64,000 nt of DNA from Phycisphaeraceae bacterium. GTDB taxonomy: Bacteria; Planctomycetota; Phycisphaerae; Phycisphaerales; Phycisphaeraceae. The DNA lies in the NCBI GenBank assembly GCA_020849625.1, contig JADLFV010000046.1:1-64000 (forward strand), in the 5' to 3' direction. The notes below the pieces were generated by a model. It worked only from the letters and a program-made list of their open reading frames with translations. It was not told the origin of the DNA and ran no database searches. Below are positions 1 to 64,000 of the stretch, piece after piece. Both the position numbers and the translations under genes were made by a program. Numbering within the stretch: the stretch's first letter is position 1; each line of letters starts with the position of its first letter.

Positions 1-87
1 CAGGAGCTGACGGAGGCGTTGTACGAGCAGATCGGGCGGATGAAAGTCGAGTTGGACTTTCTGCAAAAAAAGCTGTGGACGAATTGA
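1..87 (+). pseudogene. IS3-family transposase OrfA, C-terminal end (cut by window edge)
   Basis: The first 28 codons end in a TGA and read LYEQIGRMKVELDFLQKK. This is the coiled-coil tail typical of IS3-family OrfA proteins, which bind the IS ends. The remainder lies outside the window. An OrfB remnant follows 18 bases later, as in intact IS3 elements, but that partner is broken, so the element is dead. Confidence 0.7.
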
Positions 88-104
88 CGGGGGACGCCAA
101 GCGT

Positions 105-318
105 ATGCTCATCGACCGCGCCCATCCCCAACTGGATGTCAGCCGGCAGTGCGAATTACTCGGCCTACCAGACGCCGGCCGAAGCCAGGTCGGGGCTGGA
201 TTGGTATCTTGGGTTCTACAATCAGGACAGGCCGCACGGGTCGCATGACGGCCGCACACCGGCGGAGGTGTACGGCATCCGGCCAGGGGAGCCGGCCGAG
301 GCGGCGACACCGCGATGA
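105..318 (+). pseudogene. IS3-family transposase OrfB remnant with large internal deletion
   Basis: From the ATG at 105 the frame reads MLIDRAHPQLDVSRQCELLG, the usual OrfB N-terminus. From about position 165 the similarity moves to another frame (ATG at 136), which reads AYQTPAEARSGLDWY then FYNQDRPHGSHDGRTPAEVY. That is the conserved extreme C-terminus of OrfB. The whole DDE integrase core, normally some 200 residues, is missing and the two ends are out of frame. This is a deletion scar. No protein of the normal kind can be made. Confidence 0.75.
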
Positions 319-496
319 ATCCACCTTAACTTCCCCGGTTGCGCGCCCAGCGCATGGGGAGCACCTCACATCCACTTCAAGCGGCTGCTTCGTTATCACC
401 GTAAAGCGATTGTGTGGCGGATTGAGGCCCCCGAGGACCCGACCATTTTCGTGTCCATCGTAAATTGGTCTTGACTATTTTACGATACTGTCGAAA

Positions 497-1714
497 ATGG
501 TCGGCATGCCACCCGTCACACGTATCTACGACACCATGCTCGCGGAGCACCTGGTACAACACCGCCAGATGGCGCTGGTCAGTGGACCGCGGCAGGTCGG
601 TAAGACCACAACGTGCCGCAACCACGCCGACAGCTATGCCAACTGGGATAACACGGACGACCAGGCATCTGTCCTGGCTGGGCCGTCGGCCATGGCCGAG
701 AAACTGGGGCTCGAACGATTATCAGGGAAGCCGCCCGTCGCACTGTTCGACGAGCTGCACAAGTACCCCAGATGGAAGCAGTTTCTTAAGGGCTTCTATG
801 ACAGCTATGCCGATCGCGTTCGCGTTCTGGTCACTGGATCGAGTCGGCTCGATACGTACCGTCGCGTCGGTGACAGCCTGATGGGACGTTACTTCCTTTA
901 CCACATGCACCCATTCTCGGTCGCCGAAACTAGCTACCGCGAGTTACCCGATCCCAAACGCATCATCAGGATGCCGAAGAAGCCCAAGCCGGCTGACTTC
1001 GACGCCCTATGGGAGCACGGCGGCTATCCCGAACCGTTCCTCAAACGCGATCCGCGATTCAGTCGTCGCTGGCAGGCGCTGCGCACTCAGCAACTGCTTC
1101 GTGAGGACCTTCGTGACCTGACTCAGATTCAGCAGATCGACCAGATCAGCGTGCTGGCCAGGATGCTTGCCAGTCGTTCCGGAGCGCAGATTACCTTCAG
1201 TAGCTTGGCTAGGGATGTGCAGGTCTCTGTGGATACCGTTCGGCGTTGGGTGGAGACGCTCAACAGCCTGCACCACGGCTTTCTGATTAAGCCCTGGTTC
1301 AAGAACGTTACCCGCTCACTACGGAAGGAGCCGAAGTGGTTTCTGCGCGATTGGGCAGAGATCGAAGATCCGGGGAGCAGGGCTGAGACGTTCGTGGGGT
1401 GCCACCTGCTCAAAGCCGTCGATGGCTGGAACGACCTGGGCTTGGGCAAGTTCCAACTGGCCTACCTGCGCGATAAAGAGAAACGTGAGGTCGATTTCGC
1501 CGTGATCCGCGATGGTAGGCCGTGGTTTCTTGTGGAAGTCAAGCACAGCGAAGCATCACTCAGTCCGGCCCTGCGGAGTTTCCAGGATCAGATCAAAGCG
1601 CCCTTCGCCTTCCAGGTAGTCATCGACATGGACTACGTCGACGCCAACTGCTTCGCCAAGGTGCAAGGCCCGATGGTCGTGCCAGCCCGGACCTTCCTCT
1701 CGCAACTTGTTTGA
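497..1714 (+). CDS. AAA-family ATPase of the DUF4143 type
   Basis: A 405-residue P-loop ATPase. Walker A is GPRQVGKT at residues 30-37, and a Walker B-like VALFDE at 81-86 is followed by LHKYPRWKQFLKGFYD. A VTGSSRLD sensor stretch lies near 113-120. The C-terminal third carries REVDFAVIRDGRPWFLVEVK (D...ExK), a restriction-endonuclease-like signature usual for DUF4143 proteins. These are common in archaea and mobile-element-rich bacteria; their role is not settled, though links to toxin-antitoxin or element maintenance have been suggested. An upstream ATG-rich stretch allows starts at 497 or 506. The gene lies alone between IS remnants and was probably acquired by transfer. Confidence 0.85.
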   Translation: MVGMPPVTRIYDTMLAEHLVQHRQMALVSGPRQVGKTTTCRNHADSYANWDNTDDQASVLAGPSAMAEKLGLERLSGKPPVALFDELHKYPRWKQFLKGFYDSYADRVRVLVTGSSRLDTYRRVGDSLMGRYFLYHMHPFSVAETSYRELPDPKRIIRMPKKPKPADFDALWEHGGYPEPFLKRDPRFSRRWQALRTQQLLREDLRDLTQIQQIDQISVLARMLASRSGAQITFSSLARDVQVSVDTVRRWVETLNSLHHGFLIKPWFKNVTRSLRKEPKWFLRDWAEIEDPGSRAETFVGCHLLKAVDGWNDLGLGKFQLAYLRDKEKREVDFAVIRDGRPWFLVEVKHSEASLSPALRSFQDQIKAPFAFQVVIDMDYVDANCFAKVQGPMVVPARTFLSQLV

Positions 1715-1748
1715 TAGTTCCTTAAACAGAAAACAAACTTCTATCCTG

Positions 1749-1855
1749 ACTGGTTGACTGATGCCCAAGGCCCGGGCAATCCGCCGCTGCGACCAGCCTC
1801 GCTCATGTAATGTCAGAATCGAATGAACCTTAGCCACGCTCAGTTGGTTCGCCAT
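1749..1855 (-). pseudogene. istA: IS21-family IstA transposase, N-terminal fragment
   Basis: The first ~36 residues read MANQLSVAKVHSILTLHERG followed by WSQRRIARALGIS, the helix-turn-helix that opens IS21-family IstA proteins. After GIS the ORF continues into sequence antisense to the ATPase gene and no longer resembles IstA, so about 450 residues are lost. It sits in the correct orientation next to the IS21-like end repeats at 1913-1967, with its start 112 bases from the putative tip. Confidence 0.7.
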
Positions 1856-1912
1856 CGTCTGCCTCCAGCCCCGATACGGGGCCGGTTCAGACTACGCGAC
1901 GAACCCTCCTCA

Positions 1913-2020
1913 GTGGCTGGGTTTGAACGCGCCCATCGGTGGCTGGGGTTGGGCGCTCAGTGACAGCTGTCATTGAGCGGGTGAGAACCAGCCACGCATG
2001 TGCGGGTCATAACCAGCCAG
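1913..2020. repeat. IS21-like right and left ends joined head-to-tail, with four subterminal repeats
   Basis: A near-perfect 26-base palindrome at 1954-1979 has the core TGACAGCTGTCA (1961-1972) flanked by CGCTCA and TGAGCG, with one mismatched pair (1960/1973). Reading outward from the centre, each side holds two copies of a subterminal repeat ending in CCAGCCA(C/G): 1913-1931 and 1939-1956 on one side, 1977-1995 and 2001-2020 on the other. IS21-family elements are known to carry multiple terminal repeats, tips beginning TG, and to form tandem dimers with tips a few bases apart. Here the tips would be TGTCA with a GC spacer. An istA start lies on one side and an istB-like end on the other, both on the minus strand. 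Confidence 0.6.
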
Positions 2021-2041
2021 TTGTATGAGTGATCTTGTACC

Positions 2042-2152
2042 TCATTTCGATACCGTTTGGCAATCGTCCGCTTTCTTGGCCACGGTGTTTTTCTTCTCGT
2101 TGTCCGGCTCGCCGCGGTTGCGCAGGCGGTAGCTTCGGCCGGTGATGGTCAG
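2042..2152 (-). pseudogene. Putative IstB C-terminal fragment fused to the cas1 remnant
   Basis: After the Cas1-like part the same frame continues [20 protein letters not shown] and stops at 2042. The GxSYRLR motif resembles the C-terminal tail of IS21-family IstB ATPases (helper proteins). The stop lies about 75 bases from the putative right IS21 tip, where istB should end. Because only about 36 residues remain, the identification is tentative; it could simply be out-of-family readthrough. Confidence 0.45.
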
Positions 2153-2407
2153 CTCGGCCTTGTACAGGTCGGCTATGTCGTAAACGAAGGACAGTTGCTT
2201 GCCCGTGTGGATGAAGCCGATGGCGGGCGAGTAGCCAGCGGAGATGATGGCCGCGTGGACTAGGCCATATAGACAGGTGTTGGCAGCCGAGAGGGCGCGG
2301 TTGACCGGGTCGCCGGCGAACCACTCCTTGCGATTGTAGGTGCGGCCCTGCCAAGGCATGCCGCTGACCTTGGACGCCTCGGCGTAGGCCTTCCGTACGC
2401 GGATGAC
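2153..2407 (-). pseudogene. cas1: CRISPR-associated Cas1 (type I-E) fragment
   Basis: The minus frame reads [19 protein letters not shown], then [20 protein letters not shown], then [20 protein letters not shown]. This matches the C-terminal alpha-helical core of type I-E Cas1 integrase. The metal-binding His of FIHTG and both Asp of YDIAD (equivalent to E. coli H208, D218 and D221) are present, but the N-terminal half with the catalytic Glu is missing, as is the natural C-terminus. No other cas gene or CRISPR array is visible. This is a relic of a lost CRISPR locus, deleted by IS21 activity. Confidence 0.8.
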
Positions 2408-2456
2408 CGATCATCGAAAGTAAGCAAAGCCGCCATCAGGTGAACCGCAATAGGCG

Positions 2457-2525
2457 GGCCCTGCGATGTCAGTAAGTAGAGGCCAGCCAGCCAATGCCGC
2501 CATGTTCCGCTGTCACCGCAGGGCC
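2457..2525. other. Long inverted repeat downstream of the mannosidase gene
   Basis: Perfect 9-base arms GGCCCTGCG (2457-2465) and CGCAGGGCC (2517-2525) flank a 51-base loop. It follows the stop of the GH2 gene (minus strand) by about 19 bases. It could act as transcript end structure but has no T-tract, so a terminator role is only possible. Confidence 0.35.
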
Positions 2526-2543
2526 GGGTGTCTCGTCATGATT

Positions 2544-5141
2544 TTATAACTTGATAGGTGAATGGGAAGCCGCATCACCTGCCGTAAAATCAACAGCCTT
2601 AGTCGTGCCGTGTAAATCGATTGCGTGGAATATGAGGTCCGCAGGCACGTCGCCCGCACACTTGATCACCTTGGGCAACCCAGGGAGCAAGTCGAAATAA
2701 TTGTCGCTCAAAATTCTCTCTCCATCGTCCTGGTAATGGACACCGTGGGCGTAGGTGTCCGATGTCACAGTGATCTTTGAACCGCGGACCACACATTCAA
2801 TTGTCGGGTCGGCCAGGTCCAATTCGCGGTAGGGGCAAAGGTTCCACACACAGGGGATGGTTTCGATCCCATCGGCCTCTATGAAGACTGTATAAATCCA
2901 TTCATGGGGCGATCTGTCTGCGGAAGCCGGTATGCGATCGCGCGCGATTTCCTTCATGCTGTTCGACGGCACCACCACCGCCCTGGACCGGAACTCCGTG
3001 GATGATCCATCCACCGCCACCCACCCGTAGTGAACGGTCATCGACTGATCCACGAGCGAGTCATTCACGACGCGGGCGACCAGGTGCCCATCACGGGCGC
3101 GGACAATGGCCCGTACCGGGTTACAGGCGTTACGGATCCAGTAGTAGCTGGGCTTGCGTCGGAGATAATAGTCGATAGGAGTCCAGCCTGTCTCACCCCA
3201 GCAGTCATTGAACATCCAGATCAGGGCGCCCGCACAATCATCCATGGGATCGTGCTTGCGGAATCGTAGCGCCTCGATAGTCCGGCCATACATGACGGCC
3301 TGAAACATCTGGCCATAACGGATGTACTGCTCGAGTTCCAGCCCATCGGGATCGGCATAGTGATAGCGGATCGCCGCTGGGATGGTACCTTTCTCATAGG
3401 TGTTCGTGTGGCACTTCCATGCCAGGCTGTTCTTGTCGATTTCATCGGGTTTCAGGTACTGGCGAATCGAGGCCATGGTGCAGGGCCCGATGACGCCGTA
3501 CTCACTGACGAATCGCCCACGGCACTCATCGTACACTTCGTGCCGGTAGCGTCTGGTGACATCTTTGCTCATCGTTGCCTTATGCCACCAATGCACGTCG
3601 CCATCGATCTCGCAGTTGGGCGATGGCCCGCCCGCGGGACTACCCGGCCAATAGGGCCGGCTTGGGTCCAGATTCAGGCAAACCTCGGGCAAGATCTGCG
3701 AATAGATGTGCCGCCCACCCAGGATCAGGTCCGGGTGCGGGAAGTTGTGCTGCGCGTTGCCCCACCATTCGGCAAACGCCCAGGTGTTTTCATTGTTGGC
3801 GCACCACAGCACAATGGACGGGTGATGCCGCAACTGGCGGACGACCGCCTCGGCTTCCCGGCGGACCTTGTCGCGGAACTGCACGTCCTCATCAGGGTAG
3901 GCATAACAGGCGAACATAAAGTCCTGCCAAACCAGGATCCCGCGACGGTCACAGGCGTTATAGAAGTGTTCTGACTCATAGATCCCACCACCCCACACGC
4001 GGAGCATCGTCATATTGGCCTCGGCGGCATCCGCCACCAGGCGTTCATACTTTTCCCTGTCGACCCGGGCGGGGATGGCATCGGCGGGCACCCAGTTGCC
4101 ACCCCGGCAAAACACATCCTGGCCGTTGACCTGGAGGGCGAAACGGTGCCCCTCCGGCAGCGGCGAGCGGTCAATGGCTACCGTGCGTAGTCCGATCTGA
4201 CGAGTCCACGTGTCGCGTTCTACCCCATTGATGGTGGCCGTGATCTGCAGGGTGTAGAGCGGCTGCCGCCCCATTGTGTGGGGCCACCACAGTTGCGGTT
4301 TTGCAACAACTAGTGTCGTCCGCAGGCGCGTGATGCCGACCGGCAGCATCGTTACCAGTGTTGTGGAGCAGACTTCAACGCCTTCCGGATCGACCAGTGT
4401 CACGCGAGCGTCAGATGTGTGTTCCGCTGACGGATGCAGATTTTCCAGGTCGATTTCCACATGGACGTGGCATAGAGCGTGGTCTTCCTCCAGCGTACAC
4501 CAGTGTTTCACGTCGGATAGTCGCGCACACGAGTATCCGCGCAGTTCGACACCGCGCCAGATGCCGATATTGGGCAGCGCATCCACCCAGTCCCAGCCGT
4601 AGGAAAACTGGGGTTTACGCAGCTCAGGCGTGCCCTTAAAACTCTGACGGCTGGCATATATGTTCTCGGCTGAACGCTCGCATGTACGCTGGTCCCTGGC
4701 GCGCTCCGTGCCCACGGTCAGACGGACCACCAGCTCGTTTTTCCCATTGCATAAACTGTGGGTGACATCGAACACGGCCGGCACAAACGCGTTCTCGCTC
4801 GCACCGATCATGATCCCGTTCAGGAATATCTGCGCGTAGTAGTCCAGGCCCTGGAAGACCAGTTCCTTGATCTGCTCCCCGGCCACGTCAGCATCGACCA
4901 CGAAGCTGGTCCGATACCACCAGGAATGCTTCTCCGGCCAGCGGCAGGCCGGAGCGTTGGTGCTGACCAGCGGTTCCGGCATAAGGCCGGCCGCCATCAG
5001 ATCCACATGCACCTCTCCTGGCACCGTGGCCGTGATCCATCCGTCCACCCTGCTCAATACAGTCCGCAATCCGTCCGCACCAGCCTCAATCAAGGCTTCG
5101 TGTCGCAGTTGCCACGTCCCATTGATGCTCTGAACCTGCAT
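2544..5141 (-). CDS. Glycoside hydrolase family 2 beta-mannosidase
   Basis: An 865-residue protein of full family length, hydrolysing terminal beta-1,4-linked mannose from manno-oligosaccharides. Layout: N-terminal jelly-roll sugar-binding domain (about 1-200), Ig-like domain (200-320), TIM barrel (320-680) and C-terminal Ig-like domains. The acid/base Glu lies in WCANNEN (E451) and the nucleophile Glu in RFVSEYG (E547). The RVWGGGIYE stretch (381-389) is characteristic of beta-mannosidases rather than beta-galactosidases. No signal peptide is visible, so the enzyme is probably cytoplasmic and acts on imported oligosaccharides. It is the last gene of a minus-strand series with a lyxose/mannose isomerase-like gene, which suggests a mannan route. 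Confidence 0.9.
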   Translation of the reverse strand: MQVQSINGTWQLRHEALIEAGADGLRTVLSRVDGWITATVPGEVHVDLMAAGLMPEPLVSTNAPACRWPEKHSWWYRTSFVVDADVAGEQIKELVFQGLDYYAQIFLNGIMIGASENAFVPAVFDVTHSLCNGKNELVVRLTVGTERARDQRTCERSAENIYASRQSFKGTPELRKPQFSYGWDWVDALPNIGIWRGVELRGYSCARLSDVKHWCTLEEDHALCHVHVEIDLENLHPSAEHTSDARVTLVDPEGVEVCSTTLVTMLPVGITRLRTTLVVAKPQLWWPHTMGRQPLYTLQITATINGVERDTWTRQIGLRTVAIDRSPLPEGHRFALQVNGQDVFCRGGNWVPADAIPARVDREKYERLVADAAEANMTMLRVWGGGIYESEHFYNACDRRGILVWQDFMFACYAYPDEDVQFRDKVRREAEAVVRQLRHHPSIVLWCANNENTWAFAEWWGNAQHNFPHPDLILGGRHIYSQILPEVCLNLDPSRPYWPGSPAGGPSPNCEIDGDVHWWHKATMSKDVTRRYRHEVYDECRGRFVSEYGVIGPCTMASIRQYLKPDEIDKNSLAWKCHTNTYEKGTIPAAIRYHYADPDGLELEQYIRYGQMFQAVMYGRTIEALRFRKHDPMDDCAGALIWMFNDCWGETGWTPIDYYLRRKPSYYWIRNACNPVRAIVRARDGHLVARVVNDSLVDQSMTVHYGWVAVDGSSTEFRSRAVVVPSNSMKEIARDRIPASADRSPHEWIYTVFIEADGIETIPCVWNLCPYRELDLADPTIECVVRGSKITVTSDTYAHGVHYQDDGERILSDNYFDLLPGLPKVIKCAGDVPADLIFHAIDLHGTTKAVDFTAGDAASHSPIKL

Positions 5142-5309
5142 GCTGAATCTTTCAAACGACGCGGAGTATCTTTCGCCATGTCGCTGTCAAGGGCCTCCCT
5201 GGAGCGGGGCCACCTGATACTTCCCAATAAGCCGCGCGGTGGTTACAAGATACTGCTTGCCGATGGTCCTCGCCATTCCGGGGCGAATAGCGTCTCCGCT
5301 TCTGTTCGA

Positions 5310-5879
5310 TCAGCTCTGTTGGCCCGATTCCGGCATGCGGCGGATGCGCGGATCGGCGAACACATCGGCCTCATCGCGGCTGGTGCTGCTGAACTCGCTG
5401 ACGATCGCTCCGTCATCACCCGCCTGAAACCAGTGCCAGATCCCCGGCTCGATGGTGTACTGCTCGCCAGGACGTAGCACCACTTCGTGCCACACCGTGT
5501 AGCAACCCGGCTTCGCATCAGGAGGCTTCGCCTTCGGGCGCGGCGTGGGTTCGCCACAGACGTACAGATACACTTCACCGGCGCGGCAACGGAATGTCTC
5601 ACGCTTGCCCATATCAACCACGGCTCCGTCTGCATCCTTGATTGGCGGATGCAGGTGCTGCGGACACGTCTGGTGAGGCAACAGCATCAACTCCTTGGCG
5701 CAATAGCGATCGTTGTTTTCATATACCACCAGTCCCAGGCCCGTGTGAAGCAGGTCACTCAATCCAAAGTCCGCGACCTCAATGTGTTGCCGATCATGCT
5801 CAGTCAGTGCGATACCCGCCTCATCAAGCATCTTGAGGCATTGCTCGCGGTACTCGTTGAATTGCTCTTTGGAAATCAT
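5310..5879 (-). CDS. D-lyxose isomerase-like cupin (lyxose/mannose ketol-isomerase)
   Basis: From the ATG at 5879, preceded by a GGGAG ribosome site, the 189-residue product matches D-lyxose isomerases. These interconvert D-lyxose with D-xylulose and, more weakly, D-mannose with D-fructose. The cupin metal ligands are visible: H75 and H77 (CPQHLHP), E94 (KRETF) and H149 (IWHWFQAG). A longer frame reaches 5960 but lacks a ribosome site. With the neighbouring beta-mannosidase it would channel released mannose into fructose. Confidence 0.85.
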   Translation of the reverse strand: MISKEQFNEYREQCLKMLDEAGIALTEHDRQHIEVADFGLSDLLHTGLGLVVYENNDRYCAKELMLLPHQTCPQHLHPPIKDADGAVVDMGKRETFRCRAGEVYLYVCGEPTPRPKAKPPDAKPGCYTVWHEVVLRPGEQYTIEPGIWHWFQAGDDGAIVSEFSSTSRDEADVFADPRIRRMPESGQQS

Positions 5880-6006
5880 GGGTGGTGCTCCCGCAAGCTG
5901 CCACGAACAATCCTGGTGCCCCCATGATGCGGGAATGGGCGCTTTGCCATCGCAGGGCATAGCAATATGTGTTGCAGAGCCGTGAGGCGAGTTGTTTCCC
6001 TGGACA

Positions 6007-7059
6007 TCATGTCGGTGTGCAGGACACCGGATGCGTGGTCAGCACTGACCATGATCGGTAGATTTCGTCAGCAATGTCGAGCCTGGCGCCCGCACCCAAT
6101 TCAAACTGGGCAACCACGCCACCTTCCGGCCGGTACAACGCATGGACCACACGCTCCACGGCACTTCGTGCCTCTTGCCGCGTGCCACGGCACAAGACGT
6201 GTTGACGATCGATTTCTCCCCAGAATGCGATGCGCCCGGCAAAGCACCGCCCGATCTGCTCAATATCCATGGTGAACAACTGGCTGTTGACCGCGTCGAT
6301 CCCCACGTCGATCAGGTCTTCGTAGATATCGAAAATCCACCCGTCGCTGTGCAGCAGTAGTTTTTTACCCGCGTCGTGAGCGATGCGGGCGTAATCGGCA
6401 TACAACGGCTTGAACCAGCGGCGCCAAAGGTCCGGCTGGATCAGCATGGCGCGCTGCGAGCCCCAGTCGTCCAGCACCATCAGCCCGTCGATGTCGGTGG
6501 CGGCCCAGGCCTCCATCTCTTTGCAATAGAAGTCATGAATCCTGCCCAGCAGGTCACGCAATTCGGGAGCCTGCTCGGCCAGGTCCATGTAAACGTTCTC
6601 GGTGCCGCGCAGGAACTGCAGCCGTTCGAACGGTCGGGCAAATGCATCGGCAAAGACGAACTGATCCGTAGCGGCCACCCGCCGATTAATTGCCTCGCGG
6701 TCCAGTTGCAGCAAGGCCCAGGGAATTCTTAGGTCATCGAGTTTCGACCAATCATCGATCAGCGGTTGCTTGACCTCGCCGATGACGCCGGCCTGGATAT
6801 TGATGAACTCGCAACCCCACTCGTCGTGGTAAACGCCTACCGCGCTCGGGTCACCGCGACGCAATTCCGCCAGGGCGGGCGCCGGCACGCGGGCTCGGAT
6901 CACATCCGGCGGCCAGTGGCGCATGAACTGCTCCATACCCTGAACCCCGTGCTCCAGTTGCGCGATGGGCAGCACCCAGGTATCACGCGGCACCCGATCA
7001 GGGTAATTGAACTCCAAGGCCCGCAGAACCCGCTCCCGAGAAGTCATCCGAGACATCAA
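6007..7059 (-). CDS. Uroporphyrinogen decarboxylase (URO-D) superfamily protein
   Basis: A 350-residue single-domain TIM barrel with the family opening MTSRERVLRALEFNYPDRVP. The core includes VLDDWGSQRAMLIQPDLWRR and LHSDGWIFDIYEDLIDVGID (the H-S-D-G stretch is typical of the methyltransferase-like branch). Such genes in planctomycete sugar loci are not haem enzymes; they resemble MtaA/CmuA-type cobamide methyltransferases, and their substrates are mostly unknown. Its position between the isomerase and PEP-CTERM genes suggests co-expression. Function beyond the superfamily is not assigned. Confidence 0.8.
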   Translation of the reverse strand: MMSRMTSRERVLRALEFNYPDRVPRDTWVLPIAQLEHGVQGMEQFMRHWPPDVIRARVPAPALAELRRGDPSAVGVYHDEWGCEFINIQAGVIGEVKQPLIDDWSKLDDLRIPWALLQLDREAINRRVAATDQFVFADAFARPFERLQFLRGTENVYMDLAEQAPELRDLLGRIHDFYCKEMEAWAATDIDGLMVLDDWGSQRAMLIQPDLWRRWFKPLYADYARIAHDAGKKLLLHSDGWIFDIYEDLIDVGIDAVNSQLFTMDIEQIGRCFAGRIAFWGEIDRQHVLCRGTRQEARSAVERVVHALYRPEGGVVAQFELGAGARLDIADEIYRSWSVLTTHPVSCTPT

Positions 7060-7142
7060 AAACTCCTGTCAACACCGGGTACGCCACGAAGGTGGTCAAA
7101 AAGCACCGGACAGCTACGACGCCGCCCGATGCGATGGAGGTA

Positions 7143-7967
7143 TCACTTCTTTCGCAACATCATCAAACCGGCACCCGTGGTCAACAGCAGCAGTGATGCC
7201 GGCTCGGGCACGAACGGCGAATCCGTGCTGATGACCAATTCATCGAGATCATGACTGGCACCGGGTCGGCCGCTGGCGGGTCCCGAACCGCCGATGCGCA
7301 CTGCGCCGATGCTCCCCCAGTCGTTGGGTGTATCATGGGACATGCCGCCAACTGACGTGGAAACATCTTCCGGTTGGGACAGGTCGGGATTGACCCAGAA
7401 GGTGACCTTTTCGGTACCGCTGAGCAGTTCAACCTTCATAAGCAGGTAGGCCAGCGTTTGCGTATTCACACCGGAATCCAGAAATGTGGTTCCACCCAGC
7501 CACGCATTATAGGTGGCAACACCAGATCCCTGGCCAATATACGCCTTATCCAATACGCCAACGTTAACATTGGGTAGCAGGGCCACGCTGAACCAGCGGG
7601 TATTATCGCTGGCAACCGTCTTCTGGGCAATGAAGCCGATGTAGAACGTGTCGCCATCGCTGAACGTGGTGCCCATGAGTCGCATGGGATACGCTGAAGT
7701 CGTAGCAAGGTTAAACACCGCCTTGCCACCAACGGAAGTAACGCTTGGGTAGGTCAGGCTGGGACTACCCACCACGTTCGAGCCCGCCCCGAAAGTCCAC
7801 TGCGGGTGCATCCAGGTGGAACCATCCGCCCAGCCCGTGCCGCCACCCAGGCCCTGGATGGCCAGGCCGTCGTCATACTCGAATGACTCCTTGATCGTGG
7901 CTCCATAAGCGCTGCCGGCGACCAGCAAGACGCAAAACGCCATACTGGTCAGTTTTCTGAGTATCAT
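7143..7967 (-). CDS. PEP-CTERM protein with lectin-like domain (copy 1)
   Basis: A 274-residue exported protein. An N-terminal signal peptide (about 1-22, ending GSAYGA) is followed by a beta-rich domain beginning TIKESFEYDDGLAIQGLGGG and resembling concanavalin/LamG folds. The end is VPEPASLLLLTTGAG plus a hydrophobic stretch and Arg-Lys-Lys, the PEP-CTERM sorting signal that anchors proteins by an exosortase. It is a close paralogue of the next gene (8032-9090), sharing most of the lectin-like domain, but lacks the dockerin-like insert. The AAGGAGAAAG-like region just before the ATG is a good ribosome site. Confidence 0.85.
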   Translation of the reverse strand: MILRKLTSMAFCVLLVAGSAYGATIKESFEYDDGLAIQGLGGGTGWADGSTWMHPQWTFGAGSNVVGSPSLTYPSVTSVGGKAVFNLATTSAYPMRLMGTTFSDGDTFYIGFIAQKTVASDNTRWFSVALLPNVNVGVLDKAYIGQGSGVATYNAWLGGTTFLDSGVNTQTLAYLLMKVELLSGTEKVTFWVNPDLSQPEDVSTSVGGMSHDTPNDWGSIGAVRIGGSGPASGRPGASHDLDELVISTDSPFVPEPASLLLLTTGAGLMMLRKK

Positions 7968-8031
7968 GACTTTCTCCTACTATAAGTAAGGAAACGTGTG
8001 GATCATGACCAGCTACAAGCTGGAACATGGA

Positions 8032-9090
8032 TTAACGATCAATACGCCGCCGCAGCACCAGGGGCGAGGCCAGGACCAGCATGGCCAATGACACTGGTTC
8101 CGGGATCACGATGCCGACCTGGGATAGAGCTTCATCGAAGGCGAGGTCCGGGGAGGTGCCGTAGCCCCAGTTGTCGCCGATGATCTGCAAGTCGGCCAAG
8201 TTGACGGTGCTGTCCCAGGTGAAGTCGGCCATGGCCCAGTTGGCGGTGGTGGACTGCCAGTTATCGCCGAGGATTTGCAGATCGGCGAGATTGACCATGC
8301 CGTCGCCGTTGGCGTCGCCGGGGTGCGCGAACGGCGAATCGGTGGTGACCATCAGCTCATCCAGCACGTGGCTGGCGCCGGCTCGGCCACCACTGGGCCC
8401 CGAGCCGCCGATGCGGATCGCACCGATCGTACCCCAATCGGCGGCTGTATCATGTGACGTGCCACCGACGGCACTGCCGGCATACTCACCTGCTGAGAGG
8501 TCAGGGTTCGTCCAGAAAGTCACCTTTTCCGTACCACTGAGCAATTCAACTTTGGCGAGGATATAGGTCAGGTTCTGCGTGTTGACGCCGGAGTCCACGA
8601 ACGTCGTCCCGCCGAGCCACGCATTGAAGTTGGCCATGCCGGTACCCGAACCAATCCAGGCTTTGTCTAATACACCCAGGTTGACGTTTTCAAGCAGGGC
8701 AACGCTCATCCATCGGGTGTTGTCATCGGCGACGGTCTTCTGGGCGAGGAATCCCAAGTAGAACGTATTGCCGTCACTGAACGACGTACCCATCAGTCGC
8801 ATGGGATATGCCGAAGTCGTAGCAAGGCTGAAGACCGCCTTGCCGCCAACGGATGTGACACCGGGGTAGGTCAGGCTGGGACTGCCCACCACGTTCGATC
8901 CCGCCCCGAAGGTCCACTGCGGGTGCATCCAGGTGGAACTTTCCGCCCAGCCCGTGCCCCCGCCCAGGCCCTGGATCGCCAGACCGTCGTCATACTCGAA
9001 GGATTCACTGATGGTCACCGCCAAGGCGCCGCTCGCGGCCAACGAAGCGCAAAATGCCGCGCCGGCCAGTGTTGTCACAAATTTGGTCAT
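8032..9090 (-). CDS. PEP-CTERM protein with lectin-like and dockerin-like domains (copy 2)
   Basis: A 352-residue paralogue of the 7143-7967 product: signal peptide (1-24) and the same EYDDGLAIQGLGGGTGW beta domain. Two dockerin-like calcium-loop repeats follow at about 256-310 (DANGDGMVNLADLQILGDNW and a second NLADLQIIGDNWG). The VIPEPVSLAMLVL sorting signal ends in Arg-Arg-Arg. Dockerin-like repeats of this spelling are frequent in Phycisphaerae secreted proteins. The role is unknown, probably surface carbohydrate binding. It arose by tandem duplication. Confidence 0.85.
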   Translation of the reverse strand: MTKFVTTLAGAAFCASLAASGALAVTISESFEYDDGLAIQGLGGGTGWAESSTWMHPQWTFGAGSNVVGSPSLTYPGVTSVGGKAVFSLATTSAYPMRLMGTSFSDGNTFYLGFLAQKTVADDNTRWMSVALLENVNLGVLDKAWIGSGTGMANFNAWLGGTTFVDSGVNTQNLTYILAKVELLSGTEKVTFWTNPDLSAGEYAGSAVGGTSHDTAADWGTIGAIRIGGSGPSGGRAGASHVLDELMVTTDSPFAHPGDANGDGMVNLADLQILGDNWQSTTANWAMADFTWDSTVNLADLQIIGDNWGYGTSPDLAFDEALSQVGIVIPEPVSLAMLVLASPLVLRRRIDR

Positions 9091-9186
9091 GATCTTCTCC
9101 TTGAACTGGAATTGTGAAGGGACGCGTTGATCCGGGTTTCCGGCCGGATCGCTAAATCACAGGTTTTGTTGTCATCAACCATGAGG

Positions 9187-9996
9187 TCACCTCCGCGTGG
9201 GTAGTCGCTGAGTAATGTTGTCGTACCCGCGCATGGGCACGTCGATCAGTTTCTCATCAGCGCCCTTATAGGCTGCCGCGCTGCCATCGACGAAGCCATA
9301 GCACTGGACCAGATCGGCACGCGCATCCGTGGCGCTGATGCCTTCGTAAAACACCGCGACCCAACTCGTCCCGTTGCTGCCATCGATCAGAGGCAGCGGT
9401 GCGAGTGGCTGGTGATTCACACGGTACTTGTTACCCGTCTGATCCCACACCTGGTCGGAGACCAGCACGTTCATCTTCTGGCCATCCAGGGTCCAAATCT
9501 CATGCGACTTGGTCCAGGGCAGAGCAGCCCACGTGTTGTTCTCCCGGTTGGCGTAGTAGCCACAATACACGTTATAGTTGGAGTAGATCCGGCGCGAGCC
9601 CACGGGGAACTTGGCGAAAGACATGTCCCATTGGGGTAGAAACGGGCAGGTGAAGAAGTTCACGTTGCCGATGTATCGCTGCCACAGAAGTCGCGAATCC
9701 TCTGTGGCACTCGTGCTGGTGAACGATGACGGCCAGCCTGCGATGGCGCCCCGCATTTCCAGGAAATGGGCGGGTAACCGATTTTCGTCTGCTTCATAGG
9801 CCAGCGCCGCGGTAGCGATCGATCGTTGATTGGAAAGGCATTGAAGTTGTTTGGCAGTTTCTCTGGACCGCTGTAACGCTGGCAGCAGAATCGCCAGTAG
9901 CAGAGCGATGATGGAAATAACCACCAGCAATTCAATGAGTGTGAAACCCTTCGAGTTCAGGTCGCTTGAGTGGGCTGTCGCGGGACGAGTGGGCAT
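9187..9996 (-). CDS. Prepilin-like protein with type IV N-terminal methylation signal
   Basis: The start at 9996 has AAGGAGAAG six bases upstream; an open frame extends further but lacks a ribosome site. The leader, ending NSKG, is followed by [20 protein letters not shown], the prepilin cleavage and N-methylation signal with Glu at +5. The remaining ~230 residues form a globular domain ending with a GSAAYK stretch, similar to the large prepilin-like (DUF1559-type) proteins abundant in planctomycetes. It is processed by prepilin peptidase and then inserted into the inner membrane or a pseudopilus. Its role in the sugar locus is unknown. Confidence 0.8.
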
Positions 9997-10042
9997 CCGG
10001 CTTCTCCTTGAATGTGAATGTGTCGATCCAATGTCGTTCCTG

Positions 10043-10855
10043 TTAGCGCCATGGCGGTGAGTTGGACGGACGGTTGTTATCATTGGAGCCTTGCTCGCCG
10101 GGGAATTGCCACCCCTGGGGGAGCAATGAAGCGATGTCGGCATCGATCACGGGGGAAATTTCGCCGGGATGACGCCGCAGGTATTTCAGCGAACCGTCGC
10201 GGCTGTAACGGATGTGACGAGACATGACCTCTCTGGCCGCATCGGCATTTCGCTGGCTGATCGCGTTGAAGATGCGACTGTGCCAGAGGTAAATCTCGGC
10301 GACGGTCATCAAGGAATAGCTATCGTGCCGCCGCGTGAAGAAGATCAACATGTAGACCCGTAGGTCTTCCAACATTTTGTGGACGTGGCGCGCAGTCACC
10401 CCGGCGCGGAGGATGATCGAATGGAACGCCATGTCCAGAGTGATGAAATGGCGGATTTCTTCCGGAGACATGCTGGGACGGCCGCTGTCGCGAAGGGTCA
10501 GACATACTTGATGCGTCTGCTTCAGGATCTGTTGTAACAGTTGGCGCGTGTGTTCGTCGATTTGCTCTGCGGCCCGCGCCGCCGCAAACCCCTCCAGCAG
10601 TTCACGCAGATCGAACAATTCTGTAATCTCGGTGAAGGAAGGCTGACGAACGACAGCACCGACGTGAGGGATCTGCTCGACCACGTGTTCCAACTCCAGA
10701 CGGTGCAGAGCCTCGGCCACGGGCGTGCGGCTGACACCGATCTCCTTGGCCAGTGTCACCACGTTCAACATGCTGCCCGACGCATAGTGGCCATCGATCA
10801 ACTTCTGGCGGATGTGGCTGTAGGCTCGATCACGGAGTTTGACGGCGCTGGACAT
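10043..10855 (-). CDS. GntR-family transcriptional regulator (FadR/FCD subfamily)
   Basis: A 270-residue regulator. The N-terminal winged helix (about 5-75) contains [20 protein letters not shown]. The C-terminal all-helical FCD domain has the metal-ligand pattern D-x3-H (DMAFH), WHSRIF and SRHIRY. It probably binds a sugar-derived acid or metabolite. Divergently transcribed from the VCBS protein, and upstream of the prepilin/PEP-CTERM/sugar genes on the same strand, so likely the local regulator. A candidate operator lies directly upstream (10865-10915). A poorly conserved hydrophilic tail follows the FCD domain. Confidence 0.88.
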
Positions 10856-10864
10856 TAATCGGCT

Positions 10865-10915
10865 CTCGTGTTATACATGATGCATGCAACCTGAATTCAC
10901 TAAATCATACACGAG
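10865..10915. promoter_or_regulatory. Candidate operator: inverted CTCGTGT half-sites before the GntR gene
   Basis: CTCGTGT at 10865-10871 and its complement ACACGAG at 10909-10915 form perfect 7-base arms 37 bases apart. Both arms continue similarly inward (TTATACATGA on one side; TATGATTTAG on the opposite strand). They lie in the divergent intergenic region just before the GntR start, a position suited to autoregulation. Binding is inference. Confidence 0.4.
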
Positions 10916-11077
10916 GCTGAATTACTGTCAATACCGTAGTTCCATATTTATAATTGGTTTAAAATTAAAACTTTAGCGATGGCGGTCGAAACCAAGCAAA
11001 ATATTTCTCGTGGTCAATACCGCTTGCATGTCATTGAGTGCCTGCTCGACGTCTAGCGTTTTATAGGGAAGCCTGCC

Positions 11078-13198
11078 ATGTTGAAAATCTCCTATAGCAT
11101 TATCATCCCAGTGGTTATTTGTATCCTCGGTGCCTCCTGGCTCAAGGGTGCAGATAAGCCTGAAATACCCGAACACCCATACCGCGTGTTGAACCCCGTC
11201 CGCGTTTCACCTGATTGGACACACCCGCTGTCCATGCGTTGGTCGAGTGTCAACATCCTGCCCTGGACCAATGCCGAACAGCCGCAGATCATCATCATGG
11301 AGACATGGCTCTGGCTTGCCCAACAACGCACCATTCACACGGTGGTGGATAAGGAGTCCCTTCGTGACAAAATCCGCCCTTACAATCAGCGCCTCCCGCT
11401 TTACGACGCCGGCCAATCCTTCACCGGGCTGCCGCACGGCCAGTATCAACCCCTCTTCCATGACGACGGCGGTTACGACCTGCTCAACCTGTCGAACCTG
11501 ACCTACCACACTTTCCGTGGACGCGATGCGTCCGGCCCCCAATTCGATCAGCCTTACAAGGTCGAGTCTCAGGGAAATCTCTACGGCAACAAGTTCGCCG
11601 CGGATATCGATGGCGACGGTATCCCGGACCTGCTCATCAGCCGGGTGATTGATGGCCACGTCTGGTGGGAGGTGTATCCATTCAAAGAAAACCCGTGGCA
11701 GGCCAAACGTATGGATCACATGGGGCCGCACCGCGATCTGGAAGTGACCGAAGGGTTTCGCGGGTACGACATCGACGGCGACTGGCTCGGCAGTCAGGTC
11801 AACCACGTGCTCTATTGGGCCAAGGGGGAACGTGTCAATGGACAGCTTCGTTTCGGGCCCGTCGAGTACGTGTATTATGGCCGCGACGATTTCCCCGTCC
11901 AGTGGCGCAGCTACAACAAGCTGCACTCACCGGCAGTCATTGAACGGGACGGCCAGACCTGGATTGTCCTCTTCGGTGAACTGGACCGTGCCCTGGCCAT
12001 GCCGCTGCTCGGCCTGGTGGACGGCCGAATGACCTGCGGCAAGGCCCAGCCCCTGATGCACGACAACCAACCCATCCCCCTGGTCAACATGCCCAATGTG
12101 CTGGGCGTGATCGACATGACCGGCGATAGCCGTGACGAGATCGTGCTCGGTTCAGGTTCTTCTGGGCGGATCGTGGTGATCGGCGGTGAAAGTGTCGGGC
12201 AGTTCGAGTCACTCGGCACACCTTGGATGATCGGCGGATATGTCTGTGTCGATACGCTGGCCGTGCCGGCGCGCGGTGACTGGGACAGAGACGGCTGGCT
12301 CGATCTGGTGATTGGCGATGGCTCCGGTTTGTTCAGCTTGTGGCGAGGCACTGAAGATCCCCTGGTGTACGCTGGGTGCGAATATCTGACCCAACCCGAC
12401 GGCGTCATGATCCAGCACTCAGGCAAGCGCAACCTCCAGGGCGCCCAGGAGCACAACTGGAGCTACACCCAGGCCGAGCTATTTGACTGGGACGGCGACG
12501 GCCGGCTTGATCTGATCGCCAACGACAACACCGCGACGTTCCGATTGTATCGCCGCGTCGATCCCGATGATCCATTAAAGGTGGCCGGGGAAATATTCAC
12601 AATGGATGGGCACAAACTGCCGGTTGGATGGCGAGCTCGCCCTGCAGGCCTGGACGGTAAATACGGGGTCGCGGGCGATGATCGGCCGGTGCTGATCTAC
12701 ACCGACGTGGACCAGATGGCAGTCATCGGCGTGCCGACCGCGAAGGGCAGCCTGGTCATCGAGCGAACTATTCCCCTGACCTATGCGGACGGCCAACCCA
12801 TTCAAACCTCACACTTCGGAGGTCTGGCCGGGCGTACACCCTATTCCGTCGCCGACTGGGACAATGATGGACGATGGGACCTGCTGGTGAACGCCACGCG
12901 CCAGAACTCACAGTGGTTTGAAACCGATCCGGAAATGATGCGGATCAACGACGCATTGGCGACCAACTCGATGTTCCTGCTGCGCAACGTTGGAGACAAC
13001 GCCAATCCACGTTTCGAGCGCGCCCGCCGCATTCGCCATGCCGACGGCGTCGCCATCCGCGTTGAGGACCACGCACTCAATGTCTGCGCCACGCACCTGG
13101 ACGGCGACGACAAGATCGACCTGCTTGCCGGTGATGGGCTTGGCTACGTCTATTATTTCCTGCACGATCAGGTGTCCACTGGACCACCACAAGATTGA
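11078..13198 (+). CDS. Secreted FG-GAP/VCBS repeat protein
   Basis: A 706-residue protein with an N-terminal signal peptide (LKISYSIIIPVVICILGASW). Repeated calcium-binding beta-propeller motifs follow: ADIDGDGIPDLLIS, GDWDRDGWLDLVIGDG, DWDGDGRLDLIANDN, DWDNDGRWDLLVNA and LDGDDKIDLLAGDG. This is the FG-GAP/VCBS pattern of secreted propeller proteins, often polysaccharide binding or lyase related. It is divergent from the GntR gene and probably controlled by it. No membrane anchor or PEP-CTERM tail is seen at the C-terminus. Substrate unknown. Confidence 0.85.
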   Translation: MLKISYSIIIPVVICILGASWLKGADKPEIPEHPYRVLNPVRVSPDWTHPLSMRWSSVNILPWTNAEQPQIIIMETWLWLAQQRTIHTVVDKESLRDKIRPYNQRLPLYDAGQSFTGLPHGQYQPLFHDDGGYDLLNLSNLTYHTFRGRDASGPQFDQPYKVESQGNLYGNKFAADIDGDGIPDLLISRVIDGHVWWEVYPFKENPWQAKRMDHMGPHRDLEVTEGFRGYDIDGDWLGSQVNHVLYWAKGERVNGQLRFGPVEYVYYGRDDFPVQWRSYNKLHSPAVIERDGQTWIVLFGELDRALAMPLLGLVDGRMTCGKAQPLMHDNQPIPLVNMPNVLGVIDMTGDSRDEIVLGSGSSGRIVVIGGESVGQFESLGTPWMIGGYVCVDTLAVPARGDWDRDGWLDLVIGDGSGLFSLWRGTEDPLVYAGCEYLTQPDGVMIQHSGKRNLQGAQEHNWSYTQAELFDWDGDGRLDLIANDNTATFRLYRRVDPDDPLKVAGEIFTMDGHKLPVGWRARPAGLDGKYGVAGDDRPVLIYTDVDQMAVIGVPTAKGSLVIERTIPLTYADGQPIQTSHFGGLAGRTPYSVADWDNDGRWDLLVNATRQNSQWFETDPEMMRINDALATNSMFLLRNVGDNANPRFERARRIRHADGVAIRVEDHALNVCATHLDGDDKIDLLAGDGLGYVYYFLHDQVSTGPPQD

Positions 13199-13622
13199 CC
13201 GAATGAATCTGGTCTTGCTTTTTATGATCACCGTATTGCTTAGCCCGGCTCCGCCCTCTGCTGCCCCATTGAAGCTTGGTGACCCACGCACGAAGCAACT
13301 CCCTGTCCTCCGGGGTTAGCTTGTACGCTGGCTTGCCCTTGGGTCGGCCGAAGCGCGTGCCCGGAGCGCAGCGGAACCACATCTCCTGGTCCTGGTAGCA
13401 CTCCAGCCGGCCCTGATCCGCATAGTCGAGAAGCAGCTCGCGTACTCGCTTCCTCTGCTGTCGGAACGGATAGGGGCGACCCCAATAGAGCAGGTCCATG
13501 AACTCAAACTCGTTGAACCAGCCTCGGTCCAACAGACGGTTTAAGAGACGCGGGGCTAGGTGAAGACGGTTGGGAAATCGTCGAGGTCTGGGTGCGAAAT
13601 ACATACGGATGAGCCCCACCAT
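13077..13622 (-). CDS. Hypothetical protein antisense to the VCBS 3' end
   Basis: The minus frame from the ATG at 13622 gives a basic protein with coding-like stretches such as LLNRLLDRGWFNEFEFMDLL, VRELLLDYADQGRLECY and GRPKGKPAYKLTPEDRELLR. The last ~40 codons run antisense through the end of the VCBS gene and look non-coding, so the gene was probably truncated when the island inserted. No family recognised. It overlaps the HTH gene that begins near 13609 on the other strand by a few bases. Confidence 0.4.
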   Translation of the reverse strand: MVGLIRMYFAPRPRRFPNRLHLAPRLLNRLLDRGWFNEFEFMDLLYWGRPYPFRQQRKRVRELLLDYADQGRLECYQDQEMWFRCAPGTRFGRPKGKPAYKLTPEDRELLRAWVTKLQWGSRGRSRAKQYGDHKKQDQIHSVNLVVVQWTPDRAGNNRRSQAHHRQAGRSCRRRPGAWRRH

Positions 13623-14091
13623 TCGAAGCACGGTATCCAACCGCACCGTGTCACAATGCATCGAGAGGGATATCCAGATCCTGCTCACGTTTGCATCCTG
13701 CTTCGATGAAGAAGGGGCCTATCACGGTCACGCCGGCAAGCCCGACTGGCTGGATGATCATGCCGCCGCAGAGCGTGAGCGGCGTGCGGCTGACATCAAA
13801 CCCGTTCTACATCGCATCATCACGTTACTGGATTCGCTCGCCCAACAATGGCAGCAGCAAGAGTGCAGCCACCCTGCTGCAGACATTTCTGGGGCGAAGC
13901 TCATTACCAAGAGTCAGGTTGCATCCAAGCTGGGTGTCAGCACCAGGACCCTCGACCGTGGCCAGGACCGCGGTGTCATGCCAGCGGGCCGGAAGGTCGG
14001 TGGAAAGCTGATGTGGGACCAGTCTGTCATCGATCGTTGGATCAAGGCTGGCATGCCGAAAGTTCGTCGGGCTCCAACGAGCCATCATTAG
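13609..14091 (+). CDS. Helix-turn-helix (excisionase-family) protein
   Basis: The C-terminal ~60 residues read LITKSQVASKLGVSTRTLDR then VGGKLMWDQSVIDRWIKAG, a MerR/excisionase-like HTH (HTH_17) that binds DNA next to recombination sites. The N-terminal half (ASCFDEEGAYHGHAGKPDWL and following helices) is an extension seen in planctomycete versions. The start is uncertain (ATG 13609; a TTG at 13570 is also in frame). It lies 18 bases before a disrupted integrase, so this is an excisionase/integrase pair. Confidence 0.65.
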   Translation: MSPTIRSTVSNRTVSQCIERDIQILLTFASCFDEEGAYHGHAGKPDWLDDHAAAERERRAADIKPVLHRIITLLDSLAQQWQQQECSHPAADISGAKLITKSQVASKLGVSTRTLDRGQDRGVMPAGRKVGGKLMWDQSVIDRWIKAGMPKVRRAPTSHH

Positions 14092-14109
14092 CAATAGGAA
14101 ACTCACCAC

Positions 14110-15407
14110 ATGGGATCGATATACAGGGAACAATTCACCAAGCCAATACCTCAAGACGCCAAACTCAGCAGAAAGCAAGGCCGAATCTGTGCTGAGTGGG
14201 TCACCAGGAATGGCAAGAAGCGACGAGCAGAAGTTGTTGAAACCAATCTGGGCCAACGGCTCAAGCTGCAATCTCAGTTCTACCACGCCAAGTACCGCGA
14301 CGGTTCCGGGATCATCCGAAAGGTCGCCACCAAGTGCCGAACACGAGAAGCGGCCATGCAGCGACTTGCCGAGTTGGAACGTGACGCGGAGAAAGTCCGC
14401 AGCGGAGTCTTGACCAGCGAACAGGAACGTGCGCGCGAACATCAGCAGGTTCCACTGGCAGAACACATCGTAGACTACCTCGAACACCTGAAAACCAAGC
14501 TGGTACGCGGCCGTCCGGTATCGCCCCACCACATCCAAAACGTCAAGCACAACCTAGATCGAGTAGTAACCGAATGCCAGCTGGCGTCGTTGTCAGATCT
14601 GGAGCCTCAGGGTATCGGGCGATGGATGACATTGAAACTCTCCGAGGGCGTTGCGCCGGCAACCATCAATCGGTGTGTGGCTGCCGTCAAAGCGCTGTGC
14701 GCCTGGTGCTACGACAACCAACGGCTCTCCACCAATCCCCTGACCAGGCTGAAAAAACTCAATGAGCAGGATGACAAGAGGCGAAAACGCCGGGCCCTGT
14801 CACCGGATGAATTGCAACGGCTGCTTACTGCGGCTCGGCTGCGTCCACTGGCAGAATTGGTGCGCCCGTCCGAGAAGCTGCCAATAGCCGAACGCAAGGG
14901 GCGTCGTTCCTGGCATCGCTTGCCTATTACGGCGAACAACCTGGTGGTAGCCGCAGAGCGCGGCAGCGAATTGCTCGCTCACAACCAACAGAAGCTGTCG
15001 GCATTACGGCGAATGGGTGAACAACGTGAGCTGATCTACCGCACGCTGGTATCCCCCATCAGGAGATGTCCCTCTTCGACATCCCGAAAGATCTGATCCG
15101 CGTATTCGACCGCGACTTGGTCGCGGCCGGATTGGCAAGAGCGGAATGGCGAGACGGCAAGTGGAAGATCCACAAGGCAGACGAGGATGAGCGGACGCTG
15201 GACATTCACTGCCTGCGGCACACCTTTGGCACTTACCTGAGCAGAGCAGGCGTGTCGCCGCGCACCGCCCAGGCTGCCATGCGACACAGCAAGCTGGATC
15301 TGACCATGAGCATCTACACGGATCCAGAATTATTGAACGTCACGGAGGCCGTCAAAGCCGCCGGGGCAGAGATCGTCGGCGGCTCCAGCCGAGGGTCTAT
15401 CCAGTGA
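14110..15407 (+). pseudogene. Tyrosine recombinase (integrase) with internal deletion and frameshift
   Basis: From 14110 the frame encodes the arm-binding and SAM-like core domains (about 1-230) and runs into ERKGRRSWHRLPITANNLVV. It then breaks at about 15055. A different frame resumes with MSLFDIPKDLIRVFDRDLVA (15066) and ends with HCLRHTFGTYLSRAGVSPRT and MRHSKLDLTMSIYTD, which hold HxxR, the second His and the Tyr nucleophile. The block with the first catalytic Arg (usually TGLRRGEL) and the Lys hairpin is missing. About 60-80 codons are lost plus a frameshift, so it is inactive. Confidence 0.8.
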
Positions 15408-15578
15408 CCGCTTGTACCAATGCTTGTACCAGATTCTGGCTGGAGCTGTCTCGTCTTGTCAGAGTTTGTCGCGGGCACGAGAACACAACCGGTGTGTCGG
15501 CAACTTGTTTTGTTGTGCACAAGTCTCTAATTAAAGGCCTATTATCGATGTTCTTGATGCCCCAGAATGACTTGCCGG

Positions 15579-15583
<5 letters not shown>
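15408..15583. other. Intergenic region between the two convergent integrases
   Basis: The stretch holds no coding frame of note. A direct repeat GCTTGTACCA occurs at 15411 and 15423 just after the broken integrase. The tRNA-Gly 3' end starts at 15584. Attachment-site remnants would be expected here, but I found no copy of the tRNA 3' end. Confidence 0.4.
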
Positions 15584-17036
<1,453 letters not shown>

Positions 17037-17103
17037 ATTATGACTCCTTCCCACACAGGCTCCCGAGTCCCAATTTACCTTCTACTGCCCACCAGCGCCA
17101 GCA

Positions 17104-17316
17104 TTATTTCTTCTTTGTTTGCTTCTTAATCCATGTCTGCAAATCGCCCAACGTGTAGCGTACGCACCGGCCAATTTTCACACTGGGTATGTCCCCGATA
17201 TTGGTCAATTCCCACAATTTCCGTCGGGAGATGGCAAGCAACTCAGCCACCTCGGCTGGCGTGAACAACAATCGCTTGGGAAGCTCCACCGAGCCAAATA
17301 GTGTCTGGTCCTGCAT
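17104..17316 (-). CDS. Excisionase-like HTH protein
   Basis: A 70-residue protein containing RLLFTPAEVAELLAISRRKL then NIGDIPSVKIGRCVRYTLGD, the HTH_17 excisionase fold (winged helix with Arg-containing wing). It ends in a Lys-rich tail. It precedes the intact integrase by 67 bases on the same strand and probably sets recombination direction. Confidence 0.8.
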   Translation of the reverse strand: MQDQTLFGSVELPKRLLFTPAEVAELLAISRRKLWELTNIGDIPSVKIGRCVRYTLGDLQTWIKKQTKKK

Positions 17317-17588
17317 TGCTGTTTCGTCCCTGGCTATTAATCCTCAGTTCCCAGTGACATTTCTTTCCCTCCCCTCCAGAATCAAACCGCCAACCTACTC
17401 TCCCCCACCAATAACCCGGTTTATAAACTTTCGCGCCCACGGCTCGGCAGCCGCCCGCAACACGCGCGAGCCGTTCTACGCCGTGTCACGCTACGCAACC
17501 CATTTCTTGTCATTTTCTCCATCAACATCTCATATATCCATATATTCATTCACGCACCCATCCACTCCCGCACTCATCCACACATCAT
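17317..17588. other. Pyrimidine-rich intergenic stretch
   Basis: This stretch separates the excisionase-like gene from the ATPase operon. The + strand is very C/T-rich (repeated CATCC, CCATC and CAC words at 17515-17588). No open frame, tRNA or clear terminator could be supported. Confidence 0.4.
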
Positions 17589-18719
17589 TCACGGAATCCA
17601 ATCCCCTAATGCCACATTCAACGGCAACGCCTCAATCCTTGAATCCTCGACCAGCAACGGCATGTCAGCAAACTTCTTGCGCACCGCCTCCAGCGTCTTC
17701 TTATCCACCGCCACGACAACGTGTTTCCGAATCTCGTCCGACCGCAGACAATGCAGAGCATTATGAATCTCATGCCCCGCAGACCCTGCAATCTCAATCG
17801 CCACCACCTTGTTCTCCAGGTCCCGGCACAGCACATCCACCTGCTTCTCATCCTCACCGACCCTCAGAATCCCTTCCTTCTGGCACTGCCATCCAGGCAG
17901 CTTCGACATCTTCCTAAACAGAAACTCAGTCGCAGCCCTCGTCGGCAAAGCCCCCCGCCCCTTTTTCCACGCCACCCCAAACTCATCCAAAGCCTTTTGA
18001 GTCGGCTCAGCCAGCTTCCACGGCCGCCCCCGCATTCCCACAGCCAGCGACCAAAGCTTGATATAGCCCTCGCCAGTCAGATACCGAATAATCTGTCCCT
18101 GACGCGACGCAGACCGAACGCCAGACCGCTCAAACCTTGCCGTCAACGCACTAAACTCGTGAGCCTGATTCAGCACATCACGCAAAAACTTCTCCGCATC
18201 CTGCCCAAACCTGCTCTTGACCTGGCTCCCCGCCATCCCGCCAAAACAAGCACCCGGCTCCCCTCTGTCCCCATCAGCCACCACAATATCCTCATCCAAA
18301 GGTTCCCACTCCAACCCCTCCACAACTTGCCGTGACATCTCGGCAACCTCAGCGTCACTCACCGTCCTGATATCCAATCGCGGTACGTTCGCCCGAAACG
18401 GCTGTCCCCAGCCCCTTCCACAACGCGGGAGAAAACAAACGCACTCGCCTGTCTTCAATGTCGCCAGCTCTTCCACTTGCCTTGGCGTAGACAACTTTGC
18501 CGCCTTGGCAAACGCGGTCCTATCCCTGCTATCCACGCACTGAAATGACACCAACACATCTGCATTGCCCAACATTTCAATCGGCGCTGTCGAAATGTTC
18601 TGGAAGTTAGCCAGCAGGTGAATACCATGATGCCGCAGCGTCAGCATCTTCGCAGAGAAATCATGCTGGCTGGCTAACACCTGGCCTTCATCGAGGATAA
18701 ACAGCAACGGCTTCATCAT
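17589..18719 (-). CDS. HerA-like ATPase, Walker B half, with winged-helix and restriction-like domain
   Basis: A 376-residue product that begins directly at the Walker B strand (PLLFILDEGQVL, residues 4-15) and continues with the RecA-fold second half (ADVLVSFQCVDSRDRTAFAK, LKTGECVCF). It then has a helical/winged-helix linker (about 185-260) and a C-terminal domain with KQVDVLC...KVVAIEIAGSA, which resembles a PD-(D/E)XK fold though the usual Lys of ExK is absent. Its ATG overlaps the stop of the Walker A half (18716-19612) by four bases (ATGA), so the two are translationally coupled. The full-length relative at 48878-50890 has the same order in one chain. Confidence 0.75.
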   Translation of the reverse strand: MMKPLLFILDEGQVLASQHDFSAKMLTLRHHGIHLLANFQNISTAPIEMLGNADVLVSFQCVDSRDRTAFAKAAKLSTPRQVEELATLKTGECVCFLPRCGRGWGQPFRANVPRLDIRTVSDAEVAEMSRQVVEGLEWEPLDEDIVVADGDRGEPGACFGGMAGSQVKSRFGQDAEKFLRDVLNQAHEFSALTARFERSGVRSASRQGQIIRYLTGEGYIKLWSLAVGMRGRPWKLAEPTQKALDEFGVAWKKGRGALPTRAATEFLFRKMSKLPGWQCQKEGILRVGEDEKQVDVLCRDLENKVVAIEIAGSAGHEIHNALHCLRSDEIRKHVVVAVDKKTLEAVRKKFADMPLLVEDSRIEALPLNVALGDWIP

Positions 18720-19612
18720 CGCCCACCAGCTAACGCGAGAAGATGAACATACTCGAACAGGTACCTGACAATCATCGCCTGATGCTCTGGCAAGCCTGAC
18801 ATCTCAATCACAGTGTTCCCGTCCATCAGTCTCCGTAGGTCCATGCCCTTCTTACAGCGAAACAGGTCACCTGTTGCCCGCATCAAATTGCTGAGAATGA
18901 GCACAGCAGAATCACGATAGCGGGCACGATTGGTCCAGCCCTTGTAGGTTTGCGTCTCAAGCCGATAAATCACGCTCAACAGATTGGGCACCTCGCCCCG
19001 CTGACGCATGGCTGCCACGACTTCATTGATTTCATATTCTGCGAATTGCAGGCCGTAGGACTTGCAGACTTCGTGGTTCACTATCTGGTCAACCTGCCCC
19101 GCAGGCACACCATCAGGCATATCCCACAGGTTTATGCGCAAGTCTTCCAGCCTTACAAGGCGATGGTGACTGTGCATCGCAGCAATCCGCCGATAAGTTT
19201 TGTTGCTGTCGATGACAAGCGTGTTGCCATTCGACGCAGTGCCTATCGCAAGATTGGCCATGCAAAAGCTCTTTCCCGTCGCGGTCTGTCCCCCAACAAC
19301 CACGTGCGTTGTTTGATTCACTGAGCCGTCCCCAAACCCGATACGCACAGGACAACCGCCTTGTGTGGTCAGGATGTGAATGTCCCCAGCGTCCAAACCA
19401 CAACTCGATGGCGGTTCAACAAAAGCATCTGTCAACAGTGATTCCTCGATATCGCTCACGCGATCATTGATGATGTCATACAAGTGTCGGTCGGGCTTCC
19501 CGCGGTCAACGCTATCCTTGAGCCATCCAAGCATGTGATCAAGGCCCAGCTCGTTGATTCGCACTGGCAGCCGTTCCACCCGTCGCGCGATGTCAGCGTA
19601 CAGATCAACCAC
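18716..19612 (-). CDS. HerA-like ATPase, Walker A half
   Basis: A 298-residue product with a GTG start three bases after the preceding stop. Walker A is GGQTATGKSF near residue 107-116, preceded by a beta-barrel-like segment (IHILTTQGGCPVRIGFGDGS) as in HerA/VirB4-like DNA-pumping ATPases. It ends NTVIEMSGLPEHQAMIVRYL...GGR exactly where Walker B should follow. Walker B is the first thing encoded by the next gene. The pair probably assembles one composite ATPase. A frameshift that split one gene is the alternative, but both parts lack decay and are neatly coupled. Confidence 0.75.
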   Translation of the reverse strand: MVDLYADIARRVERLPVRINELGLDHMLGWLKDSVDRGKPDRHLYDIINDRVSDIEESLLTDAFVEPPSSCGLDAGDIHILTTQGGCPVRIGFGDGSVNQTTHVVVGGQTATGKSFCMANLAIGTASNGNTLVIDSNKTYRRIAAMHSHHRLVRLEDLRINLWDMPDGVPAGQVDQIVNHEVCKSYGLQFAEYEINEVVAAMRQRGEVPNLLSVIYRLETQTYKGWTNRARYRDSAVLILSNLMRATGDLFRCKKGMDLRRLMDGNTVIEMSGLPEHQAMIVRYLFEYVHLLALAGGR

Positions 19613-19615
19613 AAA

Positions 19616-20116
19616 TTACCTGTCGAAGAACAGGGACTGAAAGAATCCAACCGACTTCGCAGCAACAATTCCATGCCGCAAAGCTACCTCATCCAACTGC
19701 ATTTCGTGGACAATCTCGTCGTAATGAAGCCTGCAATATCTTCTCCCATCAGGCGCGACAGCAATGTGCCGATGACATCCGTTGGCCGCGCAAAAGGGAT
19801 ACTCGCACGTGAAGTGGTGACGCCTACATGTTGTCGCCGCCCAGTCGAGTTGCTCCGGCGATAACCCCTGCTCCGTCGGTGCTTCTGACATGAAGGCTTC
19901 TAACTCCTGCCGACAGGCCTGGCATATGGAACCAACTTCATCGTGGCTGGAAACGACGCACTCGCACGACAGACGAAATAGACGGGGAACCACTTCGGTA
20001 ATGACGGCTTCGCCGACGCGACGGGTCACCTCGGTTTCCCCAAATCCCATTTGCGGGATCGTCGTCGCGGGAAACACGCGGCGGTTCGTTCCGATGGCCC
20101 GAAGGGGAATGTCCAT
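19616..20116 (-). CDS. Cys/His-rich probable zinc-binding protein
   Basis: The start at 20116 has GGAGG close upstream; the open frame extends further but without a ribosome site. The 166-residue product carries CECVV...CQACRQE (residues ~58-75) and a second cluster CRRHHFTCEYPFCAANGCHR with CRLHY further on. These patterns suggest two zinc-binding modules. No family recognised. It lies three bases before the ATPase pair, so it is likely a partner or adaptor of that ATPase. Confidence 0.65.
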   Translation of the reverse strand: MDIPLRAIGTNRRVFPATTIPQMGFGETEVTRRVGEAVITEVVPRLFRLSCECVVSSHDEVGSICQACRQELEAFMSEAPTEQGLSPEQLDWAATTCRRHHFTCEYPFCAANGCHRHIAVAPDGRRYCRLHYDEIVHEMQLDEVALRHGIVAAKSVGFFQSLFFDR

Positions 20117-20126
20117 GCGGCCTCCT

Positions 20127-20405
20127 TCAACTAATCCACTGATCCACCAGGTCCATGAGCTTCCACGCAATCTTCCACGTTGCATACATGACGAACAGCG
20201 AAAACCCAATAAATCCAAGCAGTAATAGTGTCCCACTCACCCACCGCAGCAAGGCATGACCGCCCGCCATCCAGTTACCCAGGCCAAGAGGCAACAACCT
20301 GCTCCAAAACGACTGCTGTCGGTCGAGAAGAATCGGCCTCGTGGAGAATGGCGGTTCTCGTCCAGCCATCGCAACTGGCTCCATGTTGGGAAAGCCTGAT
20401 CGCAA
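20127..20405 (-). CDS. Small single-pass membrane protein
   Basis: A 92-residue product; a likely internal start is MEPVAMAGREP (20384). A long hydrophobic segment WVSGTLLLLGFIGFSLFVMY lies at about 56-75, followed by a short amphipathic tail. Located ten bases before the Cys-rich protein gene. No family recognised; it could anchor the ATPase complex to the membrane. Confidence 0.5.
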   Translation of the reverse strand: MRSGFPNMEPVAMAGREPPFSTRPILLDRQQSFWSRLLPLGLGNWMAGGHALLRWVSGTLLLLGFIGFSLFVMYATWKIAWKLMDLVDQWIS

Positions 20406-20446
20406 TGCAGAGCTACAGCGTTAGCCATAGCCCTGCGAGCATGGGT

Positions 20447-20740
20447 TCAGTCGAAGATGAAACGCGGCCGCTGGTGGACCGTTGTAGCGGGCTTTGCCGC
20501 TTTTTCCGGTGTCCGCGTCCGAATTGGGCGACGCTGTGGCGTTGGTCGCGTTGTGAGCGTGATTTGACTCACGCTCTCGGCGTAATCGGCGAGCGTCCGT
20601 GTGCCGCCTCCCGAGGCATTCACAAGCTTGAGACGCGGCAAGGTGATGCGTGCCGCCTTCGCAACCTCCACAACATCGGGTGGAGGTGTTCCCGTTGCCA
20701 AGTTGTCCCTGCGTACCGTTTTCGTGGTTGCCGCTGTCAT
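20447..20740 (-). CDS. Small basic protein of unknown function
   Basis: A 97-residue protein with AAAAGGAG upstream of its ATG. The middle reads VVEVAKAARITLPRLKLVNA SGGG, followed by a Pro/Arg/Thr-rich, probably disordered C-terminal half. Positioned between the ThiF-like gene and the membrane-protein gene. It might be a substrate or partner of the E1-like enzyme, but no beta-grasp or C-terminal diglycine is visible. Unrecognised. Confidence 0.6.
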   Translation of the reverse strand: MTAATTKTVRRDNLATGTPPPDVVEVAKAARITLPRLKLVNASGGGTRTLADYAESVSQITLTTRPTPQRRPIRTRTPEKAAKPATTVHQRPRFIFD

Positions 20741-20763
20741 AGTTGTCTCCTTTCAAAAGAGGG

Positions 20764-21519
20764 TTAGACGGCCACGACATAAATTGAGCGTATTTGGTCC
20801 TGTGGCATATCTGAAAACATCAGCGCCCTTCGTAGTCCGATGACATAGAGCGGAGCGTTCCCATACGCTGGCAGTAGATCAGCTCCTTTTCCGTCACCAA
20901 TCAGCAGCCGCAAACACACCCCAGCAACAAAAGACGTCACGAAGCTGACATCAACACCGAGTGCCTGTGCTCCCCCAATGCTCTGATAACGTCGATGCCC
21001 AAGCGTTTTTGTCAGCGGCGGTGTCACACCAGGAATTGAAATCGCCACCTCTGCCACGTCCGCCCTTTCCAAGAAATGTGCTTGAACCTGTGGACAAATA
21101 TCGTGGCAGGCATTGGTCATTTCACTCACAACAGGATCATCAATAAACCAGCACAGCAAATGTGAATCACGAGCCAGGCTTACAATTTCCCCCTTATCCT
21201 TGCGCGTGATTCGTCGACATCTCTTGTTGACGTTAACGCTGCTGTTTATCTCCAGCAGATGCTCTGCCTGGGCGTCTACCTTTGACTTTTTAACATCCGC
21301 CTCACAGTAGCCATACAGAAGATTCGGCACTTCAACATCCTGCCCGTCGATAAGACAAATCCGTCCGTCTTCCCCTGTACCGACGCCCGCGCGAAGCAAC
21401 AGTTCACACACTTGCAGCCCCATACGACCGCCAGAGCCAATTACAGCAAGCCGTTTGTTCAGGACATCGCGTACATCAATCAGCGATGACATCCTGTTGT
21501 ATCTAGCTTCGTCGTTCAA
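20764..21519 (-). CDS. E1-like ThiF/MoeB-family protein
   Basis: A ThiF-type adenylation domain: SLNDEARYNRM opening, then NKRLAVIGSGGRMGLQVCEL (Rossmann nucleotide loop), ICLIDGQDVEVPNLLYGY and later LLCWFIDDPVVSEMTNAC. E1-like enzymes adenylate and thiolate the C-termini of ubiquitin-like or sulfur-carrier proteins. No E2 or JAB gene lies beside this copy. I place the start at a TTG (21519) with GAGGG upstream; an in-frame start at 21588 is also possible. ThiF-containing cassettes such as PRTRC occur on mobile elements, but I cannot see the other PRTRC genes. Confidence 0.7.
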   Translation of the reverse strand: MNDEARYNRMSSLIDVRDVLNKRLAVIGSGGRMGLQVCELLLRAGVGTGEDGRICLIDGQDVEVPNLLYGYCEADVKKSKVDAQAEHLLEINSSVNVNKRCRRITRKDKGEIVSLARDSHLLCWFIDDPVVSEMTNACHDICPQVQAHFLERADVAEVAISIPGVTPPLTKTLGHRRYQSIGGAQALGVDVSFVTSFVAGVCLRLLIGDGKGADLLPAYGNAPLYVIGLRRALMFSDMPQDQIRSIYVVAV

Positions 21520-21931
21520 TGATTTGCCCTCGACTGTTAAGCTGGAAACGGAAGCCGTCACTGTCAGGCAACTTCTGATGCTCCTCAATCAGGCAGGTAA
21601 ATGCCTGCCCCTCTGCCAACTGCCTGCGATTAACGTCAGGGCATGCATCACAGCAGCCCAAACACTGTTCCAATTGATGCTGTCCCCTTATTAGGTCGCC
21701 ATGCAGGGTGTCGCGTCTGAGTCGAATAATGCCCCTGACAGCCTCACGGCATGTCTTGATGACCATGTTTCGCGCCCGCTCATAATCAGTCCTTGGAAGA
21801 AGAATGCTGTTCCGTAATAAAGGCTCCCCGACATCTGTCAGCGCCTGGGCAACATCCCTACATGTGGCAGACCTCGAGCGTACCTGTCGCATCACATGTG
21901 CAACTCGATGTATTTCATCTCGTGTCGCCAT
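21503..21931 (-). CDS. Hypothetical protein upstream of ThiF-like gene
   Basis: A 142-residue, mostly helical product from the ATG at 21931. It has Cys-rich CLGCCDACPD (near residues 90-99) and a C-terminal EEHQKLPDSDGFRFQLNSRG. The end overlaps the ThiF-like gene start region, which suggests translational coupling. The CxxxCxxC-like cluster may bind metal. No family recognised. Confidence 0.55.
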   Translation of the reverse strand: MATRDEIHRVAHVMRQVRSRSATCRDVAQALTDVGEPLLRNSILLPRTDYERARNMVIKTCREAVRGIIRLRRDTLHGDLIRGQHQLEQCLGCCDACPDVNRRQLAEGQAFTCLIEEHQKLPDSDGFRFQLNSRGQIIERRS

Positions 21932-21959
21932 AACCACTGCCTGCCAACTGCCCACGCAT

Positions 21960-22169
21960 CTAACTCGCCGCCTGCTTATGCTGCTGCTCATGCAAATACT
22001 CATCAGCAACAGCTATCAGCTTCTCAACAGTCTGCTTGATTGACTTTCCACGACGATACTTCTCGATGATCTTCATCGTCGCGGCATCTAATGTCGTTGT
22101 CACCTTGCGCTCATCACTTCCTGACTCGCCCAACTCCTTCAACAGTTCGCTTGCCAACTTGTTAGCCAT
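21960..22169 (-). CDS. Small helical protein
   Basis: A 69-residue product from the ATG at 22169 with a GGAGCC ribosome site. The sequence (LASELLKELGESGSDERKVT, TLDAATMKIIEKYRRGKSIK) is compatible with a short ribbon-helix-helix or helical DNA-binding protein. Second gene of the minus-strand ThiF/ATPase operon; could be the operon repressor. Unproven. Confidence 0.5.
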   Translation of the reverse strand: MANKLASELLKELGESGSDERKVTTTLDAATMKIIEKYRRGKSIKQTVEKLIAVADEYLHEQQHKQAAS

Positions 22170-22239
22170 TGAGACGGCTCCTTTCTGGTAGTGCTTCGTC
22201 ATAGTCGCTCAAACCGGGAAGACATGAACACGCCATTGG

Positions 22240-22461
22240 TTACTGCCGACGCATGAAACTCTGCCCCGTCCAACTTTGCAGAAACGCCTCCAGTGACAAT
22301 GCGACTCCATCGCTATCACTTCTTGCTATGGCGTGCCCTTGTACCGGGCCCGTTACTCCGACGATGAAGCCAGACTCGTCTTCGATGAGTATCCGCTGTG
22401 ACGGGCATCGCGTTAGCATTTCACCCGACAAAGGACAAATGCTGTCAATTGGCGCAACCAT
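22240..22461 (-). CDS. Small hypothetical protein, first gene of the ThiF/ATPase operon
   Basis: A 73-residue product with AGGAGCAGAGCT before the ATG. It contains ICPLSGEMLTRCPSQRILIE and GFIVGVTGPVQGHAIARSDS. CP..SGEM and CPS may form a small metal site. No known family. As the leader gene it has about 70 bases to the next gene and is divergent from the HTH-TPR gene at 22723. Confidence 0.5.
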   Translation of the reverse strand: MVAPIDSICPLSGEMLTRCPSQRILIEDESGFIVGVTGPVQGHAIARSDSDGVALSLEAFLQSWTGQSFMRRQ

Positions 22462-22529
22462 AGCTCTGCTCCTGTCTTAGCGGAACATCCACAACAACCA
22501 CCAATTGCCTGCGCCGATTACTCGGCTTC

Positions 22530-22722
22530 TGCTATAATGCTGGGGCGAGCGGTTGCTCGGCTCACGACATGCTTACTAGGCGGCGGAGCCTCGCTTCGAC
22601 TGCTACGGCCCTCAGCGGATCATTGAATTCATTGAGGGCTATTTTACCCAGGTGGTACACCGCGCCAATGACTCGGATGTAACAAGCGCCACGGAAGCGC
22701 CACGATACGGGCGAGGCCGAGT
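22530..22722 (+). promoter_or_regulatory. Extended -10 promoter and structured leader of the HTH-TPR gene
   Basis: TGCTATAAT at 22530-22538 is an extended -10 element; no good -35 is seen at the right spacing. The ~175-base leader contains hairpins: GAGC-GGTT-GCTC at 22547-22558 and GCCCTCA (22608-22614) with TGAGGGC (22633-22639), enclosing a TGAATTCA palindrome. There is no convincing ribosome site immediately before 22723. The leader may be regulatory. Confidence 0.4.
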
Positions 22723-23925
22723 ATGTCACAACCAGCTTACAAACTACGACAATGGGCAATTGAGCATCTCATTGCACTGCAAGGAACTACGCAAATGACC
22801 GACAAGACTTTTGCGCAGTTCATAGGACTTGGACAGGCTACGTACCGGAACATTATTCATGGTTATAAAAAATCTGGATATGACTGGCCAACGATAACAA
22901 AGGTAGCTGACGCCCTAGATGTTCTTAATTCCTGGGACATAATTGAGCCAGCTCCAGGTGCTACTAAAGAGCAATCGGATTACAGGCACGCGTACAATGT
23001 ACGGCAGGCGTACTATTACGTAATAGAAAAATCTCCACCTTTAGATGCGGCTCCGGCGGAGCAGGCTGCATTCTTCAGCCAGAAAGCCCATTCTTTCCGC
23101 CGGCAAAGCGAGCATTTGTTAGCGGCCAAGTGGAACTGGCTTGCCTCTCAAAAATACAAGCAAGCTGGAAATCACCATGAAGAAGTTCAGCGGCTGCTCT
23201 ATTGTCTAACGAATGCTCGACGAATCGACGATGGTGGTTTAATCTTGAAAGCAACAGATGCAATCTACCAAGCATTTCTCAAGTACCCGCGTTGGTCGCC
23301 GTATCTCAAAGTGCAGTTTGACACATACAACGCAGGAATTTGCTGTGATCGTGGCGACGAGAACGCTGCTCATCCATTCATAGAACACGCTATGGGGCTA
23401 TTCCCGAGGCTGGATGACTCTATCCCAAGACATCGGGCCAACTCGGTCAAGGGACACGCGCTGCGGTTGAGAGCTTGTGTCGAGGCTTTGGAATCCGTAA
23501 GCCATGCACTTGAAACTTTGGATGAGGCAGACACATACTTTTGGCATAATGACCGAGCAAGGGCACTTACAACAACTACAAGAACATCGGTACTCATACG
23601 GGCTGGCAGATTAGAAGACGCTGATTTGGAACTCCGTAAAAAGGAGAAGCTGTGTTTTCATGCGGGCATACAGGGTAACCGTGCGGTAGCATACACACAC
23701 TTAGCTTACCTGCAAGAACATGATGGTAATTCAGAGGCACCAGATAATTACAGGAAGGCCGTGGAAATCTACAGCCAATTTGGTATCAAACCAGACTCTG
23801 CGACGCGTTTAACAAATGGTGTCCTTCGTCCCGATGTGCAGCTAGGTATGGACCCAAGTAAGCTGGGTGAGATGGATCCAACTCCATTCACAGCAAGCCA
23901 TGTCAAGAACTACCTAAGGCTCTAA
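22723..23925 (+). CDS. HTH-TPR protein, possible regulator
   Basis: A 400-residue protein. The N-terminal ~70 residues (MTDKTFAQFIGLGQATYRNI, then WPTITKVADALDVL) look like an XRE-type HTH. The rest is helical tandem-repeat sequence (SQKAHSFRRQSEHLLAAKWN, YTHLAYLQEHDGNSEAPDNY), consistent with TPRs. HTH-TPR proteins often sense peptides or other ligands. AT-richer than the genes to its left. Divergent from the ThiF/ATPase operon, so it could control either side. Ends convergently with, and overlaps, the next gene by 12 bases. Confidence 0.65.
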   Translation: MSQPAYKLRQWAIEHLIALQGTTQMTDKTFAQFIGLGQATYRNIIHGYKKSGYDWPTITKVADALDVLNSWDIIEPAPGATKEQSDYRHAYNVRQAYYYVIEKSPPLDAAPAEQAAFFSQKAHSFRRQSEHLLAAKWNWLASQKYKQAGNHHEEVQRLLYCLTNARRIDDGGLILKATDAIYQAFLKYPRWSPYLKVQFDTYNAGICCDRGDENAAHPFIEHAMGLFPRLDDSIPRHRANSVKGHALRLRACVEALESVSHALETLDEADTYFWHNDRARALTTTTRTSVLIRAGRLEDADLELRKKEKLCFHAGIQGNRAVAYTHLAYLQEHDGNSEAPDNYRKAVEIYSQFGIKPDSATRLTNGVLRPDVQLGMDPSKLGEMDPTPFTASHVKNYLRL

Positions 23926-24327
23926 AATGAATGGATCGCCGGGCTTCTCCAGCGGGCGAAACATCCCAGGGAAAATTGTGTCAATATGTTCGAGCAGTTG
24001 CGCCCTGCTCCAGTCTTCTTCGTCAATTGCAAAATAGTGGATAGGAAGATTATATGCCCTATCTTGTCTGTGTGAAGGGATTTGTCGACCGGTGATAAAT
24101 GCGTTAGCGGCTTTTGGTGCATACGCCTCAAATAAAGCCAGCCTCTCGCTGAGTGGCATTTCGAAAGGTATATCTTCAATGATCTCTGATACTCCTACAG
24201 GCAACACAGCCACCTTCCTCGGAGGCTCTGCCAAATCGCCTTTCAGGTAATAGTCGAATAGATTGCCGTGAAGTGTATGACAAAGTGCCACCAGTTTGCC
24301 ATGGTATCGGAATTTTTCAAATGCCAT
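23914..24327 (-). CDS. Hypothetical protein
   Basis: A 137-residue protein with plausible coding character (KLVALCHTLHGNLFDYYLKG, IIEDIPFEMPLSERLALFEA, FPGMFRPLEKPGDPF). No motif or family recognised. Its 3' end overlaps the end of the HTH-TPR gene on the other strand. Confidence 0.5.
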   Translation of the reverse strand: MAFEKFRYHGKLVALCHTLHGNLFDYYLKGDLAEPPRKVAVLPVGVSEIIEDIPFEMPLSERLALFEAYAPKAANAFITGRQIPSHRQDRAYNLPIHYFAIDEEDWSRAQLLEHIDTIFPGMFRPLEKPGDPFILEP

Positions 24328-24488
24328 TCTTGTCGTATTTATGCACGTCTACACGTATAGGTATAACTATTTAAGAACGATGGTAATGCAGGACAATGAT
24401 CAAGATGCGCTTCAAATATGACCCCGCAGCCCTCCGACTGCGGGGCACTCATTTCAAAAACTACGGATGGGCAATCCTAACGTCCCCA

Positions 24489-24779
24489 CTATCTCGCCAA
24501 CGCCTGATCGATCAACTCAGACGCTTGCTTCTTGCTGCAGCCCTCTGGCACAGCCACGCCTAGCCTTTTCAGGTAATTGACCTGCTTCCAACTTGCCTCA
24601 GCATCGTTGTCGCCGGCTTCACCCTTTGGCTGCTTTGTCGTTGACATTAGCTCGGTGCGCCTGTCCTTGCCGACCTGCTCCAGGACAGCCAAGGCAACGT
24701 CGTCGCTGCCTGTCTTTTCTTTGACATGCTGGTACAGTTCAAGATAGTCTTGCACTCGCTCCTCATTCGGTTTCTCCAT
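24489..24779 (-). CDS. Small hypothetical protein with C-terminal helical motif
   Basis: A 96-residue protein, acidic and helical. The end SWKQVNYLKRLGVAVPEGCS KKQASELIDQAL matches a short helix-turn-helix-like motif (Q..YL..LG.....T/SK..AS.LI) found appended to many bacterial and phage proteins. Function unknown. Preceded by a strong nested hairpin at 24811-24864 in its leader. Confidence 0.55.
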   Translation of the reverse strand: MEKPNEERVQDYLELYQHVKEKTGSDDVALAVLEQVGKDRRTELMSTTKQPKGEAGDNDAEASWKQVNYLKRLGVAVPEGCSKKQASELIDQALAR

Positions 24780-25239
24780 TTTTCAGTACCTCCCTTATCA
24801 TTGTTAAGTTATGAGGCCTCACCAGCCCCATACCTCATGGGGCTTCAATTTGAGGTGGCCTCATCACTTCGCTGAACGACCGTGGCTCGTAGAGCCGGAA
24901 GTTTTACTTGGTTAACCGACTTGAGGAGGTGCCAGTTATGACTTCCAGGAAGTGAAGCGGCTATTTCGCGGATGCGTGCTGCGGAACGGCCAGTCCTCGA
25001 CGGGCGTGGGAGCTTAGTGACCGAGCGTACCTGAAAGGCGAAATACCCAAGTGGGGATACCGTCACCGACGGAGGGTTCCTTCTTGCGTCTTCTCAGCGA
25101 GCGTCGCTTCGAGTGGAACGAGCCGAACATCATTCATGTCTGTGGCCGTCAGCATCGCAATCGAAAGCTTTTTAACTTACAAAAGCTACGCTGACGATAG
25201 GACATACATACCTCACGTATGTAGTCCTTGGGAAACAAC
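24780..25239. other. 460-base intergenic region with nested hairpin and small operator-like repeat
   Basis: At 24811-24864, outer arms ATGAGGCC/GGCCTCAT enclose inner arms AGCCCCAT (24824-24831) and ATGGGGCT (24837-24844), giving a long hairpin in the leader of the 24489-24779 gene. Just before the small + gene, GACATACATAC and GTATGTAGTC (25201-25225) form an imperfect inverted repeat, possibly an operator. The GC-rich middle (24870-25190) has short open frames that do not look coding. Confidence 0.45.
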
Positions 25240-25662
25240 ATGAACTCAAATCCATTCAAGCCGAAGCCCTCACGCCGTGATCGCCGTTCATGCGCCTTCA
25301 TTTCAACTTTTGGCTTGGAACCGATCTATGTCACCAACCAGGCAACAATCGAAGGCGTCTCTTTGCCCTCAGTTGCTACCCGCTTACGCCGTTGGGCTAT
25401 GGAGCGAAAAGAAGTAGTAAAGGTCGTCATTGGACACACAAGTCAAGAATACACTGTCGCAGTGCAAATTTGTGAATACGACGATCGTCTTGTCGAACAG
25501 ATCCGTCAAGAGGCGTCTCGCGCATCTAACCAATTAGGTTCAATCGGCTACGATGTATTTGTGCTGAGTGCAAAACACGCCGATGCTCCTATGTTTCATC
25601 GACGTGGTAGCTACATAGTTTATGACCTTGCGGACAATCAAGATGCTCGTTCAATGGCATAG
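25240..25662 (+). CDS. Small protein of the cyclase-associated TRLRRWA family (copy 1)
   Basis: A 140-residue protein from the ATG at 25240 (a TTG at 25228 is also in frame). It has a conserved core LPSVATRLRRWAMERKEVVK then VVIGHTSQEYTVAVQI, followed by a helix (LVEQIRQEASRA). The same core appears in the 54823-55176 product (TTRLRRWAIEQ...IDRIVIGWTD), so the two are paralogues. Both are followed, tail to tail, by a class III cyclase-TPR gene; here the stops lie 14 bases apart. I recognise no known family. The predicted alpha/beta fold and pairing suggest a partner, regulator or effector of the cyclase. Confidence 0.7.
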   Translation: MNSNPFKPKPSRRDRRSCAFISTFGLEPIYVTNQATIEGVSLPSVATRLRRWAMERKEVVKVVIGHTSQEYTVAVQICEYDDRLVEQIRQEASRASNQLGSIGYDVFVLSAKHADAPMFHRRGSYIVYDLADNQDARSMA

Positions 25663-25676
25663 TATTTCGTGACACT

Positions 25677-27089
25677 CTAGGATTCTAACAGCAATCTGAT
25701 AGCAAGATTGTTATCGTGATTAAGGCTAATAGCCTCCACGTACAAGTCTCTTTGCTGCTCGCGATTAGCAATACAATTCATTGCTTGCCCAGTTTTAAAT
25801 TCAGATGCCAAAAGTTGTCCAAGCCCACGGCCCACAACATAACGCACCTGTTCAATGTACCGCTCTGGTAATTCCACGTCATCTGAGTCAGCAGTTCCTT
25901 CTTTTTTTTGCAGGCTAATATATTCAATAAGCAATATTTTTGCCACAGCCATGTTCCATTCGTCCATGTTGCCATTGGCAATCTCAAGTGCGTGCTTAGC
26001 GTATTGAACAGCCTTCGCTAAACAGATCTTCAATTCTTCTAGATTTTGGGGGCGGGCTTTTCGTATATGCTCAGACTTTTCATGATACAGACGAGCAAGG
26101 TGTATCCATACATAGCAGCTCGTTGGACGTTCACTCTTGGCATCGCAAAGGCATTCATAGGCGCTTTGCCAAAGACGATACCATTCGTTTTCTTCACTAC
26201 GGACAACATGATTCGGAAGCCTTTGGACTTGCTTGAGTTTTAATTCTGCTAATCTCAAGTTTGCTTCAAAAATTCGCTGATCTTTTCCACGCAGTGATGT
26301 ATAGGAACTTATTGCTCCAGGTAGATCGTGATGCACCTCTAACAAATCTGATGCTGTTTTTAACTGTTGAACTATTTCCGGAGTAGGTGGACGATAGCTG
26401 CCTGGCAAAGGGACGGGTTCAGCGTGCGGGCGATTATTTTCTGGTGATGGTTTTGTTACGCCATAAAGCCGTTGGACACCAGGTATCCCACGAAGTAGGC
26501 GATCGTACGGCCCCTTGCAGTCGCACTCGAACGGCACAGTGCTTTGGCGTTCCAAACGATTTGCACAATCCCAAGTACTCTCGCTAATCACGATATGCAT
26601 TGGCAGTGCAAGACCACAAAGACGAGCAGCATAATCAACGGTACTGCCTTGTGGATCTTCTGTCTCGTTATCGCGTAATTTCAACATCCATACCTTACCT
26701 GCATGAATACCGATACGAGTTTGTATACGAAAATCCCACTCAGAGTCAGGTATACTCGCGTTGTACATATCCAATTGCATTATCGCATTTAACCCAGACA
26801 TAATCGCGTGTTCTGCAGCATCGGGGCCCTCAAAATAACCCATTACGCCATCACCAAGAAGCTTCACAACCGTCCCCGGGTGAGAGTAATCTGTTTCGGC
26901 TTCAATACATGTACGGATAATTCGATTGTGCTCAAACGGCTTGATCGCGCCCTTAATAGGGCCGTGTTTGTACTTGAATGAAGTTGAAGCACTCAGATCA
27001 GCGAAGAACACAACCACTTCCTTGTGATCGTTTTCAAACTGCCTTTCCAGCGCACGATATGTCTCGAAGAGTTGTCCGTCTTGTGCCAT
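25677..27089 (-). CDS. Class III nucleotide cyclase with TPR-like C-terminus (copy 1)
   Basis: A 470-residue protein. The cyclase domain (about 20-205) has both metal Asp residues (FFADLSAST and KLLGDGVMGYF), the Lys before GDG and the Asp of EDPQGSTVD (the pair associated with adenine selection), and TRIGIHAGKV. The transition-state Arg is present (DYAARL), but the usual Asn of VNxAxRL is Asp. The C-terminal ~240 residues are helical repeats (LEVHHDLPGAISSYTSLRGK, CYVWIHLARLYHEKSEH), with no transmembrane segment or receptor domain. Likely a cytosolic cNMP synthase. Paralogous to 55178-56614 and convergent with a conserved small gene. A Pycsar-like defence role is possible but unproven. Confidence 0.8.
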   Translation of the reverse strand: MAQDGQLFETYRALERQFENDHKEVVVFFADLSASTSFKYKHGPIKGAIKPFEHNRIIRTCIEAETDYSHPGTVVKLLGDGVMGYFEGPDAAEHAIMSGLNAIMQLDMYNASIPDSEWDFRIQTRIGIHAGKVWMLKLRDNETEDPQGSTVDYAARLCGLALPMHIVISESTWDCANRLERQSTVPFECDCKGPYDRLLRGIPGVQRLYGVTKPSPENNRPHAEPVPLPGSYRPPTPEIVQQLKTASDLLEVHHDLPGAISSYTSLRGKDQRIFEANLRLAELKLKQVQRLPNHVVRSEENEWYRLWQSAYECLCDAKSERPTSCYVWIHLARLYHEKSEHIRKARPQNLEELKICLAKAVQYAKHALEIANGNMDEWNMAVAKILLIEYISLQKKEGTADSDDVELPERYIEQVRYVVGRGLGQLLASEFKTGQAMNCIANREQQRDLYVEAISLNHDNNLAIRLLLES

Positions 27090-27396
27090 GACACCGCTCT
27101 CAAAAGAAGTGACCCGGTCAAGCCCCCGCTACGTGACGAATCGAAGGCACAGTGATTGTCCTACTCCAGACCAACGGCGTCAACAGCGAGGTTTGGGGGC
27201 GATTAGGTTACCCTGGTACCGGGGCGCCACACACAAGCTGGGCAGCTTGCCTTCATTCGCCCCGTTGCACAGGGGTGATCCGTCAATACTTTGAGGCAGG
27301 CACGGGAGCGTACCCTGCCTCTAACATCTAGACTACTTGACACACCGAACATAACCCTATACATTTTAAATAACCATTTATCTCCGGAGCCAAATC
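27090..27396. other. Hairpin-dense region between cyclase and ubiquitin-like operon
   Basis: Four successive inverted repeats lie at 27211-27321: CCCTGGTACCGGGG (27211-27224), AAGCTG-GG-CAGCTT (27235-27248), CCCC/GGGG (27260-27275) and GAGGCAGG/CCTGCCTC (27293-27321). No open frame is supported. They precede the small Pro-rich gene at 27397 and could be a structured leader, an attenuator or an independent RNA. Confidence 0.4.
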
Positions 27397-27561
27397 ATGG
27401 GAAAACACGAACAAGGTAAGCCCGATAGCACACCAGGCCACGGCCCACCCAATAACCCCGGAAACCATGGGAAGCCTCCACATCAACCGCCAGGTCCCCC
27501 ACACCATCCACCAGGTCCACCCAATCCACCACGACCTCCAAAGAAGCGCGACGTCGGATGA
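27397..27561 (+). CDS. 54-residue Pro/His-rich protein ending in Gly, head of the E2-E1-JAB operon
   Basis: ATG at 27397 with GGAG nine bases upstream. The product starts MGKHEQGKPDSTPGHGPPNN, continues with PPG/PPH/PPN repeats, and ends KKRDVG. The stop overlaps the E2-like start as ATGA, so it is translationally coupled. Too short for a beta-grasp fold, yet it occupies the position of the ubiquitin-like gene in comparable operons and ends in glycine, as conjugated modifiers do. It could be a degenerate or non-beta-grasp modifier, a leader peptide, or the target tail. Below common ORF length cut-offs. Confidence 0.6.
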   Translation: MGKHEQGKPDSTPGHGPPNNPGNHGKPPHQPPGPPHHPPGPPNPPRPPKKRDVG

Positions 27562-28478
27562 GCGGAAAGCTATGGTGGGAGCTATTCCCCGACAGGCTTG
27601 GATACGAATTGGCTGCACTCGATGCCGCCAAGATTAGTTACCAACGTGATGAACAGGCTTTTGCAGAAGGTATACTGCGACTTCAACTTCAGTTCACACT
27701 CGATGGTGATACGGTTGAGTTGTACGCCATATTTCCTGACCTTTATCCGTACTTTCGGTTCGAGCTAGAGGCGCCGAACTTATACCTTCCCCATCATCAA
27801 AATCCTTTTCAGAAAAATCTTTGCCTACTTGGGCGTTCGACTGAATTGTGGAACACAAGCGACTGTTTGGCTAAATTCATCACCGAGCGACTTCCCTTAA
27901 CAATAAAAGCTGGTCTAAGTGATACCGTGGATGAGGTAACGACTCTCGAACAGCATCAGGCAGAGCCATATGCTGACTATTACTCCTATCAATTCGGGAC
28001 AGCGATCATTGTCAGTAGCGACTGGAAAATTGATGATCACATCACTTCTGGAACATTAATTCTCGGACTCAACAAATCACTATCTAATCCGTTACATGCG
28101 GCGGTATTGGAAATCCATGATGAGGAAGCTAATACCATAGCCCAAGCAAATGATCGTTTGGCAAACACATATGCCAAAGGTAGAGTTGCGGTACGTTGGG
28201 TGAGACTGGCACAACCCCCTGAGCAAAACTCGCCAGAATTCATATTCAACCATTGTCGTAGTTTAGATCAATTCCCAAGCAAGACTGAGAGCTACCCTAC
28301 AAATGAAGGAAGGCTTCAAATATGTGCCGCACTGTTTCCCGAAGAAATTCGCAACTGGAGGCAACTCGAAGACGGGTGGCTGTTTTCGTGTCGAATAGAG
28401 CACCCTGATTCCTGGGAGATATGGAAAAAAGACCAAAGAACTCGGCACAGACCCAAACGGCGCAAAAGAAGCCGCTAA
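27558..28478 (+). CDS. E2-like (ubiquitin-conjugating fold) protein
   Basis: A 306-residue protein. Residues ~1-110 resemble bacterial E2/UBC-like domains: LYAIFPDLYPYFRFELEAPN, then LPHHQNPFQKNLCLLGRSTE. The candidate catalytic Cys is C89 after the HxN/P-rich stretch. The C-terminal ~190 residues form a second domain of unknown type ending in a strongly basic tail (RHRPKRRKRSR). Overlaps the small Pro-rich gene by four bases and the E1 gene by 58 bases. With E1 and JAB it fits bacterial ubiquitin-like conjugation operons such as the Bil family, some of which act against phage. Confidence 0.75.
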   Translation: MSGKLWWELFPDRLGYELAALDAAKISYQRDEQAFAEGILRLQLQFTLDGDTVELYAIFPDLYPYFRFELEAPNLYLPHHQNPFQKNLCLLGRSTELWNTSDCLAKFITERLPLTIKAGLSDTVDEVTTLEQHQAEPYADYYSYQFGTAIIVSSDWKIDDHITSGTLILGLNKSLSNPLHAAVLEIHDEEANTIAQANDRLANTYAKGRVAVRWVRLAQPPEQNSPEFIFNHCRSLDQFPSKTESYPTNEGRLQICAALFPEEIRNWRQLEDGWLFSCRIEHPDSWEIWKKDQRTRHRPKRRKRSR

Positions 28479-29353
28479 CAAGACGGTTCTCTGGCTACCT
28501 GGCTAGGTCATACTACGCCTCTCCAGATGATCTCGCCTTGCGTGTTCCAGAATTGCAGCCGCTCCGCAACACAACTATCGTGGTCGTTGGTCTCGGTTGC
28601 TTGGGCGCTCCAAGTGTTCTGGAATTCGCAAAAGCTGGCGTGGGTCACATTCGACTCGTCGATCATGACGACGTCGATCCGGCTACTACAGTTCGGTGGC
28701 CCATCGGATTCAGTGCTTCAGGGAAGCAAAAGGCTCAAGCTCTTCACGATTACATTCAAGATAATTACCCCTACACTGAATCAACACCGCATCATCTCCG
28801 AATCGGAGCAATCCGACAGCCTGGCCACAAGTCTCCATCACAAACAACTATTGTGGACGAAATTATCAATGGAGCGAGTTTGATCTACGATGCAACTGCC
28901 GAACTCGGCGTGCAGCACTTTTTGAGCGACTACGCCTGGGAAAAAGGCATCACATATATTGGAGTGTCCGGCACAATGGGTGGTTGGGGCGGCAAAGTGT
29001 TTCGCGTCCGGCCCCACCACGGCAGTGGGTGCTGGTTTTGCTACAGACTCCTGTGTCACGAAGGTACGATAAAGGAACCACCAAGCGCACCAGTTAATGA
29101 ACCCCTTGTCCAGCCTATAGGATGTGCAGACCCTACTTTTACAGGTGCAGGCTTTGACATGCTGCAAATAGGTTTAGCTGGAGTTAGACTGGCAGTTTCT
29201 ACGCTTTGCGAAGGAGTGTCTTCGGGATACCCACCAAGTGATTGGGATGCAATTCACATTCGCCTGCGTGCCGACAATGGAAGCCTCATCCCTCCGTCTT
29301 ATACTGCACACATGATCCTTCCTCACCGCGACTGCCAAATTGACCATGACTAA
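28421..29353 (+). CDS. E1-like ThiF-family activating enzyme
   Basis: A 310-residue E1 domain: VVVGLGCLGAPSVLEFAKAG (ATP loop), HIRLVDHDDVDPATTVRWPI, and GASLIYDATAELGVQHFLSD. A Cys-rich insert GSGCWFCYRLLC may bind zinc. PIGCADPTFTGAGFDMLQI is the conserved region around the candidate catalytic Cys in bacterial E1s of E2/JAB operons. Ribosome site GGGAG precedes the ATG, within the end of the E2 gene. Predicted to adenylate the C-terminus of a small modifier and pass it to the E2-like protein. Confidence 0.85.
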   Translation: MEKRPKNSAQTQTAQKKPLTRRFSGYLARSYYASPDDLALRVPELQPLRNTTIVVVGLGCLGAPSVLEFAKAGVGHIRLVDHDDVDPATTVRWPIGFSASGKQKAQALHDYIQDNYPYTESTPHHLRIGAIRQPGHKSPSQTTIVDEIINGASLIYDATAELGVQHFLSDYAWEKGITYIGVSGTMGGWGGKVFRVRPHHGSGCWFCYRLLCHEGTIKEPPSAPVNEPLVQPIGCADPTFTGAGFDMLQIGLAGVRLAVSTLCEGVSSGYPPSDWDAIHIRLRADNGSLIPPSYTAHMILPHRDCQIDHD

Positions 29354-29843
29354 CCTTAACTTAGATACTGCATGGTTAAATCATGATGCAGTTGAGTGCA
29401 TGATCGCTGAAGCAGACTCGAAAGCACCTAATGAAACTGGTGGCGTCCTGATGGGGTACTTTGTACAACCGAACAATACACCAGTTATATTGTGGTCTGG
29501 TAGACCAGGTCCCAAAGCTGTGCATCTGCCAAGCTACTACGGACCGGATTATGTTTTCGATGAGTTACAAATCGCTGACGTTTATCAGAAATCAGGACGA
29601 CAACTAACCTACATTGGAGATTGGCATACACATCCAGCTACTGTTCCCCACCTAAGTCGCCGTGACAAACGGACGCTTCGTCGCATCGCAACGTATAGAG
29701 CAGCAAGGGTCACCGCGCCGATTATGCTGATCTTAGTATTTGACAATGGTTGGAATCCAGTTATTTGGCAAGGCGCAATTTGTCGTCAGATATATTGGCG
29801 AACGACGCTTTCTCTTACGCAGTTGCCGATATCCATCTTTTGA
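29346..29843 (+). CDS. JAB/JAMM-family isopeptidase-like metalloprotease
   Basis: About 165 residues from the ATG at 29346, overlapping the E1 stop. The full JAMM signature is visible: Glu in NETGGVLMGY, the HxH of GDWHTHP, and Ser/Asp of HLSRRD with the exact HxHx7SxxD spacing. Such enzymes cleave ubiquitin-like modifiers from targets or mature the precursor. It completes an E2-E1-JAB set. The last 20 residues are less conserved-looking. Confidence 0.85.
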   Translation: MTNLNLDTAWLNHDAVECMIAEADSKAPNETGGVLMGYFVQPNNTPVILWSGRPGPKAVHLPSYYGPDYVFDELQIADVYQKSGRQLTYIGDWHTHPATVPHLSRRDKRTLRRIATYRAARVTAPIMLILVFDNGWNPVIWQGAICRQIYWRTTLSLTQLPISIF

Positions 29844-30174
29844 TGACGTGTCGTGCTTTTCCGCTCTCTCGAATATCATACGCCAACTCCCGGAAATACC
29901 TTCTCCCCCTCTGCCTTGAGCCGCCTGGCCTGTTCAAGTTCAGACAGGATTCTTGAAGCCTGCGTTACCGTTACCCCCAATGCCTCCATCACCAGCCGGA
30001 AAACCCGATCGAGCGTCGCCGTATCCAGGCACCCACGCGCCCCGCTCAACGACGAGTGGTCCGTCGTCTCCTCTGTCATCGTAGCCAGGAACCGACGCAG
30101 GCCCAGCATCTATGCTAACCCGCTGTGACTGGCTCGCATGTGTCAGTTCATCTGAGAGCACTAATAGTTCATTC
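29844..30174. other. Gap between the JAB gene and the large STAND-like gene
   Basis: A GC-rich stretch unlike its AT-rich neighbours. The only coding-like frame is on the minus strand (29876-30079), listed separately with low confidence. No repeat or terminator with a clear T-tract was found. Confidence 0.35.
29876..30079 (-). CDS. Possible small helical protein or gene fragment
   Basis: From an ATG at 30079 the frame gives 67 residues, MTEETTDHSSLSGARGCLDT then LDRVFRLVMEALGVTVTQAS and ILSELEQARRLKAEGEKVF. The amphipathic helices look coding, but there is no ribosome site and no recognised family. It may be the remnant of a GC-rich gene carried in by recombination. Confidence 0.3.
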   Translation of the reverse strand: MTEETTDHSSLSGARGCLDTATLDRVFRLVMEALGVTVTQASRILSELEQARRLKAEGEKVFPGVGV

Positions 30175-33100
30175 CTATCGTCTTTGCTTAAGATCTCGAT
30201 CACGCTTTAGTTTATCGTCGTGCTTTTCAATCTTGCGATTGAGTAGGCGGCATTTGATAGGGTGTAGATTCGCCATTTCTTCCGCGAATCCTAGGGAGTC
30301 GCCAACATTATTAAGCAAAAGAGGATCTACGAGATCAACCACCGATTCGAGTGTCACATATCGATTGTTCACAGTGGCCTTGGCGAGTTCTACAAGTCGT
30401 CGAGCTTGTACTTCACGACCTCGACGTACATGGGCATCGACCGCAGTGGAAAAGACACTACTGTCTCGCTCTGCGTCAATAATATTAAGTAGAGTGGAAT
30501 CAATTCTCTCATGCTGTAGCGAAAGCCAACCCGTTACTTCCAATGCTGCGGCACGGTACTTCGGGTCTGCGCGAGTACAGCGTGGAATTATCCACTGTAA
30601 TACTTCGTCAACTGTCAGATGCCGACGTAGCATTAGGCAAATGTATCTACGCACCTCAAGATCGCGCTCATGAGGCAGTTGGTCGAACAGGTATTCTAGC
30701 CCTTGGGGACGGTCAATATCAATCAGAATGGAAGGGAGATATTCCCGGTCCCGCTCCCATTCTGACCACGCAGCAATTGCGACTCGAAAGGCGTAACTGG
30801 GATTTGTTTTGGCAAGGCCGCGGATCGCATTTGCTGCCGAACCTCGAACAAAGCCAACAGACTTAGCAGTTCTATCCAGTAAGTCGTGGACGTCCTCGCG
30901 CGAACTGTATCCTATAACTTCGAGGGCTTGACTGGATAGCAGCAATCTTGAGTTATTGATAATCCGATCAGCCAGGCGGTCGAGCAAAGCGTCACGTCCG
31001 TCTTGTTCGTAACACAGCCAGACCGCGATCCGTATGTGCTCTTGGGCAGTGCCTTGCTGAAATATGCCCGCGAACTCTTGGATCGCAACTGCGCGATTAA
31101 TACTTGCCAAAAGATTTATAGCCTCAATACAAGTACCGGTGTGATTGAGATACGGCCTTATGCTATCCAGATCTATGTCAGTTACGCCGCATATTCTCAG
31201 TGCCTTCAAGACCGCAGTGGCAATGCTAGCATCGGGAGCAACCGTCCCGAGCATTTTCTGAAGAAAGGCGCTCGCTCGTTTGTGTTTTGTCGATGCTAGT
31301 AAGTAGAGCAATGGCCATGATTCTCTTCCACGGTTCTCGCAGACCTCGATCAATCGAGAGAGCAAGTCGTCTGATATTTTAAGCGGCTCGCCGACGATGT
31401 CTTCTGCATTGCCAAGGAATGACAATAATCGATTTTCTGAGAGTGCGTCAATTGCTACTTCAATTTCACCAAGAGCAATTAGGCTTTGCACTGCTGTACC
31501 TGAATCAATCTGATGTTGTGTGTCGGCTGCTTTAACGTGATCTATTGCAAAAGCTGTCTCGGCCAGCAGTCGCTTTGTTTCATTATCACTAGAAACAACT
31601 GCCCACTGCGTACCGAGGTGCCAGCGTTTCCCATAGTCAGCTCTTAGTTCTTGATTGATTACCTGCGCAAATCCTGTCCCGCCAATCTTGAGGAGAATGC
31701 TGAGAGCATTCACGATCTCGGCATTGAAGTTTACATGATTCCATTGTTTTGACCAGTTAATTGCTGCAGTTGTTAGCTTGGCTTCAAAATTAGTGTTAGC
31801 CAGTGTGCGATACTTGGCAAGAGAATCGGGCGAGCTGACTTTGGCTAACAAATCTAAAGGCAAGTACAAAGGGTGTTGTCGTGGTTCTTCTTGACCATTC
31901 AAGTGGCGATCTAAGAGGCGCTCCAGCTCGTTGGCCATCAATTCTAGAGTATTGGGATCAATAAGGTGTTCATTGCCCTGATAATACATCGCCGTCTTGA
32001 ATGGCCGTTCAGAGGTGACCATTTGGCGTCGTATTGCTTCGCGGGTGTGATCGGGATCAGCTATCATCAGTCTGGGAAGCCAATGATACCGCATCATATA
32101 GGCTTCATTGCGTATAAGCTTCTCAATGAGTTCTATTGCACGTGTCGGATGAAGCTGAGCAAGGGTGCTGAATGCGAATCCTTTGTCGTGGCCATTTGAC
32201 GTACTCAATATCCACGCCTCAAGCCGCGGAATCTCGGTCATGTCGTGGAAACGTCGAATGCAAGCAATGAGGGGGCGATGCGCCACGTGTTGTAGGGACT
32301 CAATTAAGTGTGATTTGATCTGAGGCCACTCGGCATCAGCCGTACCCTCCGGGGAAGCAGCTAACAGCCACGCCAATTCCTTAAGTGAGGGATCGGATGA
32401 GTCTGATGTTCGAATCTTTTCAAGAAGCCACTGCAGATTCGCTGCTGTTGTGGCGCGCATAACCTGATTGCCGCGTTCATACTCGCGATATGGTCTTTCC
32501 TTGACTGGAAGTTCATCAAGAAGTCGGCTTATGCTCTTATGTCGATCCCAGATAATATCAATAACAGATGCCAGCGGCCGTTCCGCTAGTATCTCCATCG
32601 CGGCAGCCTGAAGTTCAGCGCAATCGTCTTCGATCCACGACTGCACATGAGCGTCGCACTGTGCCGGAGAGTCGCGGGATATTTTGAGCACACAATCATT
32701 GACATAAGAGGGTAGCGGATTCCATTGCTTACCTGTCGTGTCGCGAAGCCTATGTTCGAGGACCGGCAGCACCCGGTATCCGATCGACGAAACAATTACG
32801 CGATATATTTCGCCGCAGTCGTGGTTATATTTGAAATGTTCGTCAATTGCCGCCATCACTGCTGCCGCATCTTTAATGTCCTCGTGATTGTCGCTGCGCG
32901 TCAACAGCCAGAGGACGTCGCCCAAGACATAGCCAAGGTGGGTATCTTTGCCGGGGACGATATGATCGCGAGAATTTACAACGCGACTTGTGAAGTCGTG
33001 TTTGTTAACTGTCTGTGTATGCCTACCGTCTCGACGCCAAGCCACGAGTGCCTCGGCGATTAGCCAGTTGAGCAGGCGATCGTGCCAGACTGCTGCATGT

Positions 33101-34779
33101 TCGTCGCTGTAGGGGCGTTGAATCCAGCCAGCGTGCTCTAGCCGCAACCTCATATCATCATTGAGTCCAGCACTGCGGAGTGCTTCGCCAGACCACGGAT
33201 ATTGGCCGCCTTCGAGAAGCGACATGGCTAATCGCCGGAGAATAACTACGTCAGATGGATGTTCTGCCTGCACACCAAATGTGCGAAGCCGCTTGTGAAA
33301 CTCATTACAGATAGCGTATTCACTGGTCGCGTGCCAGCCTGCTGACGTATCAAGTTTCAGATATATACCAGCGACGATTGGACGCAAAAGTAAATTAAAT
33401 ACATCGGAGGGTAGGTGCTCAGGTGATCTGCTGTGTCTTGTTAAGAGGTCACGCAGTTGTGAAGGCGTAAAATCTTGTACGGGGGCCATAACTGTAGCGT
33501 CTGTCAGTGCACGAACCTTTATACTCTGAGCAATTGCAGTTGTGGTAAAGAGGGCCAATCGGGCACCCCAGTCAGTCCACGGTTGATTCAACAGATGTTG
33601 TGCATCACTCGGCGACTTGACATCATCAATTATGATGTTCAGCCACGGTTCAGGTGATTGTGGTGCCTGTTCTCGCCGTAGTCGTGAGAGCTGATCTAGT
33701 GTGGGTGCGGCCGAAAACCGACTAAGGACTTCGCCCCAGATGCGATCAGCAGCCATGTGAAGAGTACTTGTCGCATTATCTTGCAATGACATCCACAGAG
33801 TTACTTGAGGTTCGTATGTTAGCTGCTCAAATAGACTGCCAGACTGCCATGTACTACCTTGTCCACTCTCACTCGGAACTACAATTATGGGTGAGTTAAT
33901 AGTCCAGATGGAGGTGTCTAGGGTGAAAGGGCGTACATCAAATTGAGGTCGATACCCTGCTCTGTGTAGTCGTGATCTTGAAGCAAGATGTGATGCCGAG
34001 CGTATTGCTTGCCAAGCATAAAATGGGCGTTCGGCAAGGCCTAGTTCGCGCAGCAAGAATTGCGGAGTTAGTGTAAATGATCCACGAGATGCATGAGTAG
34101 CAATAAAGCCAAAAGCCTGATCGATTACTCTCTCAACGTTGCCCGGATCATCTGCCAGTAGTGAAAAATAGCGACGTAGCCGTCGTCGGATCTCGTCGAA
34201 TCCTTTGTGTGACTTGACGCGAATGCGAGGTAATAGATGCCAGAGCTTGGTATGAACAGTCGCATCATCGTCTTGTTTCGCGCGGGTTTTGCATTCTGTT
34301 GCGATGGCATCGAATAAGCTACGCTCCGTGTAGCTAGTATCTTTTGTTTTCGCAATTACTATCTTGTCGTTGAGCAGATGGACATTTCGGCTCTTGTCCC
34401 GTAGTGAATTAAAGAAGGTCTGTGCTCCTCCCCAGCGGCCTCGGTGGCCCTCAGTTACGAAGTAGTAATGATCCGGGCCGTCAATGCGTGATAGATCCAC
34501 CGCTAAGTAGAGATCGGGAATAACGTCGTTAATGAAACTGTTTAATGACCAGGACGACTCTCCAGAACTAGCCTTCAGTTGCTCAACAATCCTACCTTGA
34601 GGTTGCCGAAGCTGGAAGTCGCCTCCACCGCCCGCCGGTTCAATTACAAACACACTCGACTCAAGGTCGTCCCCTGTCTTGATTGCACGCACGGCCACAA
34701 AACCCGCTCTATCAAGGATGCGTAGGGTTTGATACGTAACGCCGTAGATGTTTGCGGAGCCACCCGGTTGTGTCGCCAT
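30175..34779 (-). CDS. Giant STAND-like protein with nuclease-like N-terminus
   Basis: A protein of about 1534 residues (ATG at 34779; a GTG at 34794 is also in frame). N-terminus: GSANIYGVTYQTLRILDRAG, then GDFQLRQPQGRIVEQLKAS, the D...QxK pattern of Cap4/DUF4297-type nucleases. The P-loop region (about 300-312) reads IIVVPSESGQGSTWQ, where the first Gly and the Lys of GxxGxGK(S/T) are both Ser. Walker B-like LNIIIDDVKSP follows. The remaining ~1000 residues are helical repeats (for example HEAT-like RLIEVCENRGRESWPLLYLL). This matches Avs/AVAST-like defence sensors, except that the degenerate Walker A questions ATP use. Confidence 0.7.
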   Translation of the reverse strand: MATQPGGSANIYGVTYQTLRILDRAGFVAVRAIKTGDDLESSVFVIEPAGGGGDFQLRQPQGRIVEQLKASSGESSWSLNSFINDVIPDLYLAVDLSRIDGPDHYYFVTEGHRGRWGGAQTFFNSLRDKSRNVHLLNDKIVIAKTKDTSYTERSLFDAIATECKTRAKQDDDATVHTKLWHLLPRIRVKSHKGFDEIRRRLRRYFSLLADDPGNVERVIDQAFGFIATHASRGSFTLTPQFLLRELGLAERPFYAWQAIRSASHLASRSRLHRAGYRPQFDVRPFTLDTSIWTINSPIIVVPSESGQGSTWQSGSLFEQLTYEPQVTLWMSLQDNATSTLHMAADRIWGEVLSRFSAAPTLDQLSRLRREQAPQSPEPWLNIIIDDVKSPSDAQHLLNQPWTDWGARLALFTTTAIAQSIKVRALTDATVMAPVQDFTPSQLRDLLTRHSRSPEHLPSDVFNLLLRPIVAGIYLKLDTSAGWHATSEYAICNEFHKRLRTFGVQAEHPSDVVILRRLAMSLLEGGQYPWSGEALRSAGLNDDMRLRLEHAGWIQRPYSDEHAAVWHDRLLNWLIAEALVAWRRDGRHTQTVNKHDFTSRVVNSRDHIVPGKDTHLGYVLGDVLWLLTRSDNHEDIKDAAAVMAAIDEHFKYNHDCGEIYRVIVSSIGYRVLPVLEHRLRDTTGKQWNPLPSYVNDCVLKISRDSPAQCDAHVQSWIEDDCAELQAAAMEILAERPLASVIDIIWDRHKSISRLLDELPVKERPYREYERGNQVMRATTAANLQWLLEKIRTSDSSDPSLKELAWLLAASPEGTADAEWPQIKSHLIESLQHVAHRPLIACIRRFHDMTEIPRLEAWILSTSNGHDKGFAFSTLAQLHPTRAIELIEKLIRNEAYMMRYHWLPRLMIADPDHTREAIRRQMVTSERPFKTAMYYQGNEHLIDPNTLELMANELERLLDRHLNGQEEPRQHPLYLPLDLLAKVSSPDSLAKYRTLANTNFEAKLTTAAINWSKQWNHVNFNAEIVNALSILLKIGGTGFAQVINQELRADYGKRWHLGTQWAVVSSDNETKRLLAETAFAIDHVKAADTQHQIDSGTAVQSLIALGEIEVAIDALSENRLLSFLGNAEDIVGEPLKISDDLLSRLIEVCENRGRESWPLLYLLASTKHKRASAFLQKMLGTVAPDASIATAVLKALRICGVTDIDLDSIRPYLNHTGTCIEAINLLASINRAVAIQEFAGIFQQGTAQEHIRIAVWLCYEQDGRDALLDRLADRIINNSRLLLSSQALEVIGYSSREDVHDLLDRTAKSVGFVRGSAANAIRGLAKTNPSYAFRVAIAAWSEWERDREYLPSILIDIDRPQGLEYLFDQLPHERDLEVRRYICLMLRRHLTVDEVLQWIIPRCTRADPKYRAAALEVTGWLSLQHERIDSTLLNIIDAERDSSVFSTAVDAHVRRGREVQARRLVELAKATVNNRYVTLESVVDLVDPLLLNNVGDSLGFAEEMANLHPIKCRLLNRKIEKHDDKLKRDRDLKQRR

Positions 34780-34990
34780 GACGGTCTGATCCACTTGACC
34801 AAGAAAGTCAAATTTGGATACGACTTAAACACCGCTGGTGGCCATACTAATGGGCCCCCGACGGCGGCTTTGTCGACTCAGTTAATCGCGATCCTTGGCG
34901 CGTTGATACTGAGTTATGCTAGATGATGATACATCTTGGGTGGGAGCACCACAAACGAGCTCATCGCTTTACCGCATTTGAAAATCGGCG

Positions 34991-35018
34991 TTGACCTTAC
35001 TTGACTGCGTGATATAAT
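34991..35018 (+). promoter_or_regulatory. Strong sigma70-type promoter
   Basis: TTGACC at 34991-34996, a 16-base spacer and a perfect TATAAT at 35013-35018. A second TTGACT lies at 35001. It faces away from the STAND-like gene and towards the hsdR 3' end but drives no ORF; the next element downstream is a terminator. Confidence 0.6.
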
Positions 35019-35024
35019 GCAGAC

Positions 35025-35080
35025 AAGCACATTGCCCCCGGAAGGGCTCGGCGTGGCTTCGGCCTTGCCGGGCCTTTTGT
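35025..35080 (+). ncRNA. Candidate small RNA of about 55 bases
   Basis: The likely transcript starts about seven bases after TATAAT and ends in a hairpin: GGCTCGGC (35045-35052) pairs with GCCGGGCC (35067-35074), with an inner GGC-TTCG-GCC stem capped by a UUCG tetraloop, then TTTT (35075-35078). This is a textbook intrinsic terminator. It contains one CCCCCGGAAG repeat at 35035. There is no start codon with a frame of useful length. The role is unknown; regulation of the flanking defence genes is a guess. Confidence 0.45.
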
Positions 35081-35117
35081 GTTTCACACCATTTACCTTT
35101 GCAATAACCACGGAGAA

Positions 35118-38320
<3,203 letters not shown>

Positions 38321-38324
<4 letters not shown>

Positions 38325-39514
38325 GGTTTCGCCCCCCCGTTAGCCTCTGTGTCAATGGCTAATTCGCCAACGTCGACCTGGCCGGAGATGAGACGGGGCA
38401 GAAGCAGGTCGCGCGTCTTCCCAAGGTTCGCATTGGCCAACCCCAAGTTGCGGACTTGCGCAAAGACATCTGCAACGAATGTTTCAAATTGCCCCAAGAT
38501 GCGGCTGTCTGGCACTAGAAACGATAGGGAATGCGCCTGGTTTCGATTCAGACCAGGCACCGCAGCATCGTTGTTTATGAAATTCTGTCGCTGAAGGTTG
38601 AAGAACACGTAACGCAAAGGTAATTCAGTCTCGACATAGAAAACGGTGTCAATCGGGCAGAAGTCCTCGTCGCTCCAATGGACGCTGCCGATATTGCCCT
38701 TACGGCCCACAATGATGCCCGGACCAGTCACGATGGCGGAATCGTGGAAACCGACCACACCGCTTGAGCCATACACAGGCACATCGCCATCTCGACGGTC
38801 AGAGGCTTTGAGCCCCTTCCCGTATGCGAGTTGGACAACGTCGCCAAGCTTGACCACGCGCCACCCCTCCGGGATCAGCCCCCTTGGCGACTTGACCATC
38901 TTGACCTTCTTGTGGCCTGGGAATCGAAAGCTCACGAACCACTCGCGGTAGATGGTGCGGGCCATCGATTCCAAGATGGTAATCCGCCGTCTGTTGTTCT
39001 CGATGAGATCATCGTACGCGGAAAGCACATCGCCAATCTTCTTCTGGATCGGCAGCGGAGGCAGTCGTATCTCTCCACGCGCGATTCCATCGGCGTCAAC
39101 GGCAGGATACGCTGCCCCCTTCGCGTTGTTCGTCAAGTAGTCGGTGAACGGCTGGTGAGTTACCGTGTAATACAGGAACCGAGGGACGATCTTCTCGGAT
39201 GGCCGAAGCACCGCAAAACCAGTGGATACGACGATATCTGGCGAAGGTGACTTCATGAAGAGGAATGAACGCCGATTGGGGCGAACCGTGGACAGTATGG
39301 TGTCCCCGTCGCGGACCAACCGCCGTGCTCGACTTGGTGCTTCCGAGAACTTGAGCCGCGTCACCCCATCAAGCGTACCAGAGCCGACAGAAGATATGTC
39401 AATGTAGCGGATGTCTTCATATTCGCAGGTATTGCCAATGCTCTCGGGGTTAATCGAGATGACAGAACCTAATCGCACGGTCGGCGCGATGACCATTTTG
39501 CTGGCGGCATTCAT
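38321..39514 (-). CDS. hsdS: Type I restriction specificity subunit (HsdS)
   Basis: A 397-residue protein with two target-recognition domains, each followed by a conserved helical stretch: [20 protein letters not shown] (about 155-175) and the end region [20 protein letters not shown]. It determines the bipartite DNA sequence recognised. The recognised sequence cannot be read from the protein. Four-base overlaps with both hsdM (upstream) and hsdR (downstream) show one coupled operon. Confidence 0.92.
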
Positions 39515-41082
39515 GCCGGTTTGCCCTCCAGAAGGGCCGAGATGTTATCGGCAATCCGCGATTCCAGTTCGCGGGCCTCCGCATTCAGAAGCTCCAACTC
39601 CTCGTTCAACTCCTCCATCCGTTCTGAAAAGTCGAAGTCATCATTGCCGCGTTCGGCGACGCCGATGTACCGGCCTGGATTGAGGCTCCAACTTTGGCCT
39701 TCAACGTCCTTGATCGTGGCAATCTTGCACAGCCCGAGCACGTCGGCGTACTGCTTGGGAACCTTGCCGAAATACTCCTTGAACAACTCATCGCCGCCTT
39801 TCTCCGTCTCGATCTTCTCGCCGCGGTAGAGGCGGACGATGTTGGCCAGGAACTCGATCTGCCCGGCCAGGAATGTACGGTGGGCGCGGTCCACCTGCTG
39901 AAAGATGTGATGGGCGTTGAGGAACAGGATCGTGTTACGTCGTTCCTTGGGCTTGCCCCGATCCAGGAACCAGAGCGTCACCGGCAGCGTGACGGTGTAG
40001 AAGAAGTTCGGGCCGACGCTGACCATCACGTCCACGGTCCCCGACTGGATAAGCTTCTTGCGAATCTCCAGCTCGCCGCCTCGGGCGTCGGCGGCGCTAT
40101 TGGCCATGACGAAACCGGCCCGGCCGTGTTCGCCGAGGGAGTGGTAGAACGCCTGAATCCAGAGGTAATTGGCATTGTCCGTGCTGGGCATGCCCAGGGC
40201 GAATCGCCGGTCGTCCTTGACCTTATCTTTGTCAACGCCGGAGACGTTGAAAGGAGGATTGGCCATCATGAAGTCGAACTTGCCGCGGCTGTTGTGGAGG
40301 TCCTCGTAGTACGTGTTGCCCTGGCGGATGTCGCCGGATAGGCCGTGGACGGCCAGGTTCATCTTGGCCAAGCGGATGGTCTCGGCGACGCGCTCCTGGC
40401 CGTAGATGGAGATTTCGGTGGCGGCGACCTTCTTGTGGTGCTCGACGAAGGCGGCCGACTGGACGAACATGCCGCCCGAGCCGCAGGCGGGGTCGTAAAT
40501 CTTGCCGTGATACGGCTCGATGATCTGCACGATCAGTTTGACGATGCTGGTGGGTGTGAAGAATTCGCCGCCCTTCTGGCCCTCCTTCATGGCGAATTTG
40601 CCCAGGAAGTACTCGTAAATCTTCCCGAAGGCGTCGCCTTCGATGTCCATCGGGATACCGCCCAGGATGCGGAAGAGCTGGATCAGCGTCGCGTTGTCCA
40701 GTCGCTTGTATGTCTTGGGCAACACATCTTTGAGTTCCTCGTTCTCAGCTTCGATTGCCTTCATGGCGTTGTTGACAGCCTGTGCAAGGTCTGCCCCCTC
40801 GGGAAGCTTCCGAAGGACGGAGAAGCGGGCATCCTTCGGGAGGGCAAGAACGCCCTGGGCTTGGTAATCGGCCTTGCTGACTGTGCGCCGGCCGCCCGGC
40901 TTGGTGGTGCCGATGGGGCCGATCTTCTTCTCCGCCTCGGTGAAGCGGTGGTCGGCGTAGCGCAGAAAGATAAGCCCCAGGACGGGCGTCGAGTATTCGG
41001 AAGGCTTCAGGTTCGAGTTGGCCCAAAGCTGGTCCGCTGCGGCCCAGAGACGGGACTCCACCTCACCATGATTTGCTGGCAT
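39511..41082 (-). CDS. hsdM: Type I restriction DNA methyltransferase subunit (HsdM)
   Basis: A 523-residue adenine-N6 methyltransferase. An N-terminal helical domain begins [20 protein letters not shown]. AdoMet motif [10 protein letters not shown] and catalytic [11 protein letters not shown] (NPPF) are present. The C-terminus has a helical region ([20 protein letters not shown]) that contacts HsdS. First gene of the hsdMSR operon, all intact, so this RM system appears functional. Confidence 0.95.
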
Positions 41083-41407
41083 AGCGCTGACTCCAGATAA
41101 TGATACCTTATCCCGGCGAGGGTGATACCTGCCGGTGATGGTTCATGACATCCTTTTTCCCAATCCAATCGAGTGTTGGCATCACTAAAGCGTCCTCGCG
41201 TAAGTCTCGTAGAGGCATCAAGTATCGTGTTTCACTCCAGGCGCGTAAAGCTGGGGGCCGATTTTCTCTCGCCAGCTGACTGGCAGGGGAGAAAAAGCTG
41301 TCGTATCATCCACGTGGTAACCGATACTAATTGGGCGGTGCAGTCTTAGGGCAAACGGATGCGCAGCGAAACTGCGAAAATCCGCTACTTAGACCGAGGT
41401 ATACGGC
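41083..41407. other. Divergent intergenic region with strong hairpin
   Basis: The region between hsdM (minus) and a PD-(D/E)XK gene (plus). At 41262-41295, TTTTCTC/GAGAAAA outer arms and GCCAG-CTGA-CTGGC inner stem form a hairpin with T and A tracts on both sides, so it looks like a bidirectional terminator although no gene ends here. It may belong to an unseen short RNA or be a left-over. No open frame is supported. Confidence 0.45.
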
Positions 41408-42094
41408 ATGTTCACCCGTGAAGCCGACATGAAGGCCCCGGTGCGGCGGTGGCTCTCTAGGCAGGGAATGTACGTCGCCGAGGAGTTCCCCACCGGATGG
41501 GGTATTTGCGATCTCGTGGGGTGCCGGTTCGATCCGATTAAGATCGCCCACCGAACAGAAAGTAAGCAGCGGCAACCACTCGGGTCGCCAGAAGCCGTGT
41601 TCATCTACAACCAGCTTCCAGATTCCGAAAGAACTCGACAGGGCATAGCACTGGACGTTCTTATCCATAGGCTAGGACCTTACGTCGCCACGCGACATGT
41701 TCAAAAAATCTTGGACCGCCTGGTTGCCACAAATCATGCTCGCGTCACCCGAATGGGTAGATTCCAAAAGGTAAACGGCTGGGCACCCCTGCACTCTCGC
41801 TTGGTTGCGGTTGAGTTGAAACTCAATCGACTCAGTGAGGTTCTAGAGCAAGCAAGAGCCAATAGAGTATTGGTGTCAGAATCATTTATTGCATTGCCGA
41901 TGAACACTGCCAAACGTGCAATGAAATCATCATTCGCTCGTGAAGTTGCAAGCGAGGGGATAGGGTTACTAGCAGTGTCTCGATCATCTTGTCAAGTGCT
42001 CCTTGAGACGAATGGCTCATCGGACTGGCTTGATGACAATTTGCAACTTTGGGTAGCCGAGTATTTCTGGCGTATCTATCGAGGCAGGCACTGA
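41408..42094 (+). CDS. PD-(D/E)XK nuclease-like protein
   Basis: A 228-residue protein. The N-terminus has READMKAPVRRWLSRQGMYV, AEEFPTGWGICDLVGCRFD, and after a winged-helix-like insert LHSRLVAVELKLNRLSEVLE. E...GxxD...ExK is the PD-(D/E)XK nuclease signature, and the following QARANRVLVSESFIALP fits the next strand and helix. The middle segment (about 65-120) resembles a small HTH (RHVQKILDRLVATNHARVTR). Divergent from hsdMSR. Ends 19 bases into the convergent 42076-43305 gene. Function unknown; possibly a restriction or repair nuclease. Confidence 0.6.
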   Translation: MFTREADMKAPVRRWLSRQGMYVAEEFPTGWGICDLVGCRFDPIKIAHRTESKQRQPLGSPEAVFIYNQLPDSERTRQGIALDVLIHRLGPYVATRHVQKILDRLVATNHARVTRMGRFQKVNGWAPLHSRLVAVELKLNRLSEVLEQARANRVLVSESFIALPMNTAKRAMKSSFAREVASEGIGLLAVSRSSCQVLLETNGSSDWLDDNLQLWVAEYFWRIYRGRH

Positions 42095-43305
42095 AGCATA
42101 AATTGTTGTGCGGCAGCACCAGGTTTTCGTGCTTCTGCCGACAAAGCTCCATCCTTAGGTAACAGGATCTTGATTTGCGATCCTGTAACAAGGGCTGAGG
42201 AGAAATCTTGAAACATGAACAGAGCACGGCCTGCGGGCTGTACCGCCGCTATTTGTTGAATCCAATCCTCGTAAAATGTGGCACTTTGCAACATGGAAGG
42301 CCGTCGTCCTCTTTGCCCAATAAATGAAGCGAATTGTGATTCAATCTTTTCAAGTTCGACACGAACTGCGCTATGGGGTGGAAACTTATGTTTCGCATCT
42401 CTAATCCACTTGCCAAGTTCTGGTTTCGCACTGTACCAACGGCGAAGAGAAGGCAAGGCGATTCGATTTTTAGGTTGCGGACGAAATCGTGTCGGCGGAT
42501 AGTATTTATAACCCGATCCGCAACTGATAGTCGGAATATCAACATATCCTCGTGCCCACAATATCAGATTGATTGCCCAATAAGGCCCCGCCAATATTGT
42601 TGTATTTGGGGGCAATACGCTCTTTAGCTGGTGATGGAATTCAACAAGCTTGGGAAACTCTTCTTTGTCAAGACTACTTGTTCCGCACAGATCATCAAAC
42701 TTGGCATGAACAACCCACACCGCCGAGGCGCGACTCGCTTCGAACAACTTCTGAATCAAGTTTATCTTTCTCCCCCACCCCTTTGATTTAGTTCGATAAA
42801 CCTCATAATCAGTAACTACAACGGGCAGAATAAATATGCCTTTGGTAGTCCAATTCGATAATTTCCATTCTGCGGCAGTCTTTGCTAGGATTTCATTGAT
42901 ATTGTGTGAATCGGTTGAGGCGTCATACGTCATTTGGGGAACAGTGATCGCTGCTGGTTTGTGTGCGACAATGTTACTGAGAGCCGCGTGAACTAACTGG
43001 GATACACGTTTTTTGTCAGCAGCATTTCGATTGGTGGGCTCCTGGTAGTGAGGGAATGTACGAATCCACTGTTCCCAGCCACGCAGTTCACTTTTGTTGC
43101 TCGTCCAACCCCCATTCATCATATCGTCATAACCATCGAACGATGGATCAAGCCAAAGCCGCCATCCAGGCGACATTGAGCAACTGCTGGCGAACTCAGC
43201 AGAACAGCGAACGAGTTCAACATTACTCATCACTTGTTGTGCTACATCCCGCTCACCTTGTGTTCGGATGAAAGGGATGTACGGTGCTGTTGTTAAGCTA
43301 GGCAT
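42076..43305 (-). CDS. Protein of unknown function, partner of FRG-domain protein
   Basis: A 409-residue protein. It opens TAPYIPFIRTQGERDVAQQV. Internal stretches WRLWLDPSFDGYDDMM, AITVPQMTYDASTDSHNINE and GPYWAINLILWARGYVD suggest an alpha/beta, possibly barrel, fold. The general plan (short Y-P-F/L opening, ~400 residues) is reminiscent of the phage-related Beta-protein family, but I cannot confirm it. Its start overlaps the end of the FRG gene by eight bases, so they form a two-gene operon. Confidence 0.6.
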   Translation of the reverse strand: MPSLTTAPYIPFIRTQGERDVAQQVMSNVELVRCSAEFASSCSMSPGWRLWLDPSFDGYDDMMNGGWTSNKSELRGWEQWIRTFPHYQEPTNRNAADKKRVSQLVHAALSNIVAHKPAAITVPQMTYDASTDSHNINEILAKTAAEWKLSNWTTKGIFILPVVVTDYEVYRTKSKGWGRKINLIQKLFEASRASAVWVVHAKFDDLCGTSSLDKEEFPKLVEFHHQLKSVLPPNTTILAGPYWAINLILWARGYVDIPTISCGSGYKYYPPTRFRPQPKNRIALPSLRRWYSAKPELGKWIRDAKHKFPPHSAVRVELEKIESQFASFIGQRGRRPSMLQSATFYEDWIQQIAAVQPAGRALFMFQDFSSALVTGSQIKILLPKDGALSAEARKPGAAAQQFMLQCLPR

Positions 43306-44125
43306 TGGTATCTCCTGTCAAGCCAGCAGTTCGCTTCAGGTGGCTACAGATATGCTCAGGCTCAGGGAAAATAGATAACTCATCAATCCCAATGGCACCA
43401 AGCTGAGTTAAGAGAGTAAGTTTATGCTCACTTAGAATGGGAATGAAGCAGAGCGAGGGTGCCTGATCGGCTGTGAGATCACACTCCCGATTCCCGTGCA
43501 GCGTAAATGCACCGCGTTGAAGTTGAATGCGTTCGCTGTTGATTATCGGCTGAATTGCAATGGTTCTCTTCTGTCCCCTCGGATTCTGCTCTGGCGGTAG
43601 TTTGAGATACCGCTTTATGATATTCTGGTCCTCTTCCGGATCGAGCAATCTTCTGTCACCCCTCAGGACATGAATGTTCAATTCTGTGGGGTCCATGACA
43701 AAAACCATGCCGTCATTCTCAGGCAGAAGACAAGCAAAATACAACGCAATGGCAGCGTTGGATGTCCAATCGAGAAGACGAGTCGGTAGACCATAGTGCT
43801 GAGCCAATTGCGTCCATTTTAATCCATCATTGAAGGGCGGTGGCCGATTGATACGAAAATCAGCAATCCGCCTGAACTCTGCAAGCAAGCACAAAGCCTT
43901 TTGCACATCCCGCTTCTTCCGGAAACGAAGGGCCGATGGTGCTAGCCTCCATCTCAAATCTGCATGACCCCTGAACCAAAGATGCCCCGACTCAGGCTTG
44001 AATGCACTGTCAAGGATAGCCATATACTCGCTAACGCTTGTGACTGGCTTAGCACCTATTGGGCACTTGACCGGACAAGCCTTGTATCTTTGACGGTAAG
44101 TTAGCTGTGGAATTCCGCTGCCCAA
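43298..44125 (-). CDS. FRG-domain protein
   Basis: A 275-residue protein with the FRG signature HLWFRGHADLRWRLAPSALR near residues 50-70, WTQLAQHYGLPTRLLDWTSN and AALYFAC-type helix. The FRG domain (named for its conserved F-R-G) is widespread in mobile-element and phage-defence contexts; its activity is not settled, though structural links to ADP-ribosyltransferase-like folds have been proposed. Operon partner: the 42076-43305 gene. Possibly an abortive-infection or toxin pair. Confidence 0.8.
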   Translation of the reverse strand: MGSGIPQLTYRQRYKACPVKCPIGAKPVTSVSEYMAILDSAFKPESGHLWFRGHADLRWRLAPSALRFRKKRDVQKALCLLAEFRRIADFRINRPPPFNDGLKWTQLAQHYGLPTRLLDWTSNAAIALYFACLLPENDGMVFVMDPTELNIHVLRGDRRLLDPEEDQNIIKRYLKLPPEQNPRGQKRTIAIQPIINSERIQLQRGAFTLHGNRECDLTADQAPSLCFIPILSEHKLTLLTQLGAIGIDELSIFPEPEHICSHLKRTAGLTGDTNA

Positions 44126-44561
44126 CAGAGTTTCTCCCGGAGTCGGATTGTTCAGTAGTGTATCAGAGTTCTAGGGCGGTTGCATCGGTTACACCACCGC
44201 GGCGCTACGTCCGCCGGTTTATCCAATCGCAGTCGGTCGTGCATCAGCACCTGCACCAGTCATTCCATCGCTCGGCGCAATGGGCGGGCTCGATCGCATC
44301 CAATCAAACCTAACTAATCTTAACCGAGATCAACTTACACAGAGTCAGCCACCAGTCCAACCATAATCTCTCTCATAAAGCAAAACCTCATGATATCCGA
44401 CGTGGGTACTTCTCCGCCGCCCTGCCGTCACCGCTGGCATGCTTGCCCCCGTGACTAGACCCGTTGTAATAGTGTCGCAAACAATCCGTACTGCAAAATG
44501 TGACTGGATCGCCCAGGGGGCACTTACCACGCATCAAGCCCCAGGTCTGCGCCCGTAGACG
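44126..44561. other. 436-base gap without supported gene
   Basis: The FRG gene promoter should lie here. The only open frames (for example 44345-44530, minus) lack ribosome sites and coding character. I see no tRNA, repeat array or terminator. Confidence 0.4.
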
Positions 44562-44912
44562 CTACGCTTCCTCCTTCAGGGCGTGAAACTCTGTCATCGC
44601 ATCCTCGTACATACAATTGGACGCTGGATAGTTCCTGCGGTCTTCGGATACCACGCAGCCCCTCTCTTTGAGAAAATCTAGGGCCACCGTCGCCTGGGTG
44701 CTGGCCACCCCCGGCAGGTTACGCCACAGGTCGCCCGTGGTGACGCCGTCGTGGCCGTGCGTCTCCAAGTACCAAGCTACCTCCTGGTACGCCTCAAGGC
44801 CGCACCGGTGGCGGTAAGTCCGGCCGTCGTCAAGCTCCACGTCGCGGACGAGGACTCCGCGCTCTCCGTGGAAAGACACGTCACGCTGTTTTGAATGGAC
44901 TCGGGATTTCAT
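44562..44912 (-). CDS. Hypothetical winged-helix-like protein
   Basis: A 116-residue protein. GLEAYQEVAWYLETHGHDGV then TTGDLWRNLPGVASTQATVA and LDFLKERGCVV look like a small winged helix. Last gene of a minus-strand run (46425 to 44562) of short genes typical of planctomycete mobile elements. Role unknown. Confidence 0.55.
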   Translation of the reverse strand: MKSRVHSKQRDVSFHGERGVLVRDVELDDGRTYRHRCGLEAYQEVAWYLETHGHDGVTTGDLWRNLPGVASTQATVALDFLKERGCVVSEDRRNYPASNCMYEDAMTEFHALKEEA

Positions 44913-44927
44913 GATGGTGTTGAGACC

Positions 44928-45149
44928 TTACGCCCCCTTCTCGAAGAGGTCGAAGATGGCGACTGTCGCCAACAGACCCACCAGCAGGCAGGTGCCTTCG
45001 TCCATGCAATCGAAGCGGCCAGCGGCGCAGACCTTGACAAGGCGGGCGACCTCCTGCTTCGACAACTCGTGCTCAAGCGTCCGCCGTACCGCCGCGCGAG
45101 TCTGATCGATGTGGGCGAGTAGTTTCATACATTCTGGGTCCAGTGCCAT
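44928..45149 (-). CDS. Small hypothetical protein
   Basis: A 73-residue protein: CMKLLAHIDQTRAAVRRTLE, EVARLVKVCAAGRFDCMDEG and hydrophobic CLLVGLLATVAIFDLFEKGA, perhaps a short membrane or core helix. Lies 15 bases before the next gene and 3 bases after the previous one. No family. Confidence 0.5.
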   Translation of the reverse strand: MALDPECMKLLAHIDQTRAAVRRTLEHELSKQEVARLVKVCAAGRFDCMDEGTCLLVGLLATVAIFDLFEKGA

Positions 45150-45152
45150 AGG

Positions 45153-45413
45153 TCACTCTCCTTTCTCCAGTTCAAAATCGTTGACCCAAAGCTCGCCCAG
45201 ATCGTTGCGGTGCGGATCGAACCTGTCACTGATTACAGCGACCTGGTAGATCCAATTGTCGATGTCGGGATTCATGTGGCCGTCGAGCACAATGCCCATG
45301 CCAACGTCGTACGTGTCTCGCTTCTGCACGACGGCCCCGTCGACTTTGGTGAAAGCAGCGTCCGCTGCCATCATGCGGATGTTGACCACGTCGTACGTGT
45401 GGAACCGCTTCAT
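45153..45413 (-). CDS. Small hypothetical protein
   Basis: An 86-residue protein (FHTYDVVNIRMMAADAAFTK, YDVGMGIVLDGHMNPDIDNW, LGELWVNDFELEKGE). Acidic, probably a small beta-rich domain. Four-base gap from the HARE-HTH gene upstream. No family recognised. Confidence 0.5.
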   Translation of the reverse strand: MKRFHTYDVVNIRMMAADAAFTKVDGAVVQKRDTYDVGMGIVLDGHMNPDIDNWIYQVAVISDRFDPHRNDLGELWVNDFELEKGE

Positions 45414-45416
45414 CGT

Positions 45417-45878
45417 TCACGCCCCCTTCGCCAGGACGAACAGGCCTCGGTCGGTCTTCTGGAAGCGGGCACCTGCTCCTTTCTTATGGAGCTCGCGCAA
45501 AATCGAACTGTACAACGTGGCATGCGGGGTCTTGCCTTTGGGGCTGGACCATAACTCTTTGGCGGCTGCTTCTTCGACCATTTGCTTGCAGTTCATGGGC
45601 TCGTTGGCTTCGATAAGAACTTGAACAGCGGCGTCGATAAGACTCAGCTTCTTCGGCTTGAGCTGTTTCTTAGCGGGTTCTTGGGCAACCTTGGGAGCAG
45701 TTTGTTCTGCCTCGGTAGCAGGAGTCACAACTGGTGTGCTGGGCTTTTGCTCGTCGTGGGTGCCCTCGGCAAGCCGCTGCTTACGCTCCTTGGCGGTCAG
45801 TTTCTTACGGACCGGGGGGCGTGGCGCCTTGGCCGGGACTTTGACGTCCGCCTTCTTGGTAGTTTTCTTCTTGGTCAT
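45417..45878 (-). CDS. HARE-HTH domain protein with basic tail
   Basis: A 153-residue protein. The N-terminal ~75 residues are Lys/Pro/Ala-rich (KKKTTKKADVKVPAKAPRPP) and disordered, apt to bind nucleic acid. The C-terminal ~75 residues match a HARE-HTH winged helix: KLSLIDAAVQVLIEANEPMN, CKQMVEEAAAKELW, LYSSILRELHKKG, RGLFVLAK. HARE-HTH domains connect to DNA modification and restriction systems and to RNA polymerase delta. A nucleoid-like or regulatory role is likely. Confidence 0.75.
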   Translation of the reverse strand: MTKKKTTKKADVKVPAKAPRPPVRKKLTAKERKQRLAEGTHDEQKPSTPVVTPATEAEQTAPKVAQEPAKKQLKPKKLSLIDAAVQVLIEANEPMNCKQMVEEAAAKELWSSPKGKTPHATLYSSILRELHKKGAGARFQKTDRGLFVLAKGA

Positions 45879-45922
45879 GATGTCGCTCCTATGAAAAAGG
45901 TGAACGGTTATCCCGCCATTGG

Positions 45923-46141
45923 TTAGTTGACGGGAATGGTAACGATGCGTCCTTTGTGGTCATGCAGATAGGCGAACTCAACGCCAGCCGCTTGCAGGCG
46001 GTCGGCTTCCCGCTGCTCGACGACCAAGTAGAGGCCGTCCACGTAGACGGCTTCGCCACGCCCACTGGCGTCGGTGTACTGGATCGCCTCGTGGGCGTTG
46101 GGGAACTCCGTGGCTTTAATTTCGATGTTGCGTCGTGTCAT
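45923..46141 (-). CDS. Small hypothetical protein
   Basis: A 72-residue protein from the ATG at 46141, preceded by AAGGAC. It contains IEIKATEFPNAHEAIQYTDA, YVDGLYLVVEQREADRLQAA and GRIVTIPVN, suggesting a small alpha/beta domain. The upstream gene ends 11 bases before. Unknown function. Confidence 0.5.
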   Translation of the reverse strand: MTRRNIEIKATEFPNAHEAIQYTDASGRGEAVYVDGLYLVVEQREADRLQAAGVEFAYLHDHKGRIVTIPVN

Positions 46142-46152
46142 TGGATGTCCTT

Positions 46153-46425
46153 TCACCGCGTGACGGCGTAGTAGATGTCGGGCGGAATCTGATCGCGGAC
46201 GATGGTGTCGAGGTCGTCGATCGCCTTGCGGGCCGCTCGGTAATCCCGCCGTCCAAGCAGGTTCAAAATCTTCTGCAGGTCCTGTACGTCCTCAGCGTAT
46301 AAACTGGCCAGTTCGATATCCCCGCTGCGTTGGCATTCATGACCCAGCTTCTGCCAGCGTGTGATGTTGTCGCGGAACAGTTTGAGGTCCGAAGGTTCAA
46401 GTCGGATGGTGCTGTCGTCTTCCAT
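46153..46425 (-). CDS. Small helical hypothetical protein
   Basis: A 90-residue, all-helical protein (SDLKLFRDNITRWQKLGHEC, LASLYAEDVQDLQKILNLLG, AARKAIDDLDTIVRDQIPPD). First gene of the 46425-44562 run. No family recognised. Confidence 0.5.
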   Translation of the reverse strand: MEDDSTIRLEPSDLKLFRDNITRWQKLGHECQRSGDIELASLYAEDVQDLQKILNLLGRRDYRAARKAIDDLDTIVRDQIPPDIYYAVTR

Positions 46426-46751
46426 GTATGAATGTCCTATGCGGTATCAAGGCTGTTAACGTTCATAAAGGTTTCGCCTGTCGGGGACCATATGAGCCAT
46501 AGCTTCGCGGAAGAATCAAGGGGCAATTGAGAGCTTGTGCGAATATAGATATGAAGGTGCTACGCGCTTACGAAAACCCTCGGAAGTTGCCCCTTATGGC
46601 CGCCACGGTCGCTAAAAAGCAGCCCGGTGGCTTGACATGTCCTACCCCATCTATGACAATCATTCCACCCTCGATTTGTCTTGTCGCGATCGTGCCCTTG
46701 AGCGGGGGGCAAGAGAACAAGCGAAGCACTTCAGCTTACCCACAGGGTTAG
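46426..46751. other. Divergent intergenic region before the SIR2-TPR gene
   Basis: The region between divergent promoters. It has one open + frame (46527-46751) that abuts the SIR2 gene but has no coding character or ribosome site. The CAAGGGGCAATTG region (46519) is not clearly a promoter. Nothing else supported. Confidence 0.4.
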
Positions 46752-48518
46752 GTGATGGGACAATTACTTGATATCAAGCAAGGTGTCTGCGAGATTAGCA
46801 GTAAGCTACAACAAGGAAACCTGATTTTCTTTACCGGCTCGGCTATCTCCCAATTTCATCCGAGCGCGATACCCACCGGGCGGAGACTCAAAGCGGCTCT
46901 CATTTCTGGATTATTTGACTCCCTGAGTGACACACGCGTCAAATCCTTAGTAAAGCAACGCGTCGGACTTCGCAGGATATCATCGTTGCCCTTTGAATTG
47001 GCGATGGAACGTATCCACGAGTGCCTCAGTACTTACTTTTTTAGCATATTCCATTTCATGAATGACCGAGATTGCAATTCGGTTCACCTTGCTTTAGCAC
47101 GACTGCTGCGCTTTACCTCATCAAGAACAATTCTCACTACCAACTTTGACTGCTTATTGGAATCAGCACTGAAGAGGCTCCACAACCAGCCGATTGTGCA
47201 ACATAACGAGTTAAGGAAGATATCTAACTACAAAGTATTCAAACTACACGGAAGCATTGATGATTTCAGTTCAATTTCAGCTACGTTGGCCTCAGTTGGT
47301 CGCGGAATGCCAAGACATATTAGTCGACGCCTCTCCCAACTCTTGTCGACTCATGATATATGCTTTATTGGCTACAGTGGCAGCGACATCGATCTTATGC
47401 CTTTTATCAAAACTTGTGCTAAGCGGCGCATATTTTGGCTATTACAATCAAAAAGAGAGCTTGTCCACATTAATGACTTTATACGTGAACTGAATCCGTG
47501 CTACATAACTGGTGATCTGCGGTCGTTTGTATTAAAACTTCAACACACCATTCTTAAGTCTCGAGCTGTTGAACAACCCAAATCTTCATCGCTACCTTAT
47601 ACACAACTGCATCTGTCCAAATGGTGGAAAATATCCGTGCCTCTAAGAATGCGTCTCTACGTACTGGCCTTACTCTACAAACAGTGTGCCATGTGGCATC
47701 AGTCAGGCGAGGTCTTTGCGGCGATTGAACGTAGTCTGCCTCCAATAAAGTCAATGAAATCACGTTTAATGCGAGCGTCACTTTATGGGAAGTGGGCTGA
47801 TGTAGAATATCGGCGCAGGCGATTAAAAGCCGCAGATAACTTATGGGATAGAGGTTTACAGTCAATAAAAGGCGTAAGAGGAAGAACGGCACAACTGTTT
47901 CGCGGTCACCTCCTTAACGACATGGGTGCTGCCTATTATAAGAGGGGTATGTTTTCTGATGCACAACGGTACTTGCTTCAAGCCAAAGATATTGGGGACT
48001 CTTGCTCGTCAAAGTTATACAAGGATAATATTCCAGAGCTGCGAGGTAACAATTTTGACAACCTGGGACTTGTCGCTTATGCAACGGGGAGTTTGGATGA
48101 AGCTGAAAGTCATTTTCAAAAGGCAATATGTGAATTCACAAAGTCAGGCAATGTGGTCATGAAGGCTGTGTCTACGATTGGCTTGGTCATGGTTTATACG
48201 CGGCAAGGTCGAAATGAGGCAATTCAACAAGCCGAGAATGCCTGGAATATCATAGAAGCATTTGGAACGCTTGAGCAACGAGCCGTGACAGCCTGTGACC
48301 GCGGTTGGATATATTATTATTGTGGTAATATCGATCAAGCCATCCTGTGGTTTAAATGTGCTATTACCTATGCTGTAAAGTCAAGAGAACCATTGATCGC
48401 AACGGAAGCTTCCACGCAGACTATTTCTCTGACTCGCCAGCGATTTCCTTTTTCTAATACTGAACGGGATTTTCTTCGTGGAATTGCCTTGAAGTCACGC
48501 GTAAATAGGCAGGCGTGA
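46752..48518 (+). CDS. SIR2-domain protein with TPR C-terminus
   Basis: A 588-residue protein (GTG 46752 or ATG 46755). SIR2-like NAD-binding motifs: LIFFTGSAISQFHPSAIPTG (GAGxS equivalent), ILTTNFDCLLE, VFKLHGSID with the catalytic His, and FIGYSGSDIDLMPFI. The C-terminal ~300 residues are TPR-like (MGAAYYKRGMFSDAQRYLLQ, NLGLVAYATGSLDEAESHFQ). SIR2-domain effectors deplete NAD+ in several phage-defence systems; TPRs probably act as sensor or scaffold. It lies convergent to the HerA operon, and SIR2 with HerA is a known defence pairing, but here they are on opposite strands. Confidence 0.8.
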   Translation: MMGQLLDIKQGVCEISSKLQQGNLIFFTGSAISQFHPSAIPTGRRLKAALISGLFDSLSDTRVKSLVKQRVGLRRISSLPFELAMERIHECLSTYFFSIFHFMNDRDCNSVHLALARLLRFTSSRTILTTNFDCLLESALKRLHNQPIVQHNELRKISNYKVFKLHGSIDDFSSISATLASVGRGMPRHISRRLSQLLSTHDICFIGYSGSDIDLMPFIKTCAKRRIFWLLQSKRELVHINDFIRELNPCYITGDLRSFVLKLQHTILKSRAVEQPKSSSLPYTQLHLSKWWKISVPLRMRLYVLALLYKQCAMWHQSGEVFAAIERSLPPIKSMKSRLMRASLYGKWADVEYRRRRLKAADNLWDRGLQSIKGVRGRTAQLFRGHLLNDMGAAYYKRGMFSDAQRYLLQAKDIGDSCSSKLYKDNIPELRGNNFDNLGLVAYATGSLDEAESHFQKAICEFTKSGNVVMKAVSTIGLVMVYTRQGRNEAIQQAENAWNIIEAFGTLEQRAVTACDRGWIYYYCGNIDQAILWFKCAITYAVKSREPLIATEASTQTISLTRQRFPFSNTERDFLRGIALKSRVNRQA

Positions 48519-48713
48519 TTGAGGTAGCCTCGCTATCTGTAGATATTCGGGTATATATTTATTTGGTATGGGAATGTATTTTACTCTTGGATCATCCATC
48601 AGTTGCAGCATCCTCTCTTCAATCTTCTGATCCGCTGATGCTCTTGCTTCTGGTAGTCGCACGTTGAAGGATATCGCCACCTTGACTGTTCTGTGAGCTT
48701 TTCTCTTCCGCAT
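48495..48713 (-). CDS. Small hypothetical protein, tail of the HerA operon
   Basis: A 72-residue protein: MRKRKAHRTVKVAISFNVRL, EARASADQKIEERMLQLMDD, PRVKYIPIPNKYIP. Coding-like, overlapping the SIR2 gene end by 24 bases and the previous minus-strand ORF. No family recognised. Confidence 0.45.
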   Translation of the reverse strand: MRKRKAHRTVKVAISFNVRLPEARASADQKIEERMLQLMDDPRVKYIPIPNKYIPEYLQIARLPQSRLPIYA

Positions 48714-48897
48714 TGTTACAATAGACTTTATGCATACTTAAACTTTGCGTTTGCCCCTCAATAAAAGATAATTCCGCGACAACGGTCGCTTCCCTCCCAT
48801 CTACCATCCTTCCTGGAGGATGTCGGGCAAAGGGCAGGGCTTTCATTGCAGAGGGCGCGTTCGGTCTCCGATAAATCTCATACCGTACCGTCTTCAT
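48619..48897 (-). CDS. Hypothetical protein overlapping the HerA 3' end
   Basis: From the ATG at 48897, inside the last codons of the HerA gene, a 92-residue product: MKTVRYEIYRRPNAPSAMKA, GRMVDGREATVVAELSFIEG. Weak ribosome site. It may be the next coupled gene or a chance frame; its end overlaps the 48495-48713 frame by 95 bases, so at most one of the two is translated over that part. Confidence 0.35.
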   Translation of the reverse strand: MKTVRYEIYRRPNAPSAMKALPFARHPPGRMVDGREATVVAELSFIEGQTQSLSMHKVYCNNAEEKSSQNSQGGDILQRATTRSKSISGSED

Positions 48898-50890
48898 TGT
48901 GCTCGGGTTCCACATCGAGATGGCGTACCCCTTCACCCCGCATCGCAACGATGACACGGCGTTTGATCATCAACCCCGCAGCAGCCAATTGTTTCTGAAT
49001 TTTGGCCAGTGCCGTCGTATCCGTGGCCACGACAACGACTCGATCGAAGCCCGAGCGGAGACCGTGTTTCACGTTGGCGACGACGTCAGAGTTGCCTGTC
49101 TCGATCTCCACGCCGATTTGTTTGTGGTCGCGTACCGCAAGCACGTCGACACGGCCGCCAGCGCGTGGAGCCTCGAGTTGCACTTTGTATCCCCGGTCGG
49201 CCAGTTGCCGGGCATACCAACGTTTCCAGTATGAATGCGCCAAAGATTCACGCGGCGTTACGCCTTCCTCCAATCCCAACGCGATACGACCTTGCGGAGA
49301 GAGACGCAGCAGCCTTTTGTGGGTATTGCCGACGGGGATCGTCTGGGCCTCCAGCCAGCCCTGGCGCAGCAGCGTCTGCTGGACACGGCTCGCCTTGCTG
49401 CCGCCCCACTTCAAGCGTTGCCGTCGCTGCTGCACGCCATCATCAGGATGGGCGATGACGTCCTCCAAAAACGCCATCGCATCCCCGTTCAAAACCTGAT
49501 CCGCCGCCGGAAACCCCCGGAAGGTGCCAACATCGTGCGGCACAGCCGACGTAGGGGCGGAACGTGCGGGGCCAGTTGGCGGGTTTTTGAGATAATCCCG
49601 CAGCTTTTCGTCGGTCATCGCGCCCTTTGCAATGTCCATCTGCGGAATGCGGATCAAAAAGGGCTGATGCCAGCGATCCTGCAGCTTGACGATGCCGTGC
49701 CCCACGGGCAGCATGGCCAGATAGCGCTTCTCCGCCGGCTCCAGGCCGCAGAGACCCGCTGCCATGTTGACGTCGCTGGGGTGCTTCTGACTCAGGAAGA
49801 TGCTGGCAAAGCTGTTGCCCGTCGCGGCCGGCGAGATCAGATGGCAGTTCTGATCACTTAGAATTACTGCGACACCCAGTTCCCGAAACTGCCTGAGCAG
49901 CGACTCGAGCAGCGGCTCCCTGGCCCGCCCGGGCTGGCGATAGAGCACATGGTGCGCCTCGTCCAGACATATAGCAAGGTCCAATCGCTCCCGCACCGGC
50001 GCAGCCAGCTTTACGTAATAAAGCCACAAGCAGATCAGCGGGATGAGGAACCGCTTGGCGCTGCTGGCTAACCCGTTCAACTCGATGATAGTGTTCTCGT
50101 GAAGCAACGTGCGCAACTGCTCGGCCTGGGTCACACGGTCGTGGCAGGCGATGTCAGTGAAGCGTACGCTCTGCAACGCTCTCATCGCCGAAACCTTCCA
50201 GCCACGGACACGCCCCGTATCTGGCATGTTCTCCACCTGGTCGATGACCTGTTGCGTAGTCGGCGTCGTGATGCCTGATTCCTGCAACGCGGCCAGCGCA
50301 CGATGAAGAATAGACCGGGCACCGTCACCGAGGGTGTAAGCTTCGGCCAGCGTGTCCACGAGATGAGTGATGTAAACGTTCGACTCCAAACCTGGGGGCG
50401 CGATGAACGGGTTGAAAGGGAATGGCGAGATGCGCCTTCCTGGTGTGAACACATTGACTCGTTGGAATTGTTTCATCCGGGAACCAAGTATGTGGCGACC
50501 GGTGCGTTTCCAATCGAAGAGTACCCAGACGACTCTGTGAGATTCAAGTTGGCTGAGCAGGTGGAAAATCAGATTGGTCTTACCACTGCCAGACCTGCCA
50601 AAGATGGAGAGTCCCTGCAGCAACTCCGCCTCATACAATCCAAACGGCCACTTATCCTTTTCATACACCACTGTCCCCAGATGTAATGGACCTCGGGCAA
50701 CCCCTTCCGGGGGCAGGGAGAGCAGAATGCGGCGTTCGACATCGCCGAACTGGCGTCGGCCTTCATGGATGATCTGGCGATCGATAAGGGATTTGAATTC
50801 CGCGTCGGTGGTCTGCCTCACGGTCAGCCAATGCTCAACCTGCTGCGGCATCAGTGGCCGCAGCTTACGGGCCAGGGTTTCAACGTCCAT
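48878..50890 (-). CDS. HerA-like ATPase with winged-helix and restriction-endonuclease-like domain
   Basis: A 670-residue protein. HerA/FtsK ATPase core: GLSIFGRSGSGKTNL (Walker A 98-105), VVWVLFDWKRTG, DLAICLDEAHHVL (Walker B 305-312) and AVILSDQNCHLISPAATGNS. A winged-helix linker lies at about 480-540. The C-terminal domain (560-660) has GRVDVLAVRDHKQIGVEIETGN, with Asp 582 and Glu 595 placed as in PD-(D/E)XK folds, but Glu in place of the Lys of ExK. It overlaps the upstream coiled-coil gene by 11 bases in an operon with two DNA methyltransferases, so it is the likely DNA motor or effector of a restriction-like system. Same plan as the split pair at 17589-19612. Confidence 0.8.
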   Translation of the reverse strand: MDVETLARKLRPLMPQQVEHWLTVRQTTDAEFKSLIDRQIIHEGRRQFGDVERRILLSLPPEGVARGPLHLGTVVYEKDKWPFGLYEAELLQGLSIFGRSGSGKTNLIFHLLSQLESHRVVWVLFDWKRTGRHILGSRMKQFQRVNVFTPGRRISPFPFNPFIAPPGLESNVYITHLVDTLAEAYTLGDGARSILHRALAALQESGITTPTTQQVIDQVENMPDTGRVRGWKVSAMRALQSVRFTDIACHDRVTQAEQLRTLLHENTIIELNGLASSAKRFLIPLICLWLYYVKLAAPVRERLDLAICLDEAHHVLYRQPGRAREPLLESLLRQFRELGVAVILSDQNCHLISPAATGNSFASIFLSQKHPSDVNMAAGLCGLEPAEKRYLAMLPVGHGIVKLQDRWHQPFLIRIPQMDIAKGAMTDEKLRDYLKNPPTGPARSAPTSAVPHDVGTFRGFPAADQVLNGDAMAFLEDVIAHPDDGVQQRRQRLKWGGSKASRVQQTLLRQGWLEAQTIPVGNTHKRLLRLSPQGRIALGLEEGVTPRESLAHSYWKRWYARQLADRGYKVQLEAPRAGGRVDVLAVRDHKQIGVEIETGNSDVVANVKHGLRSGFDRVVVVATDTTALAKIQKQLAAAGLMIKRRVIVAMRGEGVRHLDVEPEHNEDGTV

Positions 50891-51320
50891 CTTCCCTCGG
50901 TGCCAGATAACGATGCTTGTTCAGCAGGGACATCAGGTGTTCATGCAGGGTCCGTAGCTGTTCATCTTCTATCAGTGCAAGGCGGCGGCGCTCCCTTTCA
51001 ATGTCGCTCAATCGGTCTTTTAATCGTCGGCGGTGTTCCTGGTACGGCTGCGGCGGGTAACGTGGACGGTCTAGTCGCATCAGTTCGGTGTCCAAGTAAC
51101 ATTCCTGCCGCAGCAAACCACGACGCAGGTTTTCATGTAGTGTGCGCGTGCGGTCCAACTCGGCCAGCGTCAAACCGATCTCGCGCTCGAGCCCGGACGA
51201 CAGGTCAAGACCCCAGAGCCGGTCCTCACTGCGGGGGATAGCGGCGCGTGCATGGGACTCCAAAATTTGCCAGAACGTCGGTTTGACTTCCGGGGTGATC
51301 TCGACGATACGCGGACTCAT
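50880..51320 (-). CDS. Coiled-coil protein of the methyltransferase/HerA operon
   Basis: A 146-residue protein: EITPEVKPTFWQILESHARA, GLEREIGLTLAELDRTRTLH, RLKDRLSDIERERRRLALIE, LHEHLMSLLNKHRYL. Long charged helices predict a coiled coil. Start overlaps the methyltransferase stop by four bases. Probably a structural subunit linking the methylase or HerA components. No family recognised. Confidence 0.6.
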   Translation of the reverse strand: MSPRIVEITPEVKPTFWQILESHARAAIPRSEDRLWGLDLSSGLEREIGLTLAELDRTRTLHENLRRGLLRQECYLDTELMRLDRPRYPPQPYQEHRRRLKDRLSDIERERRRLALIEDEQLRTLHEHLMSLLNKHRYLAPREDGR

Positions 51321-52075
51321 GGACTGTTCACCCCTGTCCTTTCTTGGCGCATCTGTGTTTCGTTGCTGATGCTGCCCAGTCGCTCCTCAGCCATGCGTAT
51401 GTAAGTCGGCTCAAGTTCGAACCCCACGTAGCGCCGGTCCAGGGTTTTGGACGCGACGGCCGTTGTGCCGCTGCCCATGAACGGGTCCAACACCAGGTCG
51501 CCTGGATGGGAACTGACCCGAATGAGACGCTGGATGAAGGCGAGGGGTTTTTCTGTCGGGTGCGATGTATACCTATCGCTGGTTGAGTAGGCGAATGTGT
51601 TGACACATTCGGCCTGAGACAGGAAGTTGAAGGTGGAGCCGGTCTTGCCTTTGGTCAGAAAGGCGCACAACTCGAAACCCCGACGCCACGCATTCTTGTA
51701 GATCGAAGGCTGCGGTGCCTTCTTGAGTATGGCCAGCAGGTTACGCAGTCGGAACCCCCGCTGCACCGCCTTGCGGGCAAAATACCCCACCTGCTCCTCA
51801 GCCAAGAACATATATAAGGATCCGCCCGGCTTGAGCACCCGGTGGCACTCGCTGATCAATCGCAGGATGAACACGTCGTAGTCGAAGGGATGGAATGTAT
51901 CCCAACTGCCCCAGGCCTCCTGTGTGGACATGATGCGTCCCTGGCGGATCGTCTTCATATTGCGGCTGGCGATTCCGTAGGGCGGATCGGTCACAATCAG
52001 ATCGACCGATTCGTTTTTGAGCTTGGCGAGTCCCTCGAACGCGTCCATGTGGTGGATGCGGTTGAGTTCCAGCAT
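51317..52075 (-). CDS. DNA methyltransferase (beta-class, N4/N6 amino type)
   Basis: A 252-residue methyltransferase. Catalytic motif IV DLIVTDPPYGIAS (about 28-40) precedes the AdoMet motif LVLDPFMGSGTTAVASKTLD near the C-terminus, with RRYVGFELEPTYI. This is the beta-class order of site-specific amino-methyltransferases. A target-recognition region lies in the middle (FRLRNLLAILKKAPQPSIYK). Start and preceding stop share one base (TGATG), giving tight coupling. Confidence 0.9.
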   Translation of the reverse strand: MLELNRIHHMDAFEGLAKLKNESVDLIVTDPPYGIASRNMKTIRQGRIMSTQEAWGSWDTFHPFDYDVFILRLISECHRVLKPGGSLYMFLAEEQVGYFARKAVQRGFRLRNLLAILKKAPQPSIYKNAWRRGFELCAFLTKGKTGSTFNFLSQAECVNTFAYSTSDRYTSHPTEKPLAFIQRLIRVSSHPGDLVLDPFMGSGTTAVASKTLDRRYVGFELEPTYIRMAEERLGSISNETQMRQERTGVNSP

Positions 52076-53466
52076 CAGGCCGCGACAGCCTCCTTACCGT
52101 CGTGTTCGTCCAACCTGGCGAGTCGTCGCTCAGCCATGGACACAAATTCAGGATTGATTTCAAATCCGATGAAATCACGCCCTAGTTTGCGGGCGACCAC
52201 CGCCGTGGTACCAGCGCCCATGAAGGGATCAAGCACCAAGGCTTTGCGGTATCCGCTATTGCACTGACAACCGCCTGTCCACTTCGCAGTCTCCGTCGCT
52301 CCCTTTCCTAACTTCCGTGGGGTGGGTAGGAATGTTTGGGGTTGGCCACAACTGTTACAGACCAACAATGGGGTGGTCTTGATGGGGCGTTCCACCAGGG
52401 CCTCGGGGAACATAGCGGGATGGAACACATGGTGCGATCCCGTTGCAATCGACCAATAATCCTCGTTCGTTCCCAGTGCGTATTTGCGTTCATGTGTATG
52501 TTCATGTCCCGACTTACTCGCCCATCCCCGGACGCTATCCGTTGCAACCTTCCGCGACTGCTGCGGCGAAACCCACATGACATCACCTGGGTTCTTTCCT
52601 TTGGGATGCCCGCCGAGCATTGAACCGCCGAGGCCCAGCTCTGCGAATTTCCCCTTAAACCGCTGGCGGCCTGCCATCATGCGTCGATAGTCACGCTCAG
52701 CCTGCGGTGTGCCGCGTTTATGCGGCTGACGCACTGCGTCGAGGTCAAAGTAATACCGTTTCGACTTGACAAACAGGAGCAGGTATTCCCAGGAATTGGT
52801 GAATCGGTCGCGGGCTGAGTTGGGGATGTGATTGGGCTTGTGCCAGATGATCTTGTTGCGCAGCGTCCAACCACGCTCGACCATGCCGAGCATGAAACGT
52901 TCAGGGACACCCACCAAGCACTTGTCCCAGCGACCTCGGCAGTGACCGACAGCCTGCAGATAGGAAAGATCATCCTTCAGGATAGAGGTCTTGCCTTTGC
53001 GGCGTGCGGCGTAGTGCGCTGTGGTCGAGCAGCCCCCGTATGTGTCGCCCAAGTTGACCCAGCATGTACCGTGGGGTTTGAGGACACGCTTCACCTCGTC
53101 GAAGATATCAAGCAGGTGCTTGACGAACATAGCAAAATTCGGCTCCATGCCAAGCTGGCCGCGCCACGCTCCGCACTGGCCGCAGATGTGACTGTGTGTC
53201 TCGAAGTGCCCCAATCCTTTTTGGTCACGGGATATCTTGGCACGACGCGTCCCCCCGGTCCGTCGTTTGATCAAGTGCCCCCAAGGCTCCCTACAGCTAA
53301 AGTCGTGCTCGCAGGTTGGGTTGCCGTCCCAGATCATGGTGGTGGACTCGCCATAATCCCGAAGGCTCCAATACGGAGGCGAGGTAACAACCACGTCGAC
53401 GCTGTTGTTCGGTAACTGTTGCAAGCCTTCCAGCGCGCCCATACAGTGGACCGTGTTTAGCTTCAT
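52075..53466 (-). CDS. DNA methyltransferase with zinc-ribbon-like inserts
   Basis: A 463-residue methyltransferase. VDVVVTSPPYWSLRDYG (motif IV SPPY, typical of N4-cytosine/N6-adenine beta enzymes) lies at about 24-40; LVLDPFMGAGTTAVVARKLG and FIGFEINPEFVSMAERRLAR lie near the end. Two Cys pairs (CGQCGAW and CNSCGQPQTF, with CEHDFSCREP) may form zinc ribbons. ERGWTLRNKIIWHKPNHIPN is a family-typical stretch. It overlaps the regulator gene upstream by four bases. Two methylases with different recognition in one operon would protect host DNA. Confidence 0.9.
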   Translation of the reverse strand: MKLNTVHCMGALEGLQQLPNNSVDVVVTSPPYWSLRDYGESTTMIWDGNPTCEHDFSCREPWGHLIKRRTGGTRRAKISRDQKGLGHFETHSHICGQCGAWRGQLGMEPNFAMFVKHLLDIFDEVKRVLKPHGTCWVNLGDTYGGCSTTAHYAARRKGKTSILKDDLSYLQAVGHCRGRWDKCLVGVPERFMLGMVERGWTLRNKIIWHKPNHIPNSARDRFTNSWEYLLLFVKSKRYYFDLDAVRQPHKRGTPQAERDYRRMMAGRQRFKGKFAELGLGGSMLGGHPKGKNPGDVMWVSPQQSRKVATDSVRGWASKSGHEHTHERKYALGTNEDYWSIATGSHHVFHPAMFPEALVERPIKTTPLLVCNSCGQPQTFLPTPRKLGKGATETAKWTGGCQCNSGYRKALVLDPFMGAGTTAVVARKLGRDFIGFEINPEFVSMAERRLARLDEHDGKEAVAA

Positions 53467-54107
53467 GGTTCCCTCGGAAACAGACCCTCCTCTTGTGGTG
53501 AATCAGTGAAAGAATGCGTCGACAACGGGGCATGAATCAGCAACTCACGCAGGCAACGTCCCGTCTCGGTAAGTTGGTATTGTGGTCGCCTGTGTCGGCG
53601 CGACGGCGGATCGATGCGTTTAAGGATACCCTTCCTGAGAAACAACCGTACCACTTCGCGGGTGTTGCTCGCGCTCATGCGCAAATCGGGATCGTCACGA
53701 CGGGCCACACGGCGGACCCTGGACGGCGTGCTCACTCCCTGAAACGCCTTGAGCACCGCTGCTCGGTGCCGGAAACACACCCATCCGTATAGAGACCAGT
53801 CTGTTCCCCGAGATAATTCGGGAAGATGGTAGTCGTGGAGTGGCATGCCCCTCTCTTTGCGCAGCTCGGTGGCGCAATCCTCACCAAGCGGTGTCACCCA
53901 ATAGACCCGGCTTCGTTGGGCATGCTCGTTCAGGCACCGCACCAGACGGTAGATGCCCAGCTCAGCCAAGGCCAGCCCGCAGCAATCGGGATTCAGCCCT
54001 GTATGCCGGGCTAACTGTCCCACCGTGAGCGGGTAGTGTATCGCCAGCAACACCTGCTGCCGTCGTTCCCCTTGCTTCAACCATAGATACACCTCATCAA
54101 ATCTCAT
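53463..54107 (-). CDS. Double winged-helix regulator of the methyltransferase/HerA operon
   Basis: A 214-residue protein from the ATG at 54107 (GAGGGAAA upstream). First winged helix: FDEVYLWLKQGERRQQVLLA then YPLTVGQLARHTGLNPDCC. Second: SASNTREVVRLFLRKGILKR with RRPQYQLTETGRCLRELLIH. It heads the operon and overlaps the first methylase by four bases. Probably a transcription regulator, as controller proteins of RM systems are. Confidence 0.65.
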   Translation of the reverse strand: MRFDEVYLWLKQGERRQQVLLAIHYPLTVGQLARHTGLNPDCCGLALAELGIYRLVRCLNEHAQRSRVYWVTPLGEDCATELRKERGMPLHDYHLPELSRGTDWSLYGWVCFRHRAAVLKAFQGVSTPSRVRRVARRDDPDLRMSASNTREVVRLFLRKGILKRIDPPSRRHRRPQYQLTETGRCLRELLIHAPLSTHSFTDSPQEEGLFPREP

Positions 54108-54244
54108 TTTCCCTCGGCCCCGGAATTGGATAGCGTCTGCTTCAGACCGCAAACACCATCAGATTCTAGTAGTAAATTTCCAAAGGTAAAAGAGCGTGCA
54201 TCTACTTATAGCTTCAACCGATTTAACCTCGCTCGTGCAGTGTA

Positions 54245-54436
54245 TCAAGGCACGCGACGGGGCAGTGTCACGGGATGTCCGCCGGAAGGAGAGAACCTGC
54301 GTTTGAGGCATTCGACATTGCAGAAATACTGATCGTGGTCCAGTGACACGAAGCCCCGAATGCCGACGATGCTTTCACGCACTTCGATGATCTCGTCGCC
54401 TTCTTCTATCAACTTGCCGCAAGTAAAACATCTCAT
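54245..54436 (-). CDS. Small Cys-rich zinc-binding-like protein
   Basis: From the ATG at 54436, 63 residues: MRCFTCGKLIEEGDEIIEVR, GFVSLDHDQYFCNVECLKRR. CxxC and CNxEC form a plausible treble-clef or TRASH-like zinc site. The open frame continues upstream to 54685 with a hydrophobic stretch, but that part looks non-coding. No family recognised. Confidence 0.55.
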   Translation of the reverse strand: MRCFTCGKLIEEGDEIIEVRESIVGIRGFVSLDHDQYFCNVECLKRRFSPSGGHPVTLPRRVP

Positions 54437-54822
54437 GGTGTCCCAACAACCCACGATTACATAAAACTTCGGCCAACTTGCCAATGGAAGCCGCCTTAGT
54501 TTTAGGATGAGCCATATTACATTACCACAATACATAAATACTTTGATAAACCTCCCAATGTCACGCATGCTGGAATACTTCCGCGATAAATTGTGAGCTT
54601 TGTTCACATACAGGCTTTTCGAGGCATACGAAAAACCGCCGTTCCGATAACTGTACACAGATGTCGTTTGGTCGTGCATGGTCATCCCCTGTTAACACAA
54701 CCCAATTTGTCGATCAAGAACGCATACATGAACGATAAGGTCAAAGAGATGCCGACGAATAGCTTAAGCAGGAATGCAATAATCATTTGATAACCAATAC
54801 GCAGGAAATAGGACAAATTAAT
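54437..54822. other. AT-rich intergenic region before the second cyclase module
   Basis: Contains no supported gene. The minus frame upstream of the Cys-rich protein includes a hydrophobic segment (FMYCGNVIWLILKL) but no ribosome site. The promoter of the + small protein should lie near 54780. No repeat matching the upstream region of copy 1 was found by eye. Confidence 0.35.
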
Positions 54823-55176
54823 ATGAGTATCCACCAATCAGTCGATCCATATGAATGTTGCTTACAAGCCCTGGGAAGACAGGCGCGAAGTGATGGAATT
54901 AATTTCCCAGCCGTTACTACACGCCTTCGTCGATGGGCGATTGAACAGGCTGACATCGATCGCATCGTTATTGGGTGGACAGACTGTTCTTATATGTTGA
55001 ACGTCTACGTCCGGTCATTGAGTCAAACACGAATGCGAGAAGTGGCTGCTGCAATGATACCAGTGCAAGAGTTATTCAATGGACATTGGCCCTACCTACA
55101 CATACTAAATCCTCCCGAGCAACCAGGCATCACCATAGACCCATTCTTTAGCTACGCAGTGTATCGCAACTTCTAA
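54823..55176 (+). CDS. Small protein of the cyclase-associated TRLRRWA family (copy 2)
   Basis: A 117-residue product from the ATG at 54823 with AGGACAAA upstream (a TTG at 54787 is in frame). The core FPAVTTRLRRWAIEQADIDR then IVIGWTDCSYMLNVYVRSL parallels LPSVATRLRRWAMERKEVVK and VVIGHTSQEYTVAVQI of the 25240-25662 product. Outside this core the two diverge, so duplication is old or they came in separately. The stop is one base from the convergent cyclase stop. No known family. Two vestigial Cys (ECC) near the N-terminus are not shared. Confidence 0.7.
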   Translation: MSIHQSVDPYECCLQALGRQARSDGINFPAVTTRLRRWAIEQADIDRIVIGWTDCSYMLNVYVRSLSQTRMREVAAAMIPVQELFNGHWPYLHILNPPEQPGITIDPFFSYAVYRNF

Positions 55177-55177
55177 C

Positions 55178-56614
55178 TCAAGGAGGGAATTGGCCGGAAC
55201 TAGATGCCATAATCTTCATCAGTTTCGCCTCTGCATCAGCTATTCTGTGATTATAGGGCCATAACATGCGAGCCTTAGCTAAATCTTTCTTCCATTGTTT
55301 AAACTGATTTTCGTGGATTTGATCCGATAGCGTTTGTAAGGAAACAAGCATGCTTGTAACCAATGCGTCTGATTCAGCCCGATGAACAGAATCAAAGCGG
55401 TCGCGAATGGTAACAACAGCTTCTTGTGCGTGGTGAATTGCCTTCTTATTCAATTGTAGTTCATGCTGCTTAATGTATAGCTCGGCAATTAGTGTCTTTG
55501 CCAAGATTTCGCCCCCTATATCCCTGATGCGTAGTGCTGCTTGAAGTGCCTGATTCGCATGCGTAAGGGCAAACGCAATATTACTAGAAACGTTTTCGTC
55601 TGTAGTGCTTTCGGCAGTCTTCCTTTGGAAAAGTCTACCCATGTAGAGCCACGGGCTGGCTGATTCTGGCCTCAACTGTTTGGCCATGCACAAATGGTCA
55701 TACGCGCGGTCCAACCGATTAACCAAATCTCCACTATCCTCACGCTGTATAAGGATTTGGGCAACACGCAAATGTGCATAGAAATGACGATGGTTCTCCT
55801 TGGTGATCTCTTCAAGATACTCCACTGCCTTCACTACGTCATTTGGCTTACCACTACGCGCCAGACGCTCTGCTTTATCGATGGTATCTCTAGTTTTGTC
55901 ATCGTCCTCTTCAGGAGTAGGGAAATACGGAATATCATCGCAGCGCTTAAAATCAGATCCACTGGGCGCAAGCGCACAGACATCTTGAAAGTCACTGCAA
56001 CCTTTGATGAGCCGCTTCTTGGGTCCACAACTATTGGGGAATGTGGCCTTGCCCCCTGCATCGTGAAAAACTGCCGCAGAGCAAACGACCCCATTATCCA
56101 TAGCGAGACCACAAAACCGTGATGCCATGTCAACAGTTGGGCCAATCGGGTCCGCGACCGTTGCTGTTGGATATGTAAAGAAATACACGTCTCCAGAACA
56201 AACGCCAATACGTGTGACTATTTCATCATATCCGTTTCGCCCATATTTTCTATTGGCTGCAACAATTGTTTCAACAACAGATATGGCTGTCTCTAAAACT
56301 TCGGCAGCTTTGTTCTTTCCTTTCCATATTGACAATACGCCGTCACCCATGTACTTAACAACCAAGCCTCTACTTCCAGGTCTTTGTATCGTCGAAGCAA
56401 CCAGGGCATTGTGCGTTGTCGTTTTCTCAAGCCATTGGAAGGGTTGGTGATATTCTTTATATGCGGTTGATCCTTTCAGGTCGCAAAACATTACATATGC
56501 ATGTTCGCCAAGCTCAGTAACATGCGTGATTTGATCACGTATGCACGAAAGACTGCTCTCGCTTAGGGGGGCATTTGCAACCGAAGAAGGAGGGCATGAT
56601 GAAGGATCTAACAT
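55178..56614 (-). CDS. Class III nucleotide cyclase with TPR-like C-terminus (copy 2)
   Basis: A 478-residue protein, paralogue of 25677-27089. Cyclase core: YVMFCDLKGSTAYKEYHQP (metal Asp), VVKYMGDGVLSIWKGK (Lys plus metal Asp), TRIGVCSGDVYFF, and DPIGPTVDMASRFCGLA, where again the usual Asn of VNxAxR is Asp. The C-terminal half has TPR-like helices (HFYAHLRVAQILIQREDSGD, ASPWLYMGRLFQRKTAEST). It lacks transmembrane segments. Convergent, one-base spacing to the small TRLRRWA gene. cNMP type cannot be fixed by eye; the Lys/Asp pair favours adenine. Confidence 0.8.
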   Translation of the reverse strand: MLDPSSCPPSSVANAPLSESSLSCIRDQITHVTELGEHAYVMFCDLKGSTAYKEYHQPFQWLEKTTTHNALVASTIQRPGSRGLVVKYMGDGVLSIWKGKNKAAEVLETAISVVETIVAANRKYGRNGYDEIVTRIGVCSGDVYFFTYPTATVADPIGPTVDMASRFCGLAMDNGVVCSAAVFHDAGGKATFPNSCGPKKRLIKGCSDFQDVCALAPSGSDFKRCDDIPYFPTPEEDDDKTRDTIDKAERLARSGKPNDVVKAVEYLEEITKENHRHFYAHLRVAQILIQREDSGDLVNRLDRAYDHLCMAKQLRPESASPWLYMGRLFQRKTAESTTDENVSSNIAFALTHANQALQAALRIRDIGGEILAKTLIAELYIKQHELQLNKKAIHHAQEAVVTIRDRFDSVHRAESDALVTSMLVSLQTLSDQIHENQFKQWKKDLAKARMLWPYNHRIADAEAKLMKIMASSSGQFPP

Positions 56615-56938
56615 TATGTACCTCCAGAATACGTGTCAGGATAAGCTATTATCCACCAGTTGCCACGTCGTGCAACACGCATTGGCATAGTCGCATTGTA
56701 GCATTACGCTGCCTGGTCTTGCATATTGTCAAATTGCTACAACACGCAGGCATTCCACCTCCTGACAGGTGACAATCGCCTGGACGGACGAGAGGGGTAA
56801 CCTGTTTGGGGCGACAAACTCACTTTGCGCCAGCGCATTCTTGGAACATAACGACAGGTACGAGCGCTATTTGGAAACTGCCAAAGAATACGGATGCTGT
56901 CCTGGGAGAGTATACTTGTACGATTTGAACTGTTCTAG
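56615..56938. other. Region between cyclase copy 2 and the integrase remnant
   Basis: Probably holds the cyclase promoter (minus) and degraded upstream integrase sequence (plus; LVRFELF then a TAG directly before NLRST). The open frame starting 56769 does not look coding apart from overlap with the remnant. Nothing else supported. Confidence 0.4.
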
Positions 56939-57130
56939 AACCTGCGCAGCACGCGGAAGATTGATCTGGCCGAGCAGTACCAATTACACGTCGTTTGCAC
57001 CTGGTTGGGCAACTCACAGCCCGTGGCTGCCAAACACTACCTGCAAATCACCGATGCATACTTCAAATCAGCCGCAAAAGCCGACCCGCGCGCTGCAAAA
57101 TTCAATGCAGCAGTTGCACGCACCACATCG
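56939..57130 (+). pseudogene. Tyrosine recombinase C-terminal remnant
   Basis: The + frame after a TAG at 56936-56938 reads NLRSTRKIDLAEQYQLHVVC, TWLGNSQPVAAKHYLQITDA, YFKSAAKADPRAAKF. It matches the extreme C-terminus of planctomycete integrases (motif LFQNLRSTRETEL...WLGNSPxVAAKHYLQ) including the catalytic Tyr. The Q before NLRST is mutated to a stop and the rest of the enzyme is absent. It marks a former element boundary at the right edge of the island. Confidence 0.75.
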
Positions 57131-57158
57131 CACCGAGATGCAGGCGGAGTAGTCCGTG

Positions 57159-57776
57159 TTACGGTACGATCGCCTCGGGGGCGGACGGAGGACCACCGAG
57201 AATAGCCATCTTATCTCGTGCCCAGCCTGTCCATTCGGGACGTGTATCTTTAAAGATCAGGTCGGCGAGCAACCCTCGCAGTTCAGTATCGCGATCGCCG
57301 CGTGTCACGCGAGCGCGGGCGAGATTGCCAAGGATCTCGACGTTGTCCGGCTCCAAGTCCAGCGCCTCGCGGTAGTAAGCCACAGCCTTATCCAAGCGAT
57401 CCACCGCTTCAAAAACCAATCCTAAGTTATTTCGCGGCTCCGGGTGATTGGGCATCAGCTTCACGGCGTACTGGAACTCCCACGCGGCCAGGTAATAGCG
57501 GCCCTGCTCGTAGTAAACCTTGCCCAAGTTGTTGTGTGCCGGACCGAACATAACGTCGGCGGTTAAAGCCTGCTTGAGTGTCTCTTCAGCCTTGTCGAGT
57601 TCCCCTTGATCCAGGAACTCGAGGGCAACGGCGTTCAGGGTGCGAGCTTCCTCGGTATCACCACGCTCGCCGGTGGGATTGGTTTCATAGACGTCGGTTG
57701 AGGCGGTGGGAGTGGATTGACAACCTAACAAGGCTGCCAGGCAAAAGCTCAAAGTCAGAATAGGAAGTAGTTTCAT
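57159..57776 (-). CDS. TPR lipoprotein of the type II secretion operon
   Basis: A 205-residue product from the ATG at 57776. N-terminal lipoprotein signal LLPILTLSFCLAALLGC with lipobox LLGC, so it is lipid-anchored. Several TPRs: ALEFLDQGELDKAEETLKQA, AHNNLGKVYYEQGRYYLAAW, PRNNLGLVFEAVDRLDKAVA. Last gene of the gsp operon. TPR lipoproteins often act as pilotins or assembly factors (PilF-like) for secretins, a plausible role here. Confidence 0.8.
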   Translation of the reverse strand: MKLLPILTLSFCLAALLGCQSTPTASTDVYETNPTGERGDTEEARTLNAVALEFLDQGELDKAEETLKQALTADVMFGPAHNNLGKVYYEQGRYYLAAWEFQYAVKLMPNHPEPRNNLGLVFEAVDRLDKAVAYYREALDLEPDNVEILGNLARARVTRGDRDTELRGLLADLIFKDTRPEWTGWARDKMAILGGPPSAPEAIVP

Positions 57777-57786
57777 GGTAATCATC

Positions 57787-58332
57787 CTAATCAACCGTCC
57801 CGCTTATTGCATTCGTTTGTGTTGTGGGCGAGTAGACCAGATAGCTCACGGTGGTTTCCAAAGTCCAGAGTTTCTCGTCGTCCGATTCATGAGGCACCGT
57901 CAGGCGAATCGCAGTTGCACGGAGGTTGAACGATGAGTCTTCAACCAGCGTCAGGAATCGGCAGACCTGTTCCAGGGAAGCGTTCCGTATCAACACTTGG
58001 GTTGGATTTTCCAGATAGGGGCTGTCACCCACGCGCCGAGCCTGGTTGGGCCAGATGCGGACTAGATTGGCGCGGTCAACCTGGGCTTCACCTGCCGCCT
58101 TCTCAATCAAGGCCGCCAGTTCGTTAATCTGTACCTCGCTTGCACCCGCCAGATTGGGCTGGTCCCGCAGCCAACTTATCTGGCGCACCAACTGCTGGCA
58201 TTCTGCCAGTTCCCGGGCGATGTCTTCTGCCGCCGCCTGCTGCCCCCACAATTTGTGCAATGCCCAGCCGGCGGCACACGCGGCAGCAAGCAACAGAAGA
58301 GACGAGACAAGAGCAGGATGTCGTTTGTTCAT
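57787..58332 (-). CDS. gspM: GspM-like type II secretion protein
   Basis: A 181-residue protein with one N-terminal transmembrane helix (LVSSLLLLAAACAAGWAL), a coiled region (DIARELAECQQLVRQISWLR) and a ferredoxin-like C-terminal domain (ASLEQVCRFLTLVEDSSFNL). This is the GspM/PilO plan of the inner-membrane platform. Start overlaps the gspL stop by four bases. Confidence 0.65.
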   Translation of the reverse strand: MNKRHPALVSSLLLLAAACAAGWALHKLWGQQAAAEDIARELAECQQLVRQISWLRDQPNLAGASEVQINELAALIEKAAGEAQVDRANLVRIWPNQARRVGDSPYLENPTQVLIRNASLEQVCRFLTLVEDSSFNLRATAIRLTVPHESDDEKLWTLETTVSYLVYSPTTQTNAISGTVD

Positions 58333-60002
58333 GGCGCACCCCCCTTAACCAGCCCCACCTCGACCTCAGTATCTGGCGGCATGGGCGGTGGCTTTTCGGG
58401 TGCCGGTGAAACCATCGCTGAGTTGAGTTTTCCGACCAGGGTGAAGGCGATGCCTTTGTCAGGCAGGTTCTCTGTTCGCGGCGGGTCAATCACGAATTGC
58501 CCGTCACTGCGCATCGTCGAGGCGATACGGTCAGCGTCGCTATGGGAACGAGCCTGCCCGTCCAGATAAAGATCATCCCGATCCAGCCGCAACTCCAATA
58601 CACGGAAGCGCAGCCCCTCGCCACCCTTGGAACCCTTGGAACTTCCGGGGGCCCCGAAAGTGTGACCACCCATTAGGTATGCGATTGACGTCAAGGTTCG
58701 ATGCAGCGAGTCCAGTGAAGAATGCCAATCGGGTAGCTGCTCACCCTGACCGCTCATGGCGGCCAGCTTGCGGTGTTCACTGCGTAATCGAGCTACGATG
58801 CCCGCTGGGACTTTCTGGTCAGGGAACGCTTGGTGGAACAACTCCTGCTGACTGTTTTGCATCTCCTGAACCATCAGTGTGTATTGATGTCCTCGCCACA
58901 GACTCGTCGCACAGATGCTAAGCAGTAGAACTATCGTCGCCGCCACGGCGGCATAGAAGGGCGTTTGAACGCGATGAATACGGTCGCCTCGTGCCAGTTG
59001 ACCTCGACGCAGATCAATATACGCGGCAAAACCCTGACGAGCGATCCGTTCCGCCGCCTCGCCGATGAGCTGGCTGGTATCTCTAACGATGACGTGGGCC
59101 TGCCAATCACGCCACGACTCTTGCGACGCTTCGACGACACCCTGACCATCGGCATAGACCCACACCCCCGGAAGGTCTGCTTCCGAACGATGCGGATGTT
59201 CCATCGGCTGCTTAAAAAAAGCCGGAAGCCCCGGGGGATCAGGAGAGATTGCGATCCTTGCCGGAGCCTCCGGAAGTCCTGAAAGTATAGAAGGCGAAGT
59301 TCCTGGGATTTCTTCTTCCGCCCCCGGAAGTGTTGTATCCGAAGGTGCTGACCCAGGAAGTTCTGTAACGTTGTCACTGACTTGTGGACTGAGACTTACT
59401 TCCGGGGGTTTGAACTGGAGAGACAGGTCAAAGCCGTTGTGGCGCCCGCAGGTCCAGCGCAGAGGCTGCCCACCTTCAACCACAAACCAATCAAAACCAT
59501 CCTCAACGAGCAAGAGCAGTGTGCCGTCAGCAATGCCTTTATCACGAATCGCCGTCTGTGCTACCAAAATGGCGGTGGGGACCAAGGCGCAGACGCGGAT
59601 CGCCTCATTATCCAACGCCTCCAGCAGAGGCAGCATGCGGCTTGTCTCAACGGCCACACCCAGCGCATGTGTTTCATGCGCAATGAAATCCGCCGTAAGC
59701 TGCTCAGCATCCTTGGGCAGGTATTCTTCCAGCCGATACAGCATACCCGACCGGCGCTGGCCACGGTGCAACCCTTCCGTTGAGATGGTGGCCGCCAGGC
59801 ATGCATCAGACGGGATCGCCAGCACCAGTTCTTTCAATACGGCACCGGCTTCCTCCGCCGTTCGCCTTATCTCAGCGACGACCCCTTTGGCATCTGTCTC
59901 AGCAGCGACGGTAATGGGAATTGCCCGACAACTCTCACCGTCACGAACGATGAGCGTTGGACTTTCGTCCTGCATCAGGATGGCTACCACGCGAGGTTTC
60001 AA
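58329..60002 (-). CDS. gspL: GspL-like type II secretion protein with repeat-rich linker
   Basis: A 557-residue protein (TTG start at 60002). Cytoplasmic actin-like domain of GspL/PilM type (about 1-190: VVAEIRRTAEEAGAVLKELV, GMLYRLEEYLPKDAEQLTAD). A Pro/Ser/Gly-rich linker at 215-275 is encoded by repeats of CCGGAAG-like units (LPGSAPSDTTLPGAEEEIPG). A membrane helix at about 355-370 (AAVAATIVLLLSICATSL) precedes a periplasmic domain. It couples the GspE ATPase to the platform. The linker repeats appear to be insertions. Confidence 0.75.
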   Translation of the reverse strand: MKPRVVAILMQDESPTLIVRDGESCRAIPITVAAETDAKGVVAEIRRTAEEAGAVLKELVLAIPSDACLAATISTEGLHRGQRRSGMLYRLEEYLPKDAEQLTADFIAHETHALGVAVETSRMLPLLEALDNEAIRVCALVPTAILVAQTAIRDKGIADGTLLLLVEDGFDWFVVEGGQPLRWTCGRHNGFDLSLQFKPPEVSLSPQVSDNVTELPGSAPSDTTLPGAEEEIPGTSPSILSGLPEAPARIAISPDPPGLPAFFKQPMEHPHRSEADLPGVWVYADGQGVVEASQESWRDWQAHVIVRDTSQLIGEAAERIARQGFAAYIDLRRGQLARGDRIHRVQTPFYAAVAATIVLLLSICATSLWRGHQYTLMVQEMQNSQQELFHQAFPDQKVPAGIVARLRSEHRKLAAMSGQGEQLPDWHSSLDSLHRTLTSIAYLMGGHTFGAPGSSKGSKGGEGLRFRVLELRLDRDDLYLDGQARSHSDADRIASTMRSDGQFVIDPPRTENLPDKGIAFTLVGKLNSAMVSPAPEKPPPMPPDTEVEVGLVKGGAP

Positions 60003-60010
60003 GGCAAGAG

Positions 60011-60514
60011 TTACTCCTTCGGCACAGATAAGGTGACCGATTGGTCGTAATAGAGCACGGTAATGGAATCCGCCGTAATCTCTTTGATGACAGCTCCATC
60101 CACGCTATCACCTACCCCCGGAAAGACCAGTTGTCCGTCAGCACTCGTCACAATGGCCTGTGAGCGATCAGGTTCAAGGATCGTCCCCAGCAATTGGAAC
60201 TTCATGGGCGGCGGCGCAGCTGCCTTTTTCACTTCCGGGGAGGGAGGTGGGGGATCGTACAAGGGGCGGCGCAGATTGCCGGACCAGACACTCTTGAAGT
60301 CTTTGGCCGTTAGCCTGTCCGATACAAGCAGAGTCGTTCCTGCTGCTGTAGGCTCGTCTGTAGCGTCCTTACCCTCGACTTGGTGCTGGTACCCTGGGGA
60401 ATCGTCCGGGATTGAGGGAGTGAGACCGAAAGACACAACCACCACTGTCGCCGCCAGCGCCGCTGTTGCCAACAGCCATAGACATCGTTTGATGTTGCGT
60501 ACGGTCATCTTCAT
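60011..60514 (-). CDS. GspC/PilP-like secretion protein
   Basis: A 167-residue product from an ATG at 60514, overlapping gspK. One N-terminal transmembrane helix (CLWLLATAALAATVVVVSF), a linker, and an HR-like beta domain (MKFQLLGTILEPDRSQAIVT, GQLVFPGVGDSVDGAVIKEI) as in GspC and PilP, which link platform and secretin. No PDZ domain follows. Confidence 0.7.
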   Translation of the reverse strand: MKMTVRNIKRCLWLLATAALAATVVVVSFGLTPSIPDDSPGYQHQVEGKDATDEPTAAGTTLLVSDRLTAKDFKSVWSGNLRRPLYDPPPPSPEVKKAAAPPPMKFQLLGTILEPDRSQAIVTSADGQLVFPGVGDSVDGAVIKEITADSITVLYYDQSVTLSVPKE

Positions 60515-60519
60515 GGTGG

Positions 60520-61404
60520 TTACCAGCGCAGCCGGGCTTGCAGTTTGGGTTTGTCGTGTTCCATGTTCACGACGGCGAAGCTGTACCAGGAGCGTTCCTT
60601 GGTGTATAGCTGAGTCCACAGGCTATAATTCTGAGGGTCATCGGTCAGTCGTCCGCCAACGCGCTTGCGTTGCTGGTGGCTCAGCTCCAGCTGCGACAAG
60701 AGACTTCCCACGTTGGTTTCTGGCTGTTCGCTGCGTATCTGCTGCAAACGAGCCAACTGACCCATGCTCAGATCGGGTGCCAGGGCGGATTCCAGCACTG
60801 GCGGGGGCGCGCTGTGCCAATCGAGTTGGCCGCTACCCCAGCACGTCACATTACGGCTTAACGATTGACACAGATCTTCCGGGGGGGCGTGGACAAAAAT
60901 CTGCTCATACGTGGCAACTGCTGGCCATGTCTTCTCTTCCTGCTTCGAAGCCTTGCTTTCCTCTTGCTCAAGCGGCTGTAGGGCAATGTCAACCTTGGGG
61001 CCGCTGCGGAACATCCGGCGCAGGCTCGTTTCAGTGGCGTCCTGCCCCGCCCTCTGTAATGACTCGTTGACATCCAGCTTGGCGTCTTCATTAGCGAAGA
61101 TGAGGTGGATAGTTGTTTGGCCTAGGACCAGGGTCTGTTCGGCAACGTGAATATCCGTACCCGCCTCGACGGCTTCGGTTTGCTGCTCTGCGATGATGTC
61201 ACGAGCTTGTGGAAGCAGGAGCCGTTCGCAGCTTCGGAACGCCCATTTCCGCTGCAATCCGTCCGCAGCATCAATGGTATCCAGCATCTGGCGGCTGCTC
61301 GTCCTGGCAATCATAGCCAGCATCGACCCGGCGATGGCCAGCAACAGCAGCGCCATTAACAACGCAAAGCCACCAGCCGGTATGGCAGCACAATGCTTGG
61401 TCAT
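60520..61404 (-). CDS. gspK: GspK-like minor pseudopilin
   Basis: A 294-residue protein. AGGFALLMALLLLAIAGSML is the pseudopilin N-terminal helix of the GspK type (no Glu at +5, as usual in GspK). The rest is a large helical/beta domain (VGSLLSQLELSHQQRKRVGG). It caps the pseudopilus tip with GspI and GspJ. Start overlaps the gspJ stop by four bases. Confidence 0.8.
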   Translation of the reverse strand: MTKHCAAIPAGGFALLMALLLLAIAGSMLAMIARTSSRQMLDTIDAADGLQRKWAFRSCERLLLPQARDIIAEQQTEAVEAGTDIHVAEQTLVLGQTTIHLIFANEDAKLDVNESLQRAGQDATETSLRRMFRSGPKVDIALQPLEQEESKASKQEEKTWPAVATYEQIFVHAPPEDLCQSLSRNVTCWGSGQLDWHSAPPPVLESALAPDLSMGQLARLQQIRSEQPETNVGSLLSQLELSHQQRKRVGGRLTDDPQNYSLWTQLYTKERSWYSFAVVNMEHDKPKLQARLRW

Positions 61405-62036
61405 GGTGAACCCCCAATCACCCGTTCAATCAGTTGCTTGGGGGCGTCAGCTCGTTGAATGCGAATATGCACACTTGCCGCCCCCGCCCCCGCCCCCGGA
61501 AGGGGGGTTGAAGAAGTTGCTTGTGAGTTCGGTGGTTCTGCCGAAGAGTTTTCCGATGAATTCACCTCAAAACATGCAATCCCCATAGCCAGTAGCTCAA
61601 CCTTGGAATCCCGTGTCGCGTCAGCGCTGTTACCACCAACAGGAACTTGCTCACGTACCAGTAGCTTGGGGGCATCACTCGTACCGCTCTCCATCAACCG
61701 ATACCGGACAACCATCGGTCGTCGCCCCCGGAAGGGAGCCGAGCCCGACCCGGTGGGGCCGCTATCAGCAGATGTATCAATAGCAAGGCGATTCAATGTC
61801 TCGATCCGCAGAACGCCCTCTGCAATCGTCACGGACTTGGTCATGGCCAGGTCGTTTTGGATCAGGTCGAAGATGGGCTGAAATTCCGCCCCCGCGAAGG
61901 TCTGGGAACTTGCTGATTCCACGGCTGCTTGGGTGCGCCCCAGCGATGCGGTAACCGTCAGCACAGCCCCCATCAGCACGGCGGCGATGGCCGTGGCCAA
62001 CAGAAGCTCGATCATGGTAAATCCCCTCGCTTTCAT
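61401..62036 (-). CDS. gspJ: GspJ-like minor pseudopilin
   Basis: A 211-residue protein. MKARG/FTMIELLLATAIAAVLMG is a short leader plus prepilin cleavage site with Glu at +5. The C-terminus contains a poly-AG stretch (TPLPGAGAGAASVHI) encoded by CCCCCG repeats. Four-base overlap with both neighbours. Confidence 0.8.
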   Translation of the reverse strand: MKARGFTMIELLLATAIAAVLMGAVLTVTASLGRTQAAVESASSQTFAGAEFQPIFDLIQNDLAMTKSVTIAEGVLRIETLNRLAIDTSADSGPTGSGSAPFRGRRPMVVRYRLMESGTSDAPKLLVREQVPVGGNSADATRDSKVELLAMGIACFEVNSSENSSAEPPNSQATSSTPLPGAGAGAASVHIRIQRADAPKQLIERVIGGSP

Positions 62037-62524
62037 GTCGAGGCTGCTTTCTGTCTTGCCCGAGTCTCCATTGGCTGGCTTCCAGTTTCACCGCTCTCTT
62101 CGGGTTCCGGAACCAATAGCCGTATGACAAGTACCTGCTGTTTTCCTTCACCGTCGGAAGTTGTCGTTGACTCGACGGTCGAAGTGGGTGTTCGCCAAAG
62201 CGTCAACGTCAGCAGGTTGACATTCAACTTGTCCAGGTCATCGCGTTGTTCGGTCTGTGTCTGCCACCTGTAGTCACCAATGACACCCGAGCCATCACGA
62301 GGCAATGTGTCCAAGTCCTGCCACCAGCCCTCCAACAACTGGTCGGTAAGTGTGACCGCCTCCAGTCGCTGTCGAGCCAATGCGGACTGATGAATAAATC
62401 GTCCGCGCGCCACAACCACGGCGCTCAACAACGAGCCCAAAATGACAAGGGCTGCCAGCACCTCGATCAGGCTGAAAGCCCAGTCACGACGATGGCCATT
62501 GCTCAAGCAACGAGAACACCGCAT
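62033..62524 (-). CDS. gspI: GspI-like minor pseudopilin
   Basis: A 163-residue protein from the ATG at 62524 (AGGAG seven bases upstream). Leader MRCSRCLSNGHRRDWA is followed by FSLIEVLAALVILGSLLSAV, the pseudopilin signal with Glu at +5. The family is inferred mainly from gene order (after H, before J). Confidence 0.75.
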   Translation of the reverse strand: MRCSRCLSNGHRRDWAFSLIEVLAALVILGSLLSAVVVARGRFIHQSALARQRLEAVTLTDQLLEGWWQDLDTLPRDGSGVIGDYRWQTQTEQRDDLDKLNVNLLTLTLWRTPTSTVESTTTSDGEGKQQVLVIRLLVPEPEESGETGSQPMETRARQKAAST

Positions 62525-63083
62525 CAACCTGCTCCTTGGAGTCCGAGGACCACATATGTCCACTTAACCCGGCGAATATCAGAAAACGTTCTTCTCCATT
62601 TTGTCCTGAGAGGTGCAATGAGTACGTCGGGCTGTAACCCCCAGTGGTGAACGGTACTTCCACTTCATGATCTGCCCACCCTTGCTGTGACCCCTTTATC
62701 CGAACACCAGTCAGCTCAAACCCCGCGGGAACGTCCCAACGGGTTGTCTCCTGGATTGTGGCATAGCTCTCCTGCCCGAGACGACTTTCCACGCCTTGGT
62801 TGTCCATGTCGAATACCAGTCTCGTCTCTCGGTCGAAGCGTCTGGCGTGAACGCGAGCTTGTTTATCCAATGTCTGCAAACGATTTACCACATCGTTCAA
62901 CTCATGAATCTGCCGAACACCGCTCAGTGATACGGTGACCATGCTCACCAACAACCCCACTATCACCAGACACGCCGCCACCTCCACCAACGTAAACCCC
63001 GCCCCCGGAAGTAGAACTGTCAATACAACTTGCGACAAGTATTTGCAGCGGTAATCAGGTGCTTGCCGTCGGATGCGTCTCAT
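62484..63083 (-). CDS. gspH: GspH-like pseudopilin
   Basis: From the ATG at 63083 (ATGA overlap with gspG), 199 residues. A 29-residue leader ends LLPGAG, then FTLVEVAACLVIVGLLVSMV. The LPGAG residues before the cleavage site are encoded by a CTTCCGGGGG repeat, as in gspG. The C-terminal domain is beta-rich (VEVPFTTGGYSPTYSLHLSG). Confidence 0.8.
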   Translation of the reverse strand: MRRIRRQAPDYRCKYLSQVVLTVLLPGAGFTLVEVAACLVIVGLLVSMVTVSLSGVRQIHELNDVVNRLQTLDKQARVHARRFDRETRLVFDMDNQGVESRLGQESYATIQETTRWDVPAGFELTGVRIKGSQQGWADHEVEVPFTTGGYSPTYSLHLSGQNGEERFLIFAGLSGHMWSSDSKEQVDAVFSLLEQWPSS

Positions 63084-63622
63084 TGCGAGCTTTCTTTCAA
63101 CGACCAATTGCCGATATCTTCTTCCCCACTTCCGGGGGTGCCGCCCTCACGGCCGTCGGAGCCAAAACTAAACACCTCGTAGGCGCCATTGCGGCCGGGC
63201 TGGTTGTATTGATACGCGCGACCCCAGGGATCGATCGGCTGCTGTTGCAGCAGGGGATCGGGCAACTTGGAGGTCTTCTGCATCAAGACTGCCAAGCCTT
63301 CCTCGTTCGTCGGGTAGCGGTCATATATCGAATAGAACGTGTCGATGGCGCTACAGATCGTGGCAATCTCCGCATGGGCAGTGTTCTGCTTGGCCTTGAC
63401 CAGATAGTTACGGGTCCCGACGGTGACCGCGCCCGCCAACAGCCCAATGATGACCAGGACCACCATGATCTCCACCAAACTAAACCCCCACCCCCGGAAG
63501 TAAGCCTGCCCCCGGAAGAGTGGAGAGAGACACGAGCGGTGAGAGAAGTCCCCAACGTAGAAATACCTCTGCTGTGACATAGACGCATGTTGGAACTTCC
63601 GGGGGCGGGGGTTAGAGGACAT
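63080..63622 (-). CDS. gspG: GspG major pseudopilin with unusually long leader
   Basis: A 180-residue protein. The start at 63622 has GGAGG upstream and overlaps the gspF stop by 11 bases. A 46-residue leader rich in FRG units precedes FSLVEIMVVLVIIGLLAGAV; typical GspG leaders have fewer than 10-15 residues. The rest matches GspG: AIDTFYSIYDRYPTNEEGLA, DPWGRAYQYNQPGRNGAYEV, FGSDGREGGTPGSGEEDIGN. A later start at 63580 would give a 32-residue leader but lacks a ribosome site. The repeats CCCCCGGAAG at 63491, 63509 and 63596 lie within the leader. Confidence 0.85.
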   Translation of the reverse strand: MSSNPRPRKFQHASMSQQRYFYVGDFSHRSCLSPLFRGQAYFRGWGFSLVEIMVVLVIIGLLAGAVTVGTRNYLVKAKQNTAHAEIATICSAIDTFYSIYDRYPTNEEGLAVLMQKTSKLPDPLLQQQPIDPWGRAYQYNQPGRNGAYEVFSFGSDGREGGTPGSGEEDIGNWSLKESSQ

Positions 63623-64000
63623 TGCCGACCTCCAGGATGGGCAGAATGGTGGCGAAGGCGACGGTGCCGACGATGGTCGCCAGCAGCAGGATCAGGATCG
63701 GTTCCAGCACGGCGGTGAAGCGGGCGGCGGCGGTGGTGACCTGTCGGTCGTAGTCAACAGCCAGACAGTCCAGCATTTCTTCCAGTCGTCCGCTCTGCTG
63801 ACCCAAAGCAAAGACCTGCACCACCGTGGGCGAGAATGCACGTGTATGCTCCAGGGCCGCGCCGATATCTCGACCCGCCAGGACGGCTTTCTCGCAGGCG
63901 TCCAATGCCTCGCGCAAGATTAGATTGGATGTTGATTGTTGTGCGATGGCAATGGCCCGCTCAAACGGGATGCCGCTGCGCATCAATGTCGAGGTGACGA
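63612..64000 (-). CDS. gspF: GspF inner-membrane platform protein, C-terminal part (cut by window edge)
   Basis: The frame is open to the window edge and ends at 63612. It contains LMRSGIPFERAIAIAQQSTS, GRDIGAALEHTRAFSPTVVQ, VFALGQQSGRLEEMLDCLAV and a C-terminal transmembrane helix LEPILILLLATIVGTVAFAT. This is the second GspF/PilC domain. GspF anchors the pseudopilus motor. The N-terminus is outside the window. Confidence 0.9.
   Translation of the reverse strand, partial: VTSTLMRSGIPFERAIAIAQQSTSNLILREALDACEKAVLAGRDIGAALEHTRAFSPTVVQVFALGQQSGRLEEMLDCLAVDYDRQVTTAAARFTAVLEPILILLLATIVGTVAFATILPILEVGNVL

Follow-up and report, generated by a model that had tools for sequence, protein, structure and literature searches.

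A probable decayed right-left junction of an IS21-family element in a Phycisphaeraceae bacterium

Organisation of the locus

The window (the whole stretch of 64,000 nucleotides that was analysed) carries remnants of istA and istB, both on the minus strand, with two abutted IS ends between them and a fragment of a cas1 gene fused to the istB side. The features are listed below by position in the window.

1757-1855, minus strand: 5' remnant of istA, approximately 33 codons; it aligns in DNA to the intact element of a related genome (G100) as far as 1774, with the break itself judged to lie between 1774 and 1757
1912-1965, minus strand: left (istA-side) terminal region with tip TGTCA and repeats at 1940-1946 and 1914-1920, from alignment to the left ends of the intact G100 element and of G142:C525, and from 19 of 21 bases shared with a remnant on contig C27 of the same genome
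1954-1979, no strand assigned: abutted IS21-family tips forming a 26-base imperfect palindrome with a GC spacer at 1966-1967, from the sequence itself
1968-2044, minus strand: right (istB-side) terminal region with tip TGACA and repeats at 1988-1994 and 2013-2019, istB stop included; it lies inside a 133-bp stretch with 93% identity to C27:55144-55276 and was aligned to the right end of the G100 element
2045-2152, minus strand: C-terminal remnant of istB, approximately 36 codons; the protein of 2045-2167 is 83% identical to the IstB tail on C27
2144-2404, minus strand: internal fragment of a type I-E cas1 gene, fused in frame to the istB remnant, from a match to TIGR03638

The arms of the palindrome are 12 bp long with one mismatch and are separated by 2 bp, the tip letters being TGACA (1961-1965), GC (1966-1967) and TGTCA (1968-1972). 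Read along the minus strand, the order is the IstB C-terminus (2152-2042), the right end, GC, the left end and the istA start codon ATG at 1855. The subterminal repeats are TGGCTGG at 1914 and 1940, and CCAGCCA at 1988 and 2013, which gives a spacing of 26 bp on one side and 25 bp on the other; the direct repeats of IS21 are 23 bp apart according to an excerpt of PMC10122671. Inverted repeats ending in CA, as in the tips TGTCA/TGACA, together with several subterminal repeats (here two per side) are terminal features of the IS21 family, and a right end abutted head-to-tail to a left end across a few base pairs is the arrangement of a tandem-dimer junction. A preliminary description of this DNA had read the palindrome as a pair of IS tips set end to end and flanked on each side by two subterminal repeats, placed between an istB-like end and an istA start on the same strand, with both copies truncated, and all of this was borne out. 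The fusion to cas1 was absent from that description.

Directly beside the istA remnant lies an open AAA_14/DUF4143 ATPase gene of 405 amino acids (497-1714, plus strand). Close to the contig start, at 136-318, a C-terminal fragment of an IS3/IS481-type integrase core was seen.

An intact relative of the element

In the window's own genome a profile search brought up nothing above the cut-off of the IS21 transposase family; a single weak IstA match, of 31.1 bits, lies on contig C86. Any match to positions 1850-2045 was found in 5 of 400 genomes of the same order, the own genome included. In one of these, G100, which belongs to the same family, both arms of the window match approximately 2.5 kb apart and in proper order. 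The match delimits a full-length element of 2703 bp on contig C92 (L024, positions 784-3486) with complete istA and istB genes. Its IstA scores 244.6 bits against NF033546 (cut-off 160) and carries the rve and Mu-transpos_C_2 domains, and its IstB scores 245.2 bits against NF038214 (cut-off 200) and carries the IstB_IS21 domain. The intact relative therefore has the DDE transposase with a Mu-type C-terminal domain and, downstream of istA, the AAA+ helper by which the IS21 family is recognised.

The tips of the G100 element are TGTCAGTGAGCGCCC on the left and GCGCTCATTGACA on the right, and they match both halves of the junction. The left arm of the window aligns over approximately 190 bp to the left end of this element, through the start of istA, and the right arm aligns to its right end. 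Tips, subterminal repeats and the istA start MANQLSVA are the same as in the window, whereas the G100 element is a complete single copy flanked by a 7-bp target duplication, GCCAAGC. The preliminary description had proposed to look for a full-length copy in the same genome and to compare its ends with the junction, a full-length element with deviating ends counting against the reading. No such copy over the cut-off was found in the own genome; one is present in the same-family genome G100, and there the ends agree with the junction.

IS21-like elements of the IS1631 type from Bradyrhizobium have an IstA that is homologous to almost the entire G100 protein, with only approximately 33% protein identity among the listed best plasmid matches. 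A distant DNA search with positions 1740-2180 against plasmids returned no IS match; it gave cas1e matches in two records of one Streptomyces strain. Judged from these comparisons, the window's element belongs to an IS21 subgroup that is only distantly related to the plasmid elements in the search.

A second remnant in the same genome

When positions 1700-2100 were searched against the rest of the genome, the sole strong match was a right end on contig C27, which together with the adjoining istB end is 93% identical to the right arm of the window over 133 bp. The C27 remnant (L002, from 1501 to about 2060) is an internally deleted copy that has lost most of its interior. Its left tip lies approximately 560 bp from its right end, lacks the first tip base and has a local alignment score of 32 against the left arm of the window, versus 18 on the other strand. 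No target duplication was seen around this remnant. Unlike in the window, its ends stand at opposite sides of the remnant in ordinary order and are not abutted. Since both arms of the window match opposite ends of one C27 copy, both probably derive from one IS type, and the junction most likely joins the right and the left end of that single type (a homotypic junction).

Truncation of istA and istB and the join to cas1

The istA-side alignment to the intact element stops at 1774 in DNA and, judged by eye, at about 1757 in protein. Taken alone, the istA remnant does not reach significance against the IS21 transposase model NF033546 (E 0.12). On the other side, the C27 IstB tail, to which the istB remnant was compared, matches NF038214 with an E value of 1.6e-20.

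For the cas1 fragment, the match to TIGR03638 has an E value of 9.4e-36, or 6.3e-40 when the own genome was searched, a search in which it was the sole cas1e match at E 0.1. The join between istB and cas1 falls inside the 9 bases CTGACCATC (2144-2152) and keeps the frame. Compared with cas1 genes of the same order, the fragment has 78-84% DNA identity to 4 of 5 relatives and the similarity ends at the join or 4 bases past it: in three at the last base of CTGACCATC and in one four bases later. For the fifth, more distant relative it ends 16 bases earlier. The similarity to the istB of C27 starts within the same stretch where the similarity to cas1 stops. The other break in cas1 lies at about 2404, where the similarity to four of the five relatives begins.

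The fusion of the IstB remnant to cas1 apparently arose at a 9-bp microhomology. Two of the five cas1 relatives carry the 9 bases unchanged, and the istB of C27 has one mismatch to them; this imperfect conservation leaves the mechanism inferred.

Chance level of the palindrome

Palindromes with arms of 12 bp, no more than one mismatch and a 0-4 base loop were counted. Simulating 64 kb with the first-order composition of the window 40 times gave a mean count of 1.3 versus 2 observed, and the two observed counts are one and the same object. The exact double tip occurs once in the 64-kb window and in none of 100 shuffles, the pattern having been chosen after the sequence was seen. By itself the quality of the palindrome is at chance level. 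Chance as the sole account is nevertheless ruled out by the homology of the two arms to IS ends at other sites, and it is this homology, rather than the palindrome, that makes the real evidence for a junction.

Target duplications and spacer length

Target duplications were measured in 12 copies of related elements, one in G100, six in G521 and five in G549. The G521 IstB is 68% identical to that of G100, and its six copies have duplications of 4, 4, 5, 6, 6 and 6 bp. For the more distant G549 element, whose IstB is 50% identical to that of G100 and whose tips differ, the values were 6, 6, 7, 0 and 0 bp. The target duplications expected of the IS21 family are accordingly seen in relatives, while in the window the outer ends have been lost. 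The spacer of the window (2 bp) is shorter than the duplications of G100 (7 bp) and of G521 (4-6 bp). In IS21, the joined ends are closer together than the length of the direct repeat, according to an excerpt of PMC3299598, and IS21 is named among the elements forming IS dimers in an excerpt of PMC9333248. A spacer this short is more readily explained by a dimer or circle junction than by a second insertion that landed there by chance.

Reading the window on the minus strand, the likeness to an IS21 tandem dimer lies in the sequence of right end, short spacer and left end in the same orientation, and in a spacer below the length of the target duplication. The difference is that the copies in the window are truncated and their outer ends gone, which makes the locus a relic rather than an active dimer. 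The tandem dimer of IS21 with its right-left junction was reportedly described by Reimmann and Haas in 1987. In IS21 dimers a promoter at the junction drives istA. The number of sigma-70-like sites in 1850-2100 was 0, versus a mean of 0.1 in shuffles, and a different consensus may be in use in this organism.

Origin of the junction

The process and the family are both known, and the locus is an ordinary mobile-element relic. Most likely it is what decay has left of a right-left (head-to-tail) junction of a single IS21-family element, made by transposition, with both sides deleted afterwards. The right end of one copy would have been joined to a left end, either that of a second copy or its own after circularisation, by transposition chemistry of the IstA type that left the 2-bp spacer. 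A deletion on one side would then have removed istA except for its first 33 or so codons. A separate deletion would have removed istB except for approximately the last 36 codons and joined the remainder to the cas1e fragment, apparently at the 9-bp microhomology. The sequences show what both ends are, how they are ordered and oriented, the spacer, the two truncations and the join to cas1; the transpositional origin and the order of events we infer. The matching ends of the G100 element and the C27 copy support the IS21 head-to-tail junction proposed in the preliminary description, the route by which it formed excepted. Since no working istA or istB surrounds the junction, it is unable to mobilise itself.

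Because the outer ends of both copies are lost, a dimer, an integrated circle and a second insertion look the same at this site; with the outer target duplications gone as well, any evidence for a dimer, whose two copies would share one outer target duplication, is indirect. Two successive ordinary insertions, the second copy landing in the same orientation right beside the right end of the resident without any dimer or circle, would leave the identical order of right end, GC and left end, and according to an excerpt of PMC9333248 insertion beside its own inverted repeats is possible for IS30. For an untargeted insertion, however, to land precisely 2 bp away and leave both tips intact would be a coincidence. 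In the literature excerpts consulted no mention of own-end targeting by IS21 was found, and among the other elements discussed in the excerpt of PMC9333248 dual target specificity is documented for IS911 only. We regard successive insertions as unlikely.

Deletion joins are common at these remnants (at the istA break, at either end of the cas1 fragment and inside the C27 copy), and an IS-mediated or illegitimate deletion may likewise have brought together the right and the left end of formerly distant copies. Neither tip lacks even its outermost base, a precision not expected of a random deletion, and this route is considered improbable. Least probable of all is an assembly artefact joining two IS ends, for although the genome is a draft of 154 contigs, with the window starting at the first base of its contig and the site 2 kb from the contig end, the arms are only 72% alike and offer no shared stretch for an assembler to cross on, and the C27 right end, at 93%, is the lone strong match elsewhere in the genome to 1700-2100.

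A decayed junction made by transposition, as preferred here, leaves the understanding of IS21 unchanged. It suggests that right-left junctions of IS21, which are known as reactive intermediates, can endure after loss of both transposition genes, and it supplies the ends and an intact relative for the distant subgroup. A more far-reaching version, in which the locus is the fossil of an integrated IS21 intermediate whose reactive junction drove the local rearrangements, including a loss of type I-E CRISPR-Cas that left the cas1 fragment, appears to us a long shot.

Search for similar junctions

Scanning genome_contigs, a set that may omit records near the window's genome, for exactly abutted tips gave two stretches, neither of them an ist junction. 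These stretches, from Bifidobacterium miconis (L031) and from the MAG CPR1 (L032), were judged around the palindrome and by their lists of open reading frames, and were rejected as palindromes without adjoining CCAGCCA repeats or recognised ist reading frames. The same pattern gave no match in viral_contigs. The one-contig genome G521 has 11 left ends of its related element and no right-left junction at a gap of 0-12.

A survey of the phylum gave 119 IstA rows in 76 of 392 genomes, and no same-strand pair one element length apart was seen by eye. This is a weak negative, as no more than five candidates per genome were scored at an E limit of 1e-20 and drafts collapse repeats. The one close IstA pair (G619:C156) looks like a single broken gene. 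Among the papers listed in literature searches, at the level of titles and abstract starts, no fixed IS21 junction relic was found. The preliminary description had called a fixed junction unusual; this holds in so far as none was met elsewhere in the samples searched, which are small and include drafts that hide tandem repeats.

Two side observations were made in these searches. Positions 2240-2360 of the Bifidobacterium miconis stretch carry abutted TGACA/TGTCA inverted repeats and, judged by eye, a further copy of the motif, and are possibly a small repeat element. On G142:C505 (L026, positions 1-565) an open istA fragment is followed within approximately 70 bases by an IS end at 510-565, with istB missing; this is probably another internally deleted copy.

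Follow-up and report, generated by a model that had tools for sequence, protein, structure and literature searches.

To our knowledge, conjugation cascades built from E1 and E2 enzymes act almost entirely on beta-grasp proteins, the known exception being a whole CD-NTase. Among other protein modifiers, actinobacterial Pup is a disordered protein of about 60 residues, with a C-terminus that is deamidated in some species, and it is ligated through its C-terminal Glu by PafA, a relative of glutamine synthetase, without an E1, an E2 or a JAMM enzyme. In type II CBASS, Cap2 forms a thioester with the C-terminal Gly of the CD-NTase, a substrate without a ubiquitin fold, and conjugates it mainly to lysines (Jenson et al., PMC10097602). 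The C-terminal Gly or Ala of the CD-NTase is conserved only in operons that have both Cap2 and Cap3 (PMC10097602). In the Bil system (BilABCD), BilC trims BilA and exposes its terminal Gly (PMC11354881). Type 6c of Iyer et al. (2006), with its prototype on the NGR234 megaplasmid, comprises E2 and E1, a JAB protein and a predicted metal-binding protein, and the accessible part of that paper mentions no Pro-rich peptide (PMC1779556).

Here we analyse an operon in a window of 64,000 nucleotides (the whole stretch of DNA considered, from a Phycisphaeraceae bacterium) in which E2, E1 and JAMM genes follow a very short Pro-rich gene. We suggest that this gene encodes a modifier without a ubiquitin fold.

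Organization of the operon

The first gene (27397-27561, plus strand) is preceded by the ribosome binding site GGAG at 27386-27389, 7 nt 5' of its ATG, and its 54 codons translate into a Pro/Gly/His-rich peptide, the predicted modifier, which ends in R51-D-V-G54 (MGKHEQGKPDSTPGHGPPNNPGNHGKPPHQPPGPPHHPPGPPNPPRPPKKRDVG). Its stop codon and the E2 start codon share the ATGA at 27558-27561. The E2 (UBC) protein (27558-28478, plus strand; 306 aa) matches Prok-E2_B in Pfam at 4e-8, and the codon of its catalytic Cys89 lies at 27822-27824. The gene of the E1-like adenylating enzyme of the ThiF family (28421-29353, plus strand; 310 aa; Pfam ThiF, 1.6e-22) overlaps the E2 gene by 58 nt in a different frame, and its Cys235 (codon 29123-29125), predicted by analogy with Cap2 and ThiF to be the thioester Cys, stands in a G-C-x3-T-F-T-G motif that is invariant in 44 of 44 sequences. 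A few bases of the end of the E1 gene are shared with the start of the JAB/JAMM metallopeptidase gene (29346-29843, plus strand; Pfam Prok-JAB, 4.5e-11), which encodes 165 aa from its ATG or 167 aa from an upstream TTG at 29340, the start from which we number its residues. We predict that this enzyme is a deconjugase and, in some relatives, a precursor-processing enzyme as well. All three Pfam matches are above cut-off; the peptide matches no model in Pfam, NCBIfam, PADLOC or PHROGs, and there is no nucleotidyltransferase among the four genes.

An earlier note on this DNA, made from the letters alone, had described the operon as a 54-mer gene ending in VG, with a ribosome site and ATGA coupling to an E2 gene with Cys89, followed by E1 and JAMM genes with a complete HxHx7SxxD motif and no beta-grasp modifier. 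Every one of these elements is found exactly where it was placed, the JAMM motif reading H96-x-H98-x7-S106-xx-D109, and both this motif and Cys89 are invariant across relatives. No beta-grasp gene lies near the operon, nor is one a conserved neighbour of its relatives.

The E2 and E1 domains are fused in most relatives. A frameshift error was considered as the cause of the split genes of the window; the split is probably real, since split genes with ordinary overlaps also occur in two other loci (L013 and L015). Divergent to the operon lies a class III nucleotidyl cyclase gene (25677-27089, minus strand; PF00211, 7e-11; PADLOC PycC, 1e-13) whose product has a long C-terminal region and could be a Pycsar-like or an ordinary cyclase. 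Convergent with the operon is a gene for a 1,539-residue protein (30175-34794, minus strand) that has only weak HEAT-repeat matches and no PADLOC match; its N-terminal region looks nuclease-like by eye.

Distribution of the operon

A protein search of plasmids recovered the E2 in Hymenobacter, Arthrobacter, Iamia, Indioceanicola, Sphingobium and Sinorhizobium, and in each of the first five loci examined a Pro-rich ORF, annotated in one of the five, lay 5' of the E2 gene with V-G at its very end or beside it. Scanning 84,980 species genomes yielded another 32 loci, which belong to Planctomycetota, Actinomycetota, Patescibacteria, Pseudomonadota, Thermodesulfobacteriota, Bacteroidota and candidate division KSB1; L013 and L068 came from genome searches, and a second NGR234 locus (L047) from E1 matches. 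The operon of the window thus has 45 relatives in at least seven phyla, which are partly non-independent, since near-identical copies occur among the rhizobia (several) and in Hymenobacter (two). Plasmid pNGR234a holds two loci of the family (L005 and L047), and the rhizobial members were probably included in type 6c, as far as the accessible part of its description goes (PMC1779556). Carriers are sparse (2 of 392 genomes in the phylum of the window and, when sampling was done around known carriers, 1 of 395, 2 of 398 and 1 of 287), and no relative was found in the viral contigs scanned with the E2 and an E2 alignment or in the phage records scanned.

The earlier note had staked its proposal on the conservation of a short Pro-rich, Gly-ended ORF 5' of homologous E2 genes and on the lack of a beta-grasp protein nearby, and both expectations hold. 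Such an ORF, with its Gly, is kept in 44 of the 45 relatives, across many phyla, and the ORF ends about 40 nt or less from the E2 start or overlaps it. The exception (L036) is a decayed copy, since its peptide gene is frameshifted just 5' of PPGHRPVG and its E1 gene is broken. The peptides are 41-59 residues long, rarely more through fusion, and rich in Pro, Gly and His. In all intact loci the order is peptide, E2-E1 (fused or split) and JAB on one strand (at L029 the contig ends early), and these are the only genes common to all loci.

Several features were seen at individual loci. Plasmid copies L002, L003 and L010 lie amid heavy-metal resistance genes and have His-rich peptides. At L005, L009, L010, L031, L032 and L035 a RES/Xre toxin-antitoxin pair is found on the opposite strand just 5' of the operon, and two related loci have a DUF2188 ORF directly 5' of the peptide gene (L020:5555-5812 and L021:5550-5810). 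L014 (G238) has a second, truncated E2-E1-JAB copy, in which transposase-like ORFs replace the E2 N-terminus.

The peptide and its C-terminal tail

The C-terminal V-G is present in all 44 ORF-bearing relatives, with an Arg (once a Lys) two residues ahead of the Val. Among the 34 distinct 14-residue tails of 44 loci (the window included), Val(-1) and Gly(0) are invariant, whereas at position -3 there are 33 Arg and a single Lys, for a consensus of P-P-x-x-R-[P/E/Q/D]-V-G. Many different synonymous codons encode the last two residues. One or two residues follow the Gly in five loci (VGQQ in L002 and L022, VGQ in L042, VGQG in L043 and VGR in L068); the VG-QQ form occurs in Hymenobacter. In seven groups of relatives pN/pS for the peptide is 0-0.18, with substitutions concentrated at third positions, which shows that the peptide is translated and subject to purifying selection. 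When 9,403 six-frame ORFs of at least 30 codons, from the loci, were screened for [RK]-x-[VI]-G with 0-3 extra residues and a Pro-rich tail, only the ORF ahead of E2 was selected, one per locus, apart from a single spurious ORF on the minus strand, so the peptide ORF is not a chance occurrence. AlphaFold2 gave no helix or strand (pTM 0.22), and the peptide is predicted to have no fold and to be intrinsically disordered, of polyproline type. We found no published description of it; our coverage of the literature is incomplete, and a prior description is possible.

The same type of tail occurs at the end of larger proteins. In L017, from Patescibacteria, the gene in the slot of the peptide encodes a Thoeris ThsB-type TIR protein (Pfam, 9e-26), matched by PADLOC ThsB (2e-61) over residues 1-157 of 200, after which come a linker and PPVPPRRREVG. 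The TIR protein also matches PDC-M50B and the product of the gene 5' of it matches PDC-M50A, which are two components of one candidate defence system, so that at L017:4985-5975 a candidate defence pair, its TIR member bearing an added Pro-rich RREVG tail, precedes E2-E1-JAB. In L025 (5492-5974) two DUF1508 (YegP family) repeats are fused to a Pro-rich tail that ends in KDRQVG; YegP homologues have been described beside CapK/CapS regulators (PMC13373217). These sequences suggest that the tail is a portable conjugation handle, usually forming the end of a peptide that is the whole modifier and sometimes that of a protein of the TIR or DUF1508 type.

The short ORF could instead be a regulatory leader, at which polyproline ribosome stalling sets coupled E2-E1 translation while the real substrate of the E1 is encoded elsewhere. 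Polyproline leader peptides are able to regulate translation of downstream genes, and this ORF is short, Pro-rich, directly 5' of the E2 start and often overlaps it. We nevertheless consider a leader very improbable: the most conserved part of the peptide is the C-terminal R-x-V-G and not a stalling motif, selection acts on the amino acids, the distance to E2 varies from an overlap to about 40 nt, and related operons carry a known conjugation substrate in the slot. The identical type of tail on a full-length TIR protein and on DUF1508 repeats fits poorly with a leader and suggests the conjugation handle.

Kinship of the enzymes with Cap2

In the 41-45 loci compared, residues of the E1 ATP site, the E1 and E2 cysteines and the JAMM motif vary not at all or hardly at all, as expected of a general E1-E2-JAMM system with intact catalytic residues. 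Cys89 of E2 is invariant in 45 of 45; the E1 retains the G-x-G-x2-G loop, Arg92, Lys104, Asp157, Cys204, Cys207 and Cys235, and the JAB protein Glu32, His96, His98, Ser106 and Asp109. A model of the fused E2-E1 of L016 (pLDDT 81) had Cap2 structures (7to3 and 7tqd) as its best matches in Foldseek, the best over the whole length being Cap2-CdnD02 (7to3, E 1.5e-20). A search of PDB sequences with the E1 returned ThiF and MoeB only, Cap2 being reached through structure alone. VIA-align of the E1 domain gave many E1 families at tied Z, and Cap2 was not ranked among the matches listed, so the kinship with Cap2 rests on Foldseek. By the Foldseek comparison, Cap2 is the nearest structural neighbour of the E2-E1.

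Type II CBASS is among the closest known systems. Like the peptide operon, it has E2-E1 and JAB in this order with the substrate gene directly 5'; its substrate has no ubiquitin fold and is engaged via a single C-terminal Gly. We checked ten operons of CBASS type, taken from plasmids and genomes (L048, L050, L051, L053, L054 and L069-L073): the slot is occupied by a nucleotidyltransferase whose low-complexity tail ends in G or A, and none of the ten has a Pro-rich ORF. In the peptide operon the slot is filled instead by a Pro-rich peptide that stands alone and ends in R-x-V-G; the operon has a Cap2-like E2-E1 and a Cap3-like JAB (the Cap3 model matches at 4e-8, far below its curated cut-off), but contains neither a CBASS effector nor a CD-NTase gene, and no CD-NTase gene is common to the loci. 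The 6A-MBL operons (type 6a of Iyer; L049 in our set) likewise place one partner gene immediately 5' of E2-E1 and JAB domains, but there the JAB is fused and the partner is a metallo-beta-lactamase protein, ending in KPMGGQ in L049, which has no Pro-rich ORF. In the peptide operon JAB is a separate gene, no metallo-beta-lactamase gene is common to the loci, and NF058523 matched the E1 and JAB of the window far below its 320-bit cut-off. The L049 protein (2842-3873, ending in RKPMGGQ) may itself be a conjugated substrate after trimming.

The E1 sequences separate along the same lines. Full-length members of the family score about 290 or more with the E1 profile, fragmented or frameshifted copies 58-238, and CBASS, 6A-MBL and other controls at most 106. 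In the E1 tree the Pro-rich-peptide family lies on one side of one branch (support 89/72), which gives moderate support for a single clade.

The earlier note had likened the operon to antiphage Bil. The likeness to Bil and Bub holds for the presence of E1, E2 and JAB plus a modifier gene, and the VG-QQ forms of the peptide may parallel the trimming of BilA by BilC; the Bil and Bub modifiers are beta-grasp proteins, however, and the peptide operon encodes none. Type II CBASS is the apter comparison, the E2-E1 being nearest to Cap2 and the Cap2 substrate lacking a ubiquitin fold. Pup resembles the peptide in being short and disordered, but it is ligated by PafA, whereas the peptide is accompanied by E1, E2 and JAMM genes; no PafA-type ligase beside the modifier is common to the loci.

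A model for peptide conjugation

We conclude that E1/E2-driven, JAMM-reversible conjugation of a disordered peptide is the best explanation of this operon, with a probability of roughly 0.88. The peptide is probably the substrate of the E1 and E2, by analogy, because the gene in the same slot of CBASS operons encodes the known conjugated CD-NTase, and because no other gene is common to the loci and no ubiquitin-fold gene lies near the operon of the window. We infer every chemical step, as well as the targets and the biological role. The E1 would adenylate the C-terminal Gly of the peptide and capture it as a thioester on Cys235, from which it would pass to Cys89 of the E2; the E2 would then attach it to an amine, probably of lysine, on target proteins, and the JAMM enzyme would remove it. 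In homologues with one or two residues past VG, the JAMM enzyme would first trim the precursor. We hypothesize that Arg(-3) and Val(-1) of the tail are recognised by the E1.

The E1 fold by itself matches MccB, ThiF and MoeB well, and the substrate of MccB is a short peptide, so the E1 might instead serve a RiPP-type or sulfur-carrier pathway (compare MccB/microcin C7 and ThiF/ThiS) and produce a modified peptide or thiocarboxylate without attachment to protein. There is little to recommend this, since every intact operon pairs the E1 with an E2 whose Cys89 is invariant and with a complete JAMM enzyme, the best full-length structural match is Cap2, and no further gene, for instance for a transporter, immunity or a rhodanese, is conserved beside the loci. 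Least credible is a beta-grasp modifier encoded elsewhere with the Pro-rich peptide as an accessory adaptor or scaffold: the genome of the window has three ThiS/MoaD-type genes that the E1 could use in principle, but all are on other contigs, Prok_Ub and Multi_ubiq gave nothing above cut-off in the whole genome, no beta-grasp gene is common to the loci, and an adaptor would have no need of an unvarying VG at its C-terminus.

Conjugation remains our preferred reading. In its fuller form, the operon would provide a standalone disordered polyproline-type modifier, used through its C-terminal R-x-V-G by its own E1-E2 and removed by its JAMM enzyme, while the same tail would double as a portable tag by which immune proteins, for instance the Thoeris-type TIR, become conjugatable; this we consider likely.

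Biological role

Divergent HTH and M78 metallopeptidase genes adjoin L020, L021, L025 and L028, and co-directional ones L023. The two of these neighbours scanned with PADLOC matched capP, that of L028, from a betaproteobacterium, at 1e-55 and that of L020, from Geotalea, at 5e-32, with capH at 2e-5. CapP/CapH-type regulators govern CBASS and Bub operons upon DNA damage (PMC13373217). Because of these regulators, the TIR fusion and the sparse distribution, the operon is probably a mobile defence or stress module, acting in anti-phage defence or stress immunity. Neither capP/capH nor a TIR gene adjoins the copy in the window, whose role is deduced from its relatives.

If the model is correct, it would define a new kind of protein tag, a short proline-rich peptide ending in Arg-x-Val-Gly rather than a folded protein of ubiquitin type. 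The enzymes of a conjugation cascade would then need only the tail, and the ubiquitin fold would be dispensable in a modifier. It would also explain the substrate of orphan E2-E1-JAB operons, missed because the gene of the peptide is tiny and in many cases unannotated. The R-x-V-G tail provides a search motif for more conjugated proteins, and its fusion to a TIR protein suggests that conjugation control has been added onto different immune enzymes.
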